Source of the DNA: an uncultured Polaribacter sp.
GTDB taxonomy: Bacteria; Bacteroidota; Bacteroidia; Flavobacteriales; Flavobacteriaceae
NCBI GenBank assembly: GCA_938084845.1
Contig: CALKEB010000011.1
Location: 1 to 64,000 of the forward strand
Length of the DNA stretch: 64,000 bases
Direction of reading: 5' to 3'
Shown one piece after another: positions 1-64,000 of the stretch; position 1 is the stretch's first letter, and every line of letters starts with the position of its first letter. The notes below the pieces were generated by a model, which was not told the origin of the DNA, ran no database searches, and saw only the letters and a program-made list of their open reading frames with translations. A program made the translations under genes and the position numbers.

Positions 1-390
1 TACGCAGAATTAATGTCTGATCGTTTTGGAGCAGTTGGTAACAACTTCCATAAAGATATTGCGAATAGATGGCAAAATCCTGGAGACATTACCAATGTTC
101 CAGCATTAACAGATAACGCAATTGTTAATGGTACTTCTACATCAACTAGATTTTTAACATCAACTGATTACTTAGCATTAAACAATGTTAATATCGGATA
201 TAACGTACCAAAACAATATTTAGATAAATTATCTATACAAACTGTAAACATTTGGTTTTCTGCAGATAATTTATTTAATGCTACTGCACGTCGTGGTTTC
301 TTGCCAAATACAAGAGAGACAGGAAATTCTGGACGAAGATTTTATGCGCCAATGACAACGATGACATTAGGTGTTAGAGTGAAATTTTAA
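1..390 (+). CDS. SusC/RagA-type TonB-linked outer membrane protein, C-terminal end (partial)
   Basis: The frame is open from the first base of the window to TAA at 388-390, so only the last 129 residues of a much longer protein (usually about 1000 residues) are visible. The visible part has the look of the last strands of a TonB-dependent barrel: DYLALNNVNIGYNVP, then a VNIWFSADNLFNAT stretch, ending in GVRVKF with the terminal aromatic residue used for outer-membrane assembly. The next gene, 24 nt downstream, is a SusD-like lipoprotein, which is the usual partner. SusC barrels import oligosaccharides or peptides captured by SusD; the substrate cannot be read from this fragment. Confidence 0.9.
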   Translation, partial: YAELMSDRFGAVGNNFHKDIANRWQNPGDITNVPALTDNAIVNGTSTSTRFLTSTDYLALNNVNIGYNVPKQYLDKLSIQTVNIWFSADNLFNATARRGFLPNTRETGNSGRRFYAPMTTMTLGVRVKF

Positions 391-414
391 TACAAAAATT
401 TAAATTAAAAAAAC

Positions 415-1905
415 ATGAATAAATTAATTAAATTCGGATTACTCTCTGCATTAGCAATAACAACAGTAAGCTGTGGAGACGATTTCCTTGAGAAGCCAGC
501 CTTAGAAGGATCTGCTTCTTTAACATCATCTCAGTTAGAACAAGCATCTAATATTGACCCTGAAGTAACAGGAGCTTTAATGGGTGGTGTATATTCATTA
601 ACATTTACATTCGGTTCAGGAGGTACAAGTGGTCATGATGATTTTGGTCACAAAGCTTATGATATCTTTAGTGACATGTTATCAAGTGATATGGCACTAA
701 GTACTAGTACTTATGGTTGGTATAGAGCTTCAATTACTGAATATCAAGCAACACAAGATTTCACTTTTGGTGATAACAGACAAGTGTGGAGATATTACTA
801 CAGAATCGTAAGAGGATGTAATGAGGTAATTGATGGATTAGGTGGAACTGATGTTACACCTGAAAGCGATGCAAATAAAGCAGTAATGGGTCAGGCGAAA
901 GCTTTACGTGCGCATTCTTACTTTTATTTAACGCAGTTCTACCAAAAAGAATATGATGGTGCAGAAGAAATTTTGCCTATCTACAGAAGTGCTACAGACT
1001 TAAACGGTCCTAAAGTAACTGCTGCTGAAATTTATGATCTAATGGAATCTGATTTAACAGAAGCAATTGCTTTATTAGACGGATTTACTAGAAGTAATAA
1101 AACTGAAATTAACAAATCTGTTGCACAAGGAATCTATGCTTATGTATTAGGAGCTAGAGGAACAGATTATGCGAAAGCTTACAATATGGCTAAAGCAGCA
1201 ATCAGTGGTTATGCATTAATGAGCGCTACAGAAATAACTGGAGGATTTACAAACGTAAATACACCAGGATGGATGTGGGGTGTTGACTTAAACGATGAAA
1301 TTGGATTAGGATTAGTTTCATGGTGGGGTCAAATGGATTACTTTGCATACAGTTACCCAGCATTTGGGGATGCAAAATCTATGGATCAAGGATTATTTGA
1401 TGCAATTCCAGCTAACGATGCTAGAAAGGCACAATTTAATGATGCTCCTGGTACGTATGCACACTTAATGCCATTAGGTAAATTTTACAATGCTGCAAGA
1501 ACACGTTATGGTGTTACTAGAATTGTACAAGATGATTATGTATATATGAGAGTTGCAGAAATGCACTTATTAGCAGCTGAGTATGCAGCATTTTCAGGAA
1601 ATGATGCACAAGCAAGAACTGAATTAAAAGCCTTAGTTTCTAACAGAGTTCCAGACGCATCTTACATTGATGGTTTATCTGGACAAGCTCTTAAAAACGA
1701 AATCTATTTACAAACAAGAATAGAGTTATGGGGTGAAGGAAAAAGTTATTTAGCAATGAAGCGTAACAAAGCAACTGTTACAAGAGGTTCTAATCACTTA
1801 TCTTTTGTTGGAGAATCAATTCCTTACAATGATGAGCGTATGGCTTTTGAAATTCCAGAAGGAGAGATTCAATTCAACCCTTTTATTTCAACTCAAAACA
1901 ACTAA
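415..1905 (+). CDS. SusD/RagB family nutrient-binding outer membrane lipoprotein
   Basis: This 496-residue protein begins with a lipoprotein signal peptide whose lipobox is TVSC (Cys20), followed by acidic residues that favour surface export in Bacteroidota. The body has the RagB/SusD layout: an N-terminal helical region with the motif AKALRAHSYFYLTQFY near residue 165, TPR-like helices, and a C-terminal domain with YMRVAEMHLLAAEYA and RIELWGEGKSYLAMKR. SusD proteins sit on the cell surface as a lid on the SusC barrel and bind the nutrient. It directly follows the susC-like gene. No glycoside hydrolase is visible nearby, so the substrate (glycan or peptide) is unknown. Confidence 0.95.
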   Translation: MNKLIKFGLLSALAITTVSCGDDFLEKPALEGSASLTSSQLEQASNIDPEVTGALMGGVYSLTFTFGSGGTSGHDDFGHKAYDIFSDMLSSDMALSTSTYGWYRASITEYQATQDFTFGDNRQVWRYYYRIVRGCNEVIDGLGGTDVTPESDANKAVMGQAKALRAHSYFYLTQFYQKEYDGAEEILPIYRSATDLNGPKVTAAEIYDLMESDLTEAIALLDGFTRSNKTEINKSVAQGIYAYVLGARGTDYAKAYNMAKAAISGYALMSATEITGGFTNVNTPGWMWGVDLNDEIGLGLVSWWGQMDYFAYSYPAFGDAKSMDQGLFDAIPANDARKAQFNDAPGTYAHLMPLGKFYNAARTRYGVTRIVQDDYVYMRVAEMHLLAAEYAAFSGNDAQARTELKALVSNRVPDASYIDGLSGQALKNEIYLQTRIELWGEGKSYLAMKRNKATVTRGSNHLSFVGESIPYNDERMAFEIPEGEIQFNPFISTQNN

Positions 1906-1914
1906 TCACATATT

Positions 1915-1942
1915 GGATAGGAGGTTATTAAATCTCCTATCC
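1915..1942 (+). other. Intergenic RNA hairpin between susD and the next lipoprotein gene
   Basis: GGATAGGAG (1915-1923) and CTCCTATCC (1934-1942) form a perfect 9-bp stem around a 10-nt loop. It sits 9 nt after the susD stop and about 20 nt before the next start. No T-run follows, so it is not a standard terminator. It may protect the susCD mRNA end or lower expression of the third gene; this role is inferred. Confidence 0.6.
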
Positions 1943-1961
1943 ATAATTAAAATTAAATAGA

Positions 1962-2696
1962 ATGAAACAATTTAAAATTTACACTTTATTATTTTTAAGC
2001 TTAGCTATTTTTAGTAGCTGTGAAGAAGAAGTAGTAGCTCCAGATACAGCTTACGCATCTTTTGAGGCTTATTTTTCAAGTGACGTTACAGTAACTCCTG
2101 GTGAAGTTTATAACAAATCAGTGAGTGTATATACTGCAAACATTTCAGACACAGATAGAACCATTAATTTAACTGCATCAGGAACTATAGATGCAGCTTC
2201 TTACACAATGCCAACTTCTGTAACAATACCTGCTAACACAAATGAAGCAGTAGTAAACTTAACGTTTAATGAAAATGGTTTAGAAATCATTGCTGATAAA
2301 ACACTTACCATAGCAATGGAAGGAAGTGAAGCAATGAGCGTTGGGGAGCCAATTACTTTAAATGTAGCGAAAGGATGTCCTGCAGGAGAAGGAAAAGTTA
2401 AGGTAGCTGTTACATTAGATTCATATCCAGAAGAAGTATACTGGAGAATCGTAAACTTAGATTTAGGAGCAATAGTTATGGCTAATAGTGCAACACCTGC
2501 TTATGGTGGTTACGCTGGATTAACTGGTGTACAAAGAGATGCGAACTGTTTAGTAAATGGTAACTATAGAGTTGATATCTTCGATGCTTACCAAGATGGT
2601 GCTGGTGCATTTGAAATTACTGTAAACGGAGTTCAAGTATTTGCATCAAATGGTGCATACGGAGCTGGCGTATCTAGTACATTTGTTATCAACTAA
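1962..2696 (+). CDS. Surface lipoprotein of the SusCD operon (SusE-position protein)
   Basis: This 244-residue protein has a lipoprotein signal peptide (lipobox FSSC, Cys20, then EEE, a surface-export signal). Residues about 40-135 form a beta-rich segment with a Calx-beta-like rhythm (repeated TIPANTNEAVVNLTF-like strands). Residues about 140-244 form a second beta domain beginning at a Cys-Pro turn and containing YPEEVYWRIV and YRVDIFDAYQDG. I do not recognise a named family. Its place as third gene after susC/susD suggests an accessory ligand-binding lipoprotein, comparable in position to SusE/SusF. It is the last gene before a strong terminator. Confidence 0.75.
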   Translation: MKQFKIYTLLFLSLAIFSSCEEEVVAPDTAYASFEAYFSSDVTVTPGEVYNKSVSVYTANISDTDRTINLTASGTIDAASYTMPTSVTIPANTNEAVVNLTFNENGLEIIADKTLTIAMEGSEAMSVGEPITLNVAKGCPAGEGKVKVAVTLDSYPEEVYWRIVNLDLGAIVMANSATPAYGGYAGLTGVQRDANCLVNGNYRVDIFDAYQDGAGAFEITVNGVQVFASNGAYGAGVSSTFVIN

Positions 2697-2715
2697 CAAA
2701 CCTATAAATATTTTT

Positions 2716-2749
2716 AAAAAATCGTAATCATTTTGGTTACGATTTTTTT
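2716..2749 (+). terminator. Rho-independent terminator of the SusCD operon
   Basis: A 12-bp perfect stem (2716-2727 with 2737-2748) encloses a 9-nt loop and ends in a T-run. Because it starts with A's, it could work in both directions. It lies 20 nt after the lipoprotein stop. Confidence 0.85.
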
Positions 2750-2766
2750 ATTAAAAAAAATTCAAT

Positions 2767-3504
2767 TTGAAAGAAACTACAACAATATTTGGTTTAAGAG
2801 CTATTATAGAAGCTATAGAAAGTGGTTCTTCTATTAATAAAATATACCTGCAAAAAGGGTTAAGAGGTAGCATTTATTATGAACTAGACAAACTCATAAA
2901 AACAAATAAAATAGCAACAAGCACAGTACCTATAGAAAAATTAAATCGATTATCTAAGAATAACAATCACCAAGGTGCTGTAGCTCAAATCTCTCCTGTT
3001 GAATTTTATGATTTAGAAACACTTATTAACGAGACACTTAAAGCACAAAAGACTCCTTTTTTCTTATTGCTAGATCAAGTATCTGACGTTCGTAACTTTG
3101 GCGCAATAATAAGAACAGCTGAATGCACTGGTGTAAACGGTATTATAATTCAAAAAAATGGCAGTGCTCCTGTAAATGCAGAAACTATTAAAACATCAGC
3201 AGGTGCCGCTTTTAAAGTACCAATTTGTAAAGTAGATCATATTAAAGATGCGTTGTTTATACTTCAAGCCTCAAATATAAAAACAGTGGCTGCTACTGAA
3301 AAGACAGATAGTTCGATTTACGATGTTGACTTTAAGCAACCCATTGCAGTTGTAATGGGCTCTGAATTCAGAGGCGTAAATCCTTCTGTGTTAAAAATGG
3401 TAGATTATAAAGCAAAATTACCATTGTTAGGTGAAATTGCTTCATTAAATGTATCTGTAGCTTGTGGTATATTTTTATATGAGGCTGTAAGACAGAGAAT
3501 GTAA
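2767..3504 (+). CDS. rlmB: 23S rRNA (guanosine-2'-O-)-methyltransferase, SpoU/TrmH family (RlmB-like)
   Basis: This 245-residue SPOUT methyltransferase has an N-terminal substrate-binding domain (about 1-80, starting TTIFGLRAIIEAI) and a C-terminal SpoU domain. The three SpoU motifs are visible: DQVSDVRNFGAIIRTAE (motif 1), VVMGSEFRGV (motif 2) and LPLLGEIASLNVSVACGIFLYEA (motif 3, AdoMet knot). The family methylates a ribose 2'-OH of 23S rRNA (G2251 in E. coli). The start is TTG at 2767: an in-frame TAA at 2752 excludes anything further upstream and there is no early ATG. The start is only 18 nt beyond the preceding terminator, so the promoter must overlap that region. Confidence 0.9.
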   Translation: MKETTTIFGLRAIIEAIESGSSINKIYLQKGLRGSIYYELDKLIKTNKIATSTVPIEKLNRLSKNNNHQGAVAQISPVEFYDLETLINETLKAQKTPFFLLLDQVSDVRNFGAIIRTAECTGVNGIIIQKNGSAPVNAETIKTSAGAAFKVPICKVDHIKDALFILQASNIKTVAATEKTDSSIYDVDFKQPIAVVMGSEFRGVNPSVLKMVDYKAKLPLLGEIASLNVSVACGIFLYEAVRQRM

Positions 3505-3543
3505 TATGTAGTATATAAAATATAGTATTATTTTTTATAGTTA

Positions 3544-4200
3544 TTATTTTTCTTCAATATCTGGGGGAATATAATTTCCGTTTTCATCAAACATTGAATC
3601 GAATTCTGATGTTGAAAATTGAAACTCTTCATTTACCATTCCTTTATGTCTATAAAAATAAGCAAGTAAAATTCCTACACAAAAACCAGAAAGATGCCCT
3701 TCCCAAGACATGCCGTCTTTAATTGGTAAAACATACCAAATCATGCTTCCATAAAGAAAAATAACACTAAAAGATAAAGCTACAAGCCTATAGTGTTTGC
3801 GAATGATACCACTAAAAAAAACAAAACTAAATAAAAGATAAACAATACTACTTGCTCCAATATGGTAAGAGGCCCTTGCAAAACACCACAATGCAATACC
3901 TGTTAAAAGAGCACCATACCATAAAACTTTAATGGCAATATCTTTATAAAAATAAAAGAGACTACTTAACAACACAAATAAAGGAATTGTATTGCTTAGA
4001 AGATGTTTTGTGTCACTATGAATAAAATGTGTAAAAAAAACACCTTTAAATCCCTCTAAGCTTCTAGGGAAAACACCATATGTATTAAAATTAAGATCAA
4101 ATTTAATTTCTAACCAATAAATACCCCAGATTAACATCAAATAAATTAAAGGTATTCTAAAAGTGTTTAGTGCTGTTTTAAAATTATAATCTTCGTTCAT
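3544..4200 (-). CDS. Rhomboid family intramembrane serine protease
   Basis: Starting from ATG at 4200, the 218-residue protein has about six membrane segments and the rhomboid signatures: HLLSN in the loop/second helix (His66, Asn70), GASS with the nucleophilic serine near 117, and WEGHLSGF with the catalytic His near 169. Rhomboids cleave transmembrane segments within the bilayer. The C-terminal 25 residues are an acidic cytoplasmic tail. An upstream TTG at 4254 would add 18 residues, mostly hydrophobic; I prefer the ATG because the extension runs close to the divergent rarA start. Substrates are not predictable from sequence. Confidence 0.85.
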   Translation of the reverse strand: MNEDYNFKTALNTFRIPLIYLMLIWGIYWLEIKFDLNFNTYGVFPRSLEGFKGVFFTHFIHSDTKHLLSNTIPLFVLLSSLFYFYKDIAIKVLWYGALLTGIALWCFARASYHIGASSIVYLLFSFVFFSGIIRKHYRLVALSFSVIFLYGSMIWYVLPIKDGMSWEGHLSGFCVGILLAYFYRHKGMVNEEFQFSTSEFDSMFDENGNYIPPDIEEK

Positions 4201-4276
4201 AAAAAATGAAATTACAAAAAATGAACCAAACAGCAATGATACAACATCTGTCAAAAATCTTTATTATTTTTACATC

Positions 4277-5548
4277 ATGAATGAACCTTTGGCAGAGAGA
4301 ATTAGACCTAAGAAGTTAGATGACTACTTGAGTCAACAACATTTGGTTGGAAAAGAGGGCGTGCTTACAAAACTTATTAAACAAGGTGTTATTCCTTCTT
4401 TAATTCTGTGGGGACCACCAGGAATTGGAAAAACTACCTTAGCTAACATTATTGCTACAGAGTCTAACAGACCATTTTACACTCTAAGTGCAATAAGTTC
4501 CGGAGTAAAAGATGTTAGAGAAGTTATTGAAAAAGCAAAAAAAAGCGGTGGTTTATTTACGACCAAAAACCCAATATTATTTATCGATGAAATTCATAGG
4601 TTTAGCAAATCGCAACAAGATTCATTACTTGGTGCTGTAGAAAAAGGTTGGGTAACGCTTATAGGTGCAACCACAGAAAACCCAAGTTTTGAGGTAATAC
4701 CAGCACTCTTATCTAGGTGTCAAGTTTACATTTTAAATTCATTTGAGAAAAACGATTTAATTGCGCTTTTAGAACGCGCAATTCAAAAAGATGATATTCT
4801 TGCTGGTAAAACTATAAAACTCTCGGAAACTGATGCCTTATTGCGTGTTTCTGGAGGAGATGCTCGAAAATTATTAAACATTTTTGAGCTTTTAGTCTCA
4901 ACAGAAGATCATGTAGAAATCACCAACGATTATGTTTTAAAAAAAATACAGCAACACACTACAAGATATGACAAAACAGGAGAACAACATTATGACATTA
5001 TTTCTGCATTTATAAAATCGATAAGAGGTAGTGATCCAAATGCAGCTGTATATTGGTTGGCTAGAATGATTGAAGGTGGCGAAGATGTAAAATTTATTGC
5101 ACGAAGGTTATTAATATTAGCGTCTGAAGATATTGGTAATGCAAATCCAACCGCTTTAATTTTAGCCAATAATACGTTTCAAGCAGTATCTGTTATTGGA
5201 AACCCTGAAAGTAGAATTATACTAAGTCAATGTGTGGTATATTTAGCAAACTCTGCAAAGAGCAATGCTTCTTATATAGCTATAAATAAAGCACAAAGTC
5301 TAGTTAAAGAAACAGGAGATTTATCTATACCTCTTCACTTAAGAAATGCCCCTACAAAGTTAATGAAAGATTTAGACTATGGTAATAGTTATAAATATGC
5401 TCATGACTTCCCAAATAGTTTTACTGAACAAGAATTTTTACCTGAAGAGATTATCGGAACGAAGCTCTATGAACCAGGAAATAATACAAGAGAAAATCAA
5501 TTTAAAGAAATTCTTAAAACACGCTGGAAAAATAAATATAACTATTAA
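4277..5548 (+). CDS. rarA: Replication-associated recombination protein A (AAA+ ATPase)
   Basis: This 423-residue protein of the MgsA/RarA/WRNIP1 family has a Walker [10 protein letters not shown] (46-54), Walker [10 protein letters not shown] (101-109), sensor 1 GATTENP and the SRCQVYIL arginine-finger region, followed by the C-terminal tetramerisation domain ([26 protein letters not shown]). RarA acts at stalled replication forks with SSB and the clamp-loader system. The ATG at 4277 gives the usual family start ([17 protein letters not shown]). It is divergent from the rhomboid gene and appears monocistronic. Confidence 0.95.
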
Positions 5549-5660
5549 GTTTATTTCCAAGAAAAGTTTAAAATAAAATTTAAGATATTTACTGTAATCG
5601 ATACAAATAATTAGCTATTAGATTACTAGATTTTTTATAAAATAATATTTTCTAAAAAAA

Positions 5661-7031
5661 TTAATTGAAAAATAAATTAATACCTAGTTGAAAAGAAGCA
5701 CTATTTGTAGAAGATAAATCTCCATACTCTAACAAGTTATCTACTAAACCATAAAAATTAAAACTACCCAAATTTAATGAAAAACCTACTCCAATATTAG
5801 AAAATGAAAAATCATCTATAGTATAGGTAACTTTTGTGTGAATTTTGTTCGTAATTGCTTTTTCGTAAAAGGCAGTTAATGCCAATTGAGAACTTAAAGG
5901 CCTATACATATTATACAGTTGTACGCCTATTGCGTCTGTATAAAAGTTTTTATAGGTATTATCATAACACACTTTACTTCTGTACTCTCAAAAACTATAT
6001 TTTAACGCCCAATTTAATTTTGTTGATCTCCAAGAAATATAAGATTCAAAATCATCAGTTACCGGAATTTCATCTTGAAAACGCTGATCTATCTCATTCC
6101 AATTTTCAAAATTATCATCACTATTAAACTCTAGTGCAACGCCTTCAAAAACAAAATTACCTGTTACACTCGTATTTTTAGTATTTGTGTTGTGATTGAT
6201 AAAACCCAGATCTAAAATACTACCTGAAAACTCTAATTGAGGGGTAATTCTATACGTCGCACCAAAATCGAAACCAATACCCATATTACTACCAAAAAAA
6301 GTGTTTTTTAAATAACTGCTTGGATCTGTAATATATTCGTTGTTTTCAATTAAACCAGAAGTTCTAAATTTTAAATTTACATCTGTTAAATAGTGTGTAT
6401 AAATATTATTAGTACCACCATTAGTTGTAAATAAGCCAGTATTGTTATTTGATTCTAAATTTAACGCAGAAGAATAAATTTTAAACCTACCTCCTATGGT
6501 TAAATTCTCATTTACTTTTTTGGAGATACCTGCATGTAAAACACCTAAAAAATCTACTTTATATATAATACCTGCAGCACTAAATGCTCTATTGATATGA
6601 GGTGCATTTCCTTCACTTATAAAGTCTAACGCGTCTTTAGGATAATAACCAATAGCATCTAATTCTTGATAAAAACCAAAGCTGATATAGTAATCGTCTT
6701 TAAAACGAAAACCTCCACTTAGAATTTCTATCTGGGTATTTATATTTGTAAAATCTCGATAAGATAAATTTTGAATGGCTTCTGCAATCTTGTCGTTTAT
6801 AGATCGATTATCTTTGGCAAAAATATCTGAAAGCACAACTCCTTTTGATCCATAATCTGAAGAAACTCCAGACAAAAAGGGTAAACCTAGATGAAATTTA
6901 TAATTTAATTCTGAAGCAGGATTTAACAATAAAGTTTGTGGCAATTCAGCGAAATTATACAGAATTTGTTTTTTCTGTGCCGAAATTTGAAAAAACACTA
7001 AACACAGTATCAGGTTAACAATATTTCTCAT
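5661..7031 (-). pseudogene. DUF5723-type outer membrane beta-barrel protein interrupted by an in-frame TGA
   Basis: Reading on the minus strand from ATG 7031, 347 codons encode a signal peptide (cleavage after ISA) and a barrel-like protein beginning KKQILYNFAELPQTLLLNPAS, typical of the DUF5723 family (related in look to PorP/SprF barrels). The frame stops at TGA 5990-5988 after LNWALKYSF. The same frame continues without shift for 108 more codons (EYRSKVCYDNTYKNFYTDAI and on) to a natural end LGINLFFN, which matches the expected C-terminal barrel strands of this family. One base change (GGA to TGA would restore a Gly) therefore splits an otherwise intact gene of about 456 codons. It is preceded 1 nt upstream by a lipoprotein gene and is probably co-transcribed with it. 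It could be a recent pseudogene or a sequencing error. Confidence 0.8.
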
Positions 7032-7032
7032 C

Positions 7033-7575
7033 TTAAATTTCAGATTCTATATAAAGCGTTACTGAAGATTTTAATTCAAAATCACTGGTAGCATTAGGGT
7101 TTAAGCTAGTACCTATATCCTCTAGTTCTGCTCTAATTTTTACTTTAGTGGTATTTATAATTGTAGGACTTGTGTTAACAAAAACCTCTTCAGTATAATT
7201 GTTTTCTAAATCTCCAGCAGAAGTTACTATGGAAGCAAATTGATATAATATTGTATTGTTATCATCTAAAAAGTATACATCAATAGTAACATCTCTATCA
7301 AAATCATTTTTAATTAAGGCGCTAAAATCAATTTTAACAATATCTTCCTTAACATAAGAATCTTCAAATACCCTAAAGCCTGAAACTGATGTTATACTTC
7401 TTTCCTGAATACCTAAATCATTAAAAAATTGTCCTGGAACAACAGAAAAAAAAATTAGAGATGAGGTGACCACTGGCTTGTAGACATAATCATTAATTTG
7501 ATCGAAATTTAACTCTTCATAGCAGGAATTAAATAATAAACAGCAAATGACACTTAATTGAAGTACACGTTTCAT
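7033..7575 (-). CDS. Hypothetical lipoprotein upstream of the DUF5723 gene
   Basis: This 180-residue protein has a lipoprotein signal peptide (lipobox LFNSC, Cys18, then YEE). The mature part is beta-rich with alternating hydrophobic residues and no motif I can name; segments such as IDVYFLDDNNTILYQF and SVTLYIESEI suggest an immunoglobulin-like sandwich. Its stop lies 1 nt before the start of the DUF5723 barrel gene, so the two are surely one operon, and a surface lipoprotein plus barrel pairing is likely. Function unknown. Confidence 0.7.
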   Translation of the reverse strand: MKRVLQLSVICCLLFNSCYEELNFDQINDYVYKPVVTSSLIFFSVVPGQFFNDLGIQERSITSVSGFRVFEDSYVKEDIVKIDFSALIKNDFDRDVTIDVYFLDDNNTILYQFASIVTSAGDLENNYTEEVFVNTSPTIINTTKVKIRAELEDIGTSLNPNATSDFELKSSVTLYIESEI

Positions 7576-7606
7576 AAAATGAGTTTAGTTTTTAACGTAA
7601 ATCTAA

Positions 7607-8299
7607 TTATAGATATTGCTTTAATTCGTGGAGCGCTGTAATACTTTTAAAATCTGAATTATCTACTTCCTCATTATTAAAATTACAATGTATTGCTGTT
7701 AATCCGACATGTAATGCACCATAAATATCGGCTTCTATACTGTCTCCAATCATAATTGAATTGTCAATACTTGCATTCGCTTTATCTAAAGCAAACTTAA
7801 ACACCTTAGGGTTAGGTTTCTTAGCACCAACAGATTCTGAGGTAACAATAACATTAAAATAGTCTAAGATTTTAGAGGATTTCATCTTTTTAGCTTGAAT
7901 TTCTTCAAAGCCATTAGTTATAATATGGAGGCTGTATTTATCTTTTAGATAATCTAGTATTTCAAAAGTTCCATTAAATAAATGATTAAAATGCGGAAGA
8001 TAATCAATGTAATCAATGGCAATAGTGTCTATTAAATCATCAGAGATCTCAAAATTAATAGCATCAAAAGCTTCTTTTAATCTGCGATATCTTAATTCAG
8101 ATTTAGAGATTTTTTCTTCCCTATATAATTTCCAAAACTTCAAATTTAAAGGCTTATACACTTTAAAAAATTCAGAAACATCAATAGTTACCTTTTTTTC
8201 ATTAAATATTTTTTGAAAAGCTAAATCAGAGTTTTTTTCAAAATCCCATAAAGTATGGTCCAAATCAAAAAAAACATGTTTGATCTTATTTTTATGCAT
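7607..8299 (-). CDS. HAD-superfamily nucleotidase, YjjG type
   Basis: The 230-residue protein carries the four HAD motifs: DLDHTLWDF with the nucleophile Asp12 and Asp14, IITNGFEEIQ (motif II), a conserved Lys in SVGAKKPNPKVF (motif III) and MIGDSIEADIYGA (motif IV). The four-helix cap of class C1 lies between about 20 and 95. The TLWDFEKNS and KISKSELRYRR segments fit the YjjG family of pyrimidine nucleoside 5'-monophosphatases, which clean non-canonical nucleotides. It is transcribed toward the lipoprotein gene with a 31-nt gap and may share its mRNA. Confidence 0.88.
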   Translation of the reverse strand: MHKNKIKHVFFDLDHTLWDFEKNSDLAFQKIFNEKKVTIDVSEFFKVYKPLNLKFWKLYREEKISKSELRYRRLKEAFDAINFEISDDLIDTIAIDYIDYLPHFNHLFNGTFEILDYLKDKYSLHIITNGFEEIQAKKMKSSKILDYFNVIVTSESVGAKKPNPKVFKFALDKANASIDNSIMIGDSIEADIYGALHVGLTAIHCNFNNEEVDNSDFKSITALHELKQYL

Positions 8300-8354
8300 T
8301 ACTTTTTTTATTTAGTAGTTTTAATTTAGATAATTAAGGGAAAACAATTTTATG

Positions 8355-8362
8355 TATTTTTG
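8355..8362 (+). promoter_or_regulatory. Bacteroidota -7 promoter box for the flippase gene
   Basis: TATTTTTG fits the TAnnTTTG consensus. It covers a TTG codon at 8360 that could otherwise be taken as the start of the downstream gene, so translation must begin further down. No clear -33 TTG element is seen. Confidence 0.55.
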
Positions 8363-8374
8363 AAAAAAACTAAT

Positions 8375-9634
8375 TTGACCACTAAAGTAAACAAAAAGAC
8401 TGTATCTTTTTTCTTCAAAAATATTCTAATTATGTTTAGAGGTACTTTAGTAGCTCAGTTAATTAGTGTTTTTGTGGGTATATATCTTGCAAAATTATAT
8501 GGTGAAAACGCATATGGTTATTTTGGATTCTTTGTGAGTATTATTGGTATAAGTACCATAATTGGGACATTACAACTAGAAAATTGTATTGTTACCTCAA
8601 AGAATAAGCAAGAAAGCAAGCAATGGTTTAGTTTTTTAACTTTTACAATACCTATAGTAATAACGCTGTTATTTTTAATTTTACTCTTGTTTTCGGTATC
8701 TATTAAAACAGAAAAACTAAATACTACACTTCTTTTGTTTGGCTTTTTAGGAGCTTTGCTAACAACCTTTAACCTTAACCATCAAAATTTATATACTTAT
8801 AACAAGCAGTTTTCAATTTTATCTAATCATAGAATTCTTATTGCTTTATTTGCAGTAGTCTTTCAATTTATATTTTACCAATCATTTACTGTTCTAGGAC
8901 TAGTATATGGATATTGTAGTGCCCATTTTCTTTTATTGTGCTATAATCTTTACTTAAATAAAAATAATTTAATTCGCTTTAATTTTAATGAGATTAAAAA
9001 AGGAATTAAAGCAAATACAAATCTTATTAAATACTTACTTCCTTCAAATATTATAAATGGGCTAGCAAATAATTTAATGCCAATTTTAATTTTATCTTTT
9101 TTTGGACCAGAAAAAGCTGGGATCTATTTTTTTAGTTTTAAGATTTTAGCCACTCCATTATTTTTGATATCTTCTTCTGTTTCTCAAGTATATTTTAAAG
9201 AATCTATAGAATTAACAAAAAAAGAAGATGGTAGCCTTTTTAAAATGACTAAAAAAGTGGTGGGTCTAAACATCCTTTTAATGAGTTGTTTTCTTTTACT
9301 AATTAATACGATAGGCATATATTTTTTAGAATTTTTTTTCGAAGACCAATGGTCTAACTTAAGAACCTATCTTATTATTTTATCTTTTTTAATTATTGCT
9401 AGAAGTTCCTTTAATCCTATTAGTAGCTTAATTGTTGTGTTAGATAAAAACAAAATTGGATTGTTGTTTAACTCTTATTTATTTGTAGTAAATCTAATCG
9501 CAATTTATGTAGGTACGTTATACTATCAGATACTATATACTGTAATTGTATTATCTTTATTTAGTGGAATGGGTTATTTGGTTCTTTTAAACTATTTCTT
9601 GAACCAGTTAAAAAAACAGAATATTAATGCTTAG
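8375..9634 (+). CDS. Polysaccharide flippase (Wzx/MATE-like, 12 or more membrane segments)
   Basis: This protein of about 419 residues is hydrophobic along its whole length with around 12-14 predicted membrane helices, beginning with an amphipathic stretch and RGTLVAQLISVFVGIYLAKLYGENAYGYFGFFVSI, the typical opening of Wzx/RfbX-type exporters. Such proteins flip lipid-linked oligosaccharide units across the inner membrane. Start choice is uncertain: TTG 8360 lies in the -7 box, TTG 8375 is used here, and ATG 8432 is a later option. The gene overlaps the next gene (acyltransferase) by 8 nt, so they are translationally coupled. Confidence 0.85.
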   Translation: MTTKVNKKTVSFFFKNILIMFRGTLVAQLISVFVGIYLAKLYGENAYGYFGFFVSIIGISTIIGTLQLENCIVTSKNKQESKQWFSFLTFTIPIVITLLFLILLLFSVSIKTEKLNTTLLLFGFLGALLTTFNLNHQNLYTYNKQFSILSNHRILIALFAVVFQFIFYQSFTVLGLVYGYCSAHFLLLCYNLYLNKNNLIRFNFNEIKKGIKANTNLIKYLLPSNIINGLANNLMPILILSFFGPEKAGIYFFSFKILATPLFLISSSVSQVYFKESIELTKKEDGSLFKMTKKVVGLNILLMSCFLLLINTIGIYFLEFFFEDQWSNLRTYLIILSFLIIARSSFNPISSLIVVLDKNKIGLLFNSYLFVVNLIAIYVGTLYYQILYTVIVLSLFSGMGYLVLLNYFLNQLKKQNINA

Positions 9635-10226
9635 AACGTTAGATTTTATATTTTTTGGTTGGATTGTAAACTTATTTTATCCTGAGTACTATCGTCCTAA
9701 ATATGGGTATCAACGGTATTATATTTTAGTTTTTCAGTATTTAATTCCACAAAAACTATTCAGATTAAATCCAAAAGTTAAATGGCCTGTTCATTTTACT
9801 TCTAAAGTCATGGCTGAAGAAAATATTAAAAAAGGTATTTTATGTGACCCTGGAGATAATCTTAATAATTATATTCAAGCAAATAATGGAATACTATTTG
9901 GGTCAAACATAGAACTTGGGCCAGGTGTATCTATAATATCAGCTAATCATGCAAGTAATAACTTAAGAAAGCATAAAGATGCAAAGCCTATACATATTGG
10001 TAATAATGTATGGATTGGTGCAAATACAACCATACTTCCAGAGGTGAAAATTGGAAATAACGTCATTATTGGAGCAAACTCTTTAGTAAACAAAAACATA
10101 CCTGATAATTCTATTGCGGTTGGCAACCCATGTAAGGTGATTAAAGAAAAAGAGCCCTATAAAGAAGACTTCTCTAAAATTATTTTTAATAAAAAAGTAC
10201 CTAAAAAGTTCTTTGATTTTAAGTAA
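9627..10226 (+). CDS. Hexapeptide-repeat acyltransferase (left-handed beta-helix)
   Basis: This 199-residue protein has hexapeptide repeats from about residue 85 on, clearest in HIGNNVWIGANTTILPEVKIGNNVIIGANSLV split over several turns, then the closing AVGNPCKVIKEK typical of the maltose/galactoside O-acetyltransferase-like LbH family. A catalytic-type His lies in ISANHASNN. The N-terminal 70 residues are family-specific. It probably acetylates a sugar of the surface polysaccharide handled by the overlapping flippase gene upstream. Acceptor unknown. Confidence 0.85.
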   Translation: MLRTLDFIFFGWIVNLFYPEYYRPKYGYQRYYILVFQYLIPQKLFRLNPKVKWPVHFTSKVMAEENIKKGILCDPGDNLNNYIQANNGILFGSNIELGPGVSIISANHASNNLRKHKDAKPIHIGNNVWIGANTTILPEVKIGNNVIIGANSLVNKNIPDNSIAVGNPCKVIKEKEPYKEDFSKIIFNKKVPKKFFDFK

Positions 10227-10234
10227 GTGCTCTT

Positions 10235-11101
10235 TTAAATCTTAATAAATCTATTTTTTGAATAGTGGTAAAATGGTTCTGTTTGGGAGCCAAAACTTTT
10301 AAAGAAATCACCGATACTTTTGATATTTCCACCTTCAAAATCTAAAATTTTATTTTCTTGTTGATTTTGTTCGATTATACGATTAATTAAAAAACTGGCT
10401 GCTTGGTATTTTCTTCCACGCGAACTAAAAGACGAAAACAAGTAAACAATTCTATCTTTATGAGTTATAAATAAACCTCCTCCTAAAACCTCATTCTGAT
10501 CATATACGCCTAAAACCACTCCACTCCTATTTGCTAAAACATAAGTTGATAATTTTAGCAAAATAGTTTTAGAAAATCCTTTGTAATTATAATTATCTTT
10601 TTGAATTTCTAATAATTTATCAATAGCAACCGGCTTTACCTCTAGATTATTTTTTTTTCCTGCTTGTACTCTCTGCCTTCTTGTTTTAGAAAAGTTGGCA
10701 GATAAACTTTGGTAGTCTTTATGTAAATCTAGCATATAATTCTTCTTAGTAATACAATTTTTACCAATAGGATTTGACGGGTTTATATGTAAAGAAACTT
10801 TTTTAAACCTAAATGGAATTTTTTTAAAAAAGGCCATTATATCAGTTTTTGTTAAGCTAATTGAAGAGAATACTCCTAATTGTTGACAAAAAAGTGGTTG
10901 AGTTACATACTTAATCAGGTATTTTTGTTTCCAAGGAATAGGCATCACAGCCTTATAATCATCCAAAACCAACACGTCCCAATTATCGGCTACAATATCT
11001 AAATACCAAGATAAGGCATACACTCTGCTTTGCCTAGCGTTATCAATACAAGCATTGTATTTTTTTACATCAAGATCTTTTCTTATAATATATTTTATCA
11101 T
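10235..11101 (-). CDS. FemAB/GNAT-like acyltransferase family protein
   Basis: This 288-residue protein resembles FemAB-type (peptidoglycan bridge-like) acyltransferases of surface polysaccharide loci: MPIPWKQKYLIKYVTQPLFCQQLG, a TRRQRVQAGKKNNLEV segment, and a GNAT core (GVYDQNEVLGGGLFITHKDRIVYLFSSFSSRGRKYQAASFLINRIIE, given here as separate strands and helix). The family attaches aminoacyl or acyl groups. It starts 1 nt after the stop of the polysaccharide deacetylase gene upstream, so the two form an operon. It converges with the acyltransferase gene. The actual substrate is unknown. Confidence 0.75.
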   Translation of the reverse strand: MIKYIIRKDLDVKKYNACIDNARQSRVYALSWYLDIVADNWDVLVLDDYKAVMPIPWKQKYLIKYVTQPLFCQQLGVFSSISLTKTDIMAFFKKIPFRFKKVSLHINPSNPIGKNCITKKNYMLDLHKDYQSLSANFSKTRRQRVQAGKKNNLEVKPVAIDKLLEIQKDNYNYKGFSKTILLKLSTYVLANRSGVVLGVYDQNEVLGGGLFITHKDRIVYLFSSFSSRGRKYQAASFLINRIIEQNQQENKILDFEGGNIKSIGDFFKSFGSQTEPFYHYSKNRFIKI

Positions 11102-11102
11102 C

Positions 11103-12407
11103 TTATGATATGGCTATCTTTATCATTGATTCATAAAGGTTTTTCCAACCTTTCCAACGTAAATAATCGCTTAATGTCTCATTATGGAACAATGTAATAA
11201 AAGTTCCGTTTACTGCTTTAACTTCATTTTTTAAATCTCTAATTTTACCTAAAGATTGTTTTGGAGTTAGCTTCATATAATCATTTAAAGTTGTGTCCAT
11301 TAATGCAAAAGGGTAAATTTTAAGTGGAGTCTGAATTTCAAAATCCAAATCGTAAAAATAAAAAGGAGTACATGTCCCAGCTCTAAACCCCACATTACTT
11401 GCATATCCCATAGAGTAATCTTCTTCTATTTCTAAATCTATTAGCAGTTGGTAAGTTTCTGGCAAACTAAACCTTAAATAATGTTGTCTTGAATTTTTAA
11501 TGGGGGTATTGGTAATATTTTCTAATCGTTCTTTCTCTTTTTTAATAAGGGCTCCATTTTTCATTGAAAAATAAGAGGGATGTAGGCCAACATGTGCATA
11601 ATCCACCATTTCTTTAATAAGAAGTCTATATTTACTTTTAGAGACAGAAACATTGGTGTCGAATGTGGTATAATCTCCAACTAGAAAGAAAAAAATAGTT
11701 TGGATTTGATATGTTTTTTTTAATTTTAGTATACTACTAAAAGTATGATAAGGATCACTTTTAAAGTTTAGATTTACAGCCAACCTATTTATTACATTTA
11801 ATAGTCTAAATTTAAATACATCATTTAAATAACCTCCAATATTTCTAACAAAACTTTTATGCTTGTAGGCAAAAGCATTATCTATATCTATCGTTGATAT
11901 AAAACGATATTCTCTTTGTTTAAATTTGTACTTCGGAAATTGTTCTTTAAAAATTTCTAGAAATTTTAAGGCCCAAATATCTACAACAGGTTTTTCTAAA
12001 AATCCTTTCTTAAAGGCCAAGCTTTGTTCTGCTGTAAAACGCCCATGTTTGTCTTTTACATGAGGTAAGTACTCTTCATAACGTGATATTAGGTAAAAAC
12101 TTGCTGCAAAAATGTCATAAGGAATAGAAGATTTTGCATTTGTTGCAAAAAAACAAGGAATGTTGCCCCACGTACTTATATTAATTTCTAAATCGTTAAC
12201 CCCTTCTTCAAACAATAAATCGTTACATTTAATAAAAAACTCATTCCCCAAAGGGGTTTTTGTATAACTAATTTTTGGCCCACTATGTGCTACAAATTCT
12301 TCTATTTTATTGGTAAAACTCACAGGCATCAATAATGTTCTAGTGACTATATGTTTAAAAATATAGCGAACTCTTGGAGTTATTTTATGTGAGTAAATTA
12401 AAATCAT
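11103..12407 (-). CDS. Polysaccharide deacetylase family protein with DUF7033-like N-terminus
   Basis: The 434-residue protein starts MILIYSHKITPRVRYIFKHI, a typical N-terminal domain seen in flavobacterial NodB-like proteins, followed by a deacetylase-type core: FISTIDIDNAFAYKHK (metal-binding Asp pair, motif 1), VGLHPSYFS (motif 2 His), SRQHYLRFSLPETYQLL and TLFHNETLSD near the C-terminus (catalytic-type His). No signal peptide is seen, so it is probably cytoplasmic, as for sugar-precursor deacetylases of capsule/LPS loci. It is co-transcribed with the FemAB-like gene. Confidence 0.8.
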   Translation of the reverse strand: MILIYSHKITPRVRYIFKHIVTRTLLMPVSFTNKIEEFVAHSGPKISYTKTPLGNEFFIKCNDLLFEEGVNDLEINISTWGNIPCFFATNAKSSIPYDIFAASFYLISRYEEYLPHVKDKHGRFTAEQSLAFKKGFLEKPVVDIWALKFLEIFKEQFPKYKFKQREYRFISTIDIDNAFAYKHKSFVRNIGGYLNDVFKFRLLNVINRLAVNLNFKSDPYHTFSSILKLKKTYQIQTIFFFLVGDYTTFDTNVSVSKSKYRLLIKEMVDYAHVGLHPSYFSMKNGALIKKEKERLENITNTPIKNSRQHYLRFSLPETYQLLIDLEIEEDYSMGYASNVGFRAGTCTPFYFYDLDFEIQTPLKIYPFALMDTTLNDYMKLTPKQSLGKIRDLKNEVKAVNGTFITLFHNETLSDYLRWKGWKNLYESMIKIAIS

Positions 12408-12441
12408 TAAATATGTAAGTATTTATTTTAATTGTAACCAT

Positions 12442-13128
12442 TTAAAGCTGGTTTTCATCTGCAAAGCTAAAATAGCACTTTTCGTTTATTATAAGATGAT
12501 CTAGTAGTCTTATATCTAACGTAAGGCCCGCGATTTTTATTTTTTTTGTCAATTCTTTATCAGCATTACTGGGTGTTATTTTACCTGAGGGATGATTATG
12601 GCAAATAATTATAGCTACGGATGCCATTTCTAATGCTTGCTTAAGGAGTAATCTAACATCAACTACTGTGGCTGTTAACCCTCCTTTACTCATTTGACTT
12701 TTTGCTAAAACTTTGTTTGAATTATTTAAAAATAAAACCCAAAACTCTTCGTGTTCTAAATCGCCTATTAAGGGTTGCATTATATTAAATACAGCTTTAC
12801 TACTTGTGATTTTAGGTTTTTTTAGTGCTATTTCTAATTGCCTTCTTTTTCCTAATTCTAATGCCGTAATTATAGCTATTGCTTTTGCCTCGCCTATTCC
12901 TTTAAAACTTGATAATTTTTTTACCGATAATTTTGCAAGGTTATTGATATTGCCCTCAACAGATTTTAAAATGCGCTTAGACAATGCAACAGCGGTCTCT
13001 TCTCGATTACCTGAGCCAATTAAAATAGCAATTAGCTCTGCATCTGATAACGTTGTTTTTCCTTTACCTAATAATTTTTCGCGAGGTCTATCATCTAAAG
13101 CCCAAGATTTTATTGTTAATTTCTCCAT
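12442..13128 (-). CDS. radC: RadC/JAMM-domain protein
   Basis: This 228-residue protein has an N-terminal helix-hairpin-helix region (RPREKLLGKGKTTLSDAELIAILIGSG, then LSSFKGIGEAKAIAI) and a C-terminal JAB/MPN metalloprotease-like domain with the zinc motif HNHPSG followed by PSNADKELT. The name RadC comes from early DNA-repair work, but its biochemical role is unsettled. The gene is divergent from trkA with about 110 nt between the two starts. Length and motifs are normal for the family. Confidence 0.93.
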   Translation of the reverse strand: MEKLTIKSWALDDRPREKLLGKGKTTLSDAELIAILIGSGNREETAVALSKRILKSVEGNINNLAKLSVKKLSSFKGIGEAKAIAIITALELGKRRQLEIALKKPKITSSKAVFNIMQPLIGDLEHEEFWVLFLNNSNKVLAKSQMSKGGLTATVVDVRLLLKQALEMASVAIIICHNHPSGKITPSNADKELTKKIKIAGLTLDIRLLDHLIINEKCYFSFADENQL

Positions 13129-13202
13129 TTTACAATTTTTCCTAAAAATACCAAAAAATGCCCTCTTAAAAAGAAAAAATCTTTTTAAAAGAAGTGTTTG
13201 TT

Positions 13203-13218
13203 TACTTTTGTATCTTTG
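13203..13218 (+). promoter_or_regulatory. Two adjoining -7 boxes upstream of trkA
   Basis: TACTTTTG (13203-13210) is followed directly by TATCTTTG (13211-13218); both fit TAnnTTTG. The second lies 23 nt before the trkA ATG. No convincing -33 element is seen at the usual distance. Confidence 0.6.
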
Positions 13219-13241
13219 TCATAGATTACTATTACTTTTTT

Positions 13242-14588
13242 ATGAAAATTATTATAGCAGGTGCTGGAGATGTTGGTTTTCATTTAGCTAAATTACTTTC
13301 TTACGAATCTCAAGATACTTATATCATAGATTTTGACGGAGAAAAATTAAACTATATCAACAACCACCTAGACGTAATTACCCAGAAAGGAGATGCCACT
13401 TCTATTAAACTATTAAAAGAAATTGGTATTGATTCTGCAGATTTACTTATTGCGGTTACAGATAGTCAGAATACAAACTTTACCATTTCTGTCATCGGTA
13501 AATCTTTAGGAGCTAAAAAAACTATTGCCAGAATAGACAACCCAGAATTTTTAAATGATTGTGAAGTTGACTTTTCTAAATTTGGTTTAGATTTTATGAT
13601 TTCTCCTCAAGAATTGGCTGCAAATGAAATTAAACTCCTTTTAAACCAATCTTCATTTAATGATACTGTTGCTTTTGAAAGTGGTTTATTTAATGTAATG
13701 GGTACAGAGCTTTCTTATAAATCTCCACTAGTAGATTTAACAGTAAAAGAAGCCAAACAAAAATTTCCTAATGTAGATTTTATTACCATTGCTATAAAGC
13801 GTGAAAATGTTGCACAAACCATCATTCCAAGAGGAGATACTACTTATAAAATAGATGATCAGGTTTATTTTTCTGTTCCTAATTATAGCATGGAAGATTT
13901 ATATCCTATCATAGGTAAAAAACAGTTCGAAATTAAAAATGTTCTAATTTTAGGAGGAAGTAGTATTGGTGAAAAAACAGCAAGAAGTCTTTGTGAAGAT
14001 AATTTTAAAGTTAAATTAATCGAAAAAAACAGAGAAAAAGCAGAAATGCTTGCTGAGACTCTTTGTGACACTTTAGTAATTAATGGAGATGGTAGAGATT
14101 TAGAGTTATTAGAAGAAGAAAACATTAGAGAAACTGATGCTTTTATAGCGGTTACAGGAAATTCTGAAACTAATATCATGTCTTGCTTAGTTGCCAAATC
14201 TAAAGGTGTTAAAAAAACCATTGCTTTGGTAGAAAATATGGACTATATAGACATCTCGCAAACCATTGGTATTCAGTCTCTTATAAATAAAAAATTAATT
14301 GCTGCAAGTAATATTTTTAAACATATTAGAAAAGGGAAGATTTTAGAATTAGCTAATCTTCATAATATTGATGCAGAGGTGTTTGAATTTGAAGTTAGGG
14401 CCAATGCAAAAGTTACCCAACACCCTATTAAAGATTTACGTTTTCCAAGAGAAGCTGTCTTTGGTGGCGTTATTAGAGATGGTAAGGCATTAATGTCTTT
14501 TGGAAATATGCAAATTGAAGCTGGAGACAAAGTAATTGTTTTTTGTTTACCCGAAGCTATAGGAACTGTAGAGGGATTTTTTAATTAA
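13242..14588 (+). CDS. trkA: Trk potassium uptake system regulatory subunit TrkA
   Basis: This 448-residue cytoplasmic protein is built of two RCK units: Rossmann fold 1 (MKIIIAGAGDVGFHLAKLL), a TrkA_C domain about 140-220, Rossmann fold 2 (NVLILGGSSIGEKTARSL from about 228) and a second TrkA_C domain to the end. TrkA binds NAD(H)/ATP and gates the TrkH channel. ATG 13242 is chosen because it gives the exact family N-terminus; an earlier in-frame ATG at 13194 lies upstream of the -7 box. The stop is 1 nt before the trkH start, so the two form an operon. Confidence 0.96.
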   Translation: MKIIIAGAGDVGFHLAKLLSYESQDTYIIDFDGEKLNYINNHLDVITQKGDATSIKLLKEIGIDSADLLIAVTDSQNTNFTISVIGKSLGAKKTIARIDNPEFLNDCEVDFSKFGLDFMISPQELAANEIKLLLNQSSFNDTVAFESGLFNVMGTELSYKSPLVDLTVKEAKQKFPNVDFITIAIKRENVAQTIIPRGDTTYKIDDQVYFSVPNYSMEDLYPIIGKKQFEIKNVLILGGSSIGEKTARSLCEDNFKVKLIEKNREKAEMLAETLCDTLVINGDGRDLELLEEENIRETDAFIAVTGNSETNIMSCLVAKSKGVKKTIALVENMDYIDISQTIGIQSLINKKLIAASNIFKHIRKGKILELANLHNIDAEVFEFEVRANAKVTQHPIKDLRFPREAVFGGVIRDGKALMSFGNMQIEAGDKVIVFCLPEAIGTVEGFFN

Positions 14589-14589
14589 A

Positions 14590-16089
14590 ATGAATAATTT
14601 AAATCTTAAAGTCATTTATCGTTTTTTAGGAATAACAGCAATAATAAATGGCTGTTTTATGTTCATTGCATTTCCATTTAGTCTTTTTTCAGAGGAACAA
14701 GAAGCATGGGGCATACTAAATGCCGGTATTATTACTATTTTTTTAGGAGGTTTATTATTTTTTTTTAATAAACCCAAACACAAAAACATACAAAAGAAAG
14801 AAGGCTATCTTATTGTAACTTTTGGCTGGTTAATTCTTTCTATTACAGGAATGTTACCTTACCTCCTGTCTGGCTCAATACCTACAGTATCTAATGCTTT
14901 TTTTGAAACTATATCTGGATATTCTACTACTGGTTCTTCTATTTTAACTGATATAGAAGCGATGCCAAAAGGGATTCTTTTTTGGAGAAGTGCAACGCAT
15001 TGGATTGGAGGTATGGGGATAATTGTATTAACAATCGCCATTTTACCGCTTTTAGGGATTGGAGGTATGCAGTTATTTATGGCGGAAGCACCAGGACCTT
15101 CTGCAGACAAATTACATCCCAGAATTACAGATACTGCAAAACGTCTTTATCTTATTTATGTGGTATTAACTTTTGCTGAATTTTTTCTTTTAAAAGCTGC
15201 AGGTATGACTTGGTTTGACGCAATCAATCATGCTATGGCTACAGTAAGTACAGGTGGTTTTTCTACTAAAAACAATAGTATTGCTTTTTATAATGGAGCT
15301 CCTATCATACAATATATTATTCTGTTTTTTATGTTTATAGCCGGAACTAACTTTGTACTTACCTACTTTGCTTTAAAAGGAAAAGTGAAAAAGGTGATTG
15401 AAAGTGAGGAGTTTAGGTACTATTTTTTCGGTATTTTTAGTATTTCTATTTTAATAGCTGTAATTATTATCTTTTTTAAAGATGAAACCATGGTAACTAC
15501 TATTTATCATCCTGAGGTATTCGGAAAAACTGAAAGTGCAATTAGACACGCTCTTTTTATGGTAACTTCTGTAATAACCACCACTGGTTTTGTTTCTGCA
15601 GATTTTACCATGTGGAATTATTTTGCAACTGGTATTTTCTTTGCGCTATTTTTTACTGGCGGCTCTGCAGGGTCTACAAGTGGTGGTGTTAAAGTAGTTA
15701 GACATATAGTAATGTTAAAAAACAGTTTTTTAGAATTTAAAAAAGCACTGCACCCTAATGCAATATTACCAGTAAGGTATGATGGTAATTCTGTAAATCA
15801 GACTATTGTTTTTAATATTATTTCCTTTTTTATTATTTATATGCTCATTTTTATAATGGCATCTGTAACGCTTACATTATTTGGTTTAGATTTTATTTCT
15901 GCTCTAGGAGCAGCAGCGTCTTCGTTAGGAAATATTGGCCCAGCAATTGGCTCTGTTAGCCCTGTAGCTAATTTTGCACATTTAACCTCACCTGCCAAAT
16001 GGTTTTGTTCTTTTTTAATGTTAATTGGGCGTTTAGAGTTGTTTACCGTATTAATTCTATTTACACCACTATTCTGGAGAAAAAATTAA
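14590..16089 (+). CDS. trkH: Trk/Ktr potassium channel subunit TrkH
   Basis: This 499-residue membrane protein has four pore repeats typical of the TrkH/KtrB superfamily, with selectivity-filter segments visible as SGYSTTGSSI (about 113-122), TVSTGGFSTK (about 219-228), ITTTGFVSAD (about 328-337) and SLGNIGPAIG (about 446-455). The GTAGSTSGG-like stretch in FTGGSAGSTSGGVKVVR also fits. It imports potassium under control of TrkA, encoded immediately upstream. The stop codon overlaps the stop codon of the convergent Mur-ligase gene by 4 nt (TTAA). Confidence 0.95.
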   Translation: MNNLNLKVIYRFLGITAIINGCFMFIAFPFSLFSEEQEAWGILNAGIITIFLGGLLFFFNKPKHKNIQKKEGYLIVTFGWLILSITGMLPYLLSGSIPTVSNAFFETISGYSTTGSSILTDIEAMPKGILFWRSATHWIGGMGIIVLTIAILPLLGIGGMQLFMAEAPGPSADKLHPRITDTAKRLYLIYVVLTFAEFFLLKAAGMTWFDAINHAMATVSTGGFSTKNNSIAFYNGAPIIQYIILFFMFIAGTNFVLTYFALKGKVKKVIESEEFRYYFFGIFSISILIAVIIIFFKDETMVTTIYHPEVFGKTESAIRHALFMVTSVITTTGFVSADFTMWNYFATGIFFALFFTGGSAGSTSGGVKVVRHIVMLKNSFLEFKKALHPNAILPVRYDGNSVNQTIVFNIISFFIIYMLIFIMASVTLTLFGLDFISALGAAASSLGNIGPAIGSVSPVANFAHLTSPAKWFCSFLMLIGRLELFTVLILFTPLFWRKN

Positions 16090-17438
16090 ATTAAACTTTT
16101 TAACTTTTCAAAATCTAATCCTCCATAATTTCCAGAACTCATTAAAACAAGTGCCGTACTTTTTAAGTCCTGGCCAAATAAAAAGTCATGAAATTCTTTT
16201 GGATTGGTAAAAATTAATAAATCGTCTCTTTGAAATGCATTAGCTATTTGTGCTTTAGATACCTGCTCTAATTGTTTAATTTCTACTGCATGTGGAGAAT
16301 AAAATACTACAGCTTTATCTGCAGCATCAAGAGCACCATGGTATTCTGATAGAAACTCTGCATTTAAGCTTGAATACGTATGCAATTCTAAACAAGCTAT
16401 CAATGTTCTATTTTTATACTGCTCGCTTACAGCTTTTGTAGTTGCAGAAACTTTGCTTGGACTATGTGCAAAATCCTTTAAAATAACCGTTTCTGAATTT
16501 TCAGAAATTTTTTCTAATCTCTTACTAGCTCCACTAAAGCTTGCAATAGCCTCATAAAAATCATCTTCATCTATGCCCATGTGTTGACAAATCCATTTTG
16601 CCCCTGCTAAATTTTGCAGATTGTGTTTACCAAAAATTTCTAGTGGCAAATCACCTTCTTCAGTTTCTAGATAAGTAATGCCATTATCTATAAAGTGATT
16701 TGGCGTTTCGTAAGGGTATTTCTTAATATGATTTTCTGATGATTCTACAATTTCAGCTACATTTCTGTCTTCTGAATTGTATACCATACTTCCTCCATTA
16801 ATCATCGAATCAGTAAATATTTTAAACTGTTCTTTGTAATTTTCAAAAGTTGGAAATACATTAATATGATCCCATGCTATTCCACTTATTAAAGCAATAT
16901 TAGGTTTGTATAAATGAAATTTTGGGCGCAAATCTGTTGGTGAACTTAAATACTCATCACCTTCAAGTACAATAAAATCGTTTTCTTCTGTTAAATGTAC
17001 CATAGTCTCAAAACCATCTAACTGGGCACCAACCATATAATCTACCTCTTTGTCATGATAATTTAAAATATGAAGTATCATGGAAGTAATGGTTGTTTTA
17101 CCGTGAGAACCACCAATAACAACTCTAGTTTTATCTTTAGATTGCTCGTATAAAAACTCTGGATAAGAAACAATTTTTACCCCTAACTCTTGTGCTTTTA
17201 GTAGCTCTATATTGTCTTTTTTAGCGTGCATTCCTAAAATGACAACATCAATAGCATTGGTTATTTTCTCTGGAAACCAACCAAACTCAGTAGGCAATAA
17301 ATTGTACTTTTTTAACCTAGATTTTGAGGGATCGTGAATGGTATCATCACTACCAGAAATAGTATATCCTTTTTGATGTAAAGCAATTGCTAAATTGTGC
17401 ATTGCACTTCCTCCAATAGCAATAAAATGTATGTTCAT
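16086..17438 (-). CDS. Mur ligase family protein, Mpl-like (UDP-N-acetylmuramate-peptide ligase)
   Basis: The 450-residue protein begins MNIHFIAIGGSAMHNLAIALHQKGY (N-terminal Rossmann domain, closest in style to Mpl and MurC), has the Mur P-loop GGSHGKTTITSMIL near residue 108, LEGDEYLSSPTD (Mpl-like DEYD region), and the C-terminal ligase domain with KDFAHSPSKV. Mpl attaches a recycled tripeptide to UDP-MurNAc in murein recycling. ATG 17438 gives the correct Rossmann start; an upstream in-frame ATG would add a hydrophobic stretch atypical of the family. Exact substrate is inferred from similarity. Confidence 0.85.
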   Translation of the reverse strand: MNIHFIAIGGSAMHNLAIALHQKGYTISGSDDTIHDPSKSRLKKYNLLPTEFGWFPEKITNAIDVVILGMHAKKDNIELLKAQELGVKIVSYPEFLYEQSKDKTRVVIGGSHGKTTITSMILHILNYHDKEVDYMVGAQLDGFETMVHLTEENDFIVLEGDEYLSSPTDLRPKFHLYKPNIALISGIAWDHINVFPTFENYKEQFKIFTDSMINGGSMVYNSEDRNVAEIVESSENHIKKYPYETPNHFIDNGITYLETEEGDLPLEIFGKHNLQNLAGAKWICQHMGIDEDDFYEAIASFSGASKRLEKISENSETVILKDFAHSPSKVSATTKAVSEQYKNRTLIACLELHTYSSLNAEFLSEYHGALDAADKAVVFYSPHAVEIKQLEQVSKAQIANAFQRDDLLIFTNPKEFHDFLFGQDLKSTALVLMSSGNYGGLDFEKLKSLI

Positions 17439-17555
17439 ATTAAAAATTATAAAAAGTAAAAATACAAAAGCTAGCCACAACTAAGATGAAACGTCGCGTT
17501 AAAACTCGTTTTAGAGACTAAATTTTAGAATCTGACTTCTAAAAATACATCTGTA

Positions 17556-18602
17556 TTACTTTTTTTCTGCCAATACAACTCTTGAAGGGGTATCTTTTCC
17601 GTTGATAATACTTTCTGTTCCTTTTGCTACTGCTTGGATGGTTTGTGTTATTATTGTCATATTTAAAGTAGTGGCCTCATCTGATACCTGGTGATAATCT
17701 TTGTCTACATCTATTGCAGTTGTAGAAAATGTATGAGAAGGCACTCCTAGCCTAGCTAAAGAAGCATTATCTGACCTAAAAAAAAGATTAAAATTCTTGT
17801 ACGGATCTGGAAATAACTGATAACCAGAACCTACTAAATTTTGTTGCACTATCTTACCAAAATTAGATCTTTCAAAACCTGTTAACCAAGCTGTGTTTGG
17901 ACCAAAACTTGGCGATTTACCAATCATTTCTAAATTAATACCAGCTACAAATTTACTAGCATCAATACCTTTACCAAAATGAGTAGAACCAATTAAACCC
18001 ATCTCTTCTGCAGTAAATGCAACAAAAACAATTGTTCTTTCGTTTCCTTTCTTTTTAAAATAGTCTGCTAAAGCCAATACCCCTGTTACTCCAGAGGCAT
18101 CATCATTTGCACCATTGTAAATCAAATCTCCTTCACCATTTTTTTTTATTCCTAAATGATCATAGTGTGCAGAAATAATAACATATTCTTCTTTCTTAGA
18201 TGTACCCTCTAGAACCCCAATTATATTTGCGCTAGTTATTTGTTCTTTGCTATTTCTTGGTGTGAAGCTAAATGTTTGTCTGTAGGTTTCTAGGTTATCA
18301 AAAGTTGTTAAACCAATTCTTTTAAATTCGGTTTCTATATATTTTGCTGCTTTTTCTATACCCTCTGTCCCTGATTTTCTTCCTTGCATATCGTCAGAAG
18401 CTAGAGTGTACAAGTGTTTTTTTACTTCCGTTGAATCAATAAAAAATGAAGAAGCTATTGGTTTTTTGGTAAATGTGTTTGTTTTGCTTTTTCCTAAATC
18501 CCCATCTTTTCCATTTTTACCACTATTGGCTTTATAGCTTATTTTACAACCTGTAAAACTTAATAAGATAACTGCTACAAGTATTTTTAATGTCTGTGTC
18601 AT
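17556..18602 (-). CDS. M28 family metallopeptidase, lipoprotein
   Basis: From ATG 18602 the 348-residue protein has a lipoprotein signal peptide (lipobox SFTGC, Cys19). The M28 zinc-peptidase core shows VIISAHYDHLG (first metal His/Asp region), GANDDASGV (bridging Asp), FTAEEMGLIGS (catalytic Glu pair), INLEMIGK and a final YHQVSDEATT His. Such enzymes are secreted aminopeptidases. ATG 18602 is chosen over an earlier in-frame start because it yields a proper lipoprotein signal. It is divergent from kdsA and separated from the Mur ligase gene by about 120 nt. Confidence 0.88.
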   Translation of the reverse strand: MTQTLKILVAVILLSFTGCKISYKANSGKNGKDGDLGKSKTNTFTKKPIASSFFIDSTEVKKHLYTLASDDMQGRKSGTEGIEKAAKYIETEFKRIGLTTFDNLETYRQTFSFTPRNSKEQITSANIIGVLEGTSKKEEYVIISAHYDHLGIKKNGEGDLIYNGANDDASGVTGVLALADYFKKKGNERTIVFVAFTAEEMGLIGSTHFGKGIDASKFVAGINLEMIGKSPSFGPNTAWLTGFERSNFGKIVQQNLVGSGYQLFPDPYKNFNLFFRSDNASLARLGVPSHTFSTTAIDVDKDYHQVSDEATTLNMTIITQTIQAVAKGTESIINGKDTPSRVVLAEKK

Positions 18603-18721
18603 AACGTCTAAATTTATAGGATAAATATAGCCTTTTTTTAGAATCAATAAATTTGTAAAATAGAAATATTACAATTGTACTACAAACAACATATAAACAA
18701 GAATAGAAATTATAATTTCTG

Positions 18722-18729
18722 TACTTTTG
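18722..18729 (+). promoter_or_regulatory. -7 promoter box of kdsA
   Basis: TACTTTTG matches TAnnTTTG and lies 17 nt before the kdsA ATG, leaving a leader of roughly 10 nt. A -33 TTG is not obvious. Confidence 0.6.
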
Positions 18730-18746
18730 CGTAAAATTTTATAAAA

Positions 18747-19568
18747 ATGATTTTATCTGAAATTCCAAATATAAAACACCTAGATGCTAATAACTTTTTT
18801 TTGCTTTGTGGTCCTTGTGCTATAGAGGGAGAAGAAATGGCTTTACGTATTGCAGAAAGAGTAGTTACTATAACAGACAAATTAGAAATTCCTTATGTGT
18901 TTAAAGGAAGCTTTAAGAAAGCCAATAGAAGTAGAATTGATAGTTTTACAGGAATTGGAGACGAAAAAGCTTTAAAAATTTTACGTAAAGTTTCGGAAAC
19001 TTTTAATGTACCTACTGTTACAGATATTCACGAAGTTTCTGATGCAGAAAAAGCAGCTGCTTATGTAGATGTTTTACAAATACCAGCTTTTTTAGTTCGT
19101 CAAACAGATTTAGTCGTAGCTGCTGCAAAAACAGGTAAAGTCGTCAATTTAAAAAAAGGACAATTTATGAGTCCAGGTGCCATGAAACATGCAGTACAAA
19201 AAGTAAAAGATGCAGGGAATAATAAAGCTTGGATTACAGATAGAGGTACCATGTTTGGTTATCAAGATATGATTGTGGATTTCAGGGGTATTCCTGAGAT
19301 GCGAAAAATAGCTCCTACGGTTTTAGACGTTACACATTCTTTACAACAACCAAACCAAACTGCTGGGGTTACTGGAGGTAGGCCAGATATGATAGAAACA
19401 ATTGCAAGAGCTGGAGTTGTAAATAATGTAGATGGCCTTTTTATAGAAACTCACTTTGACCCCTCTAACGCGAAGTCTGATGGAGCAAACATGCTTCATT
19501 TAGATAACTTAGAAAAATTATTACACAATTTAATTACAATAAGAAAAGCTGTACAACATTTAAAGTAA
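18747..19568 (+). CDS. kdsA: 3-deoxy-8-phosphooctulonate (KDO-8-P) synthase
   Basis: This 273-residue enzyme condenses PEP and arabinose-5-phosphate to KDO-8-phosphate for the lipopolysaccharide inner core. Family signatures are visible: LLCGPCAIEGEE near the N-terminus, FKGSFKKANRSRIDSFTG (substrate loop), PTVTDIHE, KKGQFMSPGAMKH, and DVTHSLQQP. Length is normal and the start is the only sensible ATG. It stands alone, flanked by a divergent peptidase gene and a convergent DUF1801 gene. Confidence 0.96.
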   Translation: MILSEIPNIKHLDANNFFLLCGPCAIEGEEMALRIAERVVTITDKLEIPYVFKGSFKKANRSRIDSFTGIGDEKALKILRKVSETFNVPTVTDIHEVSDAEKAAAYVDVLQIPAFLVRQTDLVVAAAKTGKVVNLKKGQFMSPGAMKHAVQKVKDAGNNKAWITDRGTMFGYQDMIVDFRGIPEMRKIAPTVLDVTHSLQQPNQTAGVTGGRPDMIETIARAGVVNNVDGLFIETHFDPSNAKSDGANMLHLDNLEKLLHNLITIRKAVQHLK

Positions 19569-19588
19569 AAGGGAACGTATTGGTAAAA

Positions 19589-19966
19589 TTACATTGCCTT
19601 TTTTTTAAAATATCCTTTACCTTTTTTATTGTATGCTTCACTTAATACTGATAGCAATACCTTTTCATTTATATCGGATAGATTAAAATACCGTAAGGAT
19701 TTCACCACCTTTCTATTATCCGTTATTAAAAATTCATTGTAATTACTTAATGGAGAGGTAACCCAGAAGCAAACGTCTACATACTTTTTTTTCTTTGGTG
19801 AATTAAGGTAACAAAAAGGAGTATTGTTTAAAAAATAATAAGGTATTTTCCATTTAAACCTAAGGTCTACTTCAGGAAAATTTTTCTCAATTAGAAATTG
19901 TACATGTACTAAAATCGATTTAAAAGGCTCTTCTTGGTTTAATATATAAGATTCTGCTGGCTTCAT
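19589..19966 (-). CDS. DUF1801-family protein (YdhG-like)
   Basis: This 125-residue protein has the DUF1801 pattern: PFKSILVHVQFLIEKNFPEVDLRFKWKIPYYFLN (the family's E-x-xKW-x-P-x-Y/F core), then a central beta sheet with CYLNSPKKKKYVDVCFW. No enzymatic activity is established for the family. It ends with a lysine-rich tail (KKGKGYFKKKAM). It is convergent with kdsA and divergent from the small membrane protein gene. Function unknown. Confidence 0.8.
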   Translation of the reverse strand: MKPAESYILNQEEPFKSILVHVQFLIEKNFPEVDLRFKWKIPYYFLNNTPFCYLNSPKKKKYVDVCFWVTSPLSNYNEFLITDNRKVVKSLRYFNLSDINEKVLLSVLSEAYNKKGKGYFKKKAM

Positions 19967-19995
19967 TTTTGTATATTCGCTAAGGCTTTAAAAAT

Positions 19996-20553
19996 ATGAA
20001 AAATCAAGATAATTCAACACCACCTTTTTCTTTTAAAGGACTTAACAGTCTTTTAATTGGACTGATCATCTTAACAAACTCTTATTTCATTAAAACTCTA
20101 TTAGATAAGGCTAACTTAAAAAAACAAGCACTACACTTAGATAATACACAACAACTTGAAACTATTATATTAATTATAACGGGATTAACTTTCTTACTAT
20201 TTCCAATAGCAATATATGTTGTTGAGAAAATTAAGACTAAAAAATTAAATCGCAATAATGTACCTTCTACATCTATACAAAAGCTTTTAAAATTCACGCT
20301 AACATTAACGGTATTGTTTGTTTTATTGATTATGACTAAACAAATGGAATTTTACTTTTATATCACTCCCCTATTTCTACTTTTGTATGGTTTAATTTTA
20401 ATACTATTTGGATTTAAGGAAGACAAAAATATGTTACTCCTTTCATTTAGCTGCCTTCTGTTTGCGATAATTACGCTATTAATACCAACATATTGGTACT
20501 ATGCTTTAGTTATATTAGGTATTGCACATATAACCTATGGCATAAACAATTAA
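19996..20553 (+). CDS. Hypothetical integral membrane protein
   Basis: This 185-residue protein has a short hydrophilic N-terminus followed by about six hydrophobic segments (around residues 14-32, 52-72, 88-106, 112-130, 136-160 and 163-182). There is no motif I recognise and no charged residue pattern suggesting a transporter family. It starts 29 nt from the divergent DUF1801 gene and converges with the DUF3820 gene, the two stops being only 1 nt apart. Function unknown. Confidence 0.65.
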   Translation: MKNQDNSTPPFSFKGLNSLLIGLIILTNSYFIKTLLDKANLKKQALHLDNTQQLETIILIITGLTFLLFPIAIYVVEKIKTKKLNRNNVPSTSIQKLLKFTLTLTVLFVLLIMTKQMEFYFYITPLFLLLYGLILILFGFKEDKNMLLLSFSCLLFAIITLLIPTYWYYALVILGIAHITYGINN

Positions 20554-20554
20554 A

Positions 20555-20785
20555 TTAAGAACTAAAGTCTTTTTGTATTTTTCTTATGATGTCTTCTAAA
20601 CCGTTCAGTTGAAGTTCATAAACTAATTGCAATTGATTTCCTAATTTTCCCTTAGGAAAACCTTTATTGTGGTACCATACCACATAATGCTCTGGAAGAT
20701 CTATTAAAAAAGTGCCTTTATATTTTCCAAATGGCATTTTCATTTTTGCCAAATCTATTAGGTATTGTTGATTTTTATCGATCAA
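20555..20785 (-). CDS. DUF3820 family protein
   Basis: The 76-residue protein has the DUF3820 core MKMPFGKYKGTFLIDLPEHYVVWYHNKGFPKGKLG in its middle, a small fold related by pattern to domains near exonuclease-type proteins; no function is established. The reading frame starts at TTG 20785; the only in-frame ATG (residue 15) would cut into the conserved core, and an upstream ATG near 20791 is out of frame. It follows the dehydrogenase gene by 11 nt and is likely in its operon. Confidence 0.75.
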   Translation of the reverse strand: MIDKNQQYLIDLAKMKMPFGKYKGTFLIDLPEHYVVWYHNKGFPKGKLGNQLQLVYELQLNGLEDIIRKIQKDFSS

Positions 20786-20796
20786 TGTTCATTTAA

Positions 20797-22002
20797 TTAT
20801 TTATTGCCATCTATATAATCTTGCAAATACATAAACCTTGGAGTTAATTTACCATTTTCGGTCATTTTTGCTCTTGATAAAATACCCTCTTTATCTCCAT
20901 TAAAAAATGCAGGAATTACGTTTTCTAAAAACATATGCCCAAAACCTTCACTAGCATCTTTAGGCAATTCACATGGTAAATTATCTACAGCCATAACTAC
21001 AATGGCTTCCTCATTTTTAAAATCAACTTCAGATTCGGTTGTAGGGTGATACCCATAAATTGGATCTTTAATTGTTGACGCTCTTATCGTTGATCCTATA
21101 GGGCCATTAATGTCACAAGAAATATCTGCAACATACTTTATTTTAAATAGTGGGTGTTTTGCATCATTTTTTGTAAACAAATACGGAGCACCATCTCCAT
21201 AAAAATGACCAGCTATAAAGAAGTCTGTAACTTTAGCAAAACGCATAAAATTTGATTCGTATTCTTCTGGATGCTTATAAAAATCGAAGTTATCAATTAT
21301 TTTTTTGTCTTTACGTTTATTATAATCTAATACATCTGCCAAACAGTACACTGTTTTATCATAATCTTTGTTTATATAATCTTCTACAGATACTTCTTGA
21401 ATATCCATTGCATCTAGCATTTCTTTTGCTCCATAAGCTACTTTACCATTCCCTGTTAATAGTATTTTTAAAGGGTTGAATTTACAACGCTTTAATTCGT
21501 TAATAAGATCTTCTTGACGCTCTAATGTTAATGCTTTAGGTAAAGAAAACTGTTCTGTAGCTAAACCAATTGCTCTAAAACCATTATATGCACCAACAAT
21601 ACCTGCATACCTTCCAAAACCAATTAGTCTCGCTCCCTGTTGGTCAATAATTGTTTCATGATCGTATAGCTCAATATTATTAGCTAAAACCGCTTGTAAT
21701 AGCGCTCTATTATAGGGTTGTTTTTTTATAGTATGACTAAAGAAAAAATATTTTTTATTTTCGATAAGTGCATCAATAGGAACTTCCTTTACCCCTAGAA
21801 GTACATCACAATCTAAAAGGTTATGCGTAACCTCTGTCTGATTTTTCTGATATTCTGAATCTTTAAAAACACGGATTTCTGAAGACTCAACAACCACTTG
21901 AGCTTTTGGAAAATGTTGTTGTAAAGTAACGATCTTATTTGGAGAAAAAACAACTCTTCTGTCTGGTGGAGTTTTTCTTTCTTTTAGAATTCCGAATTTC
22001 AT
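20797..22002 (-). CDS. Lysine/saccharopine dehydrogenase-like protein (alanine dehydrogenase/PNT superfamily)
   Basis: This 401-residue protein begins MKFGILKERKTPPDRRVVFSP, the N-terminal signature of the alanine dehydrogenase/transhydrogenase superfamily (substrate Lys and Arg). It continues with DHETI, GRYAGIVGAYNGFRAIG and a Rossmann segment ILLTGNGKVAYGAKEMLDAM near 180-200. The C-terminal part (VADISCDINGPIGSTIRASTI) resembles the NAD-dependent saccharopine dehydrogenase (lysine-forming) branch rather than alanine dehydrogenase. The actual reaction is inferred; the neighbours (DUF3820, tmRNA) give no pathway context. Confidence 0.75.
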   Translation of the reverse strand: MKFGILKERKTPPDRRVVFSPNKIVTLQQHFPKAQVVVESSEIRVFKDSEYQKNQTEVTHNLLDCDVLLGVKEVPIDALIENKKYFFFSHTIKKQPYNRALLQAVLANNIELYDHETIIDQQGARLIGFGRYAGIVGAYNGFRAIGLATEQFSLPKALTLERQEDLINELKRCKFNPLKILLTGNGKVAYGAKEMLDAMDIQEVSVEDYINKDYDKTVYCLADVLDYNKRKDKKIIDNFDFYKHPEEYESNFMRFAKVTDFFIAGHFYGDGAPYLFTKNDAKHPLFKIKYVADISCDINGPIGSTIRASTIKDPIYGYHPTTESEVDFKNEEAIVVMAVDNLPCELPKDASEGFGHMFLENVIPAFFNGDKEGILSRAKMTENGKLTPRFMYLQDYIDGNK

Positions 22003-22070
22003 AATATCTATGGTATAATATTTGCTCGAAGATATTAGAAATTAAAGAGATGAACAACTGTATTTTTTTA

Positions 22071-22078
22071 TACTTTTG
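22071..22078 (+). promoter_or_regulatory. -7 promoter box of ssrA
   Basis: TACTTTTG matches TAnnTTTG and lies 44 nt upstream of the mature tmRNA 5' end, so a short precursor leader would be removed, presumably by RNase P. Confidence 0.6.
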
Positions 22079-22122
22079 CAAACCATATTTTTAATATATT
22101 AGAAATTGTTCTTTGACATTTT

Positions 22123-22513
22123 GGGGACGACTGGTTTTGACAGCAAGGACAGTGAATTTGTAAGCATATCGAGTTATGAAATAACACTCGTAAAACTTAA
22201 TTTCAACTTTTTAAACGGCGAAGATAACTACGCTTTAGCTGCATAATCTGAATTACAGTAAGATTAGCCTAGGCTCACAAGGTGAGCAAGCTTTATGTCC
22301 ACGAAAAGCCTTGGTTTATGGCGTTTCACTTTTGGGCATCGTAAAAATAAACATAGAAAACTTGTAGCTTTGGCAGGTTTTCGAAACTAAAAAAGCTAAG
22401 TTAAAAGTGGATTGTTCTTAATCAGCTTTTAATCGAAAATTAAGAAAGAACTACATATGTAGAAAGCGAATTAGCTGCTTGTTTGGACCCGAGTTCGATT
22501 CTCGGCGTCTCCA
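22123..22513 (+). ncRNA. ssrA: tmRNA (transfer-messenger RNA), tag GEDNYALAA
   Basis: The 5' end GGGGACG pairs with CGTCTCC at the 3' end, with a G3-U70 wobble that is the alanyl-tRNA synthetase identity element, followed by discriminator A; CCA is not encoded. The T-arm sequence GAGTTCGATTCTC is present just before the 3' end. The mRNA-like part reads from GGC at 22217: GEDNYALAA then TAA at 22244-22246, a proteolysis tag of normal Bacteroidota type. tmRNA with SmpB rescues stalled ribosomes. The gene has its own promoter and a strong hairpin just downstream. Confidence 0.97.
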
Positions 22514-22518
22514 CTTTA

Positions 22519-22557
22519 AAATACCTCAAAACATAAAGTTTATGTTTTGAGGTATTT
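22519..22557 (+). terminator. Long perfect hairpin after ssrA
   Basis: A 19-nt arm (22519-22537) is perfectly complementary to 22539-22557. The T-run is short on the plus strand and TTTTA on the minus strand, so it can serve as end point both for tmRNA and for the convergent oxygenase gene. Confidence 0.75.
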
Positions 22558-22583
22558 AAATTCATATTGTTTTTTTTAAAAAA

Positions 22584-23399
22584 CTATTTTTTATACTGAT
22601 GTGGATTTTCTCGTATTCCTTTTTTAAATATTTTACGTACTAAGCCTCTCATACTGTTATCAAATTGCAATAGTACATCTCTTACCAATTGAGAAGGTCT
22701 ACCTCTAAAAGTAGTGATATGAAATTGATCGTTTTCTAATAAAGGTTGTTTAGAAAAATAGTAATTAGACACACAACACCTTACATCATCTATCAAAACT
22801 TTACTTACAGAGTGCCAAGATTGTTGGTGTGTCGCCATAATTACCAAACGATTACATTTACTTTCTATGGTTATAGGGTTTTGTTTTATACCATTTGGCC
22901 ATACTTCTAAATTACCTCCATTTTCTAGTGTCCAATTTGGTGTTACATAGTACAACACGTTTAATACCCTCCATCTATTTCTATCCTTATCATGAGAATT
23001 GTCTAAATGAGGATTTAAGTAATTGTTTTTTGCCATTAGAGAAAGACCTCCTGCGTATAAATTTTCATCTGGTAAAAGCTGTTGAATTCCACAAATTTCT
23101 GAAATTAATTGCACAACTCTTTCATCTTGAAAAGCGTAAATTACTTCTTCCAAAAAGGGAGAATACTTATTCATTTGGTAAGCAACATGTTTAAACTCTC
23201 TAATATTTTTACGTGCTTTAGTTGAAGATATATCAGGAAAATTTTCATGAACTTTTTGAACCCATTTTTTAGGAAGTAGATCATCTATAAAAAAGTAACC
23301 AATAGTATCTTTAGTAGCGGCATAAAAAGATTGCAACTGACTTTTATCTGTTTGTAATTTTTCTAAAATTAAGGTTGCTATTTCTGTTCTACGAATCAT
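22584..23399 (-). CDS. 2-oxoglutarate/Fe(II)-dependent oxygenase (prolyl-hydroxylase-like)
   Basis: From ATG 23399 the protein has 271 residues. The double-stranded beta-helix core shows the iron-binding triad HLD (His131, Asp133) and a distal His in QQSWHSVSKV (His196). The N-terminal 110 residues (YFFIDDLLPKKWVQKVHENFP) match small 2OG oxygenases placed in glycan gene clusters. It overlaps the upstream glycosyltransferase gene by 11 nt; an earlier TTG (23435) would overlap by 47 nt and is less likely. It probably hydroxylates a sugar or lipid moiety or a protein of the surface; substrate unknown. Confidence 0.82.
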   Translation of the reverse strand: MIRRTEIATLILEKLQTDKSQLQSFYAATKDTIGYFFIDDLLPKKWVQKVHENFPDISSTKARKNIREFKHVAYQMNKYSPFLEEVIYAFQDERVVQLISEICGIQQLLPDENLYAGGLSLMAKNNYLNPHLDNSHDKDRNRWRVLNVLYYVTPNWTLENGGNLEVWPNGIKQNPITIESKCNRLVIMATHQQSWHSVSKVLIDDVRCCVSNYYFSKQPLLENDQFHITTFRGRPSQLVRDVLLQFDNSMRGLVRKIFKKGIRENPHQYKK

Positions 23400-24141
23400 G
23401 TAATCTTTTTCTAAACGAGTATTTGATCTTTGCAATACAATAAAACAATGGTTTTAGGACTTTATTGCTCAACGCTATTTTTAAATTTATTTCCTCTTCA
23501 TAAATAGTCCAATTACCCGATTTTGAAATACCATCAGCGCTACATTTTGCAATTATAGCGTGAACAACTTTACAAGAAAAACCGTGCTTAAATAAATATA
23601 AATTTAACCAATAATCTGCTAATACTGGATACTTTAAGTTATATTTTACTGTTTCAAATATTTCTTTTTTGTAAAATGTACTTTGATGATGTAACCCATT
23701 TCTAATCCATATAAAATTAGACCAAAACACCTCTTTTACTTTTTTCTTAGCATTATAAATAAATGCAGGTTGACTGCCACTGTATACTACTTTACCTGCA
23801 ATAATAGATGCTGCCTTTACAGGAGTATTACAAAATACAGTGTTTAGAGAATTTTCATCGAACAAAACATCATCAGATCCTAAAAAATAAAGCCAATCTC
23901 CTTTTGCCAATTGTATTCCTTTATTCATTGCATCATAAATTCCTTTGTCTACACTAGATTGATAATAAAAAGGCTTTTCTAAAGTACTTAGGTAATTTTG
24001 AGTGTCTAAATCAGAACCTCCATCAATAACCCAAACTTCATAATCTTTAAAAATTTGATTTTTTATACTCTCAATAGATTTTTGTAAACCTAAAAGATTT
24101 TGAAAAACTGGAATTATTATCGATAATTTTGGAGGAGTCAT
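23389..24141 (-). CDS. Glycosyltransferase family 2
   Basis: This 250-residue enzyme has the GT-A opening KLSIIIPVFQNLLGLQKSIESI, then WVIDGGSDLDTQNYL, the donor-binding SVDKGIYDAMNKGIQLAKGDWLYFLGSDDVL with the GSDD (DxD-like) metal motif near residue 91, and an acceptor region with GLHHQSTFYKKE. It resembles WcaA/WcaE-type transferases of capsule and LPS assembly. It lies 12 nt after the GT4 gene and overlaps the oxygenase gene, so the three form one transcription unit. Confidence 0.92.
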   Translation of the reverse strand: MTPPKLSIIIPVFQNLLGLQKSIESIKNQIFKDYEVWVIDGGSDLDTQNYLSTLEKPFYYQSSVDKGIYDAMNKGIQLAKGDWLYFLGSDDVLFDENSLNTVFCNTPVKAASIIAGKVVYSGSQPAFIYNAKKKVKEVFWSNFIWIRNGLHHQSTFYKKEIFETVKYNLKYPVLADYWLNLYLFKHGFSCKVVHAIIAKCSADGISKSGNWTIYEEEINLKIALSNKVLKPLFYCIAKIKYSFRKRLHDS

Positions 24142-24153
24142 TTCAAGCTTTGA

Positions 24154-25248
24154 TTAAAAAAATTGCGCTAATTTTAATTGTTCTTTTTCCCAACAAAGTA
24201 TTTCTTTTGCTTTTTGTTGATTCTCTTTTATTTGAGCTAATAATTGTTTGTTAGATTCCAATTCTATTACAGCTTTCGCAATTGATTTTGGTGTATAATC
24301 TTCTACAACAACCCCTACTTTATAGTTCTTTACAATACGCACAACCTCTGGAAGATTCCCTGCAATTATTGGCAATTCTGCATGAATATAATCAAATAAT
24401 TTATTGGGTAATGCATATGTAAAACTTAACCCTAAAGGTTCTTCTAAAACCATACCTAAAGTAGCTTTTTTTGTATAGTTAAATAATTTTTCTCTCGAAA
24501 TTCTTCCTAAGAAATGAACTCTGTGTTGCATCTTTTCTTCTGCTACAAATTGCTTAAGCGTTTGCTCTACCTTACCATAACCTATAATTATTAAGTCAAA
24601 ATTTTCTAATAAGTGTAACGCTTTTATCATAGGTTTTAATCCTCTACCAGGATTTAAAACTCCTTGATATAAAATGGTCTTGCGTTGTGTTGGAAAGCAA
24701 ACTTCTTCTGTTTCTAAAACATCTTGTTTTAGAGGTATATTTCTTACCAACCCCATATTATTTTTATATTTGGTATGGTAAAAACTTACTATAGAATGAC
24801 TTACAGTATAGGAATTTTTAATTTTTGGCAAAAAATAATCTTCTAATTTTCTCCAGAAGCTTTGTACAAATTTTCTTCCTTGTAATTCAGGTCCTTCAGA
24901 AAAGAGCTCGTGACTGTCATAAACTAATGTTATTTTTTTTATACGACTTGCAAAAAAGCAAGCAGGAAGCGTATCTAAATCATTAGCAAGAATAATATCT
25001 ATTTTTTTAAACAATAATGTAAAAAAAAGACGAATATTAAATTCTGCATAAAACAAGAAGTTATGATTAAACCAATGTTTCTTTCTAAGTATAGTATACG
25101 CTCTAGATACAGGAATTGTATTTGGTAAAACCCTTCCATAAACGGTTACAGAATAGCCTTTATCAACCAAATAATTGCTTACCTTATGAACACGATAATC
25201 TGTAGAAACATCGTTAGTGACAGCAACAAAAATATTCTTTTTATTCAA
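24154..25248 (-). CDS. Glycosyltransferase family 4 (GT-B fold)
   Basis: The 364-residue protein has two Rossmann-like halves. The N-terminal half holds VTNDVSTDYRVHKVSNYLVDKGYSVTVYGR and LVYDSHELFSEGPELQ; the C-terminal half holds the nucleotide-sugar site: ILYQGVLNPGRGLKPMI, VHFLGRIS and GMVLEEPLGLSFTYALPNKLFDYIHAELPII split by the EPLG (E-x7-E-like) motif. It transfers an unknown sugar. It is the first gene of the GT4-GT2-oxygenase unit and lies 11 nt after ftsE. Confidence 0.9.
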   Translation of the reverse strand: MNKKNIFVAVTNDVSTDYRVHKVSNYLVDKGYSVTVYGRVLPNTIPVSRAYTILRKKHWFNHNFLFYAEFNIRLFFTLLFKKIDIILANDLDTLPACFFASRIKKITLVYDSHELFSEGPELQGRKFVQSFWRKLEDYFLPKIKNSYTVSHSIVSFYHTKYKNNMGLVRNIPLKQDVLETEEVCFPTQRKTILYQGVLNPGRGLKPMIKALHLLENFDLIIIGYGKVEQTLKQFVAEEKMQHRVHFLGRISREKLFNYTKKATLGMVLEEPLGLSFTYALPNKLFDYIHAELPIIAGNLPEVVRIVKNYKVGVVVEDYTPKSIAKAVIELESNKQLLAQIKENQQKAKEILCWEKEQLKLAQFF

Positions 25249-25259
25249 AAAATTTATTT

Positions 25260-25949
25260 TTAAGCAGTAGTGGTTTGTTGTGCAACTTCGAACAACTCAC
25301 CTGCCTCTACTTTAAGGGTTTTGTGTTTAAATTTAACAATTAATTGGTAATCATGAGTTGCCATTAAAATTGTTTTTCCGCTTTTGTGAATCTCATTTAA
25401 AAGATCCATAACTTCTAGTGATGTTTTTGGATCTAAATTACCAGTAGGTTCATCGGCTAAAATTAGATCTGGATCATTTAGAAGTGCCCTAGCTATAGCT
25501 ATTCTTTGTTGCTCTCCACCAGAAAGTTCGTAGGTGTTTTTGTAGTATTGAGACTGCATACCTACTTTTTCTAAAACTTCGTTAATTTTTGTTTTTATTT
25601 CTTGTTTATCTTTCCAACCTGTTGCTTTTAAAACAAATTCAAGATTTTCAAAAACAGTCCTATCATTTAACAATTTAAAATCTTGAAAAACGATTCCTAT
25701 TTTTCTTCGTAAAAAAGGTATTTCTTTTTCCTTTAATTTTTTTAAATCAAAATCAACAATAGTTCCATTTCCTTTCTTCAATTGTAAGTCTCCATAAAGA
25801 GTTTTCATCAAACTACTTTTTCCGCTTCCTGTTTTACCAATCATGTAATAAAAGTCACCTTTATTTAAGGTCAAATTTACGTTTGATAAAACCAAATTAT
25901 CTCTTTGATAAATAGCTGCATTTTCTAATTGTAAAACTTTTTTCTCCAT
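25260..25949 (-). CDS. ftsE: Cell division ATP-binding protein FtsE (ABC ATPase)
   Basis: The 229-residue ATPase has Walker A GKTGSGKSS (38-46), Q-loop VFQDFKLL, signature LSGGEQQR, Walker B LILADEPTGNLD and the H-loop MATHDYQLI. The FtsE/LolD-type N-terminus (LSNVNLTLNKGDFYYMIGKTG) matches FtsE. FtsE works with the membrane protein FtsX to control murein hydrolases during division; ftsX is not adjacent, as is often so in Bacteroidota. The gene seems to lead the glycosyltransferase unit downstream, with gaps of only 10-12 nt. Confidence 0.9.
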   Translation of the reverse strand: MEKKVLQLENAAIYQRDNLVLSNVNLTLNKGDFYYMIGKTGSGKSSLMKTLYGDLQLKKGNGTIVDFDLKKLKEKEIPFLRRKIGIVFQDFKLLNDRTVFENLEFVLKATGWKDKQEIKTKINEVLEKVGMQSQYYKNTYELSGGEQQRIAIARALLNDPDLILADEPTGNLDPKTSLEVMDLLNEIHKSGKTILMATHDYQLIVKFKHKTLKVEAGELFEVAQQTTTA

Positions 25950-26106
25950 ACAATAGTCATTTATACAAACTTAAAAGTTTCTTATGATTTAAGAACAAGA
26001 TTTTAGAAGTATTCTTATTTTTGATTTAGTTTTTATTAAATTTCAATGTAAATGCCAACAATTTAAAGAAATTTACGTTATTAAATTAGTAACAAAACCA
26101 TTTTGT

Positions 26107-29100
26107 ATGAAAATTAAATTTACCACAAAACAAACTTTATGGTTACTCATATTTAACATTCCTTTTGTACTATTTTCTCAACAATCTAACAATGAAACAA
26201 GTACATCTTCAGATTTTAACTCAGGCTTAGCTCTTTATAACAATAAAGCCTATGCAGCTGCTCAAGAAAAATTTGAAAATAGCATAAAGTCAATCCCTAA
26301 TAAAAGTAACTTAAAAGCAGATGCAAGTTACTACATTGCAATTTGTGCTATAAAATTAAATAAACCAAATGCCGATAAAAAAATTATTGACTTTGTAGCA
26401 GAATATCCTTCTAGTAGTAAAAGGAATAAGGCTTTTTTTAATGTTGGTAACTATTATTTTGCGAACAGAAAAACGGCTTATGCTTTAAAATGGTACCAAA
26501 AAGTTACTATTCATTCATTAACTAAAGAACTTCAAAAAGAAATTAATTTTAAAATGGGGTACGCTTTGCTAGTTTCAAAAAGATTGAATTTAGCTAAGGA
26601 AAAGTTTTTGCCACTTATTAATGATGCAAAATATGGAAATGACTCCAGATATTATTACGGGTATATTGCCTACAAACAAGAAGACTATGGTACTGCCGAA
26701 TCTACGTTAAAAGAAATTGCAGATAATGCTTCTTTTAAAGCAGAAATTTCTTATTATTTGTTAGATATCAGTTTTAAATCTGGTCGTTTTGAGAGATGTA
26801 TTACCGTTGGTAAAAAACTTTTAAAAACAGTAAAGAAAAAAGAAGCCTCAGAAATTGCTAAAATTATTGGTGAAAGTTACTTTAACTTAAAAAAATATTC
26901 AGAGGCTATTCCTTATTTAAAAAGTTATAAAGGAAAAAGTGGCAAATGGAATAATACCGATTATTATCAACTAGGGTACGCCTATTACAAAAAAAATAAT
27001 TTTAATAATGCCATAAGTAATTTTAATAAAATTATAGATCAAGAAAATGCAGTTGCTCAAAATGCCTACTATCATTTGGCTGAATGTTATTTAATTTTAG
27101 ATAAAAAAAATGAAGCCTTAAATGCTTTTAAAACCGCAAGCAACATGAGTTATAATTTGCAAATCCAAGAAGATGCAAGCTTGAATTATGCAAAACTCAG
27201 TTATGAACAGGGCAATCCTTTTGAGAATGTGACCGATGTTTTACAAAATTATTTAAAGAAATACCCAAACGCTTCTTCCTATGATGAAATTAATAGTCTT
27301 ATTGTATCATCATTCATCCATCAAAAAAATTATAAAGAGGCAATAGAATATTTAAAAAAGAAAAAAAGCAAACAAAACTTGGAACTTAGTGAAGAGGTGT
27401 CGCTCTTCAGAGGGATAGAATTATTCAATAAAAAAAACATCCAAGATGCCCTTTCTTATTTTACAAATGCTAAAAGTGCTAAAAATAAAAATATAAAAAT
27501 AAAGGCTAGTTACTGGGAAGCTGAAACAACATATCAATTAAAGAGATATAACGATGCATTAAACCATTTTGTGGCACTAGAAAAAGATCTAGCATTAGAT
27601 AAAAACGACTATCCTTTACTGGATTATAATATAGGGTACTGTTATTTTAAATTAGAAAATTATGAAAAAGCAATACAATACTTTCATAAGACCACTAAGC
27701 TCAAAATTGATTTAGAGAATATAATAGACGATACTTATTTAAGACTTGGTGATAGTTATTTTGCTTTAAGAAATTACAAAAAAGCCATTTCAAATTATAA
27801 TTTCATTATCGATAAAAAAGGACTAAATTCAGATTATGCAGAATACCAAACTGGACTAAGTTATGGTTTTCAAGAGCAAAATTCTTTAAAAATTAAAACG
27901 CTTACAAACGTAATTAATTACTATAAAATTTCTTCTTTAAAAGATGATGCCCTATTTGAGTTGGCCAATACCTATGTAAAAGAAAATAATACGACTAGTG
28001 CGCACAACGCTTATAACCGTTTGTACACAAAACATCCAAGTAGTATTTTTATTTCCAAAGCTTTAGTGAGAGAAGGATTACTTTATTACAACGAAGACAA
28101 AAACAGTAAAGCTCTAGAGCGTTTTAAGAGCGTTGCAAAACAATACCCAAATTCTTCAGATGCTATTGAGGCGGTTAAAAATGCTAAAAATATTTATTTA
28201 GATGAAGACCGACTAGACCAATATGTAGCTTGGATAAAAGAATTAAACTATGTTGAAATATCGGATACAGAATTAGAGAAATCATCATTTATCATTGCTG
28301 AACGCAAATATTTTAAGGGTAAAAATGAGAGTAGCATTTTAAGTTTAAAAAAATATTTAAAAAACTATCCTAATGGTAAAAACTACCTAAAAGCTACCTA
28401 TTATTTGGCAAATCTATTTTATATAGAAAAAGACTATGCTGAAGCAAAAGAAACGTATCAGCAAGTTTTAAAAGCAGGACAAACCGATTATAGTGAAGAA
28501 GCATTAGCAAAATTATCTGAATTATATTTAAATGATGGTAATTTTAAAGAAGCTTTAAAACTTTTAACCCAATTAGAATTAGAGGCCTACAATTCTGAAA
28601 ACATCATTTATGCACAAAGTAACTTAATGAAAGGTTATGCAAGTTTATATGAAGATAGCTTAGCGTTACGCTACGCAAAAAAAATACTTTTAAAAAGTAA
28701 GTTAGACAAAGAAATAGTTTTAGATGCAAAACTAATTATTGCAAGAACTGCATTTAAATCTAACAATTTTTCTACAGCTCAAGAATATTTTAAAGCAATA
28801 GAAAAAGATGCTATTGGAATATTAAAAGCAGAATCATTGTATTATAAAGCTTACTTTTTAAACAAAGAAAAAAGTTTTGAAAAGTCTAATACTGTTGTTC
28901 AAAAGTTAATTGCAGATTACTCTAATTATAAGTATTGGGGTGTAAAAAGCTATATAATTATGGCTAAAAATTATTATCGTTTAGAAGATGTTTATCAAGC
29001 AACCTTTATTTTAGAGAATATTCTTAAAAATTTCACACAATTTGAGGATATTACTGATGAGGCCGAGGGAGTATTAAAAAACATTAAACTTCAAGAATCT

Positions 29101-29136
29101 AAAACAAACAACTCTGTAACTCCAAAAAACAAATAA
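26107..29136 (+). CDS. Large periplasmic tetratricopeptide-repeat protein
   Basis: This 1009-residue protein has a signal peptide (cleavage around residue 25, after LFSQQ) and TPR repeats along its entire length, e.g. DYYQLGYAYYKKNNFNNAISNFNKII, YPLLDYNIGYCYFKLENYEKAIQYFHK and ATYYLANLFYIEKDYAEAKETYQQVLK, with repeated A-Y-x-x-A spacing. Proteins of this type in Flavobacteriia lie next to a barrel protein gene and are thought to scaffold envelope complexes. The stop is 2 nt before the barrel gene start, so they are co-transcribed. It is divergent from ftsE. Specific role unknown. Confidence 0.85.
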   Translation: MKIKFTTKQTLWLLIFNIPFVLFSQQSNNETSTSSDFNSGLALYNNKAYAAAQEKFENSIKSIPNKSNLKADASYYIAICAIKLNKPNADKKIIDFVAEYPSSSKRNKAFFNVGNYYFANRKTAYALKWYQKVTIHSLTKELQKEINFKMGYALLVSKRLNLAKEKFLPLINDAKYGNDSRYYYGYIAYKQEDYGTAESTLKEIADNASFKAEISYYLLDISFKSGRFERCITVGKKLLKTVKKKEASEIAKIIGESYFNLKKYSEAIPYLKSYKGKSGKWNNTDYYQLGYAYYKKNNFNNAISNFNKIIDQENAVAQNAYYHLAECYLILDKKNEALNAFKTASNMSYNLQIQEDASLNYAKLSYEQGNPFENVTDVLQNYLKKYPNASSYDEINSLIVSSFIHQKNYKEAIEYLKKKKSKQNLELSEEVSLFRGIELFNKKNIQDALSYFTNAKSAKNKNIKIKASYWEAETTYQLKRYNDALNHFVALEKDLALDKNDYPLLDYNIGYCYFKLENYEKAIQYFHKTTKLKIDLENIIDDTYLRLGDSYFALRNYKKAISNYNFIIDKKGLNSDYAEYQTGLSYGFQEQNSLKIKTLTNVINYYKISSLKDDALFELANTYVKENNTTSAHNAYNRLYTKHPSSIFISKALVREGLLYYNEDKNSKALERFKSVAKQYPNSSDAIEAVKNAKNIYLDEDRLDQYVAWIKELNYVEISDTELEKSSFIIAERKYFKGKNESSILSLKKYLKNYPNGKNYLKATYYLANLFYIEKDYAEAKETYQQVLKAGQTDYSEEALAKLSELYLNDGNFKEALKLLTQLELEAYNSENIIYAQSNLMKGYASLYEDSLALRYAKKILLKSKLDKEIVLDAKLIIARTAFKSNNFSTAQEYFKAIEKDAIGILKAESLYYKAYFLNKEKSFEKSNTVVQKLIADYSNYKYWGVKSYIIMAKNYYRLEDVYQATFILENILKNFTQFEDITDEAEGVLKNIKLQESKTNNSVTPKNK

Positions 29137-29138
29137 CA

Positions 29139-30905
29139 ATGAAAAAGTATTTTTTAATAGTTGTCTTTTTTTTAGTTGGAGAAACGCTTTGTTTTTCTCA
29201 ACAAAAAAAAGAGCTTAAAAAAGATAGTATTAAAACACAAATAATTGAAGTTGAAACAGCATATAATCCTAAAATTGCTGAGGCCAATAAAATTAAAGAA
29301 AAGCCTACTATTGCTCTTATAGACAAACGAAAAAAAAGAAAATTAATTTATGCTATATTCTCTGCGCCTGTCGCTTCTACTTTTATTCCAAAAAGTGGGG
29401 TTGCTAAACAGATAAATATTGGGGTAAAAGAGCGGGTTTATAATAATTTTTTAGCTTTAGGCTATGGTAATTTCAACACTCCTTACCTTGAAACATATTT
29501 GCATAATTATACTCGTTTTCAAACTGAATTTGGGTTCTCTGCAAAATATATAGCATCTATAGATAATATTAGTAATACGGTTTTAGACAGTGACTTTAGC
29601 AATTTAAATGCAGCTGTCTTTTACAAAAAAGAAACGCGACATTTTGATTGGAAAGTAACAGTAAGTGGCGCACAAAACAACTACAATTGGTATGGAATAA
29701 ATCCCGTTAATTTTAACGAAAATATATTGAACAATATCAAAGAAAATCAAAACTACAATTCTTTAAATATCAAAGGAGATATCAACTTTTTTGACTCTTA
29801 TTTAGAAAACTCAGAACTTTTACTCTCTTATTTTTCAGATGCAAATAAAAGTGCAGAATATATTTTTAAGTTAGAAACGGATTTAGAATTGCCGTTAAGT
29901 TTTATAAATCGTAATTTAAATACCCTTACCATAGATACTAAAGTTGAGTATTTATCAGGGGCTTTCGAGAATAATTATATCGATTTAAATAATGTAAATT
30001 ATTCTCTATTCACCTTGGCAATTAAGCCTGAATATACTTTTGCTATAGGTGGTTTTCATTATAAATTAGGGGTTAACTTTTTTGCTGCGTTTGATACAGA
30101 AAATGAGGTTAATCATTTTTTAATGTATCCAAATATTCAAATCCAAAAATCACTAATGAAAGAACGTTTAACAGTTTATGCAGGTGTTTTTGGGGATTTA
30201 CAAACCAACTCATACCAAAAGTATTCAGAACAAAATCCATTTATTAGTCCTACGCAGTTTATTACACAAACCAATCAAAAATACAATGCCTTTTTGGGAC
30301 TTAGCGGATTGTTTCATAAAAAACTAAGCTATAGCATTAGTCTAAACGCAAAAGAGGAACAAGACAAACCTTTGTTTGTGAAAAATTATTCAAAATCTGA
30401 CGGATCTACTGATAATAACAATGGAGCCCCAATTAAAGGATATGAATATGGAAACTCTTTTTCTGTAGTTTATGATGATGTTAAAACCCTTACTATAGAA
30501 GCTGAAGCCGCCTATGAAATTTCAAGAAATTTTTTAATTTCTTCAGATATAAAGTTTGATAATTTTAGCCTTACTCGTGAAGCCTTTGCTTGGAACCTTC
30601 CAAATTTACAAGCAACTCTTAGTGGAAACTATGCGTCTAAAAAATGGTATGCAGGCACCTCTATTTTTTTAATTGGAACTAGAAAGGAAATATCATATTC
30701 TGGAAATTCTTTCAATAGAAATGGGAATATTAATGTAAACGCTTTTGTAGATGTAAATCTAAACGGTGGCTATCATTTTTCTGATAAATTTACAGCATTT
30801 GTAAAAATGAATAATGTATTGAACAATAGCTATGAACGCTTTTCTAATTTTAATGTGCAAGGATTTCAGATTCTTGGTGGCTTAACCTATAAATTTGACT
30901 TTTAA
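29139..30905 (+). CDS. TonB-dependent-receptor-like outer membrane beta-barrel protein
   Basis: This 588-residue protein has a signal peptide (cleavage after CFS) and, from about residue 90, alternating amphipathic strands of a barrel ending with LGGLTYKFDF. There is no plug domain before the barrel, unlike a true TonB receptor: residues 20-85 are a short lysine-rich stretch with VETAYNPKIAEANKIKEKP. The gene follows the TPR gene by 2 nt. A barrel without plug coupled to a huge TPR protein suggests an envelope complex rather than nutrient uptake; this is inferred. Confidence 0.82.
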   Translation: MKKYFLIVVFFLVGETLCFSQQKKELKKDSIKTQIIEVETAYNPKIAEANKIKEKPTIALIDKRKKRKLIYAIFSAPVASTFIPKSGVAKQINIGVKERVYNNFLALGYGNFNTPYLETYLHNYTRFQTEFGFSAKYIASIDNISNTVLDSDFSNLNAAVFYKKETRHFDWKVTVSGAQNNYNWYGINPVNFNENILNNIKENQNYNSLNIKGDINFFDSYLENSELLLSYFSDANKSAEYIFKLETDLELPLSFINRNLNTLTIDTKVEYLSGAFENNYIDLNNVNYSLFTLAIKPEYTFAIGGFHYKLGVNFFAAFDTENEVNHFLMYPNIQIQKSLMKERLTVYAGVFGDLQTNSYQKYSEQNPFISPTQFITQTNQKYNAFLGLSGLFHKKLSYSISLNAKEEQDKPLFVKNYSKSDGSTDNNNGAPIKGYEYGNSFSVVYDDVKTLTIEAEAAYEISRNFLISSDIKFDNFSLTREAFAWNLPNLQATLSGNYASKKWYAGTSIFLIGTRKEISYSGNSFNRNGNINVNAFVDVNLNGGYHFSDKFTAFVKMNNVLNNSYERFSNFNVQGFQILGGLTYKFDF

Positions 30906-31004
30906 AAAAATAGAACATTTTATAGAAATTAACTTAAATGTTTAGAAAGCATACTAAAATCCATATCGATTTTTGTAGCTTTATCAGACTTAAATAAACT
31001 AAAA

Positions 31005-32438
31005 ATGAAAAAAATAATTTTCTCTTTAACACTCTCTATATTTTTATTTTCTTGTAATAAAAAAACCCTAAACAAATCATCTGAAACTATTTTAAGTAAA
31101 GAAGAAAAGAATGATTCAACTAAAATAAAATCACTGTTTAATTCGGCATTAACCGAAGGCAAATCTTATGAATGGCTTAGAGATTTGACTCAAAATATTG
31201 GCGGTCGACTTTCTGGATCTAAAGAGGCTCAAATGGCTGTTGAATGGAGTGAGCAATTAATGAAAGAAGTTGGCTTTGATTCTATATGGTTACAACCTGT
31301 TATGGTACCTCACTGGGTTAGAGGTCATAAAGAGGTGGCAAACTACACTTCAAATGGCGTTAAAAAAAAGGTTGCTATTTGTGCATTGGGCTTTTCTGTT
31401 GCTACACCAAAAGAAGGAATTTCAGCAGAGGTAATAGAGGTTAAAAGCTTGGAGGAAGCGTCTGCATTAGGCACAAAAATGAAAGGTAAAATTGTTTTTT
31501 TCAACAGAGCTTTTGACAACACTTTAATTCATACTTTTAAAGCATATGGAGGCTGTGTAGACCAAAGAGTTAGAGGCGCTGCCATATGTGGGGAATTTGG
31601 CGCAAAAGGAGTAATTGTAAGATCTATGACCAATGCTATAGATGACTTTCCGCATACAGGAACCATGAGTTATGGAGATTTACCAAATGAAAAACACATT
31701 CCAGCTGCTGCAATTAGCACTTTAGCTGCAGAATCATTAAGTAAAGACTTAAAGAACAATCCAAATCTTACCTTCTACTTTAAACAGCAATGTCAAACAC
31801 TTCCTGATGCCCCCTCTTTTAATGTTATTGGTGAAATTAAAGGAAGTGAAACTCCAGAAAATATTTTTGTCGTTGGAGGTCATTTAGATTCTTGGGATTT
31901 AGGTGAAGGAGCACATGATGACGGAACAGGTATTGTACAATCCTTAGAAGTGGCTTATCTTTTTAGAAAAAACAACATACAACCTAAAAATACACTTAGA
32001 GTTGTGTTTTTTATGAATGAAGAAAATGGCACTAGAGGTGCAAAAAAATATGCTGAATTAGCTACCTTAAATAAAGAAAATCATATAGGTGGTCTAGAAT
32101 CTGATGCTGGTGGACACACACCAAGAGGTTTTTCTATTGATGCAAATTCAGAAAACACAGCATTATTAATCACATGGAAAAAATTATTAGCTCCATATGG
32201 GCTTCATGATATCGAAAAAGGGGGTTCAGGCGCTGATATTAGTCCACTTAAAGGTGAAGATGTTACACTTGTTGGTTATAGACCAGATTCACAGCGTTAC
32301 TTTGATTATCATCATACAAGTAGAGATACTTTTGATAAGGTAAACAAACGTGAATTAGAGTTAGGTAGTGCATCTATGGCAAGTATTGTATACCTTATGG
32401 ACAAATATCTTTATAAAGACACCCCTGTAAAATTATAA
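31005..32438 (+). CDS. M28 family metallopeptidase, lipoprotein
   Basis: The 477-residue protein has a lipoprotein signal peptide (lipobox LFSC, Cys17). The N-terminal half includes a protease-associated-like insert (KGKIVFFNRAF). The catalytic half shows VVGGHLDSWDLGEGAHDDGTG (His and Asp metal ligands), FFMNEENGTRGAKKYAE (Glu pair), ESDAGGHTPRGF and DYHHTSRDTFDKV (final His). This is the pattern of carboxypeptidase Q/aminopeptidase-like M28 enzymes. It begins about 100 nt after the barrel gene, followed by a DoxX-like gene 4 nt downstream. Confidence 0.9.
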   Translation: MKKIIFSLTLSIFLFSCNKKTLNKSSETILSKEEKNDSTKIKSLFNSALTEGKSYEWLRDLTQNIGGRLSGSKEAQMAVEWSEQLMKEVGFDSIWLQPVMVPHWVRGHKEVANYTSNGVKKKVAICALGFSVATPKEGISAEVIEVKSLEEASALGTKMKGKIVFFNRAFDNTLIHTFKAYGGCVDQRVRGAAICGEFGAKGVIVRSMTNAIDDFPHTGTMSYGDLPNEKHIPAAAISTLAAESLSKDLKNNPNLTFYFKQQCQTLPDAPSFNVIGEIKGSETPENIFVVGGHLDSWDLGEGAHDDGTGIVQSLEVAYLFRKNNIQPKNTLRVVFFMNEENGTRGAKKYAELATLNKENHIGGLESDAGGHTPRGFSIDANSENTALLITWKKLLAPYGLHDIEKGGSGADISPLKGEDVTLVGYRPDSQRYFDYHHTSRDTFDKVNKRELELGSASMASIVYLMDKYLYKDTPVKL

Positions 32439-32442
32439 TAAA

Positions 32443-32805
32443 ATGGAGATTTTAATAATAGTATTAAAAATTATTTTTGGAAGTTTTTTTTCTTTTGCAG
32501 GTATTATGCATCTTATAAAACCTAAAATATTTAATGGTTTTATTCCAAAAATATTTCCAAAAAAAATAGTGAATATTGTTATTGGATTACTAGAATTAAT
32601 CTTAGGCCTTGGTGTCTTCTTTTCGACAACTCAAGAAATTTCTGCACTAGGAATTCTCTTTTTATTAATTTTTTTATTACCAATTCACGTTTGGGATGCG
32701 ACAAAAATAAAACCAGCTATCGGTTCAAAAAAAATAGCAATGGTCCGCATTCCATTTCAATTTGTGTTAATTTACGGTGCTTACCTAATCTATTTAAATG
32801 CTTAA
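32443..32805 (+). CDS. DoxX-like small membrane protein
   Basis: The 120-residue protein has four hydrophobic segments (about 2-22, 42-60, 67-85 and 97-117) and the DoxX-like opening KIIFGSFFSFAGIMHLIKP, with an Asn/Gly-poor second helix IVIGLLELILGLGVFF. DoxX/SURF4-like proteins are small four-helix proteins of unclear function, sometimes tied to redox. It sits between an M28 peptidase and an amidohydrolase, with gaps of 4 and 7 nt, so all three form one operon. Confidence 0.8.
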   Translation: MEILIIVLKIIFGSFFSFAGIMHLIKPKIFNGFIPKIFPKKIVNIVIGLLELILGLGVFFSTTQEISALGILFLLIFLLPIHVWDATKIKPAIGSKKIAMVRIPFQFVLIYGAYLIYLNA

Positions 32806-32812
32806 AATTCTA

Positions 32813-34435
32813 ATGAAAAATATTTACATTTTACTTATTTGTATCACCTGTCTATCATCTTGCCAAAAAGAAAAAGCAGATTTAATTGTTATAAACTCAA
32901 ATAGCTACACTGTAAACTCAACATTTGAAAGAACTGAAGCATTTGCAGTAAAGGAAGGTAAATTTATTGCAATAGGAAGTACAAAAGATATCCAAAAAAA
33001 ATACCAGTCAAAAAAAATAATTGATGCGAAACAGCAAACCATAGTACCAGGTTTAATAGATGCTCATTGCCATTTTTATAGAATGGGTTTACAACAACAA
33101 AAAGTAAATTTGGAGGGCACCACAAGTTATGACGATGTTCTTGAAAAGTTAGTAGAATTTCAAAAAGAAAAGAATACCTCTTATATTACTGGTAGAGGTT
33201 GGGACCAAAATGATTGGGACGTAAAAGAATTTCCTACCAAAGAAAAATTGGATGAATTATTTCCTACAATTCCTGTTGCTATTCGAAGAGTTGATGGCCA
33301 TGCCTTATTAGTAAATCAAGCTGCACTAAATTTAACGAAAATAACCAATGAAACTAGAGTTTCTGGAGGTGAAATCATTAAAAAAAATGGAAAAATTACT
33401 GGTGTTTTAATCGACGCTGCAATGGATTATATAAAAATTCCTGAAGCATCTAAGGAGGAGGCTGTAAAGGGATTATTAGCTGCCCAAGACATTTGTTTTT
33501 CATATGGTTTAACAACAGTAGATGATGCTGGTTTAGATAGAGAGACTATAGAACTAATAGATGTAATGCAAAAAAAAGGGACGTTAAAAATGCGAGTTTA
33601 TGCAATGATTTCTGGAGATAAACAGTCACAAATTGATTACTATTTAAACAAAGGCATTTATAAAACGAATTACTTAAATGTACGTTCATTCAAAGTTTAT
33701 GGAGATGGTGCTTTAGGGTCAAGAGGAGCTGCTATGAGAAAATCATATACTGATAGAGCAAATCATTTTGGTGCGCTGATATATGCTCCAGAAAGATACC
33801 AAGAAATTGCAAAACAGATTGCTGCTTCAGAATTTCAGATGAACACACATGCTATTGGGGACTCTGCAAATACCTGGTTAATTGAAACATATAACAATGT
33901 TTTAAAAAATAAACAAAATAGAAGATGGAGAATAGAACATGCCCAAATCATAAGTTCAGAAGATTTTAAAAACTTTCATAATATTCTTCCTTCTGTACAA
34001 CCTACTCACGCTACTTCAGACATGTATTGGGCAAAAGACAGAATTGGTAAAGAAAGAATGAAAGGAGCTTATGCTTTTAAAGATTTACTTACTAATTATG
34101 GAAAAGTTGCACTAGGTACAGATTTCCCAGTAGAAAAAGTGAATCCATTTTTAACCTTTTATGCTGCTACGGTTCGTAAAGATTTAAATAACTTTCCAGA
34201 GAATGGTTATCAAATGGAAAATGCACTAACTAGAGAAGAAACCTTAAAAGGTATGACTATTTGGGCTGCTTATTCTAACTTTGAAGAAAATGAAAAAGGA
34301 AGTATTGAAGTTGGAAAGTTTGCAGATTTTGTAATCTTAAATCAAGATATTATGACCACAGAAGACAAAAACCTCCCAAAAACTAAAGTAGTTGCTACTT
34401 ATGTGAATGGAGAAAATGTTTATAAAATTAAGTAA
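32813..34435 (+). CDS. Amidohydrolase family protein (YtcJ-like), lipoprotein
   Basis: The 540-residue protein has a lipoprotein signal peptide (lipobox LSSC, Cys17, from ATG 32813; an ATG at 32798 overlapping the DoxX gene is an alternative). It shows the amidohydrolase landmarks: VPGLIDAHCHFYRMG (metal HxH), FKVYGDGALGSRGAAM, NTHAIGDSANTWLIE and WRIEHAQII (metal His pair), and a final ALGTDFPVEKVNP (catalytic Asp). These features fit the YtcJ/N-substituted formamide deformylase group. Substrate unknown. Confidence 0.88.
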   Translation: MKNIYILLICITCLSSCQKEKADLIVINSNSYTVNSTFERTEAFAVKEGKFIAIGSTKDIQKKYQSKKIIDAKQQTIVPGLIDAHCHFYRMGLQQQKVNLEGTTSYDDVLEKLVEFQKEKNTSYITGRGWDQNDWDVKEFPTKEKLDELFPTIPVAIRRVDGHALLVNQAALNLTKITNETRVSGGEIIKKNGKITGVLIDAAMDYIKIPEASKEEAVKGLLAAQDICFSYGLTTVDDAGLDRETIELIDVMQKKGTLKMRVYAMISGDKQSQIDYYLNKGIYKTNYLNVRSFKVYGDGALGSRGAAMRKSYTDRANHFGALIYAPERYQEIAKQIAASEFQMNTHAIGDSANTWLIETYNNVLKNKQNRRWRIEHAQIISSEDFKNFHNILPSVQPTHATSDMYWAKDRIGKERMKGAYAFKDLLTNYGKVALGTDFPVEKVNPFLTFYAATVRKDLNNFPENGYQMENALTREETLKGMTIWAAYSNFEENEKGSIEVGKFADFVILNQDIMTTEDKNLPKTKVVATYVNGENVYKIK

Positions 34436-34543
34436 CAGAAATTTAAAGTAGCCGAGTCTAAATATTTTTTAGTTCATTAAATTGAACTACCAACCGCAAA
34501 ATGGCATTATTATTGTGCTATTAAAAAAAAAATATAAAACTGT

Positions 34544-35185
34544 ATGAAACTTTTTAAACATCTATTTTTCCTAATTGTATTTATTTTTACTTTGCCTCTA
34601 ACAGCACAAGAAAAAAACACTCCAAAAAACATAAAACTAACTCTTTTAGTAAAAGACGCTAAAAATAAACCTGTACCAGGTGCTGTTATTCTAATTGATA
34701 ATATAAAACAAAGAAGAGTAGCTAATAAAGCAGGATATTTTAAAATAAAATTGGATAAAGCTCCTAAAGAGATTACAGCTTTTTCTCCATTAATTGGAGC
34801 TAAAAAAGTAACTTACAATGGACAAAAATCTATAATTATAAATATCACTAGCGACAATAATGAAAAAAGTTTTGCAACTGGAGATCGAAATACAAAAATA
34901 TCTGACCCAATTCAGTTTAGAGATATTTATGATTACTTAAGAGGTAAAGTTGCAGGACTAAATATTTCTACAACAAACGTAATTCGCGTTAGGGGAACAT
35001 CTTCATGGAATGGTGGTAGAGCTCCCTTATTGGTACTTAATGGGGTGCCAGTAGACAATGATACATTTGGTGACATCGTACCAACTACAATTAGAAATGT
35101 AAAAGTTTTAAAGGGGCCTGAAACCTCAATATATGGTTTAAGAGGTGCAAATGGTGTTATAGAAGTTAATACGATGATTAACTAA
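34544..35185 (+). CDS. Stand-alone carboxypeptidase-regulatory-like plus TonB plug domain protein
   Basis: This 213-residue protein has a signal peptide (cleavage after LTAQ), then a carboxypeptidase-D regulatory-like beta domain (LTLLVKDAKNKPVPGAVILIDN, about 30-100) and a segment like the plug of SusC receptors (about 125-213: YDYLRGKVAGLNIS, RGTSSWNGGRAPLLVLNGVPV, NVKVLKGPETSIYGLRGANGVIEV). The beta-barrel is absent and the gene ends naturally at a terminator, so this is a complete short protein and not a truncated receptor. How such proteins act is unknown; a periplasmic regulator or TonB-box binder is possible. Confidence 0.85.
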   Translation: MKLFKHLFFLIVFIFTLPLTAQEKNTPKNIKLTLLVKDAKNKPVPGAVILIDNIKQRRVANKAGYFKIKLDKAPKEITAFSPLIGAKKVTYNGQKSIIINITSDNNEKSFATGDRNTKISDPIQFRDIYDYLRGKVAGLNISTTNVIRVRGTSSWNGGRAPLLVLNGVPVDNDTFGDIVPTTIRNVKVLKGPETSIYGLRGANGVIEVNTMIN

Positions 35186-35187
35186 TT

Positions 35188-35220
35188 AAAAAAGCGATGA
35201 AAATTCATCGCTTTTTTAAT
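35188..35220. terminator. Bidirectional terminator between the plug protein and trpA
   Basis: A 14-bp perfect stem (35188-35201 with 35204-35217) has A's on one side and T's on the other. It can terminate the plug-protein gene (plus) and the trp operon (minus, stop at 35228). Confidence 0.85.
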
Positions 35221-35227
35221 TTAGGAG

Positions 35228-35992
35228 TTAACGAACAGAACTAATAAAATTCCCGATAGCATTAATCCCATTGGTTTTTAAATTCTTAATAAAAGCCGAT
35301 CCAATGATTGCACCATTGGCATAGGAACAGGCAGTTGTAAAAGTAGTTTTATCGGAGATACCAAAGCCTATAATTAGTTTACTTTGAAGATTTAACGCTT
35401 TAATTCTATTAAAGTAAGCAATCTGTTTTGGAGAAATCTCTCCTTTTGCACCTGTAATTGAAGCTGAGGCAACTACATAAATAAATGCATTTGTATAAGC
35501 ATCTATTTTTCGAATTCGATCTTCTGAGGTATGAGGTGTTATTAAAAAAACATTTGTTAATCCATATTTATCAAATAGCGCTCGATAATGATTTTCAAAT
35601 TCAACCATAGGTAAATCTGGAATAATTAAGGTATCAATACCACAGGCCACGACTTTCTGACAAAAGTTGTCTTCTCCGTACTTTAACATTTGATTTAAAT
35701 ACCCCATTAACACCAAAGGTGTTTTATTGGTGGCTTTAATATCCATTAATTGCTTAAAAACGATGTCTAAGTTTATTCCGTTTTTTAATGCCTGTTGACT
35801 ACTATCTTGAATAGTTGGCCCATCTGCTAATGGGTCTGAATAAGGCAAACCAACTTCGATAAAATCTACATTATTCTTTTCTAAAGCTTTAATAACGGTA
35901 TTGGTATCATTTAATTCTGGATAACCACAAGTGAAATATATTGATAAAAGATTACGATCTTTCTCTTGAAATATCTTTTGAATTGAGTTCAT
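35228..35992 (-). CDS. trpA: Tryptophan synthase alpha chain
   Basis: The 254-residue TIM-barrel protein shows YFTCGYPELNDT, FIEVGLPYSDPLADGPTIQDSS (catalytic Glu and Asp), LMGYLNQMLKYG, LIIPDLPMVE, ITGAKGE and IGFGISDKTTF. It cleaves indole-3-glycerol phosphate to indole, which passes to TrpB. It is the last gene of the trp operon, beginning 2 nt after the trpB stop and ending just before the terminator. Confidence 0.97.
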   Translation of the reverse strand: MNSIQKIFQEKDRNLLSIYFTCGYPELNDTNTVIKALEKNNVDFIEVGLPYSDPLADGPTIQDSSQQALKNGINLDIVFKQLMDIKATNKTPLVLMGYLNQMLKYGEDNFCQKVVACGIDTLIIPDLPMVEFENHYRALFDKYGLTNVFLITPHTSEDRIRKIDAYTNAFIYVVASASITGAKGEISPKQIAYFNRIKALNLQSKLIIGFGISDKTTFTTACSYANGAIIGSAFIKNLKTNGINAIGNFISSVR

Positions 35993-35994
35993 AA

Positions 35995-37179
35995 TTAATC
36001 TTCTAAATGTTTGATAAATGTTTCTAAATCTTTATCCCCTCTTCCAGATAAATTAAGAACAACTACCTGATCTTTCTTAAATTGTATTTTAGGTAAAACC
36101 GCTAATGCGTGTGCTGTTTCTAAAGCTGGAATAATTCCTTCTAACTTTGTTAGTTCGTAACCAGCAGCTAAAGCCTCTTTATCTGTAGCATTCATAAACT
36201 TAGCTCTACCACTTTCATACAAATAAGCATGCAAAGGTCCAACACCTGGATAATCTAAACCTGCAGAAATTGAATAAGGCTCTACAATTTGCCCATATTC
36301 ATCTTGCATTAAAATTGTTTTAGAACCATGTATTATGCCGACTTCACCTAATTGTGAAGTAGCTGCGCTTTCCCCAGAATTAACTCCTAAACCAGCAGCT
36401 TCTACTGCTATTAAAGTTACCTCTTCTGTATCAAAATAATGATAAAAAGCACCGGCTGCATTAGAACCACCACCTACACAAGCTATAATAGTATCTGGAT
36501 TTTCTTTTCCTGTTTTCTCTTTTAATTGCCACTTCATCTCTTCAGAAATAATAGCTTGTAAACGCGCCACCATGTCTGGATGTGGATGTGGCCCAACAAC
36601 AGAACCTATTAAGTAAAACGTTTCTGGATTTTGAATCCAATAACGAATGGCTTCATTTGTAGCATCTTTTAAAGTTTTAGACCCCGAAGTAGCAGGTACA
36701 ATTTTGGCACCTAACATTTTCATGCGGGCTACATTTGGTGCTTGACGCACAATGTCTTTTTCGCCCATAAAAACAGTACACTCTAACCCCATTAACGCAC
36801 AAACAGTAGCTGTTGCAACTCCATGCTGACCTGCACCAGTTTCTGCTATAATCTTAGTTTTACCCAATTTTTTAGCAATTAGAATTTGCCCCACTGTATT
36901 GTTTACTTTGTGAGCTCCAGTATGACATAAATCTTCTCGTTTCAAATAAATATGAGCACCATATTTTTCTGACAAAGTTTTCGCTAAATAAAGAGGTGTA
37001 GGTCTACCTACAAAATCTTTTAAAAGCGATTTGTATTCGTCTTGAAATTCTTTAGATTCTATAATTTGAATGTAATTATCTTCTAACTCCTTTACATTCG
37101 GATGTAAAAGTTCAGGGATAAATGCGCCTCCAAATTGCCCAAAATAACCATTCTTATCTGGCTGAAATTTTGATTTCAT
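35995..37179 (-). CDS. trpB: Tryptophan synthase beta chain
   Basis: The 394-residue PLP enzyme joins indole and serine to tryptophan. The pyridoxal Lys is in [27 protein letters not shown], the glycine-rich phosphate loop [12 protein letters not shown] and [10 protein letters not shown] are all present. Length is normal. It is between trpF and trpA in the operon. Confidence 0.98.
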
Positions 37180-37221
37180 ATCTCTATATTTTGTTGTAAA
37201 TTATTATATAAAACAAGATTA

Positions 37222-37923
37222 TTATGATTCCACAAATAATTCTTTTTTAAACTTTTTTAACTCCTCTATTTTTTTAACTCCTGACTTACTTTCAAATTTA
37301 CTGTTTACATCCAAAGCATAAATTGGCAAATTAGAACCTAAGATTTTTTTAACCTCATCTATATCTTGTAAACCTATACCTCCACTTAAAATGAAGGGCT
37401 TATCAAAAGGATATTCCTTTAAAACAGACCAATCAAATTTGGTTCCATTTCCACCTCTTTCTTTTCCTTTTGTATCAAATAAAAAATAATCAACTACTGC
37501 TAAATAAGGTTGTAAACCTTCGAAATTAAAAGCATCTTTAATTCCGAAAACCTTAATTATTTCAATCTTATTTTTAGATATATAATGTTGATTTTTTCTT
37601 TTCTTAATGGATTTATTTTCTTCAATAAACAAGGTTCTTCTTTCTTCCAAATGTTTTTTTAATTCAGAAACATAAGCCACAGATTCATCTCCATGCAACT
37701 GTATAGCATCTAGTCTGTATTCTTCTATTAATGAAATTACAATTTCTAAATGTTCGTTCACAAAAACACCAGTCTTTTTAATTGCATTTGAAAAGTCTGG
37801 AATAATGCCTTCAAAATTTCTTTTTGATTTTTCGTAGAAAATAAAACCTAAATAATCAGGTTGTAATTCAGCCACATGCTGAATATTTTCAACATATTTC
37901 ATTCCACATACTTTTAACTTCAT
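37222..37923 (-). CDS. trpF: Phosphoribosylanthranilate isomerase
   Basis: The 233-residue protein starts MKLKVCGMKYVENIQ (active-site Cys7), followed by YLGFIFYEKSKR, IQLHGDE, VDYFLFDTKG and FILSGGIGLQDID, as expected of TrpF, which converts phosphoribosylanthranilate to CdRP. The central helix region (about 85-115) has a lysine-rich insertion. ATG 37923 overlaps the stop of the upstream DNA glycosylase gene (ATGA), implying translational coupling; six further in-frame codons upstream are not needed. Confidence 0.96.
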   Translation of the reverse strand: MKLKVCGMKYVENIQHVAELQPDYLGFIFYEKSKRNFEGIIPDFSNAIKKTGVFVNEHLEIVISLIEEYRLDAIQLHGDESVAYVSELKKHLEERRTLFIEENKSIKKRKNQHYISKNKIEIIKVFGIKDAFNFEGLQPYLAVVDYFLFDTKGKERGGNGTKFDWSVLKEYPFDKPFILSGGIGLQDIDEVKKILGSNLPIYALDVNSKFESKSGVKKIEELKKFKKELFVES

Positions 37924-38399
37924 ATGATTGTTTCTTTCCAATTATTTAATTTTTCTCTAAACGAAAACCTCGTATTTGCTGGACTTGTAGATAAAACTAC
38001 TTCGTAAATTACGCCTTCAATTTTACTAAAATGCTTAATATATAAATCATGCGCTTTTTGTCCATTGAAAATTATTTGTTTTACAGAAGGATACATTTCA
38101 ACGATTTCATTTACAGGATTTGGGATTTCATTTTTCACATTTTGAGCTCCTGGTTTTACACGTACTCCAGATTCAATAATATCCCAAACTGCAATGTGAT
38201 TTCGTTTCAACAAATCAATTCTTTCAGCGTAATTTTTGCTAAAAACTTCTGCTGTTAGCTCATAAATAATTTTCCAAAATGAATTTCCATTATTAGCATA
38301 ATACTCTTGTTTCTTTAATTCTAGATTACCAGGTTTTGATCCTAAAATAAAAATAGTAGGATTATGAGGTAAAATAGGGTCTAAAGAAATTCGTTCCAT
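37920..38399 (-). CDS. DNA-deoxyinosine (hypoxanthine) glycosylase-like protein of the uracil-DNA glycosylase superfamily
   Basis: This 159-residue protein has the UDG-superfamily layout of the hypoxanthine-DNA glycosylase group: IFILGSKPGNLELKKQEYYANNGNSFWK split by the glycine-serine loop (motif A, about residue 18) and the YY...N.FW segment, a central HIAVWDIIESGVR, and VVLSTSPANTR near the C-terminus (motif B, SPAN). These enzymes remove deaminated bases such as hypoxanthine from DNA. It has no known part in tryptophan synthesis, yet it overlaps trpC by 1 nt and trpF by 4 nt inside the operon. Confidence 0.85.
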   Translation of the reverse strand: MERISLDPILPHNPTIFILGSKPGNLELKKQEYYANNGNSFWKIIYELTAEVFSKNYAERIDLLKRNHIAVWDIIESGVRVKPGAQNVKNEIPNPVNEIVEMYPSVKQIIFNGQKAHDLYIKHFSKIEGVIYEVVLSTSPANTRFSFREKLNNWKETII

Positions 38400-39187
38400 T
38401 ATTTAATTTGATTAATAAAGTCTTGACAAGCTTCACCTGGATTATCGGTTTTCATAAAATTTTCTCCTATCAAAAACCCTTGAAACCCGTATTCTTTTAA
38501 TCCTGTAATAATTCTAGGATCAGATATTCCACTTTCTGATACTTTTATGCAAGTATCTGGAATTTGATTTGCTAATTTTATAGAATGCTCTAAATCAACT
38601 TCAAAAGTTTTTAAATTACGATTATTAATCCCAATAATTTTATTGTCTAGATCAGAAATTTTATCTAAATCTTCTTGAGTATGCACTTCATACAACACCT
38701 CTAATCCTAGATCTATTGCTAAATTTCCATAATTCTTTAACTCTGCTGATGTTAAGCAAGCAGCAATTAATAAAATTACGTCTGCACCAATAGCTTTAGC
38801 TTCTACAATTTGGAATCCGTCAACCACAAAATCTTTCCTTAAGATTGGTTTAACTTGGTTAATGACTCTTGCTTCCATTAAATCTGCCATTGTACCTCCA
38901 AAAAAAGAAGTATCTGTTAAAATAGATTGAGCTGCTACATTTGCATCTAAATAACCATTGGTTACTTCAGCAATAGTTGCTTTATCATTGATAATTCCTT
39001 TAGAAGGTGATTGACGCTTAAATTCTGCAATAATTCCTGTAGAACCAATTTCTAATAAAGATTTTTTAAGTGAAATTGGAGTTCGTTTAAATTTAGGACT
39101 TTCTACTAATTTTTTAACAGGAACATCTTCTTTTATTTTTGCGATCTCCTTCTTTTTAAATGCAATTATTTTGTCTAAAATTGTCAT
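38399..39187 (-). CDS. trpC: Indole-3-glycerol phosphate synthase
   Basis: This 262-residue TIM-barrel enzyme shows the N-terminal KIIAFKKKEIAKIKEDV, the catalytic IIAEFKRQSPSKG (Lys), LTDTSFFGG, ILRKDFVVDGFQI, EVLYEVHTQEDL, IIGINNRNLKTFEVD and VSESGI. It makes indole-3-glycerol phosphate, the TrpA substrate. It is a single-function protein here, not fused to trpF. It lies between trpD (53 nt gap) and the embedded glycosylase gene. Confidence 0.97.
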   Translation of the reverse strand: MTILDKIIAFKKKEIAKIKEDVPVKKLVESPKFKRTPISLKKSLLEIGSTGIIAEFKRQSPSKGIINDKATIAEVTNGYLDANVAAQSILTDTSFFGGTMADLMEARVINQVKPILRKDFVVDGFQIVEAKAIGADVILLIAACLTSAELKNYGNLAIDLGLEVLYEVHTQEDLDKISDLDNKIIGINNRNLKTFEVDLEHSIKLANQIPDTCIKVSESGISDPRIITGLKEYGFQGFLIGENFMKTDNPGEACQDFINQIK

Positions 39188-39240
39188 ACAATTAATTATA
39201 AGTTTGTATTTCGTATTGTTTTTTTGATACTTTCAAAAAT

Positions 39241-40230
39241 TTAATTTGAAATTAATAATTCCAAACTCCTTTTCGCTTTCAGATTAAATAACGCATCTTT
39301 TGCCTCTTCAAAAGCATCGTTAAAATCTTTTGTATCATCTACAATCTGTAAAGCAAAGGCAGCATTTGTAAGCACAACATTGTTTTGTGCGTTAGTACCA
39401 TCACCATCTAAAATAGTTTTGAAAATTTTTGCTGCATCCGCAACTGAATTACCTCCAAAAATCTCTGATTGTTGAATTCTTTTTTGTCCTAAATCTTCAG
39501 GAGTAATTAAAGACTCGCCTTTCTTAGAAAAAAATTTGAATCCACTTGTTAATGAAATTTCATCATAACCATCTAAAGCATGAATTATTCCATAATTAAT
39601 ATCTTCGTCTTGCAAAATATTATTGTACAATCGTGCAACCTCTAGATTAAAGGTTCCTAACATATGATTTTTAGGAGAACTTGGGTTCACTAACGGCCCT
39701 AGCATATTAAAAAACGTTTTTAACTGTAAAGCTTTTCTTGTTGGACCCACAGCCTTCATGGCAGGATGAAACTTTGGCGCGTGTAAAAAACAAATATTAG
39801 CGTTCTCTAAATGCTTTTTTAATGTGTTTTCATCATTCGTAAATTCATAGCCAAAACTAGCTAGCATATCTGAAGAACCAGATTGAGAAGACACAGAATA
39901 ATTACCATGTTTTGCAACTTTTTGTCCTGTTCCAGCTAAAATAAAAGAGGTTAATGTAGAAATATTGAAAGTATCTTTTCCATCACCTCCAGTACCAACA
40001 ATATCAATGGTATTGTAGTCTGAAAGATCAACTTTTAGGGCCAATTCTTTTAAGGCATCTCTAAAACCAGAAAGCTCGTTAACCGTAATTGGTCTCATCA
40101 TAAAAACAGTCATAAATGAAGCCAAATGCGCTTCATTGTATTTTTCTGAAGCAATATCTTTTAAAATTTGCTTGGCTTCAGATTTTGTTAATCGCTGATG
40201 GTTGTATAACTTATTTAAGATTGCTTTCAT
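39241..40230 (-). CDS. trpD: Anthranilate phosphoribosyltransferase
   Basis: The 329-residue enzyme shows IDIVGTGGDGKDTFNISTL (PRPP site), KHGNYSVSSQSGSSDML, FLHAPKFHPAMKAVGPTRKAL (anthranilate site) and FNMLGPLVNP. It joins anthranilate to PRPP. Its ATG overlaps the trpG stop in an ATGA arrangement, so the two are translationally coupled. Confidence 0.97.
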   Translation of the reverse strand: MKAILNKLYNHQRLTKSEAKQILKDIASEKYNEAHLASFMTVFMMRPITVNELSGFRDALKELALKVDLSDYNTIDIVGTGGDGKDTFNISTLTSFILAGTGQKVAKHGNYSVSSQSGSSDMLASFGYEFTNDENTLKKHLENANICFLHAPKFHPAMKAVGPTRKALQLKTFFNMLGPLVNPSSPKNHMLGTFNLEVARLYNNILQDEDINYGIIHALDGYDEISLTSGFKFFSKKGESLITPEDLGQKRIQQSEIFGGNSVADAAKIFKTILDGDGTNAQNNVVLTNAAFALQIVDDTKDFNDAFEEAKDALFNLKAKRSLELLISN

Positions 40231-40805
40231 TTAGAATTTGCATTGATAAAGTTTGTTACTAATTGTTCACCTACTTCTGTTAATATTGATTCAGGGTGAA
40301 ATTGTACTGCAGAGATTGGATAAGTAACATGCTCAATTGCTTGTATTAAACCAGCCTCATCTCTAGCTGTTACTTTTAATTCATCTGGAAAGCCTGTGTC
40401 TGTAGCTGCCCAAGAATGGTAACGTGCCGCAAGAAAAGTAGATGGCATGTCTTTAAAAATAACTGCATCTTTATCTGTAACCTCCATTTTTGTGGCTACC
40501 CCATGATAGACCTCATTTAAATTAATAATTGTACCACCAAAAACCTCTGTAATTGCTTGTAATCCTAAACAGACCCCGAATATTGGCTTTACACCAGCGT
40601 AGGTTTTAATAACTTCTTTTAAAATACCAGCTTCATCAGGAATACCAGGCCCAGGTGATAACATGATTAGATCGTAATTCCTTACTTGAGCTATACTAAT
40701 TTCATCGTTTCTGAAAACTGCAGGATAAGTGCCTGTAATTTCTTCAACCATATGCACCAAGTTATAGGTGAATGAATCGTAATTATCTATTATTAATATT
40801 TTCAT
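40227..40805 (-). CDS. trpG: Anthranilate synthase component II (glutamine amidotransferase)
   Basis: The 192-residue class I amidotransferase has the nucleophile in FGVCLGLQAI (Cys79), the oxyanion region LSPGPGIPDEAG, and the His-Glu pair in VQFHPESIL near 169-175. It supplies ammonia to TrpE. A 70-nt spacer separates it from trpE; this spacer contains a short repeated motif (AGCTCTTGG twice). Confidence 0.96.
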   Translation of the reverse strand: MKILIIDNYDSFTYNLVHMVEEITGTYPAVFRNDEISIAQVRNYDLIMLSPGPGIPDEAGILKEVIKTYAGVKPIFGVCLGLQAITEVFGGTIINLNEVYHGVATKMEVTDKDAVIFKDMPSTFLAARYHSWAATDTGFPDELKVTARDEAGLIQAIEHVTYPISAVQFHPESILTEVGEQLVTNFINANSK

Positions 40806-40875
40806 TTTTAAAAGCTCTTGGCCTTTAGCTCTTGGTTTTTAGTAAATTACTAAAGACGAAAAGCAAAAAGCTATT

Positions 40876-42267
40876 TTATATATTTTCTGCTAAAATCAAT
40901 GCCTTTTTCAAAGCAGCCAATTTATTATTTACTTCTTGTAATTCTTTTTCTTCATCTGAATGAATTACAATTCCTGCACCTGCTTGATAATACAGTGTTT
41001 TATTTTTACTTACAAAAGAACGAATTGCAATTGCTAAATTTACAGAACCATCTAAACCAATAATACCAACAGCACCTCCATAAAAACCTCTAGATTGATT
41101 TTCATACTTATCTATTAATTGCATGGCTTTATATTTTGGAGCACCACTTAAAGTTCCTGCAGGAAAAGTATCACCTACAATTTCTATTGGATTTCCTTTT
41201 AATTGACCAGTTACAGTAGAAACCAAATGAATTACATGACTAAAATATTGCACTTCTTTAAATACCTCTACCTCTACTTGGTCTGCATGTTTACTCAAAT
41301 CATTTCTTGCTAAATCTACTAACATTACATGCTCTGCTGTTTCTTTTTGATCTTCAGATAACTTTTTACCTAACTGAATATCTTTAGCCATATTTCCTGT
41401 TCTTCTAAAAGTACCTGCAATAGGATTTATCGTTGCTTTACCTTTAGAAATTTTTATCTGTGCTTCTGGTGAAGAACCCATCAATTTAAAAGAGCCGTAA
41501 TCAAAATAAAACAAATATGGAGAAGGATTGATAGATCGTAAAGCTCTATACACATTAAATTCATCTCCTTTAAATTTTTGCTGAAACTGGCGTGATAAAA
41601 CCAACTGAAAAACATCACCTCTTTTACAATGTGCTTTTGCCTTTTTAACATATTCAATAAATTCATCACCCTGTACATTAGATGTTTCTTCTCCTACAAT
41701 ATCAAATTGATATGTATTAAACGTTTGAACATCTATAAGTGTCTGAATTTCTTTAATTCGAGATTCTGTTCCTTCTTCAATATTCTCTATTAACGTCATT
41801 TCATCATTAAAATGATTAATAGCAATGATAAATCTGTAAAAACTATATTGCATTAAAGGTATTGCAGAAGGAGCCTCATCTACTGTTAATTCAATATTTT
41901 CAAAATATTGAACAGAATCATAAGTAGTATAACCGTACAAACCATTGAATGCTTTTAATTCAGAAGGACAGTCTAATGCAATTGTTTGGGTGTACTTTTC
42001 GAATATCGAGTTAAAATTTCTGCCAATTTCTTCATTTGCAATCTCTAAACCTTTATGAGAAAAAATTAAATGATGATTCTCAGCTTTTATGGATACAATT
42101 GGCTCAATGGCGATAAATGTAAAACTTTCGTCTTTACTATGGTAGTCTGAACTTTCTAGTAAAAGCGTACTCGCATATTTATCTCTAAATCGTAAATACA
42201 AACCCACAGGAGTTATGGTATCTGCAATTTTAGTTTTATAAATTGTTTTAAATTTTATATTCTTCAT
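40876..42267 (-). CDS. trpE: Anthranilate synthase component I
   Basis: The 463-residue enzyme has the N-terminal regulatory domain containing LLESSDYHSKDESFTFIAI (the LLES feedback element for tryptophan binding) and the C-terminal chorismate-binding domain: KRGDVFQLVLSRQF, SPSPYLFYF-like NPSPYLFYFDYG, INPIAGTFRRTG, EHVMLVDLARND, VTGQLKG, FPAGTLSGAPK and GRGFYGGAVG-like SRGFYGGAVGIIG. It makes anthranilate from chorismate with TrpG. It is the first structural gene of the operon, behind the trpL attenuator. Confidence 0.97.
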   Translation of the reverse strand: MKNIKFKTIYKTKIADTITPVGLYLRFRDKYASTLLLESSDYHSKDESFTFIAIEPIVSIKAENHHLIFSHKGLEIANEEIGRNFNSIFEKYTQTIALDCPSELKAFNGLYGYTTYDSVQYFENIELTVDEAPSAIPLMQYSFYRFIIAINHFNDEMTLIENIEEGTESRIKEIQTLIDVQTFNTYQFDIVGEETSNVQGDEFIEYVKKAKAHCKRGDVFQLVLSRQFQQKFKGDEFNVYRALRSINPSPYLFYFDYGSFKLMGSSPEAQIKISKGKATINPIAGTFRRTGNMAKDIQLGKKLSEDQKETAEHVMLVDLARNDLSKHADQVEVEVFKEVQYFSHVIHLVSTVTGQLKGNPIEIVGDTFPAGTLSGAPKYKAMQLIDKYENQSRGFYGGAVGIIGLDGSVNLAIAIRSFVSKNKTLYYQAGAGIVIHSDEEKELQEVNNKLAALKKALILAENI

Positions 42268-42279
42268 TATATTGAATTG

Positions 42280-42356
42280 AAAAAGGCTTATCGTGAGATA
42301 AGCCTTTTTAATATATTGTTATATACAGGTATAGTCTCACTTATTAGTTAAGAGAG
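42280..42356 (-). promoter_or_regulatory. trp attenuator (alternative RNA hairpins)
   Basis: On the minus strand a 12-bp terminator stem (plus coordinates 42298-42309 with 42280-42291, loop 42292-42297) ends in a T-run 10 nt before trpE. An upstream segment (42328-42340) can instead pair with the left terminator arm and loop (42293-42304): six pairs GTGAGA/TCTCAC, a bulge, then TA/TA and CC/GG. A further segment (42349-42356), inside the leader peptide just after the Trp codons, can pair with 42336-42343, with one mismatch, to sequester that region. This is the classic 1:2, 2:3, 3:4 arrangement. Confidence 0.88.
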
Positions 42357-42391
42357 TTCCACCACCAAGATATATTTATATTGTTTTTCAT
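42344..42391 (-). CDS. trpL: trp operon leader peptide
   Basis: This 15-codon ORF (MKNNINISWWWNSLN) has three consecutive TGG codons at residues 9-11 and ends at TAA. It lies between a consensus promoter and the terminator hairpin of the attenuator. When Trp-tRNA is scarce the ribosome should stall on the Trp codons, freeing the antiterminator. The codons and hairpins are seen; the mechanism follows the known trp attenuation model. Confidence 0.9.
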   Translation of the reverse strand: MKNNINISWWWNSLN

Positions 42392-42398
42392 TACATTA

Positions 42399-42430
42399 CA
42401 AAGGTAAAAATGGTTTTTTAGTTGCGCAAA
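42399..42430 (-). promoter_or_regulatory. trp operon promoter
   Basis: On the minus strand the -33 element TTTG (plus 42427-42430) and the -7 box TACCTTTG (plus 42399-42406) are separated by 20 nt, matching the Bacteroidota TTTG/TAnnTTTG promoter. The trpL ATG begins 8 nt downstream of the -7 box. Confidence 0.8.
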
Positions 42431-42776
42431 TATTATAGGATATATTTTAATTTTTTAAAAATTTTAAACTGTAACTGAAAATATGAACCATAATTGTTTT
42501 AATATATAACTAATATTCGGTTATTTGTAAACATATAAAACCATTTTTGTTTATTATGGTTTAAATCATAAATATATTCTGTTAATTTACAATTCCGAAT
42601 TTATGTTGGATTTGAATTTAATGAATTAAAAGAATGCGCTATTAATTTTACCATAAATTTTTAGTGCATTTTCTTTTAATTATTGTCAAATCAATAGTTA
42701 TGATAGCAATTATTATTAAAATAATAAGTACTAAATAAAATCATTAAAAATTAATTTTTATAACATTCATTCTGTA
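42431..42776. other. AT-rich spacer between the divergent trp and gat promoters
   Basis: About 350 nt without a gene. It is very AT-rich. An imperfect inverted repeat (about 42620-42640 with 42660-42680, arms starting AATTAAAAGAA) is the only structure I see; there is no consensus operator I can name. Confidence 0.5.
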
Positions 42777-42784
42777 TATATTTG
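42777..42784 (+). promoter_or_regulatory. -7 promoter box of the gat operon leader
   Basis: TATATTTG fits TAnnTTTG and lies 17 nt before the first ATG of the Asn-rich leader ORF, so transcription would start just ahead of that ORF. No clear -33 TTG is present at the usual distance. Confidence 0.65.
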
Positions 42785-42801
42785 TGCTATTAAAGTAATA
42801 A

Positions 42802-42855
42802 ATGATAATGAAAATAATTAATAACAATCTAAATTTCATGAATCCTAATCATTAG
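42802..42855 (+). CDS. Asn-rich leader peptide of the gatCAB/aspS operon
   Basis: A 17-codon ORF (MIMKIINNNLNFMNPNH) contains six Asn codons, three in a row, and ends at TAG 42853-42855, only 2 nt before the antiterminator strand of the hairpin structure that follows. A second possible start is ATG 42808. It has a promoter box 17 nt upstream. The genes downstream make Asn-tRNA, so the peptide is best explained as the sensor of an Asn-specific attenuator. AAT is a frequent codon in AT-rich genomes, but the run, the position of the stop and the hairpins together argue against chance. Confidence 0.8.
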   Translation: MIMKIINNNLNFMNPNH

Positions 42856-42857
42856 GA

Positions 42858-42915
42858 AAAGGAAGGTTGTTTTTAATTCAGATATACATATAACCTTCCT
42901 TTGGAAGGTTTTTTT
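42858..42915 (+). promoter_or_regulatory. Asn attenuator: competing antiterminator and terminator
   Basis: AAAGGAAGGTT (42858-42868) is perfectly complementary over 11 nt to AACCTTCCTTT (42892-42902). The latter can instead pair over 8 bp with GGAAGGTT (42903-42910), which is followed by T's: a Rho-independent terminator 20 nt before gatC. A small hairpin TCCTAA/TTAGGA (42843-42857) spans the leader stop codon. A ribosome ending at the leader stop would cover 42858-42868 and favour termination; one stalled at Asn codons further upstream would leave it free and favour read-through. Confidence 0.85.
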
Positions 42916-42934
42916 ATAAACTAAAATTAAAGAA

Positions 42935-43201
42935 ATGAGTAAAATTATGACTGTAGACATTTTGTCTAGTATTAAAGGAGCACAGCCTTCAGAAGCTGTA
43001 AATAAATTATTTGATGTAATTAAAAATGCCAATTCAAATAATACCTCAATTAATACAAATCATAATCATGTAGTTTCTTTAAATAATTTAAGAAAAGATG
43101 AAGTAATTAATAGTTCGTCTATTGAGAAACAGATTATCATTGAGAACTTTCCAAAAGAAAAAAAAGGTTATTTAGTGGTTTCTAAAGTAATTGAAGAATA
43201 A
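42935..43201 (+). CDS. gatC: Divergent GatC-like subunit of Asp/Glu-tRNA amidotransferase
   Basis: The 88-residue protein has the usual GatC length and lies 2 nt before gatA. Its C-terminal half follows the GatC pattern: a His-Val segment (HVVSLNNLRKDEV, compare the family's HV..-LREDEV), then an E-NFP-KKGYLVV-KVIE end (family: NAP-..GY..VP.v.e). The N-terminal half is diverged and shorter than usual, and residues 31-51 hold nine Asn. GatC normally wraps around GatA and stabilises the complex. The assignment rests on my reading of the pattern and on context. Confidence 0.65.
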   Translation: MSKIMTVDILSSIKGAQPSEAVNKLFDVIKNANSNNTSINTNHNHVVSLNNLRKDEVINSSSIEKQIIIENFPKEKKGYLVVSKVIEE

Positions 43202-43203
43202 TT

Positions 43204-44604
43204 ATGGAGTCTCAAATACATAAAATTCATCAACAACTGGTGAATAAAGAAATAACGTGTACCAGATTGGTTCAGGATCGATTAAACTTACTAAAAGAGA
43301 ATACTTACAACACTGTAAATTCACTTTTAGACCAACAAGCCTTGAAGTTAGCCAATAAAGTAGATGCTAAAATTGCAAAAGGAGAAACTATTGGTTTGCT
43401 AGAGGGGATTCCTTTCGGAATCAAAGACGTTTATATGGTTCAAGGAACCTTAACAACAGCGAGCTCTGACATATTAAAAAATTACAAATCACCGTATACA
43501 GCAACTGCCATTCAAAAATTATTAGATGCAGGTGCAATTCCTTTAGTAAAGGAAAACTGTGATAGTTTTGGACATGGTTCATCTTCTGAAAACACGATTT
43601 TTGGTGCCGTAAAAAATGCTGTAAATTCTAATTTAGTTGGAGGTGGCTCTAGTGGAGGCTCTGCAGTTAATGTTGCTAAAGACTATACGGTTTTTTCTAT
43701 TGGCGGAGATACAGGTGGTTCTATTCGTCAACCTGCAGGTTATAATAATGTATATGGTTTTAAACCTACTTATGGTAGAGTTTCAAGATTTGGATTGATA
43801 GCCTATGCCTCTTCTACTGACTGTGTTGGTCCAATTGCAAAATCTACTGAAGATATTCGAATTGTTTTAAATGCAATAAGTGGTAAAGATGAGAAAGACC
43901 AAACTACATTTCATTCTGATGCAATATCAAAAGAACGTAGTTTAAAAACTATTGCTATTAAAACAGTGGGTTATTTTAAAAATTTTGTAGAAAATGATGC
44001 CTTAGATCATCAAATAAAAACTGATTTTTTAGCCTATCTAGAAAAAATAAAGAAAACAGGCGTTGAAGTAAAAGAGTTAGAATTCTTTGAATCTGACACT
44101 TTAGTTTCTACCTACTACACGTTAGCAATGGCTGAAACTGCCTCTAACTTATCACGACTAGATGGCACAAATTATGGTGAACGACTTGAAGCTGAAAATT
44201 TGAAAGATACCTATGCTATTACACGTTCAGAAAACTTTTCTGAAGAATCTAAAAGAAGAATTGTTGGTGGAAATCAATTATTATCACAAGGTTTTTCTGA
44301 TGAAATTTATTTAAAAGGATTGAACATAAGGGATCAAATCTCTAACAATTTCGAAAAAGATTTCAAAGAAGTAGATATCATATTATCACCTGTAACACCA
44401 GCTACTCCACCAAAAATTGGAGACAGCTTAAAAGACCCTTTGACTATGTATTTGTCTGATGCCTATACTGTTGGTTTTAGCTTAGGCGAATTACCAACGT
44501 TAACCGTACCAAAAGGAACATCAACTGGGTTGCAAATTTCAGCAGCTAAAAAGAACGATGAACTTGTACTGCAATTTGCTAATTTCTTAAATGATTTGAT
44601 ATAA
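43204..44604 (+). CDS. gatA: Asp/Glu-tRNA amidotransferase subunit A (amidase)
   Basis: The 466-residue amidase-signature enzyme has the Ser-cisSer-Lys triad: Lys74 in GIPFGIKDV, cis-Ser149 in GGGSSGGSA and the nucleophile Ser173 in GGDTGGSIRQPAG. The spacings (99 and 24 residues) match known GatA proteins. It frees ammonia from glutamine or asparagine for the GatB site, where Asp-tRNA-Asn or Glu-tRNA-Gln is amidated. The stop (TAA ending at 44604) overlaps the ATG of the next gene by one base, so GatA and the GatB fusion are made in tight coupling. Confidence 0.93.
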   Translation: MESQIHKIHQQLVNKEITCTRLVQDRLNLLKENTYNTVNSLLDQQALKLANKVDAKIAKGETIGLLEGIPFGIKDVYMVQGTLTTASSDILKNYKSPYTATAIQKLLDAGAIPLVKENCDSFGHGSSSENTIFGAVKNAVNSNLVGGGSSGGSAVNVAKDYTVFSIGGDTGGSIRQPAGYNNVYGFKPTYGRVSRFGLIAYASSTDCVGPIAKSTEDIRIVLNAISGKDEKDQTTFHSDAISKERSLKTIAIKTVGYFKNFVENDALDHQIKTDFLAYLEKIKKTGVEVKELEFFESDTLVSTYYTLAMAETASNLSRLDGTNYGERLEAENLKDTYAITRSENFSEESKRRIVGGNQLLSQGFSDEIYLKGLNIRDQISNNFEKDFKEVDIILSPVTPATPPKIGDSLKDPLTMYLSDAYTVGFSLGELPTLTVPKGTSTGLQISAAKKNDELVLQFANFLNDLI

Positions 44605-47600
44605 TGGAGCTAGAGAAATTAAATGATTTATTAAAAAAACACGGGCTTGAACTCGTAATTGGTTTAGAAACACACGTACGTTTAAACACAAAATCGAAAT
44701 TGTTTTGTTCTTGTGCCAATCAAGAAACCACTCAACCAAACACAAATATCTGTTCTGTTTGTACAGGACAAATGGGTGTTTTACCTTCAATTAATTCTGC
44801 TGCAATTACTAAAGCAATATATTTTGGTAAAGCTGTAAAATCTACTTTCGAGAACGAAGTAATTTCTTGGGATCGTAAACATTATGAATACCCAGATAAT
44901 CCTAAAAACATACAAATTACCCAATTCCATAACCCTGTGATTCCTGATGGACAAGTTTCTTGTTTTAGAAATGATGGATCACAATTTACAGTAAGCTTAA
45001 CACAAGTTCATATTGAAGAAGATGCTGCAAAGTTAATGCACGAAAAGAAGGTTTCTTTGGTCGATTTTAATAAAGCTGGTGTGCCTTTAATTGAAATTGT
45101 TACAGAACCTTGTATTCGTTACATAGAAGATGCCTCAACATATGCACAATACATTCAGAGAATTGTACAAAATTTAAAAATCTCTGAGGCAAACCTGGAG
45201 AAAGGTGAATTTAAATCTGATGTTTCAGTTTCTCTAAGAAAAGAAAACAGCTACACTTTAAATCCGCGTACTGAAATCAAAAACTTGAATTCATTTAAGT
45301 TTATGGTTGAAGCCTTAAAAGAGGAGGTAGAGAAGCAACTGAATTATTATTTAGAGCATAAAGAATTTAGACCAGACCAAACCACGGTATTGTTTGATGC
45401 CGATTTGAAGCAAACTAAAACAATGCGTAAAAAGGAGTTTGAAGCTGATTATCGTTTTATTTCTGAACCAGACCTCCCTTTTGTAAATATTAAAAATGTT
45501 GTAGAAACCATTGATGTTGATATCAGTTCTTTGCCTTTTGCAGTAGAATCCATCTTAATAAAAGGTGGTGTATTACCACAAGATGCCAAGTTTTTTACTG
45601 CAAATTCTTTACGTTCAGAAACTTTTGTAGCTATTAATAATGTAATTCAAGATCCTTCTTTTGTTGCTAAAACCTTAGTAAATAATATTAGTGTGGATGA
45701 ATATACTAATATTCATGATGTACATGATTTAATCGAAATTTTTCAGCTTTTTAAAGCAGAAAAAATTACATCAGTTTTAGTTCAAAATGCTATTATTCGT
45801 TATTTAAAAGACAGACAATTTGATTACCGTGTATACTTTGAAGAAAATACTATTTCTGAAGAAAAAATAAAATTAGCTGTTCTTCAAGTAATTAATGAAA
45901 ACGAAGCTATTGCAAAAGACATCAAAGCAGGAAATCAAGGAAAAGCCGGAATTCTTGTTGGAAAAGTTATCGCTATTATTGGAAAAGGTGCTTCAGGAAA
46001 AGTGATTCGTGAAGAGATTCTTAACGCTGTTAACGATTCGCCTTTAGCTGTTAGTCAAGAACTAAAAGCTATAGACCAAAAGCTAAAAGCAAATAACGAA
46101 AAGCAACAAAAAAGTATTGAAAACCAAGAGTTGCAACAAACTCCTATAATAATCAAGGATAACTACAGAACCCATAAAATCTCACAATTATCAGAAACTT
46201 CAGTTAAAGAAAAAGTTAGTTTATCGGGTTGGGTTTCTAGTGTTAGAGATCATGGAGAGCTAATTTTTATCGATCTAAGAGATTCTAGCCATGAAGTTTT
46301 TCAAGTGCGTTTAAGTAGAGAAACGTTTCCAAACTTAGATGAATTGGTAAAACTGAAACCAGAAACTGTAATAATGGTTACTGGAATTGTAGTTGAAAGA
46401 AACAAAGACGATTATAATTCTGGCTTAAGAACGGGTAAACTAGAATTAGAAACATCTGCTTTAGAAATATTAAACTTATCTAAAACATTGCCTTTTGAAA
46501 TAAAAAGAGCAATGAAAACAAATGAAACTACTCGTTTTCAATACAAATTTTTAGACCATAGAAATAACGAGGTTCGCAAAGCAATTGTAAACAGACATAA
46601 AGTTATTAAGTTGTTACGAGATTTGTTAGATGAAGAAGAATTTTTAGAAATAGAAACGCCAATTTTAACTGCAGGTACTGATGAAGGTGCCAGAGAGTTT
46701 ATTGTCCCTACTAGAAAACAAGTAGGTTCTTTTTATACATTACCTCAAGCACCTCAACAATTCAAACAAATGTTGATGGTAGGTGGATTTGAAAAATACT
46801 TTCAAATTGCGCGTTGTTTTAGAGATGAAGATTCTAGAGGAGATCGTCAGCCAGAATTTACTCAATTAGATATAGAAATGGCATACGCTAGTATGCAACA
46901 AATTATAGATTTAAACACAAAAATGTTTAATGAAATTGTAAGGAAAATTTATGGTAAAAAATGGATTTTATATCCTTTCGAAGTAATTACCTACAAAGAA
47001 GCCATGGATAAATATGGTTGTGATAGACCAGATTTGCGTTTTGGTTTGAAAATGCAAGACATTACAAATATTGTTAAAGAGACTACGTTCCAAGTGTTTA
47101 GTAAACCAATTGATGAAGGCGGAATTGTAAAATGTATTAAAGTTTCTGCTGCTGAGCAAGGAGACAAGCGCATGTCTAAAGGACAGATCGAAAACTTAAC
47201 TGCCATTGCTCAACAACATGGTTTAGGAGGTTTAGCGTATATCATTGTAAATAATAATGAGTTACAATCTCCTATTATTAAGTTCTTAGGCGAAAAAATT
47301 GCAGCGAATATTATAAAAGCAACTGCTGCTCAAGTTGGAGATATTGTATTCTTTTCTGCTGCAGATTATGACACTGCAAACAAAGCATTAGATGCTGTTC
47401 GTCAAGAAATGGGAAGAATCTTAAAGTTAATAAATCCGAAGGAATTAAGACCAGCTTGGGTAATAGATTTCCCAATGTTCGAAAAAACAGATGAAGGCAG
47501 ATGGACATTTACACACAACCCATTTTCAATGCCAGCTGTTTACGATTTAGAAAAACACCTAAATGGTAAAGAAGATGAAATAGGAACAATCATTGCACAA

Positions 47601-47942
47601 CAATACGATTTAATTTTAAACGGTTATGAGATTGGTGGGGGTTCAGTTCGTGCACACAAATCAGAAATTTTAGAAGCAACTTATAAAAATATGGGCTATA
47701 GTAAAGAGGAAATGCTAAAAAGTGTTGGAACCATGCACAAAGCATTTCAATATGGGGCACCTCCTCATGGAGGAATTGCTTGGGGTGTAGATAGGCTAAT
47801 GATGATTTTAGAGAAAAAAGCGTCTATTAGAGAAGTTATGGCTTTTCCTAAAACAGGTACATCAGAAGATTTGCTGTTTAATGCTCCTTCCACTTTATCT
47901 GATAAAAAAGTAGAAGAAATGAATGTAAAAATCATAAGGTAA
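44604..47942 (+). CDS. gatB/aspS: Fusion of Asp/Glu-tRNA amidotransferase subunit B and aspartyl-tRNA synthetase
   Basis: This 1112-residue protein has a full GatB at residues 1 to about 485 (LVIGLETHVRLNTKSKLFC; zinc Cys35, 37, 50, 53; the cradle with KADYR-like EADYRFISEPDLP; C-terminal YqeY-like tail) and, after a Lys/Gln-rich linker (about 483-515), a full bacterial aspartyl-tRNA synthetase: OB-fold (VSLSGWVSSVRDHGELIFIDLRD), class II motif 2 (FRDEDSRGDRQPEFTQLDIE split in two), inserted GAD domain, and motif 3 (GGIAWGVDRLMMIL). His550 in RDHG matches the residue (H31 of Pseudomonas AspRS) associated with non-discriminating enzymes that also charge tRNA-Asn. The protein would thus carry both steps of Asn-tRNA synthesis. 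There is no internal Met at the AspRS start. Confidence 0.93.
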   Translation: MELEKLNDLLKKHGLELVIGLETHVRLNTKSKLFCSCANQETTQPNTNICSVCTGQMGVLPSINSAAITKAIYFGKAVKSTFENEVISWDRKHYEYPDNPKNIQITQFHNPVIPDGQVSCFRNDGSQFTVSLTQVHIEEDAAKLMHEKKVSLVDFNKAGVPLIEIVTEPCIRYIEDASTYAQYIQRIVQNLKISEANLEKGEFKSDVSVSLRKENSYTLNPRTEIKNLNSFKFMVEALKEEVEKQLNYYLEHKEFRPDQTTVLFDADLKQTKTMRKKEFEADYRFISEPDLPFVNIKNVVETIDVDISSLPFAVESILIKGGVLPQDAKFFTANSLRSETFVAINNVIQDPSFVAKTLVNNISVDEYTNIHDVHDLIEIFQLFKAEKITSVLVQNAIIRYLKDRQFDYRVYFEENTISEEKIKLAVLQVINENEAIAKDIKAGNQGKAGILVGKVIAIIGKGASGKVIREEILNAVNDSPLAVSQELKAIDQKLKANNEKQQKSIENQELQQTPIIIKDNYRTHKISQLSETSVKEKVSLSGWVSSVRDHGELIFIDLRDSSHEVFQVRLSRETFPNLDELVKLKPETVIMVTGIVVERNKDDYNSGLRTGKLELETSALEILNLSKTLPFEIKRAMKTNETTRFQYKFLDHRNNEVRKAIVNRHKVIKLLRDLLDEEEFLEIETPILTAGTDEGAREFIVPTRKQVGSFYTLPQAPQQFKQMLMVGGFEKYFQIARCFRDEDSRGDRQPEFTQLDIEMAYASMQQIIDLNTKMFNEIVRKIYGKKWILYPFEVITYKEAMDKYGCDRPDLRFGLKMQDITNIVKETTFQVFSKPIDEGGIVKCIKVSAAEQGDKRMSKGQIENLTAIAQQHGLGGLAYIIVNNNELQSPIIKFLGEKIAANIIKATAAQVGDIVFFSAADYDTANKALDAVRQEMGRILKLINPKELRPAWVIDFPMFEKTDEGRWTFTHNPFSMPAVYDLEKHLNGKEDEIGTIIAQQYDLILNGYEIGGGSVRAHKSEILEATYKNMGYSKEEMLKSVGTMHKAFQYGAPPHGGIAWGVDRLMMILEKKASIREVMAFPKTGTSEDLLFNAPSTLSDKKVEEMNVKIIR

Positions 47943-47977
47943 AACCAATAGTCCAACCTTAAACAATTATACTGTTT

Positions 47978-48005
47978 AAAACCTCGCATTTACGAGGTTT
48001 TTTTT
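47978..48005 (+). terminator. Terminator of the gat operon
   Basis: A 9-bp perfect stem (47978-47986 with 47993-48001), 6-nt loop and run of eight T's, 35 nt after the gatB/aspS stop. Confidence 0.85.
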
Positions 48006-48164
48006 ATGAACTCATATTTAAATGAAAAATAAAAAATTCAAAACAATCGAAAACAAACTTTTAAAGCCTTTTAAGCCACTTTCTTCTTTTTTAACAAATG
48101 TTGATAATTTAAAGATAAGATTGCTAAAAAAGCTTTAAAATCAGTTTAAAAATTGTAAATTTGA

Positions 48165-50162
<1,998 letters not shown>

Positions 50163-50187
50163 ATTTCTTGAAATATTACAGATAACG

Positions 50188-50224
50188 AAGCACACTTCAA
50201 AATAATTGAAGTGTGCTTTTTTTT
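50188..50224 (+). terminator. Terminator of gyrB
   Basis: A 13-bp perfect stem (50188-50200 with 50206-50218), 5-nt loop and a T-run, 25 nt after the gyrB stop. Confidence 0.9.
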
Positions 50225-50349
50225 GTGAATTCATAAAAAATAAAAAATGAGGAGATTAAACCCTATTTTTTGCAATTATTAAGAAATTAAGTTATCAAAA
50301 TTTGTATTTTTACGCCAAGAATATCATTAACAATACAAAACAAATAAAA

Positions 50350-51276
50350 ATGAAAATTACAGTAGTAGGTGCAGGAGCAGTTGGCGCAAGTTGTGCAGAA
50401 TATATAGCAATTAAAGATTTTGCTTCAGAAGTTGTTTTATTAGACATTAAAGAAGGGTATGCAGAAGGAAAAGCAATGGACTTAATGCAAACAGCATCGT
50501 TAAATGGTTTTGATACAAAAATTACTGGTAGCACAAATGATTATTCTAAAACAGCAGGTTCTAACATTTGTGTAATTACCTCTGGAATTCCTAGAAAACC
50601 AGGAATGACTCGTGAGGAGTTAATTGGAATTAATGCAGGTATCGTAAAAACAGTTTCTGCTAGTTTAATTGATCACTCGCCTGAAACTATTATAATCGTA
50701 GTTTCTAACCCAATGGACACCATGACGTATTTAGTTCATAAAACAACCAACTTGCCTAAAAATAGAATTATAGGTATGGGTGGGGCATTAGATTCAGCAC
50801 GATTTAAATATAGACTAGCAGAAGCATTAGAGGCACCGATTTCTGATGTTGACGGAATGGTTATTGGTGGGCATTCTGATAAAGGCATGGTTCCTTTAAC
50901 AAGATTAGCTACTCGTAATTCTGTACCCGTTTCAGAATTTATCTCAGAAGAAAGATTAGAACAAGTAAAACAAGATACTAAAGTTGGTGGTGCAACCTTG
51001 ACTGGTTTATTAGGTACTTCTGCATGGTATGCCCCAGGCGCTGCAGTTTCTGGATTAGTACAAGCTATTGCATGCGATCAAAAGAAAATATACCCTTGTT
51101 CAACTTTATTGGAAGGTGAATATGGTTTAAATGACTTATGTATTGGAGTTCCAGTAGTATTAGGAAAAAACGGTATAGAAAGTATTGTAGAAATTAATTT
51201 AAGTGATGCTGAAAAAGATCATTTAAAAGAATCTGCAGCAGGTGTTGCTAAAACAAATGGTTTATTAGAGTTGTAG
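50350..51276 (+). CDS. mdh: Malate dehydrogenase
   Basis: The 308-residue LDH-like malate dehydrogenase begins MKITVVGAGAVGASCAEYIA (NAD Rossmann loop), with ITSGIPRKPGMTREEL (substrate Arg loop), VVSNPMDTMTYL, MGGALDSARF and the catalytic VIGGHSDKGMVPL. It interconverts malate and oxaloacetate in the TCA cycle. ATG 50350 gives the family start; an in-frame ATG at 50302 lies within a -7-like region (TATTTTTA at 50305) and would add an atypical extension. Confidence 0.96.
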   Translation: MKITVVGAGAVGASCAEYIAIKDFASEVVLLDIKEGYAEGKAMDLMQTASLNGFDTKITGSTNDYSKTAGSNICVITSGIPRKPGMTREELIGINAGIVKTVSASLIDHSPETIIIVVSNPMDTMTYLVHKTTNLPKNRIIGMGGALDSARFKYRLAEALEAPISDVDGMVIGGHSDKGMVPLTRLATRNSVPVSEFISEERLEQVKQDTKVGGATLTGLLGTSAWYAPGAAVSGLVQAIACDQKKIYPCSTLLEGEYGLNDLCIGVPVVLGKNGIESIVEINLSDAEKDHLKESAAGVAKTNGLLEL

Positions 51277-51297
51277 TAAACTTTAAAATATTACATC

Positions 51298-51340
51298 AAA
51301 TAGGTTGCTTTAACTAAGGTGAAAAGCAATCTATTTTTTT
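51298..51340 (+). terminator. Terminator of mdh
   Basis: Arms 51298-51311 and 51323-51336 pair over 14 bp with one G-U, followed by T's. The next gene's -7 box starts at the end of this T-run. Confidence 0.8.
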
Positions 51341-51347
51341 ATATTTG
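51340..51347 (+). promoter_or_regulatory. -7 promoter box abutting the next start codon
   Basis: TATATTTG fits TAnnTTTG and ends only 4 nt before ATG 51352, which suggests a leaderless or nearly leaderless message. Confidence 0.5.
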
Positions 51348-51351
51348 ATCC

Positions 51352-51966
51352 ATGAACACAAAATGGTACTTAAGTACACTTTTAGTTTTATTAATTTTTC
51401 TTGGCACTATACAAGAAAATAACCCTTCTCCTAATCAAGAAATTGTTTTAGAGTTTACTCATGATACAATAAAGGATTCTGAAAAGGAACATACCATTAT
51501 CGATTTAAAAAATCGTTTACAAATTGCTGGTGCTTCTAATATTCAAATTCAAGAAGCTAAAAATGGTAAATTAAAAATAGTCTATTTTAGTAAAGACCAT
51601 GTATCTATCATTAAAGATGCACTTGCACTAAACAGTCCTGCATCAAAGAACATATCTTCTAATCCTTTAGAAGACAACAAATATCCATCAGAAGAAACGT
51701 CAAAATTTAATATTGATATTTATGAAATAGATTTAGGTTCATATTCGTCTAATTTTGATGGTAATTCTATTTTAGAAATTAAATACGATTCAGACAGATT
51801 TACAAACAATCAGAATTATGTATCTTCTATAAAATCGAATTTACCCGATTCTAAAATATTAAAAAAACTAAAATCTAAGTTTTACAATTCAAAACAAATT
51901 GTAAAAAACAGTACTTCTCATAATATTCCAGAAGTTAGAGCTGGCCCAAATTACTTCTTATTATAA
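51352..51966 (+). CDS. Hypothetical exported protein with a SecD P1-like segment
   Basis: The 204-residue protein has one N-terminal hydrophobic segment (about 5-19) and is otherwise soluble, with several lysine- and serine-rich stretches. Residues about 45-85 (IDLKNRLQIAGASNIQIQE, then GKLKIVYF and IIKDAL) follow the pattern of the SecD first periplasmic domain (compare VLRSRIDKFGV-NIQRIG-GRIQIELPG in the downstream secDF). It sits directly upstream of secDF. This likeness is my reading only. No catalytic motif is visible. Confidence 0.6.
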   Translation: MNTKWYLSTLLVLLIFLGTIQENNPSPNQEIVLEFTHDTIKDSEKEHTIIDLKNRLQIAGASNIQIQEAKNGKLKIVYFSKDHVSIIKDALALNSPASKNISSNPLEDNKYPSEETSKFNIDIYEIDLGSYSSNFDGNSILEIKYDSDRFTNNQNYVSSIKSNLPDSKILKKLKSKFYNSKQIVKNSTSHNIPEVRAGPNYFLL

Positions 51967-52083
51967 GACACTAAACTGTTATTCTTATAATAGAAAAACA
52001 CAATCAGAACTAGAGATAAACCCAAAGTTCTGAAAACAACCTATTAAACAAAATTAAATGTCAAGAAAGTTCGAGAAGTTATA

Positions 52084-52091
52084 TATATTTG
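52084..52091 (+). promoter_or_regulatory. -7 promoter box of secDF
   Basis: TATATTTG matches TAnnTTTG and lies 34 nt before the secDF ATG. Confidence 0.55.
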
Positions 52092-52125
52092 CTCGTTTAA
52101 AAATTTTTGACCAAAACCTTATAAA

Positions 52126-55101
52126 ATGCAAAATAAAGGACTAATAAAATTATTCGCTATTCTTTTTGGATTAGTGAGTTTATACCAACTATCATTTACT
52201 TTTTTAGCAAATAAAGTAGAAGATGATGCTGTTGTATACTCTAAAGAAAGAGGTATAGATAGTGGTGCCAGAACAAAAGCTAAATTTGAAAGAACGTATT
52301 TAGACAGCGTTGCTAACAAAGAAATTATCGACTTAGGAATTGCAAAATATACCTATAACGATGTAAAAGACAAAGAAATGAATCTTGGTCTTGACTTAAA
52401 AGGAGGTATTAATGCAATTTTACAGGTATCTGTAAAAGAGGTATTAAAAAGTTTGTCTAACGAATCTGAGAATATTGCTTTTAATACTGCTTTAGATAAT
52501 GCAGATGTTAGATTAAGAAATAGTAATTTAAACTACTTAGATTTATTTTTTGAAGAATTCGAAAAGATAGCTGGTGATACAAAACTAAGTGACCCTTCTA
52601 TATTTGGAACAAAAGCATTAAGTGATAAAATAGCTTTTAATGAAGCGAATGTTTCAGTAAAAGAGACTTTACAACAAGAAATTAATAGCTCTATAGGAAC
52701 TGCTTTTGAAGTATTAAGAAGTAGAATTGACAAGTTTGGTGTAACACAGCCAAACATTCAAAGAATTGGTAATTCTGGAAGAATTCAAATTGAATTACCA
52801 GGTGCTAAAGATATTGAGCGTGTAACAAAGTTAATTACAAGTAAAGCAGAGTTACAGTTTTGGGAAGTACACACCAATGCCGAAGTTCAAAACTTTTTCT
52901 TTGCAGCAAATGCAAAAGTAGCTGAAATGCTTAAAGAAACTTCGCCATCAATAGAAGAAGAAAAAGAAGCTGATGAAAAAGATGATATAGATGATTTATT
53001 AGGTGAAGAGGCAGACTCTACAAAGGTTCAAAAGAATTTATTTACCTACCTATATCCTAATGTTGCACAATCTCAACAACAATTAAGTTCATTAGTTGCA
53101 AATGCAAGAGTTTTAGATACAGCTAAGGTAAATGACTTGCTATCTAAAAAAGAAGTAAGAGCTTTATTATCTCCAGAACTTAAATATGTAAAGTTCTTAT
53201 GGGACTATAAATCTGTGAAAGGTAATGAAGGTTCTGAAATTATTGGATTATATGCAATAAAAGGAAATAGAAATGACAAACCAACTATTGAAGGTGATGT
53301 AATATTAGATGCTGGGCAAGTTTTTGATCAATTAAACAAACCAGAGGTAAGCATGACTATGAATAGCTCTGGAACGAAGCAATGGGCAAAAATGACTGCT
53401 GATAATGTTGGTAATTTTGTTGCAGTAGTATTAGATGAATATGTATATACTGCTCCTTCTGTTAATCAAGCAATTACCGGAGGTAGAACTTCAATTTCTG
53501 GAGGTAGTATGACTGTTGCTGAGGCAGAAGATATTGCTACAGTACTAAAAGCTGGTAAGTTACCTGCAACAGCAAGAATCATTCAAATTGAAGTAGTTGG
53601 GCCGTCTTTAGGGCAAGAAGCAATTGATGCAAGTTTCCTATCATTTGGTCTAGCAATTATTTTAGTTTTATTATGGATGATTTTATATTATGGTAAAGCA
53701 GGTGCTTTTGCAAATGTTGCTTTAATTGTAAATATTTTATTCATTTTTGGAATTTTAGCATCTTTTAATGCAGTACTAACACTACCTGGTATCGCTGGTA
53801 TAATTTTAACTATTGGTATGTCTGTAGATGCCAACGTAATTATCTTTGAAAGAATTAAAGAAGGATTATTCAAAAAGAAAGGGCTAAAACAATCTGTGGA
53901 AGAAGGTTTTTCTGTTAAAGGGGCTTTATCTGCAATTATAGATGCTAATATTACAACATTGTTAACAGGTATTATCCTTTATGTATTTGGTACAGGACCT
54001 ATTAAAGGTTTTGCATTAACGTTAATGATTGGTATTGCTACATCATTGTTTACAGCTGTTTTTATAACACGCTTATTAATAGATGGGGCTTTAAACAAAG
54101 GATCAAATCTTACATTTAATACTTCACTTTCTAAAGGATGGTTCCAAAATATTAATGTAGAATTCTTAAAAAAACGAAAAATTGCCTATATCATCTCTGG
54201 TGCTATTATAGTAGCAGGTATTGCCTCTATTTTTACAGTAGGATTAAAACAAGGGGTAGATTTTAAAGGAGGACGTTCTTTTGTGGTTCGTTTTGACCAA
54301 GATATGAATGCTACAGAAGTAGCAGGTACTTTAAAAGACGCTTTTGAGTCAGCTCCAGAAGTAAAAACTTATGGGCAAGCCAATCAATTAAAAATAACCA
54401 CCGTTTATAAAATTGAAGAAGAAGGCACTGCCGTTGATGAAGAAGTGCAAAACACACTTTACAAAGGACTATCTTCTTATCTTGGAGAAACTACTTATGA
54501 AGATTTTAAACCAGGTTTCGAAAAACAAGGAGCAGGTGTAATGAGCTATATGAAAGTAGAACCTACCATTGCAGATGATATTAAAACATCTGCATTGTAT
54601 GCTGTTTTTGGGTCGCTAATTGTAGTTTTCTTATATATTTTACTCCGTTTTAGAAAAGTATCTTTTTCTATAGGAGCTGTAATTGCAGTTTTCCATGATG
54701 TACTAATTGTATTAGGTGTATTTTCTATCACGTATAGCTTTATGCCTTTTGATATGGAAATAGGTCAGTCATTTATTGCAGCTATATTAACAGTTGTAGG
54801 GTACTCCTTAAATGATACAGTAGTTATATTTGATAGAATCAGAGAATTTGCAGGCTCTTATCCTAATTGGAAGTATAGTAAAGTAGTAGATTCTGCTTTA
54901 AGCTCTACATTAGGAAGAACAATCAATACCTCTTTAACGACACTTTTAGTAATGTTAGCTATTTTCTTATTTGGAGGAGACTCTATAAAAGGATTTATGT
55001 TTGCATTAATAGTAGGTGTTGTTGTAGGTACCTATTCTTCTCTATTTGTTGCAACACCAATTATGTTTGATGCATCCAAAAAAGAAGAAAAGAAAAAATA
55101 G
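52126..55101 (+). CDS. secDF: Protein translocase subunits SecD and SecF, fused (SecDF)
   Basis: This 991-residue membrane protein joins SecD (about 1-680) and SecF (about 690-991), each with six membrane segments. SecD signatures are LGLDLKGGINAIL, the periplasmic IDKFGVTQPNIQRIG, GQEAIDASF and GMSVDANVIIFERIKEG; SecF signatures are GVDFKGGRSFVVRF, and YSLNDTVVIFDRIREF. SecDF uses the proton gradient to pull proteins across the membrane. An acidic insert (about 273-300: EEEKEADEKDDIDDLLGEEA) lies in the first periplasmic region. The fused form is usual in Bacteroidota. Confidence 0.96.
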   Translation: MQNKGLIKLFAILFGLVSLYQLSFTFLANKVEDDAVVYSKERGIDSGARTKAKFERTYLDSVANKEIIDLGIAKYTYNDVKDKEMNLGLDLKGGINAILQVSVKEVLKSLSNESENIAFNTALDNADVRLRNSNLNYLDLFFEEFEKIAGDTKLSDPSIFGTKALSDKIAFNEANVSVKETLQQEINSSIGTAFEVLRSRIDKFGVTQPNIQRIGNSGRIQIELPGAKDIERVTKLITSKAELQFWEVHTNAEVQNFFFAANAKVAEMLKETSPSIEEEKEADEKDDIDDLLGEEADSTKVQKNLFTYLYPNVAQSQQQLSSLVANARVLDTAKVNDLLSKKEVRALLSPELKYVKFLWDYKSVKGNEGSEIIGLYAIKGNRNDKPTIEGDVILDAGQVFDQLNKPEVSMTMNSSGTKQWAKMTADNVGNFVAVVLDEYVYTAPSVNQAITGGRTSISGGSMTVAEAEDIATVLKAGKLPATARIIQIEVVGPSLGQEAIDASFLSFGLAIILVLLWMILYYGKAGAFANVALIVNILFIFGILASFNAVLTLPGIAGIILTIGMSVDANVIIFERIKEGLFKKKGLKQSVEEGFSVKGALSAIIDANITTLLTGIILYVFGTGPIKGFALTLMIGIATSLFTAVFITRLLIDGALNKGSNLTFNTSLSKGWFQNINVEFLKKRKIAYIISGAIIVAGIASIFTVGLKQGVDFKGGRSFVVRFDQDMNATEVAGTLKDAFESAPEVKTYGQANQLKITTVYKIEEEGTAVDEEVQNTLYKGLSSYLGETTYEDFKPGFEKQGAGVMSYMKVEPTIADDIKTSALYAVFGSLIVVFLYILLRFRKVSFSIGAVIAVFHDVLIVLGVFSITYSFMPFDMEIGQSFIAAILTVVGYSLNDTVVIFDRIREFAGSYPNWKYSKVVDSALSSTLGRTINTSLTTLLVMLAIFLFGGDSIKGFMFALIVGVVVGTYSSLFVATPIMFDASKKEEKKK

Positions 55102-55117
55102 TTTTATTTTATATTAT

Positions 55118-55158
55118 AAAAAACCGTTTTGATCAAAATTCAAAACGGTTTTTTCTTT
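55118..55158 (+). terminator. Terminator of secDF
   Basis: A 14-bp perfect stem (55118-55131 with 55141-55154), 9-nt loop, flanked by A's and T's; 17 nt after the secDF stop. Confidence 0.9.
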
Positions 55159-55172
55159 TCAGTTACACCACG

Positions 55173-55180
55173 TATCTTTG
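55173..55180 (+). promoter_or_regulatory. -7 promoter box of the hpt-adk gene
   Basis: TATCTTTG is a perfect TAnnTTTG box, 7 nt before ATG 55188, so the leader is very short. It directly follows the secDF terminator. Confidence 0.65.
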
Positions 55181-55187
55181 CCATATT

Positions 55188-56306
55188 ATGAGCATTCTAA
55201 AACTTCATGATCTTTATTTTAAACCTTTTATTCAAAAGAATGAAATACGTGCAATAGTAAGTCATTTAGCAAAGCAAGTAAAAGAAGATCTTCCTAAAAA
55301 TGAAGTTCCAATTTTTATTGGAATTTTAAATGGGTGTTTTCTTTTTGCTGCAGATTTTATTCGCGAATTTAATGGCGACTGTGAAGTCTCATTCGTAAAA
55401 TTAACATCGTACGAAGGCACAAAATCTTCAGGAAATGTTAAACAAATAATTGGTTTACAAAAAGATATGACCAATAGAACAGTTATTATATTAGAAGATA
55501 TCATAGATACTGGAAATACACTGCAAGAAATTTATAATATCTTTAAAAATAAGAATACCAAACAATTAAAAGTAGTTTCTTTATTTTTTAAACCAGATGT
55601 ATTTAGAAAAGAGTTGCCCATAGATTACATTGGCAAAAGCATAGAAGACAAATTTATTGTTGGCTATGGTTTAGATTACAATGGATTAGGAAGAAATTAC
55701 CCAGAAATATATCAATTATCAATACCACCAAAAATGAAAAATATCGTATTATTCGGCCCTCCAGGAGCAGGGAAAGGAACGCAAGCAAACTTTTTAAAAA
55801 AAATGTACCAATTGGTACATATTTCTACTGGAGATGTTTTTCGATTTAATATCAAAAATCAAACAGAATTAGGCTTACTAGCAAAAAAATATATGGACGA
55901 GGGAGATTTAGTTCCTGATGAAGTAACCATAAATATGCTAAAAGCAGAAGTAGAAAAAAATCCTGATGCGAATGGTTTTATTTTTGATGGTTTTCCAAGA
56001 ACACAATCTCAAGCAGAAGCTTTAGATCATTTTTTAAGTGATAAAGGCGAACAAATAAATGCGATGATTGCTTTAGAGGTTCCAGAAGATACCCTTGTTA
56101 CGCGTTTACTAGAAAGAGGTAAAACAAGCGGTAGAACAGATGATACAGACGAAGCTAAAATTAGAAATCGTTTCAACGAATACAATACCAAAACTGCAAT
56201 TCTAAAAGATTATTTTGAAGCTCAAAATAAATATTATGGAATTAATGGTGTAGGTTCTATAGAAGATATTACCAAAAGAATTGCAGAAGTATTTGATACT
56301 TTATAA
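55188..56306 (+). CDS. hpt-adk: Fusion of hypoxanthine phosphoribosyltransferase and adenylate kinase
   Basis: Residues 1 to about 180 form a type I purine phosphoribosyltransferase: the PRPP motif VIILEDIIDTGNTL near 102-115, IGILNGCFLFAADFIREF, and a C-terminal GYGLDYNGLGRNYPEIY. Residues 183-372 form a complete short-form adenylate kinase: MKNIVLFGPPGAGKGTQA (Walker A), HISTGDVFR, GFIFDGFPRTQSQAEAL, and RLLERGKTSGRTDD (lid region). The Adk part begins with Met183 (ATG 55734), so a separate Adk could be made by internal initiation. One protein salvages hypoxanthine/guanine and balances AMP/ADP/ATP. Confidence 0.93.
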   Translation: MSILKLHDLYFKPFIQKNEIRAIVSHLAKQVKEDLPKNEVPIFIGILNGCFLFAADFIREFNGDCEVSFVKLTSYEGTKSSGNVKQIIGLQKDMTNRTVIILEDIIDTGNTLQEIYNIFKNKNTKQLKVVSLFFKPDVFRKELPIDYIGKSIEDKFIVGYGLDYNGLGRNYPEIYQLSIPPKMKNIVLFGPPGAGKGTQANFLKKMYQLVHISTGDVFRFNIKNQTELGLLAKKYMDEGDLVPDEVTINMLKAEVEKNPDANGFIFDGFPRTQSQAEALDHFLSDKGEQINAMIALEVPEDTLVTRLLERGKTSGRTDDTDEAKIRNRFNEYNTKTAILKDYFEAQNKYYGINGVGSIEDITKRIAEVFDTL

Positions 56307-56371
56307 ATCAAATTCTTAAAAAACTTTCAATACTAAACTTGACTGTTCAAGGATTAAAGAAATAAATAAAC

Positions 56372-57361
56372 ATGACTGAAGGCAACTTTGTAGATTACAT
56401 AAAAATATACGCTTCTTCTGGTAAAGGTGGACAAGGTTCTGCACATTTACATAGAGAAAAATATATTACCAAAGGAGGACCTGATGGTGGTGATGGTGGA
56501 CGTGGAGGACATATTATTTTACGTGGCGATAAGAATATGTGGACTTTATTTCATCTAAAATTTAAACGTCATTTTAGAGCTGAAGGAGGTGGTGCTGGAA
56601 GTAAAAGTAGAAGTACTGGTTCTGATGGGGAAGATATTTATGTTGATGTTCCTTTAGGCACAATCATAAAAGATGCTGATACAGATGAGGTAATTGTAGA
56701 AATAACTGAAGATAAAAAAGAAGTTATTTTACTTAGAGGTGGTAAAGGTGGCTTAGGTAACTGGAACTTTAAATCTTCTACCAATCAAACACCAAGGTAT
56801 GCACAACCAGGAATGGATGGTGCTGAAGGTTGGTTTAGAATTGAATTAAAATTATTAGCAGATATCGGTTTAGTTGGTTTTCCAAACGCAGGAAAATCTA
56901 CTCTTTTGTCCGTATTAACTTCAGCAAAACCTAAAATTGCAGATTATGCTTTTACTACACTAAAACCTAACTTAGGTATTGTAGAGCATAGAAATCATCA
57001 AACATTCGTAATCGCAGATATTCCTGGTATTATAGAAGGCGCTGCAGAGGGTAAAGGTTTAGGACATCGATTTCTAAGACATATAGAACGTAATTCTGCG
57101 CTATTATTTTTAATTCCTGCAGATGCAGACGACATTCATAAAGAATACGAAATTTTATTAAACGAACTTAAGAAGCACAATCCAGAATTGTTAGATAAAG
57201 ATCGTTTATTAGCCATTTCGAAATCTGATATGTTAGATGATGAATTAAAGACAGAAATTAAAGCTGATTTACCAAAGGGTATTGATGCTTTATTTATTTC
57301 TTCTGTTGCCCAACAAGGCCTTCAAGAACTAAAAGACAAACTTTGGAAAATGTTAAACTAA
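56372..57361 (+). CDS. obgE: GTPase Obg/CgtA
   Basis: This 329-residue GTPase has the glycine-rich Obg domain ([22 protein letters not shown] with repeated GG..GG..GG turns, about 1-160) and the G domain ([12 protein letters not shown]-loop near 170, [26 protein letters not shown] in place of NKxD, and SSVAQQG). It acts in 50S ribosome assembly. The C-terminal OCT domain found in some Obg proteins is absent. It lies about 65 nt after hpt-adk. Confidence 0.95.
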
Positions 57362-57362
57362 T

Positions 57363-57833
57363 TTAGTTTTTCAGTTGAATTTTTATGGGCAATTGATACT
57401 TTGTTGTTACAGGAATTCCTCTTTTTATTGCAGGATATACTTTGTCTAATTGATCTACAGAAGATTTTACCAAACTATCAAATTTAGGCAACTGCTGTTT
57501 TAGTAATTTAGAGGCTTGTATTCCCTTGAAATTAATGACACCATCTTTAGCAATAATTAAATCTACTAATACAGTTTCATTTAAAGAATCTACAATTGTA
57601 AAGGTATGTTGTTGTAACTCCATCCCTATTTTTCTATGGATTGTTTTTCTAAAACAAGTTTGCTTTTTAGATGCATCTATCAAAGAATCGCATTCTTTAA
57701 ATGAAGGGTGAGTATCTACAGAGGTAAAGTCTACAACAGTGTCTAAATATTGAGTTGTATTGTTTTTAGATAATGAGAGACGATCACAAGAGGCGATACA
57801 TAGAAAAACCAATAAAAAAGAAAAAATACGCAT
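57363..57833 (-). CDS. Hypothetical lipoprotein with a TonB-C-like end
   Basis: The 156-residue protein has a lipoprotein signal peptide (lipobox IASC, Cys16). The C-terminal half (about 85-155: VDLIIAKDGVINFKGIQAS, then a VYPAIKRGIPVTTKYQLPIKIQL ending split here) follows the TonB C-terminal-domain pattern of a transducer, but no membrane anchor or proline-rich linker is present. It contains two Cys beyond the lipidated one (in KECDSL and KQTCFRK). It is convergent with obgE (1 nt gap). Function unknown. Confidence 0.7.
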   Translation of the reverse strand: MRIFSFLLVFLCIASCDRLSLSKNNTTQYLDTVVDFTSVDTHPSFKECDSLIDASKKQTCFRKTIHRKIGMELQQHTFTIVDSLNETVLVDLIIAKDGVINFKGIQASKLLKQQLPKFDSLVKSSVDQLDKVYPAIKRGIPVTTKYQLPIKIQLKN

Positions 57834-57892
57834 ATAAGGCTCACAAAATTTAGTGTGAAATTACTAAAAATTAATGAACTTTATTTTAAAGT

Positions 57893-58085
57893 TTATCCTT
57901 TCATAAAATAGGCTTTTATAATCTCACTAATTCTATTTCTAACAAAATTATTCATGCCTTCTTCTTTTCTCCAAAACTTTTCTATGTACTTATTGTAAAG
58001 TGTATAAGCTATTTTTTTATCCTTATAATAACCATCAGAAATCATAGCCAATTGATACAATGCACTGTAATTAGAACTATTTTCT
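57893..58085 (-). pseudogene. Remnant of a TPR-type protein gene (C-terminal piece)
   Basis: On the minus strand an open stretch of about 64 codons bounded by an upstream in-frame TAA (58088-58086) and TAA 57895-57893 reads like the last repeat of a tetratricopeptide protein: NYSALYQLAMISDGYYKDKK, then IAYTLYNKYIEKFW and FVRNRISEIIKAYFMKG. The only in-frame ATG (58045) would give a 50-residue product. The rest of the gene is missing, so I regard it as a decayed fragment. It fills most of the gap between the lipoprotein and PhnA-like genes. Confidence 0.5.
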
Positions 58086-58108
58086 TAATATACCTTGTTA
58101 AAATATGG

Positions 58109-58699
58109 CTATACTTTATCTACCATTTTTTTTACATAATCTGTTACAATTACAATTTGTGTAGGTCCTACTTTACCTTCTATATACATCGCATTTTCAT
58201 GATCTAAAGAAATTCTTCTTACTGCAGTACCTTGTTTAGCAATCATACTAGACCCTTTTACTTTTAAATCTTTAATAAGCACTACAGAATCTCCTGCTTG
58301 TAAAACAGCACCATTTGCATCTCTATGAATTATTTTTTCATTCTCTGCTAAATGATCTCCTGTTTCTTTAGCATAAGTCAATTCAGCATCCTCCATATAC
58401 ATAGTACCTAACAACTCTGTTGGCCAACCTTCGTCTTTTAAGCGATGTAACATTCGCCAAACAACCACTTTTACAGGCGTAAACTCAGACCACATTGCAT
58501 CATTTAAACATCTCCAATGATTTGCATTTAATTCCTCATCACCCTCAATTTGTTTAATACATGTATCACAAGCTAAAATACTACCATCAAAACCTCCTGT
58601 AGAAACTGGTTTTACTTCATAAATCGATAAATTTTCTTTTGCAGCACATATTTCACAGTGATTACCACTTCTCTTTTCTAAATCTTGTTGTAAGCTCAT
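58109..58699 (-). CDS. PhnA domain-containing zinc-ribbon protein
   Basis: This 196-residue protein has an N-terminal zinc ribbon with CEICAAKENL and CDTCIKQIE (two CxxC pairs), a central region typical of the longer flavobacterial PhnA-like proteins (NHWRCLNDAMWSEF), and a C-terminal PhnA domain (GDSVVLIKDLKVKGSS, then GTAVRRISL). Despite the name, a phosphonate-related activity is not established for these proteins. It stands alone, in the same direction as adenine deaminase with a 40-nt gap. Confidence 0.88.
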   Translation of the reverse strand: MSLQQDLEKRSGNHCEICAAKENLSIYEVKPVSTGGFDGSILACDTCIKQIEGDEELNANHWRCLNDAMWSEFTPVKVVVWRMLHRLKDEGWPTELLGTMYMEDAELTYAKETGDHLAENEKIIHRDANGAVLQAGDSVVLIKDLKVKGSSMIAKQGTAVRRISLDHENAMYIEGKVGPTQIVIVTDYVKKMVDKV

Positions 58700-58739
58700 T
58701 ATTATCTTTTAGTTTCTAATGGCAAATGTAGTATAACTT

Positions 58740-60362
58740 TCACTCAACTTCTAAAGAAGTAAACTTAAAACTAGTTCCATCAAACAAACCTTTATCTGAA
58801 AGTTTTAAAGAAGGTATTACCAAAAGCGCCATAAAAGACAGACTCATATAAGGTGCCTTTAATTGGCTACCCATTTCTTTCGCCATTTTATCTAAAGCCG
58901 CATAAGCCTCTCCAATTTCTTTGGCGGGTTTGTCTGACATGATTCCTGCAACAGGCAAAGAAACTATTTTTTCTTTAGTAGTGGTAACTGCACAAACTCC
59001 ACCTCTATTTTTAATGATTAGGTTCACTGCTTTGCAAATCATTTCATCAGAAACGCCAACTGCAATAATGTTATGAGAATCATGCCCAACAGAACTTGCG
59101 ATTGCTCCTTCTTTTAAACCAAAATTCTTAATGAATGCAATTGACGGATTAGCATTTTTATAACGGTTTACAACTGTCATTTTTAAAACATCAGTAGCTG
59201 TATTTGAAACTAAATTTCCGTTTTCTATTAAAGATGCTACTTCAATTTTGTTGGTTACCAATTCTCCATCCAAAGCTTCAATTACCCTAATTTTTGATGA
59301 TGAAGATTCAAATTTAAAATCTTTTACTGTCTTTGCGCTTGTAGAAAAATTATTCACTATTTCAAAAGGCACATGTTTTACAAAAGACATTCCGTTTTTA
59401 GCAACTAATTCGCCATTAATATACGTTTCTAATACATTAAAATGCTTCAAATTATCTACTACTATAAAATCTGCAAAATCATTTTTCTGAAGCAAACCAA
59501 CCTCTAAATTATAATGCTTAACAGGATTCACACAAGCAGCCTGCAGAACTTTAAAAACGTCAATACCTTTAGCCACTGCTCTATCACACAACTGATTAAT
59601 GTGACCTAATAATAAATCATCTGGATGTTGATCATCGGAACAAAACATCATGTTTTCAAAATTATCTGGTAACAAAGCTATTAAAGCTTCAAAGTTTTTG
59701 GCAGTAGAACCTTCTCTAATCAACACTTTCATTCCTTTTTCTAGCTTTTCTTTTGCTTCCTCAAAAGAAAAACATTCGTGATCTGTAGAAATACCTGCTG
59801 CAATATATTTACTAACGTCTTTACCTCGTAAGCCAGGTGCATGTCCATCTATAGGCTTATGGTTATTTTTTGCATGTTGAATTTTAGCTAAAACCTCTTC
59901 ATTATCAAATAAAACACCTGGATAATTCATCATCTCTGCCAAATATTTGATATCTGGATTTTCCATCATTTGTTTGATGTCATCAGCATTAATAATGGCT
60001 CCTGCACTTTCAAAGGAAGTCGCAGGCACACAACTTGGCGCTCCAAAATTGAATTTTAAAGGAACTTGTTTTCCGTTTTCAATCATAAAATCCACCCCCT
60101 TTACGCCTAGTACATTGGCAATTTCGTGTGGATCTGAAACTGTAGCTACTGTGCCATGAACAACAGCAATTTTCGCGAATTCAGAAGGTACAACCATAGC
60201 ACTTTCAATATGAATATGAGCATCTACAAAACCAGGAATAATATAGTTTTCATTAAAATGGTTTGATTCACGAACGTCTATAATTTTATCGCCTTTTACC
60301 TCTATTTCTCCTTTAAAAATAGTACGATTTTGAATATCGACTATGTTCCCTTGAATGATCAT
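58740..60362 (-). CDS. ade: Adenine deaminase
   Basis: This 540-residue amidohydrolase starts with a small beta domain ([18 protein letters not shown]), then [24 protein letters not shown] split over the metal-binding [33 protein letters not shown], and [13 protein letters not shown], followed by SVGHDSHNI in the C-terminal domain specific to bacterial adenine deaminase. It converts adenine to hypoxanthine, which Hpt (encoded 3-5 kb away) could salvage. Length is normal. Confidence 0.96.
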
Positions 60363-60431
60363 TTTTGAGTGCTTTTACACAAAATTACAAATAATAGAAA
60401 GAGGATATATTAAAATGTAAATAGAATATTA

Positions 60432-60439
60432 TATTTTTG
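60432..60439 (+). promoter_or_regulatory. -7 promoter box abutting the M23 peptidase start
   Basis: TATTTTTG fits TAnnTTTG and ends 3 nt before ATG 60443. It contains the TTG at 60437 that would otherwise be an alternative start, so that TTG is not usable and the message may be leaderless. Confidence 0.5.
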
Positions 60440-60442
60440 AAT

Positions 60443-61159
60443 ATGGATCGAAAAGTACAGCATAAAAAGTTCAAAAATTGGGCTAAAAATTATAATTTTT
60501 CATTAACAGATTTGTTTCCAACAATTGGTAAAACAGAAATTTGTCATGTAGACCTAAGCAAAAATAATACCATAGTAAGAACAGAAGCTGAGTTCAATAC
60601 TCCTACTTTTTTCGAAGGGAAACTAGCTGAAATTCAAGCTAAAAATAAAAAAGCAATACTTACTGGCGGGTATCTAGAAAAGCGTTCTTTATATACCTCT
60701 GATATTTATAATGCAGAAAATTCTACAGCCAAAAGAAATATACATTTAGGTGTCGATTTTTGGTTGGCTGCAGGTACTCCTGTTCATGCGTTTTTAGATG
60801 GAGAAATAGTATGTGCTGTGCATCAAAAATCGCACAAAGGCTATGGAGGTTTTGTAATCTTAAAACATACTATAGCCGATTTTACTTTTTATACTTTGTA
60901 TGGGCATTTGTCTGAAAAAAGTTTAAAAAAACATCGTATCGGAAATAAGCTTAAAAAGGTGGATATAATAGGTGAATTAGGAACTTATGATGAAAATGGT
61001 GCTTGGGTACCTCATTTGCATTTTCAAGTAATGCTCAGTTTATTAGATTACAAAAATGATTTTCCTGGGGTGGCTTTAGAAAGTGAAATGGTGTTTTGGA
61101 AAGAAGTTTGTCCAAACCCAAACTACTTATTGAAGAGTGATGTTTTAAATAATTTGTAA
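60443..61159 (+). CDS. M23 family peptidase-like protein
   Basis: The 238-residue protein has a LytM-type fold: NIHLGVDFWLAAGTPVHAF (first zinc His and Asp), DGEIVCAVH, YGGFVILKH, FYTLYGHLSEKSL and WVPHLHFQVM (second and third zinc His). No signal peptide is seen, so it is probably cytoplasmic or exported by another route. M23 enzymes cut peptidoglycan cross-bridges, but cytoplasmic members without signal are known and their role is unclear. ATG 60443 is preferred because the upstream TTG lies in the promoter. Confidence 0.85.
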   Translation: MDRKVQHKKFKNWAKNYNFSLTDLFPTIGKTEICHVDLSKNNTIVRTEAEFNTPTFFEGKLAEIQAKNKKAILTGGYLEKRSLYTSDIYNAENSTAKRNIHLGVDFWLAAGTPVHAFLDGEIVCAVHQKSHKGYGGFVILKHTIADFTFYTLYGHLSEKSLKKHRIGNKLKKVDIIGELGTYDENGAWVPHLHFQVMLSLLDYKNDFPGVALESEMVFWKEVCPNPNYLLKSDVLNNL

Positions 61160-61163
61160 AAAT

Positions 61164-61715
61164 TTAGCCATTTGGATAAATGACTTTATCTAGAGGAACA
61201 TCAAATTCATTTATGTCTTTAATTTCATCAATTGGTTTAAATAAATTAAGCCCAACTGTAGCTACATTTTTTCTACATTTAGCTAAAAACCGATCATAAA
61301 ACCCTTTTCCATAACCGACTCTAAAATTATGCTTATCAGAAATTAATAGGGGTACAAACACCAGATCTAAATCTGTTTCTTTGGCTTCTAAAGCATTTAA
61401 AGGCTCTGGAATTCCGTATCTACTTAACTCTGTTTTAGTCTGTTCTTCTAGGTAATAATGTTGTAAAGAGTTGGTAATAAAATCACTTTTAGACACTGCC
61501 ACCTTTATATTTTTCTCTCTTAAATAATGTATTATTGGTAAGGTGTCAATTTCTTTGAATTTTTTTAAAGTCAAAAAAATATGAGCTGTTTTTACTTGAG
61601 AAAGATCTAAATTATAGACTTGCTCATAAATAGTAGAAGCTAGTTGTAGTAGTACATCATTAGATGTTTGTTGTCTTTTTTCTAAATAGACTTTTCTGAG
61701 TTCACTTTTTGTCAT
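61164..61715 (-). CDS. 5-formyltetrahydrofolate cyclo-ligase
   Basis: This 183-residue protein shows the family landmarks: an N-terminal LRKVYLEKRQQ, a central VKTAHIFLTLKKFKEIDT, and the ATP/folate site DLVFVPLLISDKHNFRVGYGKGFYDRFL near 125-150. It converts 5-formyl-THF to methenyl-THF with ATP. Its start lies 1 nt after the stop of the YjbR-like gene, so they are in one unit; it is convergent with the M23 peptidase gene. Confidence 0.92.
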   Translation of the reverse strand: MTKSELRKVYLEKRQQTSNDVLLQLASTIYEQVYNLDLSQVKTAHIFLTLKKFKEIDTLPIIHYLREKNIKVAVSKSDFITNSLQHYYLEEQTKTELSRYGIPEPLNALEAKETDLDLVFVPLLISDKHNFRVGYGKGFYDRFLAKCRKNVATVGLNLFKPIDEIKDINEFDVPLDKVIYPNG

Positions 61716-61716
61716 A

Positions 61717-62085
61717 CTACAAATTTTCTAATTCAGCTTTCGCTTTTTTAGTTAATCCTTGAACTACTAAATCATATGAATGATCTATTAATTGAAAAAC
61801 CAATTGGTCTGAAACATCCGAATTATTCATAAGTATGGTATTCCAGTGCTTTTTATTCATGTGAAAACCAGCAGAAATTCCTTCATAATCCGCTCTTAAT
61901 TCATTAGCCTTTTCGGGATTACATTTTAAGTTAATTTTTTGATCTCCATTCTCCCATTGATGTAAACCTACCAAAGCAAACATTTTATTCATTACTTTAA
62001 ACACTAAAGTAACATTATCAAAAGGAAAATGTTCTGTGACTCCTTTTTTAGAAATACAAAAATCTCTTAACTCCTCTATATTCAT
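61717..62085 (-). CDS. MmcQ/YjbR family protein
   Basis: This 122-residue protein has the YjbR pattern: LRDFCISKKGVTEHFPFDNVTLVFKVMNKMFALVG, INLKCNPEKANELR, and GFHMNKKHWNTI. The family is called DNA-binding (double-wing fold), with unknown function. It precedes the formyl-THF cyclo-ligase gene by 1 nt. Confidence 0.9.
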   Translation of the reverse strand: MNIEELRDFCISKKGVTEHFPFDNVTLVFKVMNKMFALVGLHQWENGDQKINLKCNPEKANELRADYEGISAGFHMNKKHWNTILMNNSDVSDQLVFQLIDHSYDLVVQGLTKKAKAELENL

Positions 62086-62122
62086 AGACTATTTTTAATA
62101 CGCTAAAAAAAACTGAACACTT

Positions 62123-62878
62123 TTATACTTCTTTAATTATTTTATATAAAATTGGTTTGCTTGGTGTTGCATCATTCTCAAAAGGAGCAATCATTAGGTT
62201 TAATAAATACTCTCCGTCTTTTACATGATTGGGCACATAAATAAATTCTGTAATAGTAGCATCCATTCGTAAGGGACCGCCTGTATTCCAAAATGCATTA
62301 TGAGCCAATAATTTACCTTCGTCTTTTTCTTTATCTACAGAAGGTAAATCTATCAATAGGTGTTTAATTCCCTTCTCTTTTAAAAAAACAGCTGTCTCTT
62401 CTAACATATACGTCGGATTTGTATTGGAGTATTGCCTATTTTTTTTCTCCTCTAAATTTGGTAAAGTTCTAATAATAACAGCATCTCTCTTCTTATTTCT
62501 TAACGCCATTTTTAATTGTTTTGTTGCAATTACAAAATCGCCATTTACTTCTATTGGTGCAATTGTAATTAACTCTGCTAAATGAAAGTAGTGATTTAAG
62601 TTTGTATTTACAGAGTGTATTTTTTCTGTAATATGCCCAACACATTCTGTATGCGTTATATGGGAATGTGGGTTAAATTGAATTGAATTAAAATTAACCA
62701 CTGCACCTTTTTTTACAGAAATTTCTTTGCCATCAGATTTTTCGGGAAATATTTTTGGTTCTTCTAAATACCAAGCATTTACATTTTGTTTGTTAACATC
62801 TATAGCAATTGAAATATCTATGGGTTTAGAAACATTAATTTCAATTTTTCTTGAGTTATATTCTATAGTTGCCTTCAT
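62123..62878 (-). CDS. Cyclase family protein (kynurenine-formamidase-like)
   Basis: The 251-residue protein resembles the cyclase/kynurenine formamidase fold, with the metal motif in FNPHSHITHTECVGHI (family HxGTHxDxPxH, here relaxed) and the later VIIRTLPN and LLIDLPSVDKEKDEGKLLAHNAFW segments. Known members hydrolyse N-formylkynurenine or related amides. The relaxed metal motif makes the activity uncertain. It lies 36 nt before the YjbR-like gene in the same direction. Confidence 0.8.
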   Translation of the reverse strand: MKATIEYNSRKIEINVSKPIDISIAIDVNKQNVNAWYLEEPKIFPEKSDGKEISVKKGAVVNFNSIQFNPHSHITHTECVGHITEKIHSVNTNLNHYFHLAELITIAPIEVNGDFVIATKQLKMALRNKKRDAVIIRTLPNLEEKKNRQYSNTNPTYMLEETAVFLKEKGIKHLLIDLPSVDKEKDEGKLLAHNAFWNTGGPLRMDATITEFIYVPNHVKDGEYLLNLMIAPFENDATPSKPILYKIIKEV

Positions 62879-62914
62879 GTATAAATAGTTCGATTTTGTT
62901 TTTTAAAGTTAAAA

Positions 62915-64000
62915 TTATTTTAAATTTAGCATAAATAAATCAGAAGCCAAACCATCTGATAAAAACTTACCTTTTCTAGTTGTTTTTAACACTTCATTTT
63001 CCATACATAATAATTCTTGGTCAATGTATTTTTGCGCCTGCATTTGTAAATATTTGGCATAATTTTTTCCAAATTCTGATTTAATTCGTTGCAATGAAAC
63101 ACCCCAAATTGTTCGTAAACCAGTCATAACATACTCATTATACCTATCTATAACTGATAATACCTCTCTTTGAATTGGTAATTCATTCTCAAGAATATTC
63201 TTTATATACTTGGTGTTATTCTGTACATTCCAACTGCGTTGTACACCATCAAATGAATGGGCTGCAGGACCAATACCTAGATAGGATTTACCTAACCAGT
63301 AAGCGGAATTATTTTTACTAAAAAACTCTTCTTTACCAAAATTTGAAAGTTCGTAATGAATAAATTTAGCTTCATTTAACACATCTGTAAGTATCAAAAA
63401 TTGTTCTTCTGCTTTATCATCATCCACATTTTTTATTACACCTTTGTCTATAAAACGTTCTAAAGCAGTATCTGGTTCTACAGTTAATGCATAACTAGAT
63501 ATGTGTGGAACTCCATAACTTAATGCTGTTTGAATATTTTCTATCCATTGCTCATTTGAGCAATCTGGAATTCCATATATTAAATCTACAGAAATATTAG
63601 AAAAATACTGGGTAGCTAGTTCTAGACATTTTTTTGATTCTTCTGCATTATGTGCCCTATTCATTAATTTTAAATCTCTTTCATAAAAAGATTGCACACC
63701 AATACTTAGTCTGTTTATTTTGGAAGCCGCTAATTCTTTAATTTTCTCTTCTGATAAATCATCAGGATTTGCCTCTAGGGTAATTTCTGGGGTATCTATA
63801 ACTTTAAAATTTTGATATACCGTCTCGATTAAGGCATTGATTTCTTGGGTAGATAAAATACTAGGCGTACCTCCTCCAAAATAAATAGTTTCTACAACAT
63901 CAATCTGTATTTCATCTTTCCGTAAAACGATCTCTTTCGCTAAACAATCTAATAGTTCTTTTTTCTTTTTTAATGAAGTAGAAAAGTAAAAGTTACAATA
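62915..64000 (-). CDS. hemW: Heme chaperone HemW, radical SAM (partial; N-terminus outside the window)
   Basis: The frame runs open from the window's right edge (YCNFYFSTS, the end of the radical SAM CxxxCxYC cluster motif; only the last Cys is inside) to TAA at 62915. Visible are TIYFGGGTPSIL, ITLEANPDDL, RLSIGVQSFYERDLKLMNRAHN, VDLIYGIPDCSNEQW and a C-terminal HemW domain (YNEYVMTGLRTIWGVSL). About 361 residues are seen; some 20 at the N-terminus are missing. HemW delivers heme to respiratory enzymes; it was long misnamed coproporphyrinogen oxidase. Confidence 0.93.
   Translation of the reverse strand, partial: YCNFYFSTSLKKKKELLDCLAKEIVLRKDEIQIDVVETIYFGGGTPSILSTQEINALIETVYQNFKVIDTPEITLEANPDDLSEEKIKELAASKINRLSIGVQSFYERDLKLMNRAHNAEESKKCLELATQYFSNISVDLIYGIPDCSNEQWIENIQTALSYGVPHISSYALTVEPDTALERFIDKGVIKNVDDDKAEEQFLILTDVLNEAKFIHYELSNFGKEEFFSKNNSAYWLGKSYLGIGPAAHSFDGVQRSWNVQNNTKYIKNILENELPIQREVLSVIDRYNEYVMTGLRTIWGVSLQRIKSEFGKNYAKYLQMQAQKYIDQELLCMENEVLKTTRKGKFLSDGLASDLFMLNLK

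Follow-up and report, generated by a model that had tools for sequence, protein, structure and literature searches.

An operon composed of gatC, gatA and a fused gatB::aspS gene, present in the DNA analysed here (the window, a 64,000-nt stretch from an uncultured Polaribacter sp.), is very probably preceded by a ribosome-mediated transcription attenuator that senses Asn-tRNA(Asn). Transcription would start just downstream of a -7 promoter box (TATATTTG), with a ribosome trailing on an Asn-rich open reading frame (ORF) in the leader RNA. When Asn-tRNA is scarce, this ribosome would stall at the Asn codons, where it covers strand 1 of the leader and leaves strand 2 free. Pairing of strand 2 with strand 3 (2:3, the antiterminator) would then occur before the synthesis of strand 4, resulting in read-through into gatC-gatA-gatB::aspS. 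When there is no ribosome, or once the ribosome has been released, an early 1:2 pairing would leave strands 3 and 4 free to form the terminator (3:4). The products of the operon are expected to place Asp onto tRNA(Asn) and then to amidate it to Asn, providing a source of asparagine in place of AsnB, with the leader closing a regulatory loop on an operon that most likely makes asparagine. If this is correct, asparagine joins the amino acids that have a leader-peptide attenuator, one such attenuator is placed in the Bacteroidota, and a possible way to regulate the synthesis of asparagine on tRNA becomes visible.

Anatomy of the leader

All parts of the leader lie on the forward strand. The -7 box TATATTTG (42777-42784) is assigned by direct reading to the Bacteroidetes type, whose consensus we take to be TAnnTTTG. 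The leader ORF (42802-42855; DNA MIMKIINNNLNFMNPNH), recognized by direct reading and in the alignment, begins with an ATG at 42802 and ends with a TAG at 42853-42855, 80 nt upstream of gatC; its 17 codons specify the peptide M-I-M-K-I-I-N-N-N-L-N-F-M-N-P-N-H, which contains six Asn residues, three of them consecutive. Strand 1 (42817-42837) holds the Asn codons and, in the predicted folds and the consensus fold, pairs with strand 2 if the RNA is free of ribosomes; the same folds contain a small hairpin (42843-42857, TCCTAA..TTAGGA) that spans the Pro and stop codons. Strand 2 (42858-42877), seen both by direct reading and in the folds, is the 5' arm of the antiterminator as well as the partner of strand 1. 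Two bases after the leader stop, its first 11 nt (42858-42868, AAAGGAAGGTT) are the exact reverse complement of 42892-42902. The latter segment belongs to strand 3 (42890-42902), which direct reading and pair counts show to be common to the antiterminator and the terminator. Strand 4 (42903-42910) and a T run complete an intrinsic terminator (to 42915): positions 42892-42899 pair with 42903-42910 in an 8-bp stem with a TTT loop, followed by T's through 42915. A ribosome positioned on the stop codon would cover strand 2, and the 2:3 and 3:4 pairings exclude each other. The original prediction had described the -7 box, the 17-codon ORF with its six Asn codons and its run of three, the stop located 2 nt before a perfectly pairing 11-nt strand, and the 8-bp stem with its T's, and direct reading recovers every one of these at its predicted position. 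The 1:2 pairing, between the Asn codons and strand 2, was absent from that account; it fills the set of 1:2, 2:3 and 3:4.

Several features of this site stand out within the window. Of its 775 short ORFs that start with ATG (8-25 aa, on either strand), only two contain at least six Asn codons, and both are nested starts of the leader itself. A terminator scan of 42300-43000 (shuffle mean 0.0) returns a single site, at 42892-42915, and pair counts likewise place an intrinsic terminator between the leader ORF and gatC. Among the eight terminator-like hairpins that a script located in the window, that of the leader has an upstream competitor (within 45 nt) of -13.6 kcal/mol, the next best being -5.2.

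Alternative pairings and the position of the ribosome

The predicted fold of the full, ribosome-free RNA contains 1:2, the stop-codon hairpin and the 3:4 terminator. The 1:2 and 3:4 pairings are predicted together in 45 of the 45 distinct leader copies collected from relatives (see below), and an unguided consensus fold of their alignment yields 1:2, the stop hairpin and 3:4 alike. For the window and three relatives, none of 200 shuffles in each case folds as stably (z from -2.6 to -7.0); for a longer piece of the window, 11 of 200 shuffles do.

To represent nascent RNA, the RNA made up to the end of strand 3 was folded with the footprint of a ribosome masked. When the ribosome occupies codon three of the run of Asn codons, strand 3 is predicted to pair with strand 2 in 45/45 leaders, with a median of -15.8 kcal/mol. 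With the ribosome on the stop codon, 2:3 is predicted in 0/45, and at most -2.4 kcal/mol is left, largely because strand 2 then falls within the assumed footprint. For footprints that extend 8-14 nt past the A site, the predictions are 2:3 in 45/45 at every one of the first eight codons and in 0/45 at the stop; with 6 nt, 2:3 appears at the stop in 3/45. In these models the two positions of the ribosome correspond to the alternative states expected of a classical attenuator.

Folded to equilibrium in the presence of a stalled ribosome, the full RNA is predicted to contain 3:4 in 42/45 leaders and 2:3 in three, the window copy included (median energies, -15.0 for 3:4 vs -12.1 for 2:3). Since 3:4 is favoured in nearly all copies, antitermination must be kinetic. 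Ribosome-free RNA that ends at strand 3 is predicted at equilibrium to form 2:3 in 40/45 leaders and 1:2 in five, and thus ribosome-free termination would require a 1:2 pairing that forms early and persists. Reliance on the order in which the strands appear is a customary assumption for attenuators.

Conservation of the leader among relatives

Of 212 named loci in a scan of the genome collection, the 80 best were retained; their genera include Polaribacter, Flavobacterium, Lutibacter, Tamlana, Algibacter, Hyunsoonleella, Flavivirga and Tenacibaculum. Within the genus, a GatA of the window type (75-88% identical) is complete in 27 other genomes and present as a fragment in G004. A readable gatC with some upstream DNA is available at 106 loci, 28 from the same genus and 78 others (L103 and L104 are without upstream DNA). 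At 49 of the 106, a pattern search finds an Asn ORF with strands 2, 3 and 4 downstream; two further leaders missed by the pattern (L091, 95.7 bits, and L107, 115.8 bits) are recovered by a covariance model, bringing the number to 51/106 overall and to 24/28 in the genus. Four of the 49 pattern-found copies are identical to another, leaving an aligned set of 45 distinct leaders; two rows (L017 and L023) are one base out of register in this alignment (A1), which slightly lowers the pair counts.

Each of the 45 leaders has 6-10 Asn codons (median 9), so that the window leader, with six, is among the Asn-poorest. The distance from the stop codon to a GGAAGG core in strand 2 is 4 nt in 26 leaders, 3 in 12, 5 in three and of other lengths in four; that is, 3-5 nt in 41/45. 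In 49/49 leaders, a TAnnTTTG box is found no more than 150 nt upstream of the leader stop. Columns 18, 21, 24 and 36 are third positions of Asn and Phe codons, and 22 of 22 minority letters there are T or C and synonymous. The comparison with relatives that the original prediction had called for thus reveals a leader ORF and an alternative pairing that are conserved, together with their spacing, across 45 distinct copies.

The covariance model (R1) gives strong matches (E ≤2e-10) in 24 of the 58 same-genus genomes, one in each. These are the gatC leaders, which R1 matches by construction; the informative part is that there is no comparable second site, the next best match having an E value of 2.9e-5 (G033). 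When R1 was run on 296 genomes of the order, with few candidates scored per genome, it found at least two further matches, in G337 and G312, each immediately upstream of gatC. Inspection by eye and an ORF list revealed no leader with strands before asnB in the 26 readable upstream regions of 27 (no start was found in L066). At two asnB loci (L042 and L065), a short five-Asn ORF (MIFTFNNNNSNCLFAS, MMFTFNNNNSNCLFAS; M.FTFNNNNSNCLFAS) overlaps the likely asnB promoter.

The leader is missing at 55 of the 106 gatC loci, where the covariance model scores at most 32.2 bits (one of these, L123, has only 158 upstream bases). Leader-less loci comprise all the Flavobacterium and Lutibacter loci seen, 5/6 from Tamlana and some from Polaribacter (L073, L081, L090 and L126, and, from the same-genus set, L011, L016, L027 and L028). 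On the GatA tree, presence of the leader is clustered, requiring about 12 changes vs 34 in shuffles, a count that is approximate since L103 and L104 are scored as leader-less though their upstream DNA is unread, and that of L123 is short. Given the 55 loci without it and these roughly 12 changes, the attenuator is an add-on in part of the family, repeatedly gained or lost, and the operon does not depend on it. The many relatives with and without the leader form a natural comparison set in common environmental bacteria. In many leader-less relatives (for example, L011, L016 and L074), a promoter-like stretch (AAAACTTTTGTAATTTTG...CTTAAAAGTTT) is seen by eye directly 5' of gatC.

Covariation in the paired strands

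Across the 45 leaders, 93.9% of the alignment cells that make up 1:2, the stop hairpin and 3:4 are paired, compared with 27-62% when the pairing is slid. Both-sided changes occur in 10 cells of this terminator state (five in 3:4, four in the stop hairpin and one in 1:2), against a shuffle mean of 2.5, with 0/500 shuffles as high, and the covariation score of the terminator-state pairs lies above all shuffles. The number of pairs with a both-sided change (three) is matched by 128/500 shuffles and the number of further pair types by 310/500; among the slide controls, a slide of +1 gives 4 pairs and 7 cells, and one of +3 equals the covariation score. In the stop hairpin, a C-G to U-A replacement is compensated in 4/45 leaders: a Pro to Ser change is matched by a change past the stop codon (TAGG to TAGA).

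The 2:3 helix is paired in 94.4% of cells, vs 94.5% in column shuffles and 38-62% when slid, and contains no both-sided changes. Such a lack of covariation is expected because strand 3 serves two partners. At one position, a G to A change in strand 3 disrupts neither helix: its partner in strand 4 has gone from C to U, and the pair formed with strand 2 shifts from U-G to U-A. Counts of 10/4 vs 2/29 link a leader codon (AAT or not) with a base in strand 2; they amount to 3-5 independent contrasts and are not significant on the tree. The attenuator stands as a real, conserved structure, and it very likely operates in the way proposed.

The operon and the proposed synthesis of asparagine on tRNA

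The operon begins with a divergent gatC (42935-43201; TIGR00135, 28.4 bits, below the cut-off of 47.1) and continues with gatA (43204-44604; TIGR00132, 450.7 bits, just below the cut-off of 481.1, with the Pfam Amidase family well over its own) and the gatB-aspS fusion (44604-47942), all on the forward strand. The original prediction had named the operon gatC-gatA-gatB/aspS; gatB and aspS are not separate genes and form one of 1112 aa, with GatB at residues ~15-476 and AspRS at ~520-1110. The GatB part is above its family cut-off, with GatA slightly and GatC clearly below theirs. Only the later part of GatC matches the family; its middle is Asn-rich and variable, in relatives also. Of the 80 named relatives, 78 have an ORF of at least 900 aa that begins with GatB; in L112 and L120 it is incomplete. 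NCBIfam has a model for an AspRS-GatC fusion; no GatB-AspRS model surfaced in the same scan. In 78/78 fusion ORFs, the AspRS part has a His that aligns with a His of the Pseudomonas aeruginosa Asp/Asn enzyme, and the free AspRS has Lys at that position in 8/8 cases. We take this His (His31) to be a marker of relaxed tRNA specificity; Gly82, presumably a second marker of relaxed AspRS, has no match in the fused AspRS.

The genome that contains the window (83% complete) also encodes a second, free AspRS along with AsnRS and GlnRS, and its matches to AsnB are weak only; complete genomes of relatives that carry the operon give the same picture for AsnB. Since GlnRS is present, GatCAB is not required there for Gln-tRNA. 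AsnRS is found in 57 of the 58 same-genus genomes (above the cut-off in 56, in two pieces in G004); the remaining genome, G012, which is 67% complete, has AspRS-like matches only and no AsnRS. A separate AspRS frame of ~590 aa occurs beside the fusion frame of ~1120 aa in the window's own genome and in many others among the matches listed.

Gene content follows a simple rule: a genome has the fused GatB-AspRS operon or AsnB, never both. AsnB is counted here as the ~557-aa type, a tested example of which scores 948 bits to asparagine synthase B (cut-off 499). Among the 58 same-genus genomes, the operon is present in 29 (a fragment in G004), AsnB in 27 (a fragment in G056 and a copy with one in-frame stop in G020), both in none and neither in two (53-57% complete); asnA is found in 0/58. 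In a draw of 90 genomes from the family, one per genus (E ≤1e-60), the operon is present in 15 (the window's own genome included), AsnB in 65 (two fragmentary), both in none and neither in 10, five of which carry another AsnB-like protein. If kinship is ignored, the probability of zero overlap by chance is 1.5e-14 for the genus and 7e-11 for the family. Other AsnB-like proteins, above a broad-family cut-off, occur in 9/29 and 5/15 of the operon-bearing genomes; those in G013, G024, G029, G036 and G040 pass this broad cut-off, with scores of 244-293 vs the asparagine synthase B cut-off of 499. These proteins may act elsewhere, and some may also make asparagine.

The exclusion between the operon and AsnB, together with the presence of AsnRS and a free AspRS, indicates that the operon most likely makes asparagine, and does so on tRNA. 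The original prediction had these genes make Asn-tRNA; with AsnRS present and AsnB absent, they are better named an asparagine biosynthesis operon than just a source of Asn-tRNA. The tRNA itself, tRNA(Asn), was recovered by pattern in 30 of the 58 same-genus genomes, and carries U1-A72 in 20/20 of those recovered from the 29 operon-bearing genomes. As a discriminator for the operon, U1-A72 was rejected, as it is also present in 10/10 recovered genomes without the operon.

Asp-tRNA(Asn) would not normally reach the ribosome, and so a ribosome on the leader could test for completed amidation. In such a scheme the fused AspRS-GatB, together with GatA and GatC, would build Asn-tRNA(Asn) in successive steps, and the leader of this dedicated operon would sense the product of its own enzyme. 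It is conceivable, though we hold it to be somewhat doubtful, that the leader reports on transamidation in this way (that is, on glutamine supply and GatCAB activity) and not just on free asparagine.

Alternative explanations

The leader peptide might stall the ribosome by virtue of its own sequence, NFNNPN-stop, perhaps together with a small molecule, in which case the Asn codons would not sense charging. Conservation of the Phe residue and of a P/S-N-x-stop end, in addition to Asn, is what such a nascent-peptide arrest would lead one to expect. However, RNA pairing explains these letters: in the consensus fold, GAAG of strand 2 is the partner of the UUUC that includes the Phe codon, and the Pro codon pairs with bases around the stop; where Pro has become Ser (4/45), the accompanying TAGG to TAGA change retains the hairpin. 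Moreover, one codon of the leader varies among Arg, Leu, Asn and Thr. The synonymous T/C third positions show that the ORF is coding, and as such fail to separate peptide arrest from a sensor of charging. On balance, arrest by the peptide is very unlikely. A constitutive terminator that insulates gatC or fixes a basal level of expression, preceded by an Asn-rich ORF that arose by chance, is hardly probable either. AAT codons are frequent in AT-rich DNA, the element is missing at 55/106 loci, and even a stalled ribosome leaves 3:4 favoured at equilibrium in the majority of copies, all of which would fit such a terminator; against it, there is a single such ORF in 64 kb, this is the sole terminator with a strong upstream competitor, and ORF, spacing and competitor are conserved together in 45 leaders.

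Control by a T-box or a ligand-binding riboswitch, in place of a ribosome, is extremely improbable. T-boxes control tRNA-ligase genes in Firmicutes, including asnS in a few species, but the part of a 2008 survey available to us records none in seven Bacteroidetes/Chlorobi genomes and none before amidotransferase genes (PMC2494555). At the leader, the T-box family of Rfam has no match and no Rfam family reaches its gathering score, the nearest of the leader type being Phe_leader (20.8 bits vs 55). Furthermore, the conserved core of the element is an ORF. The reading preferred here thus remains a ribosome-mediated attenuator that senses Asn-tRNA(Asn).

Relation to known systems and neighbouring elements

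The trp, his and pheST attenuators of enterobacteria consist of a leader ORF, strands that pair as 1:2, 2:3 or 3:4, a stop codon near strand 2 and an intrinsic terminator. The principle of ribosome-mediated attenuation has been outlined previously (PMC1183508). The Polaribacter leader shares with the enterobacterial ones the codons for the product amino acid, the three pairings, the closeness of the stop to strand 2 and the intrinsic terminator; it differs in the amino acid (Asn), in an operon that would make Asn on tRNA, in the extra hairpin at the stop codon and in its host, a member of the Bacteroidota. Attenuation is a known kind of control, of which no earlier case for asparagine or for the tRNA-dependent Asn pathway was found in the open-access literature. 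The original prediction knew of no Asn attenuator for GatCAB genes, and this literature likewise yielded no description of an Asn leader or attenuator before gatCAB, which is weak evidence of absence, as subscription attenuation surveys were outside the scope of this search.

In Clostridium acetobutylicum, a T-box controls gatCAB/aspS by sensing the charging of tRNA(Asn). The pathway and the charging that is sensed are the same as those proposed here, but the T-box binds the tRNA directly, without a leader peptide. Tryptophan operons provide a comparison from within the phylum: a Bacteroid-trp leader (RF01692, 62.9 bits) is present at 42297-42411 on the reverse strand, upstream of trpE and arranged back to back with the Asn leader. 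Both are leader-peptide RNAs placed before an amino acid operon in this phylum; however, RF01692 is a tryptophan family whose model does not match the Asn leader (no match in 42600-43000 with E up to 5, that at 42297-42411 being the sole one in the window).

With regard to the pathway, Deinococcus, Thermus and Bdellovibrio have GatCAB beside AsnRS and GlnRS for tRNA-dependent synthesis of asparagine. In addition to GatCAB, this synthesis requires an AspRS able to accept tRNA(Asn) and a tRNA(Asn) with U1-A72; Bacteroidetes are already counted among the clades with such a gene set (PMC4206432). In the portion of that paper available to us, a second AspRS within this gene-set class is reported for Deinococcus-Thermus only (PMC4206432). 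The present case resembles these bacteria in the combination of GatCAB, AsnRS and GlnRS, the apparent lack of AsnA and of the ~557-aa AsnB, and a tRNA(Asn) with U1-A72 (PMC4206432). In contrast, the AspRS here is of the bacterial type and fused to GatB, a second AspRS is free, and an Asn leader precedes the operon.

Two other elements were seen in the window. At 42605-42680 on the forward strand, in the interval that separates the trpE and Asn leaders, inspection by eye reveals a promoter-like box, a mini-ORF (MLDLNLMN) and a terminator-like hairpin. By exact pattern, an element of this kind (mini-ORF, for example, MFDLNLLN) is present in 11 of the 58 same-genus genomes (L228-L238), in every case beside a divergent trpE; it is perhaps a small RNA or another leader. 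A tmRNA with the tag GEDNYALAA is located at 22123-22516 on the forward strand.
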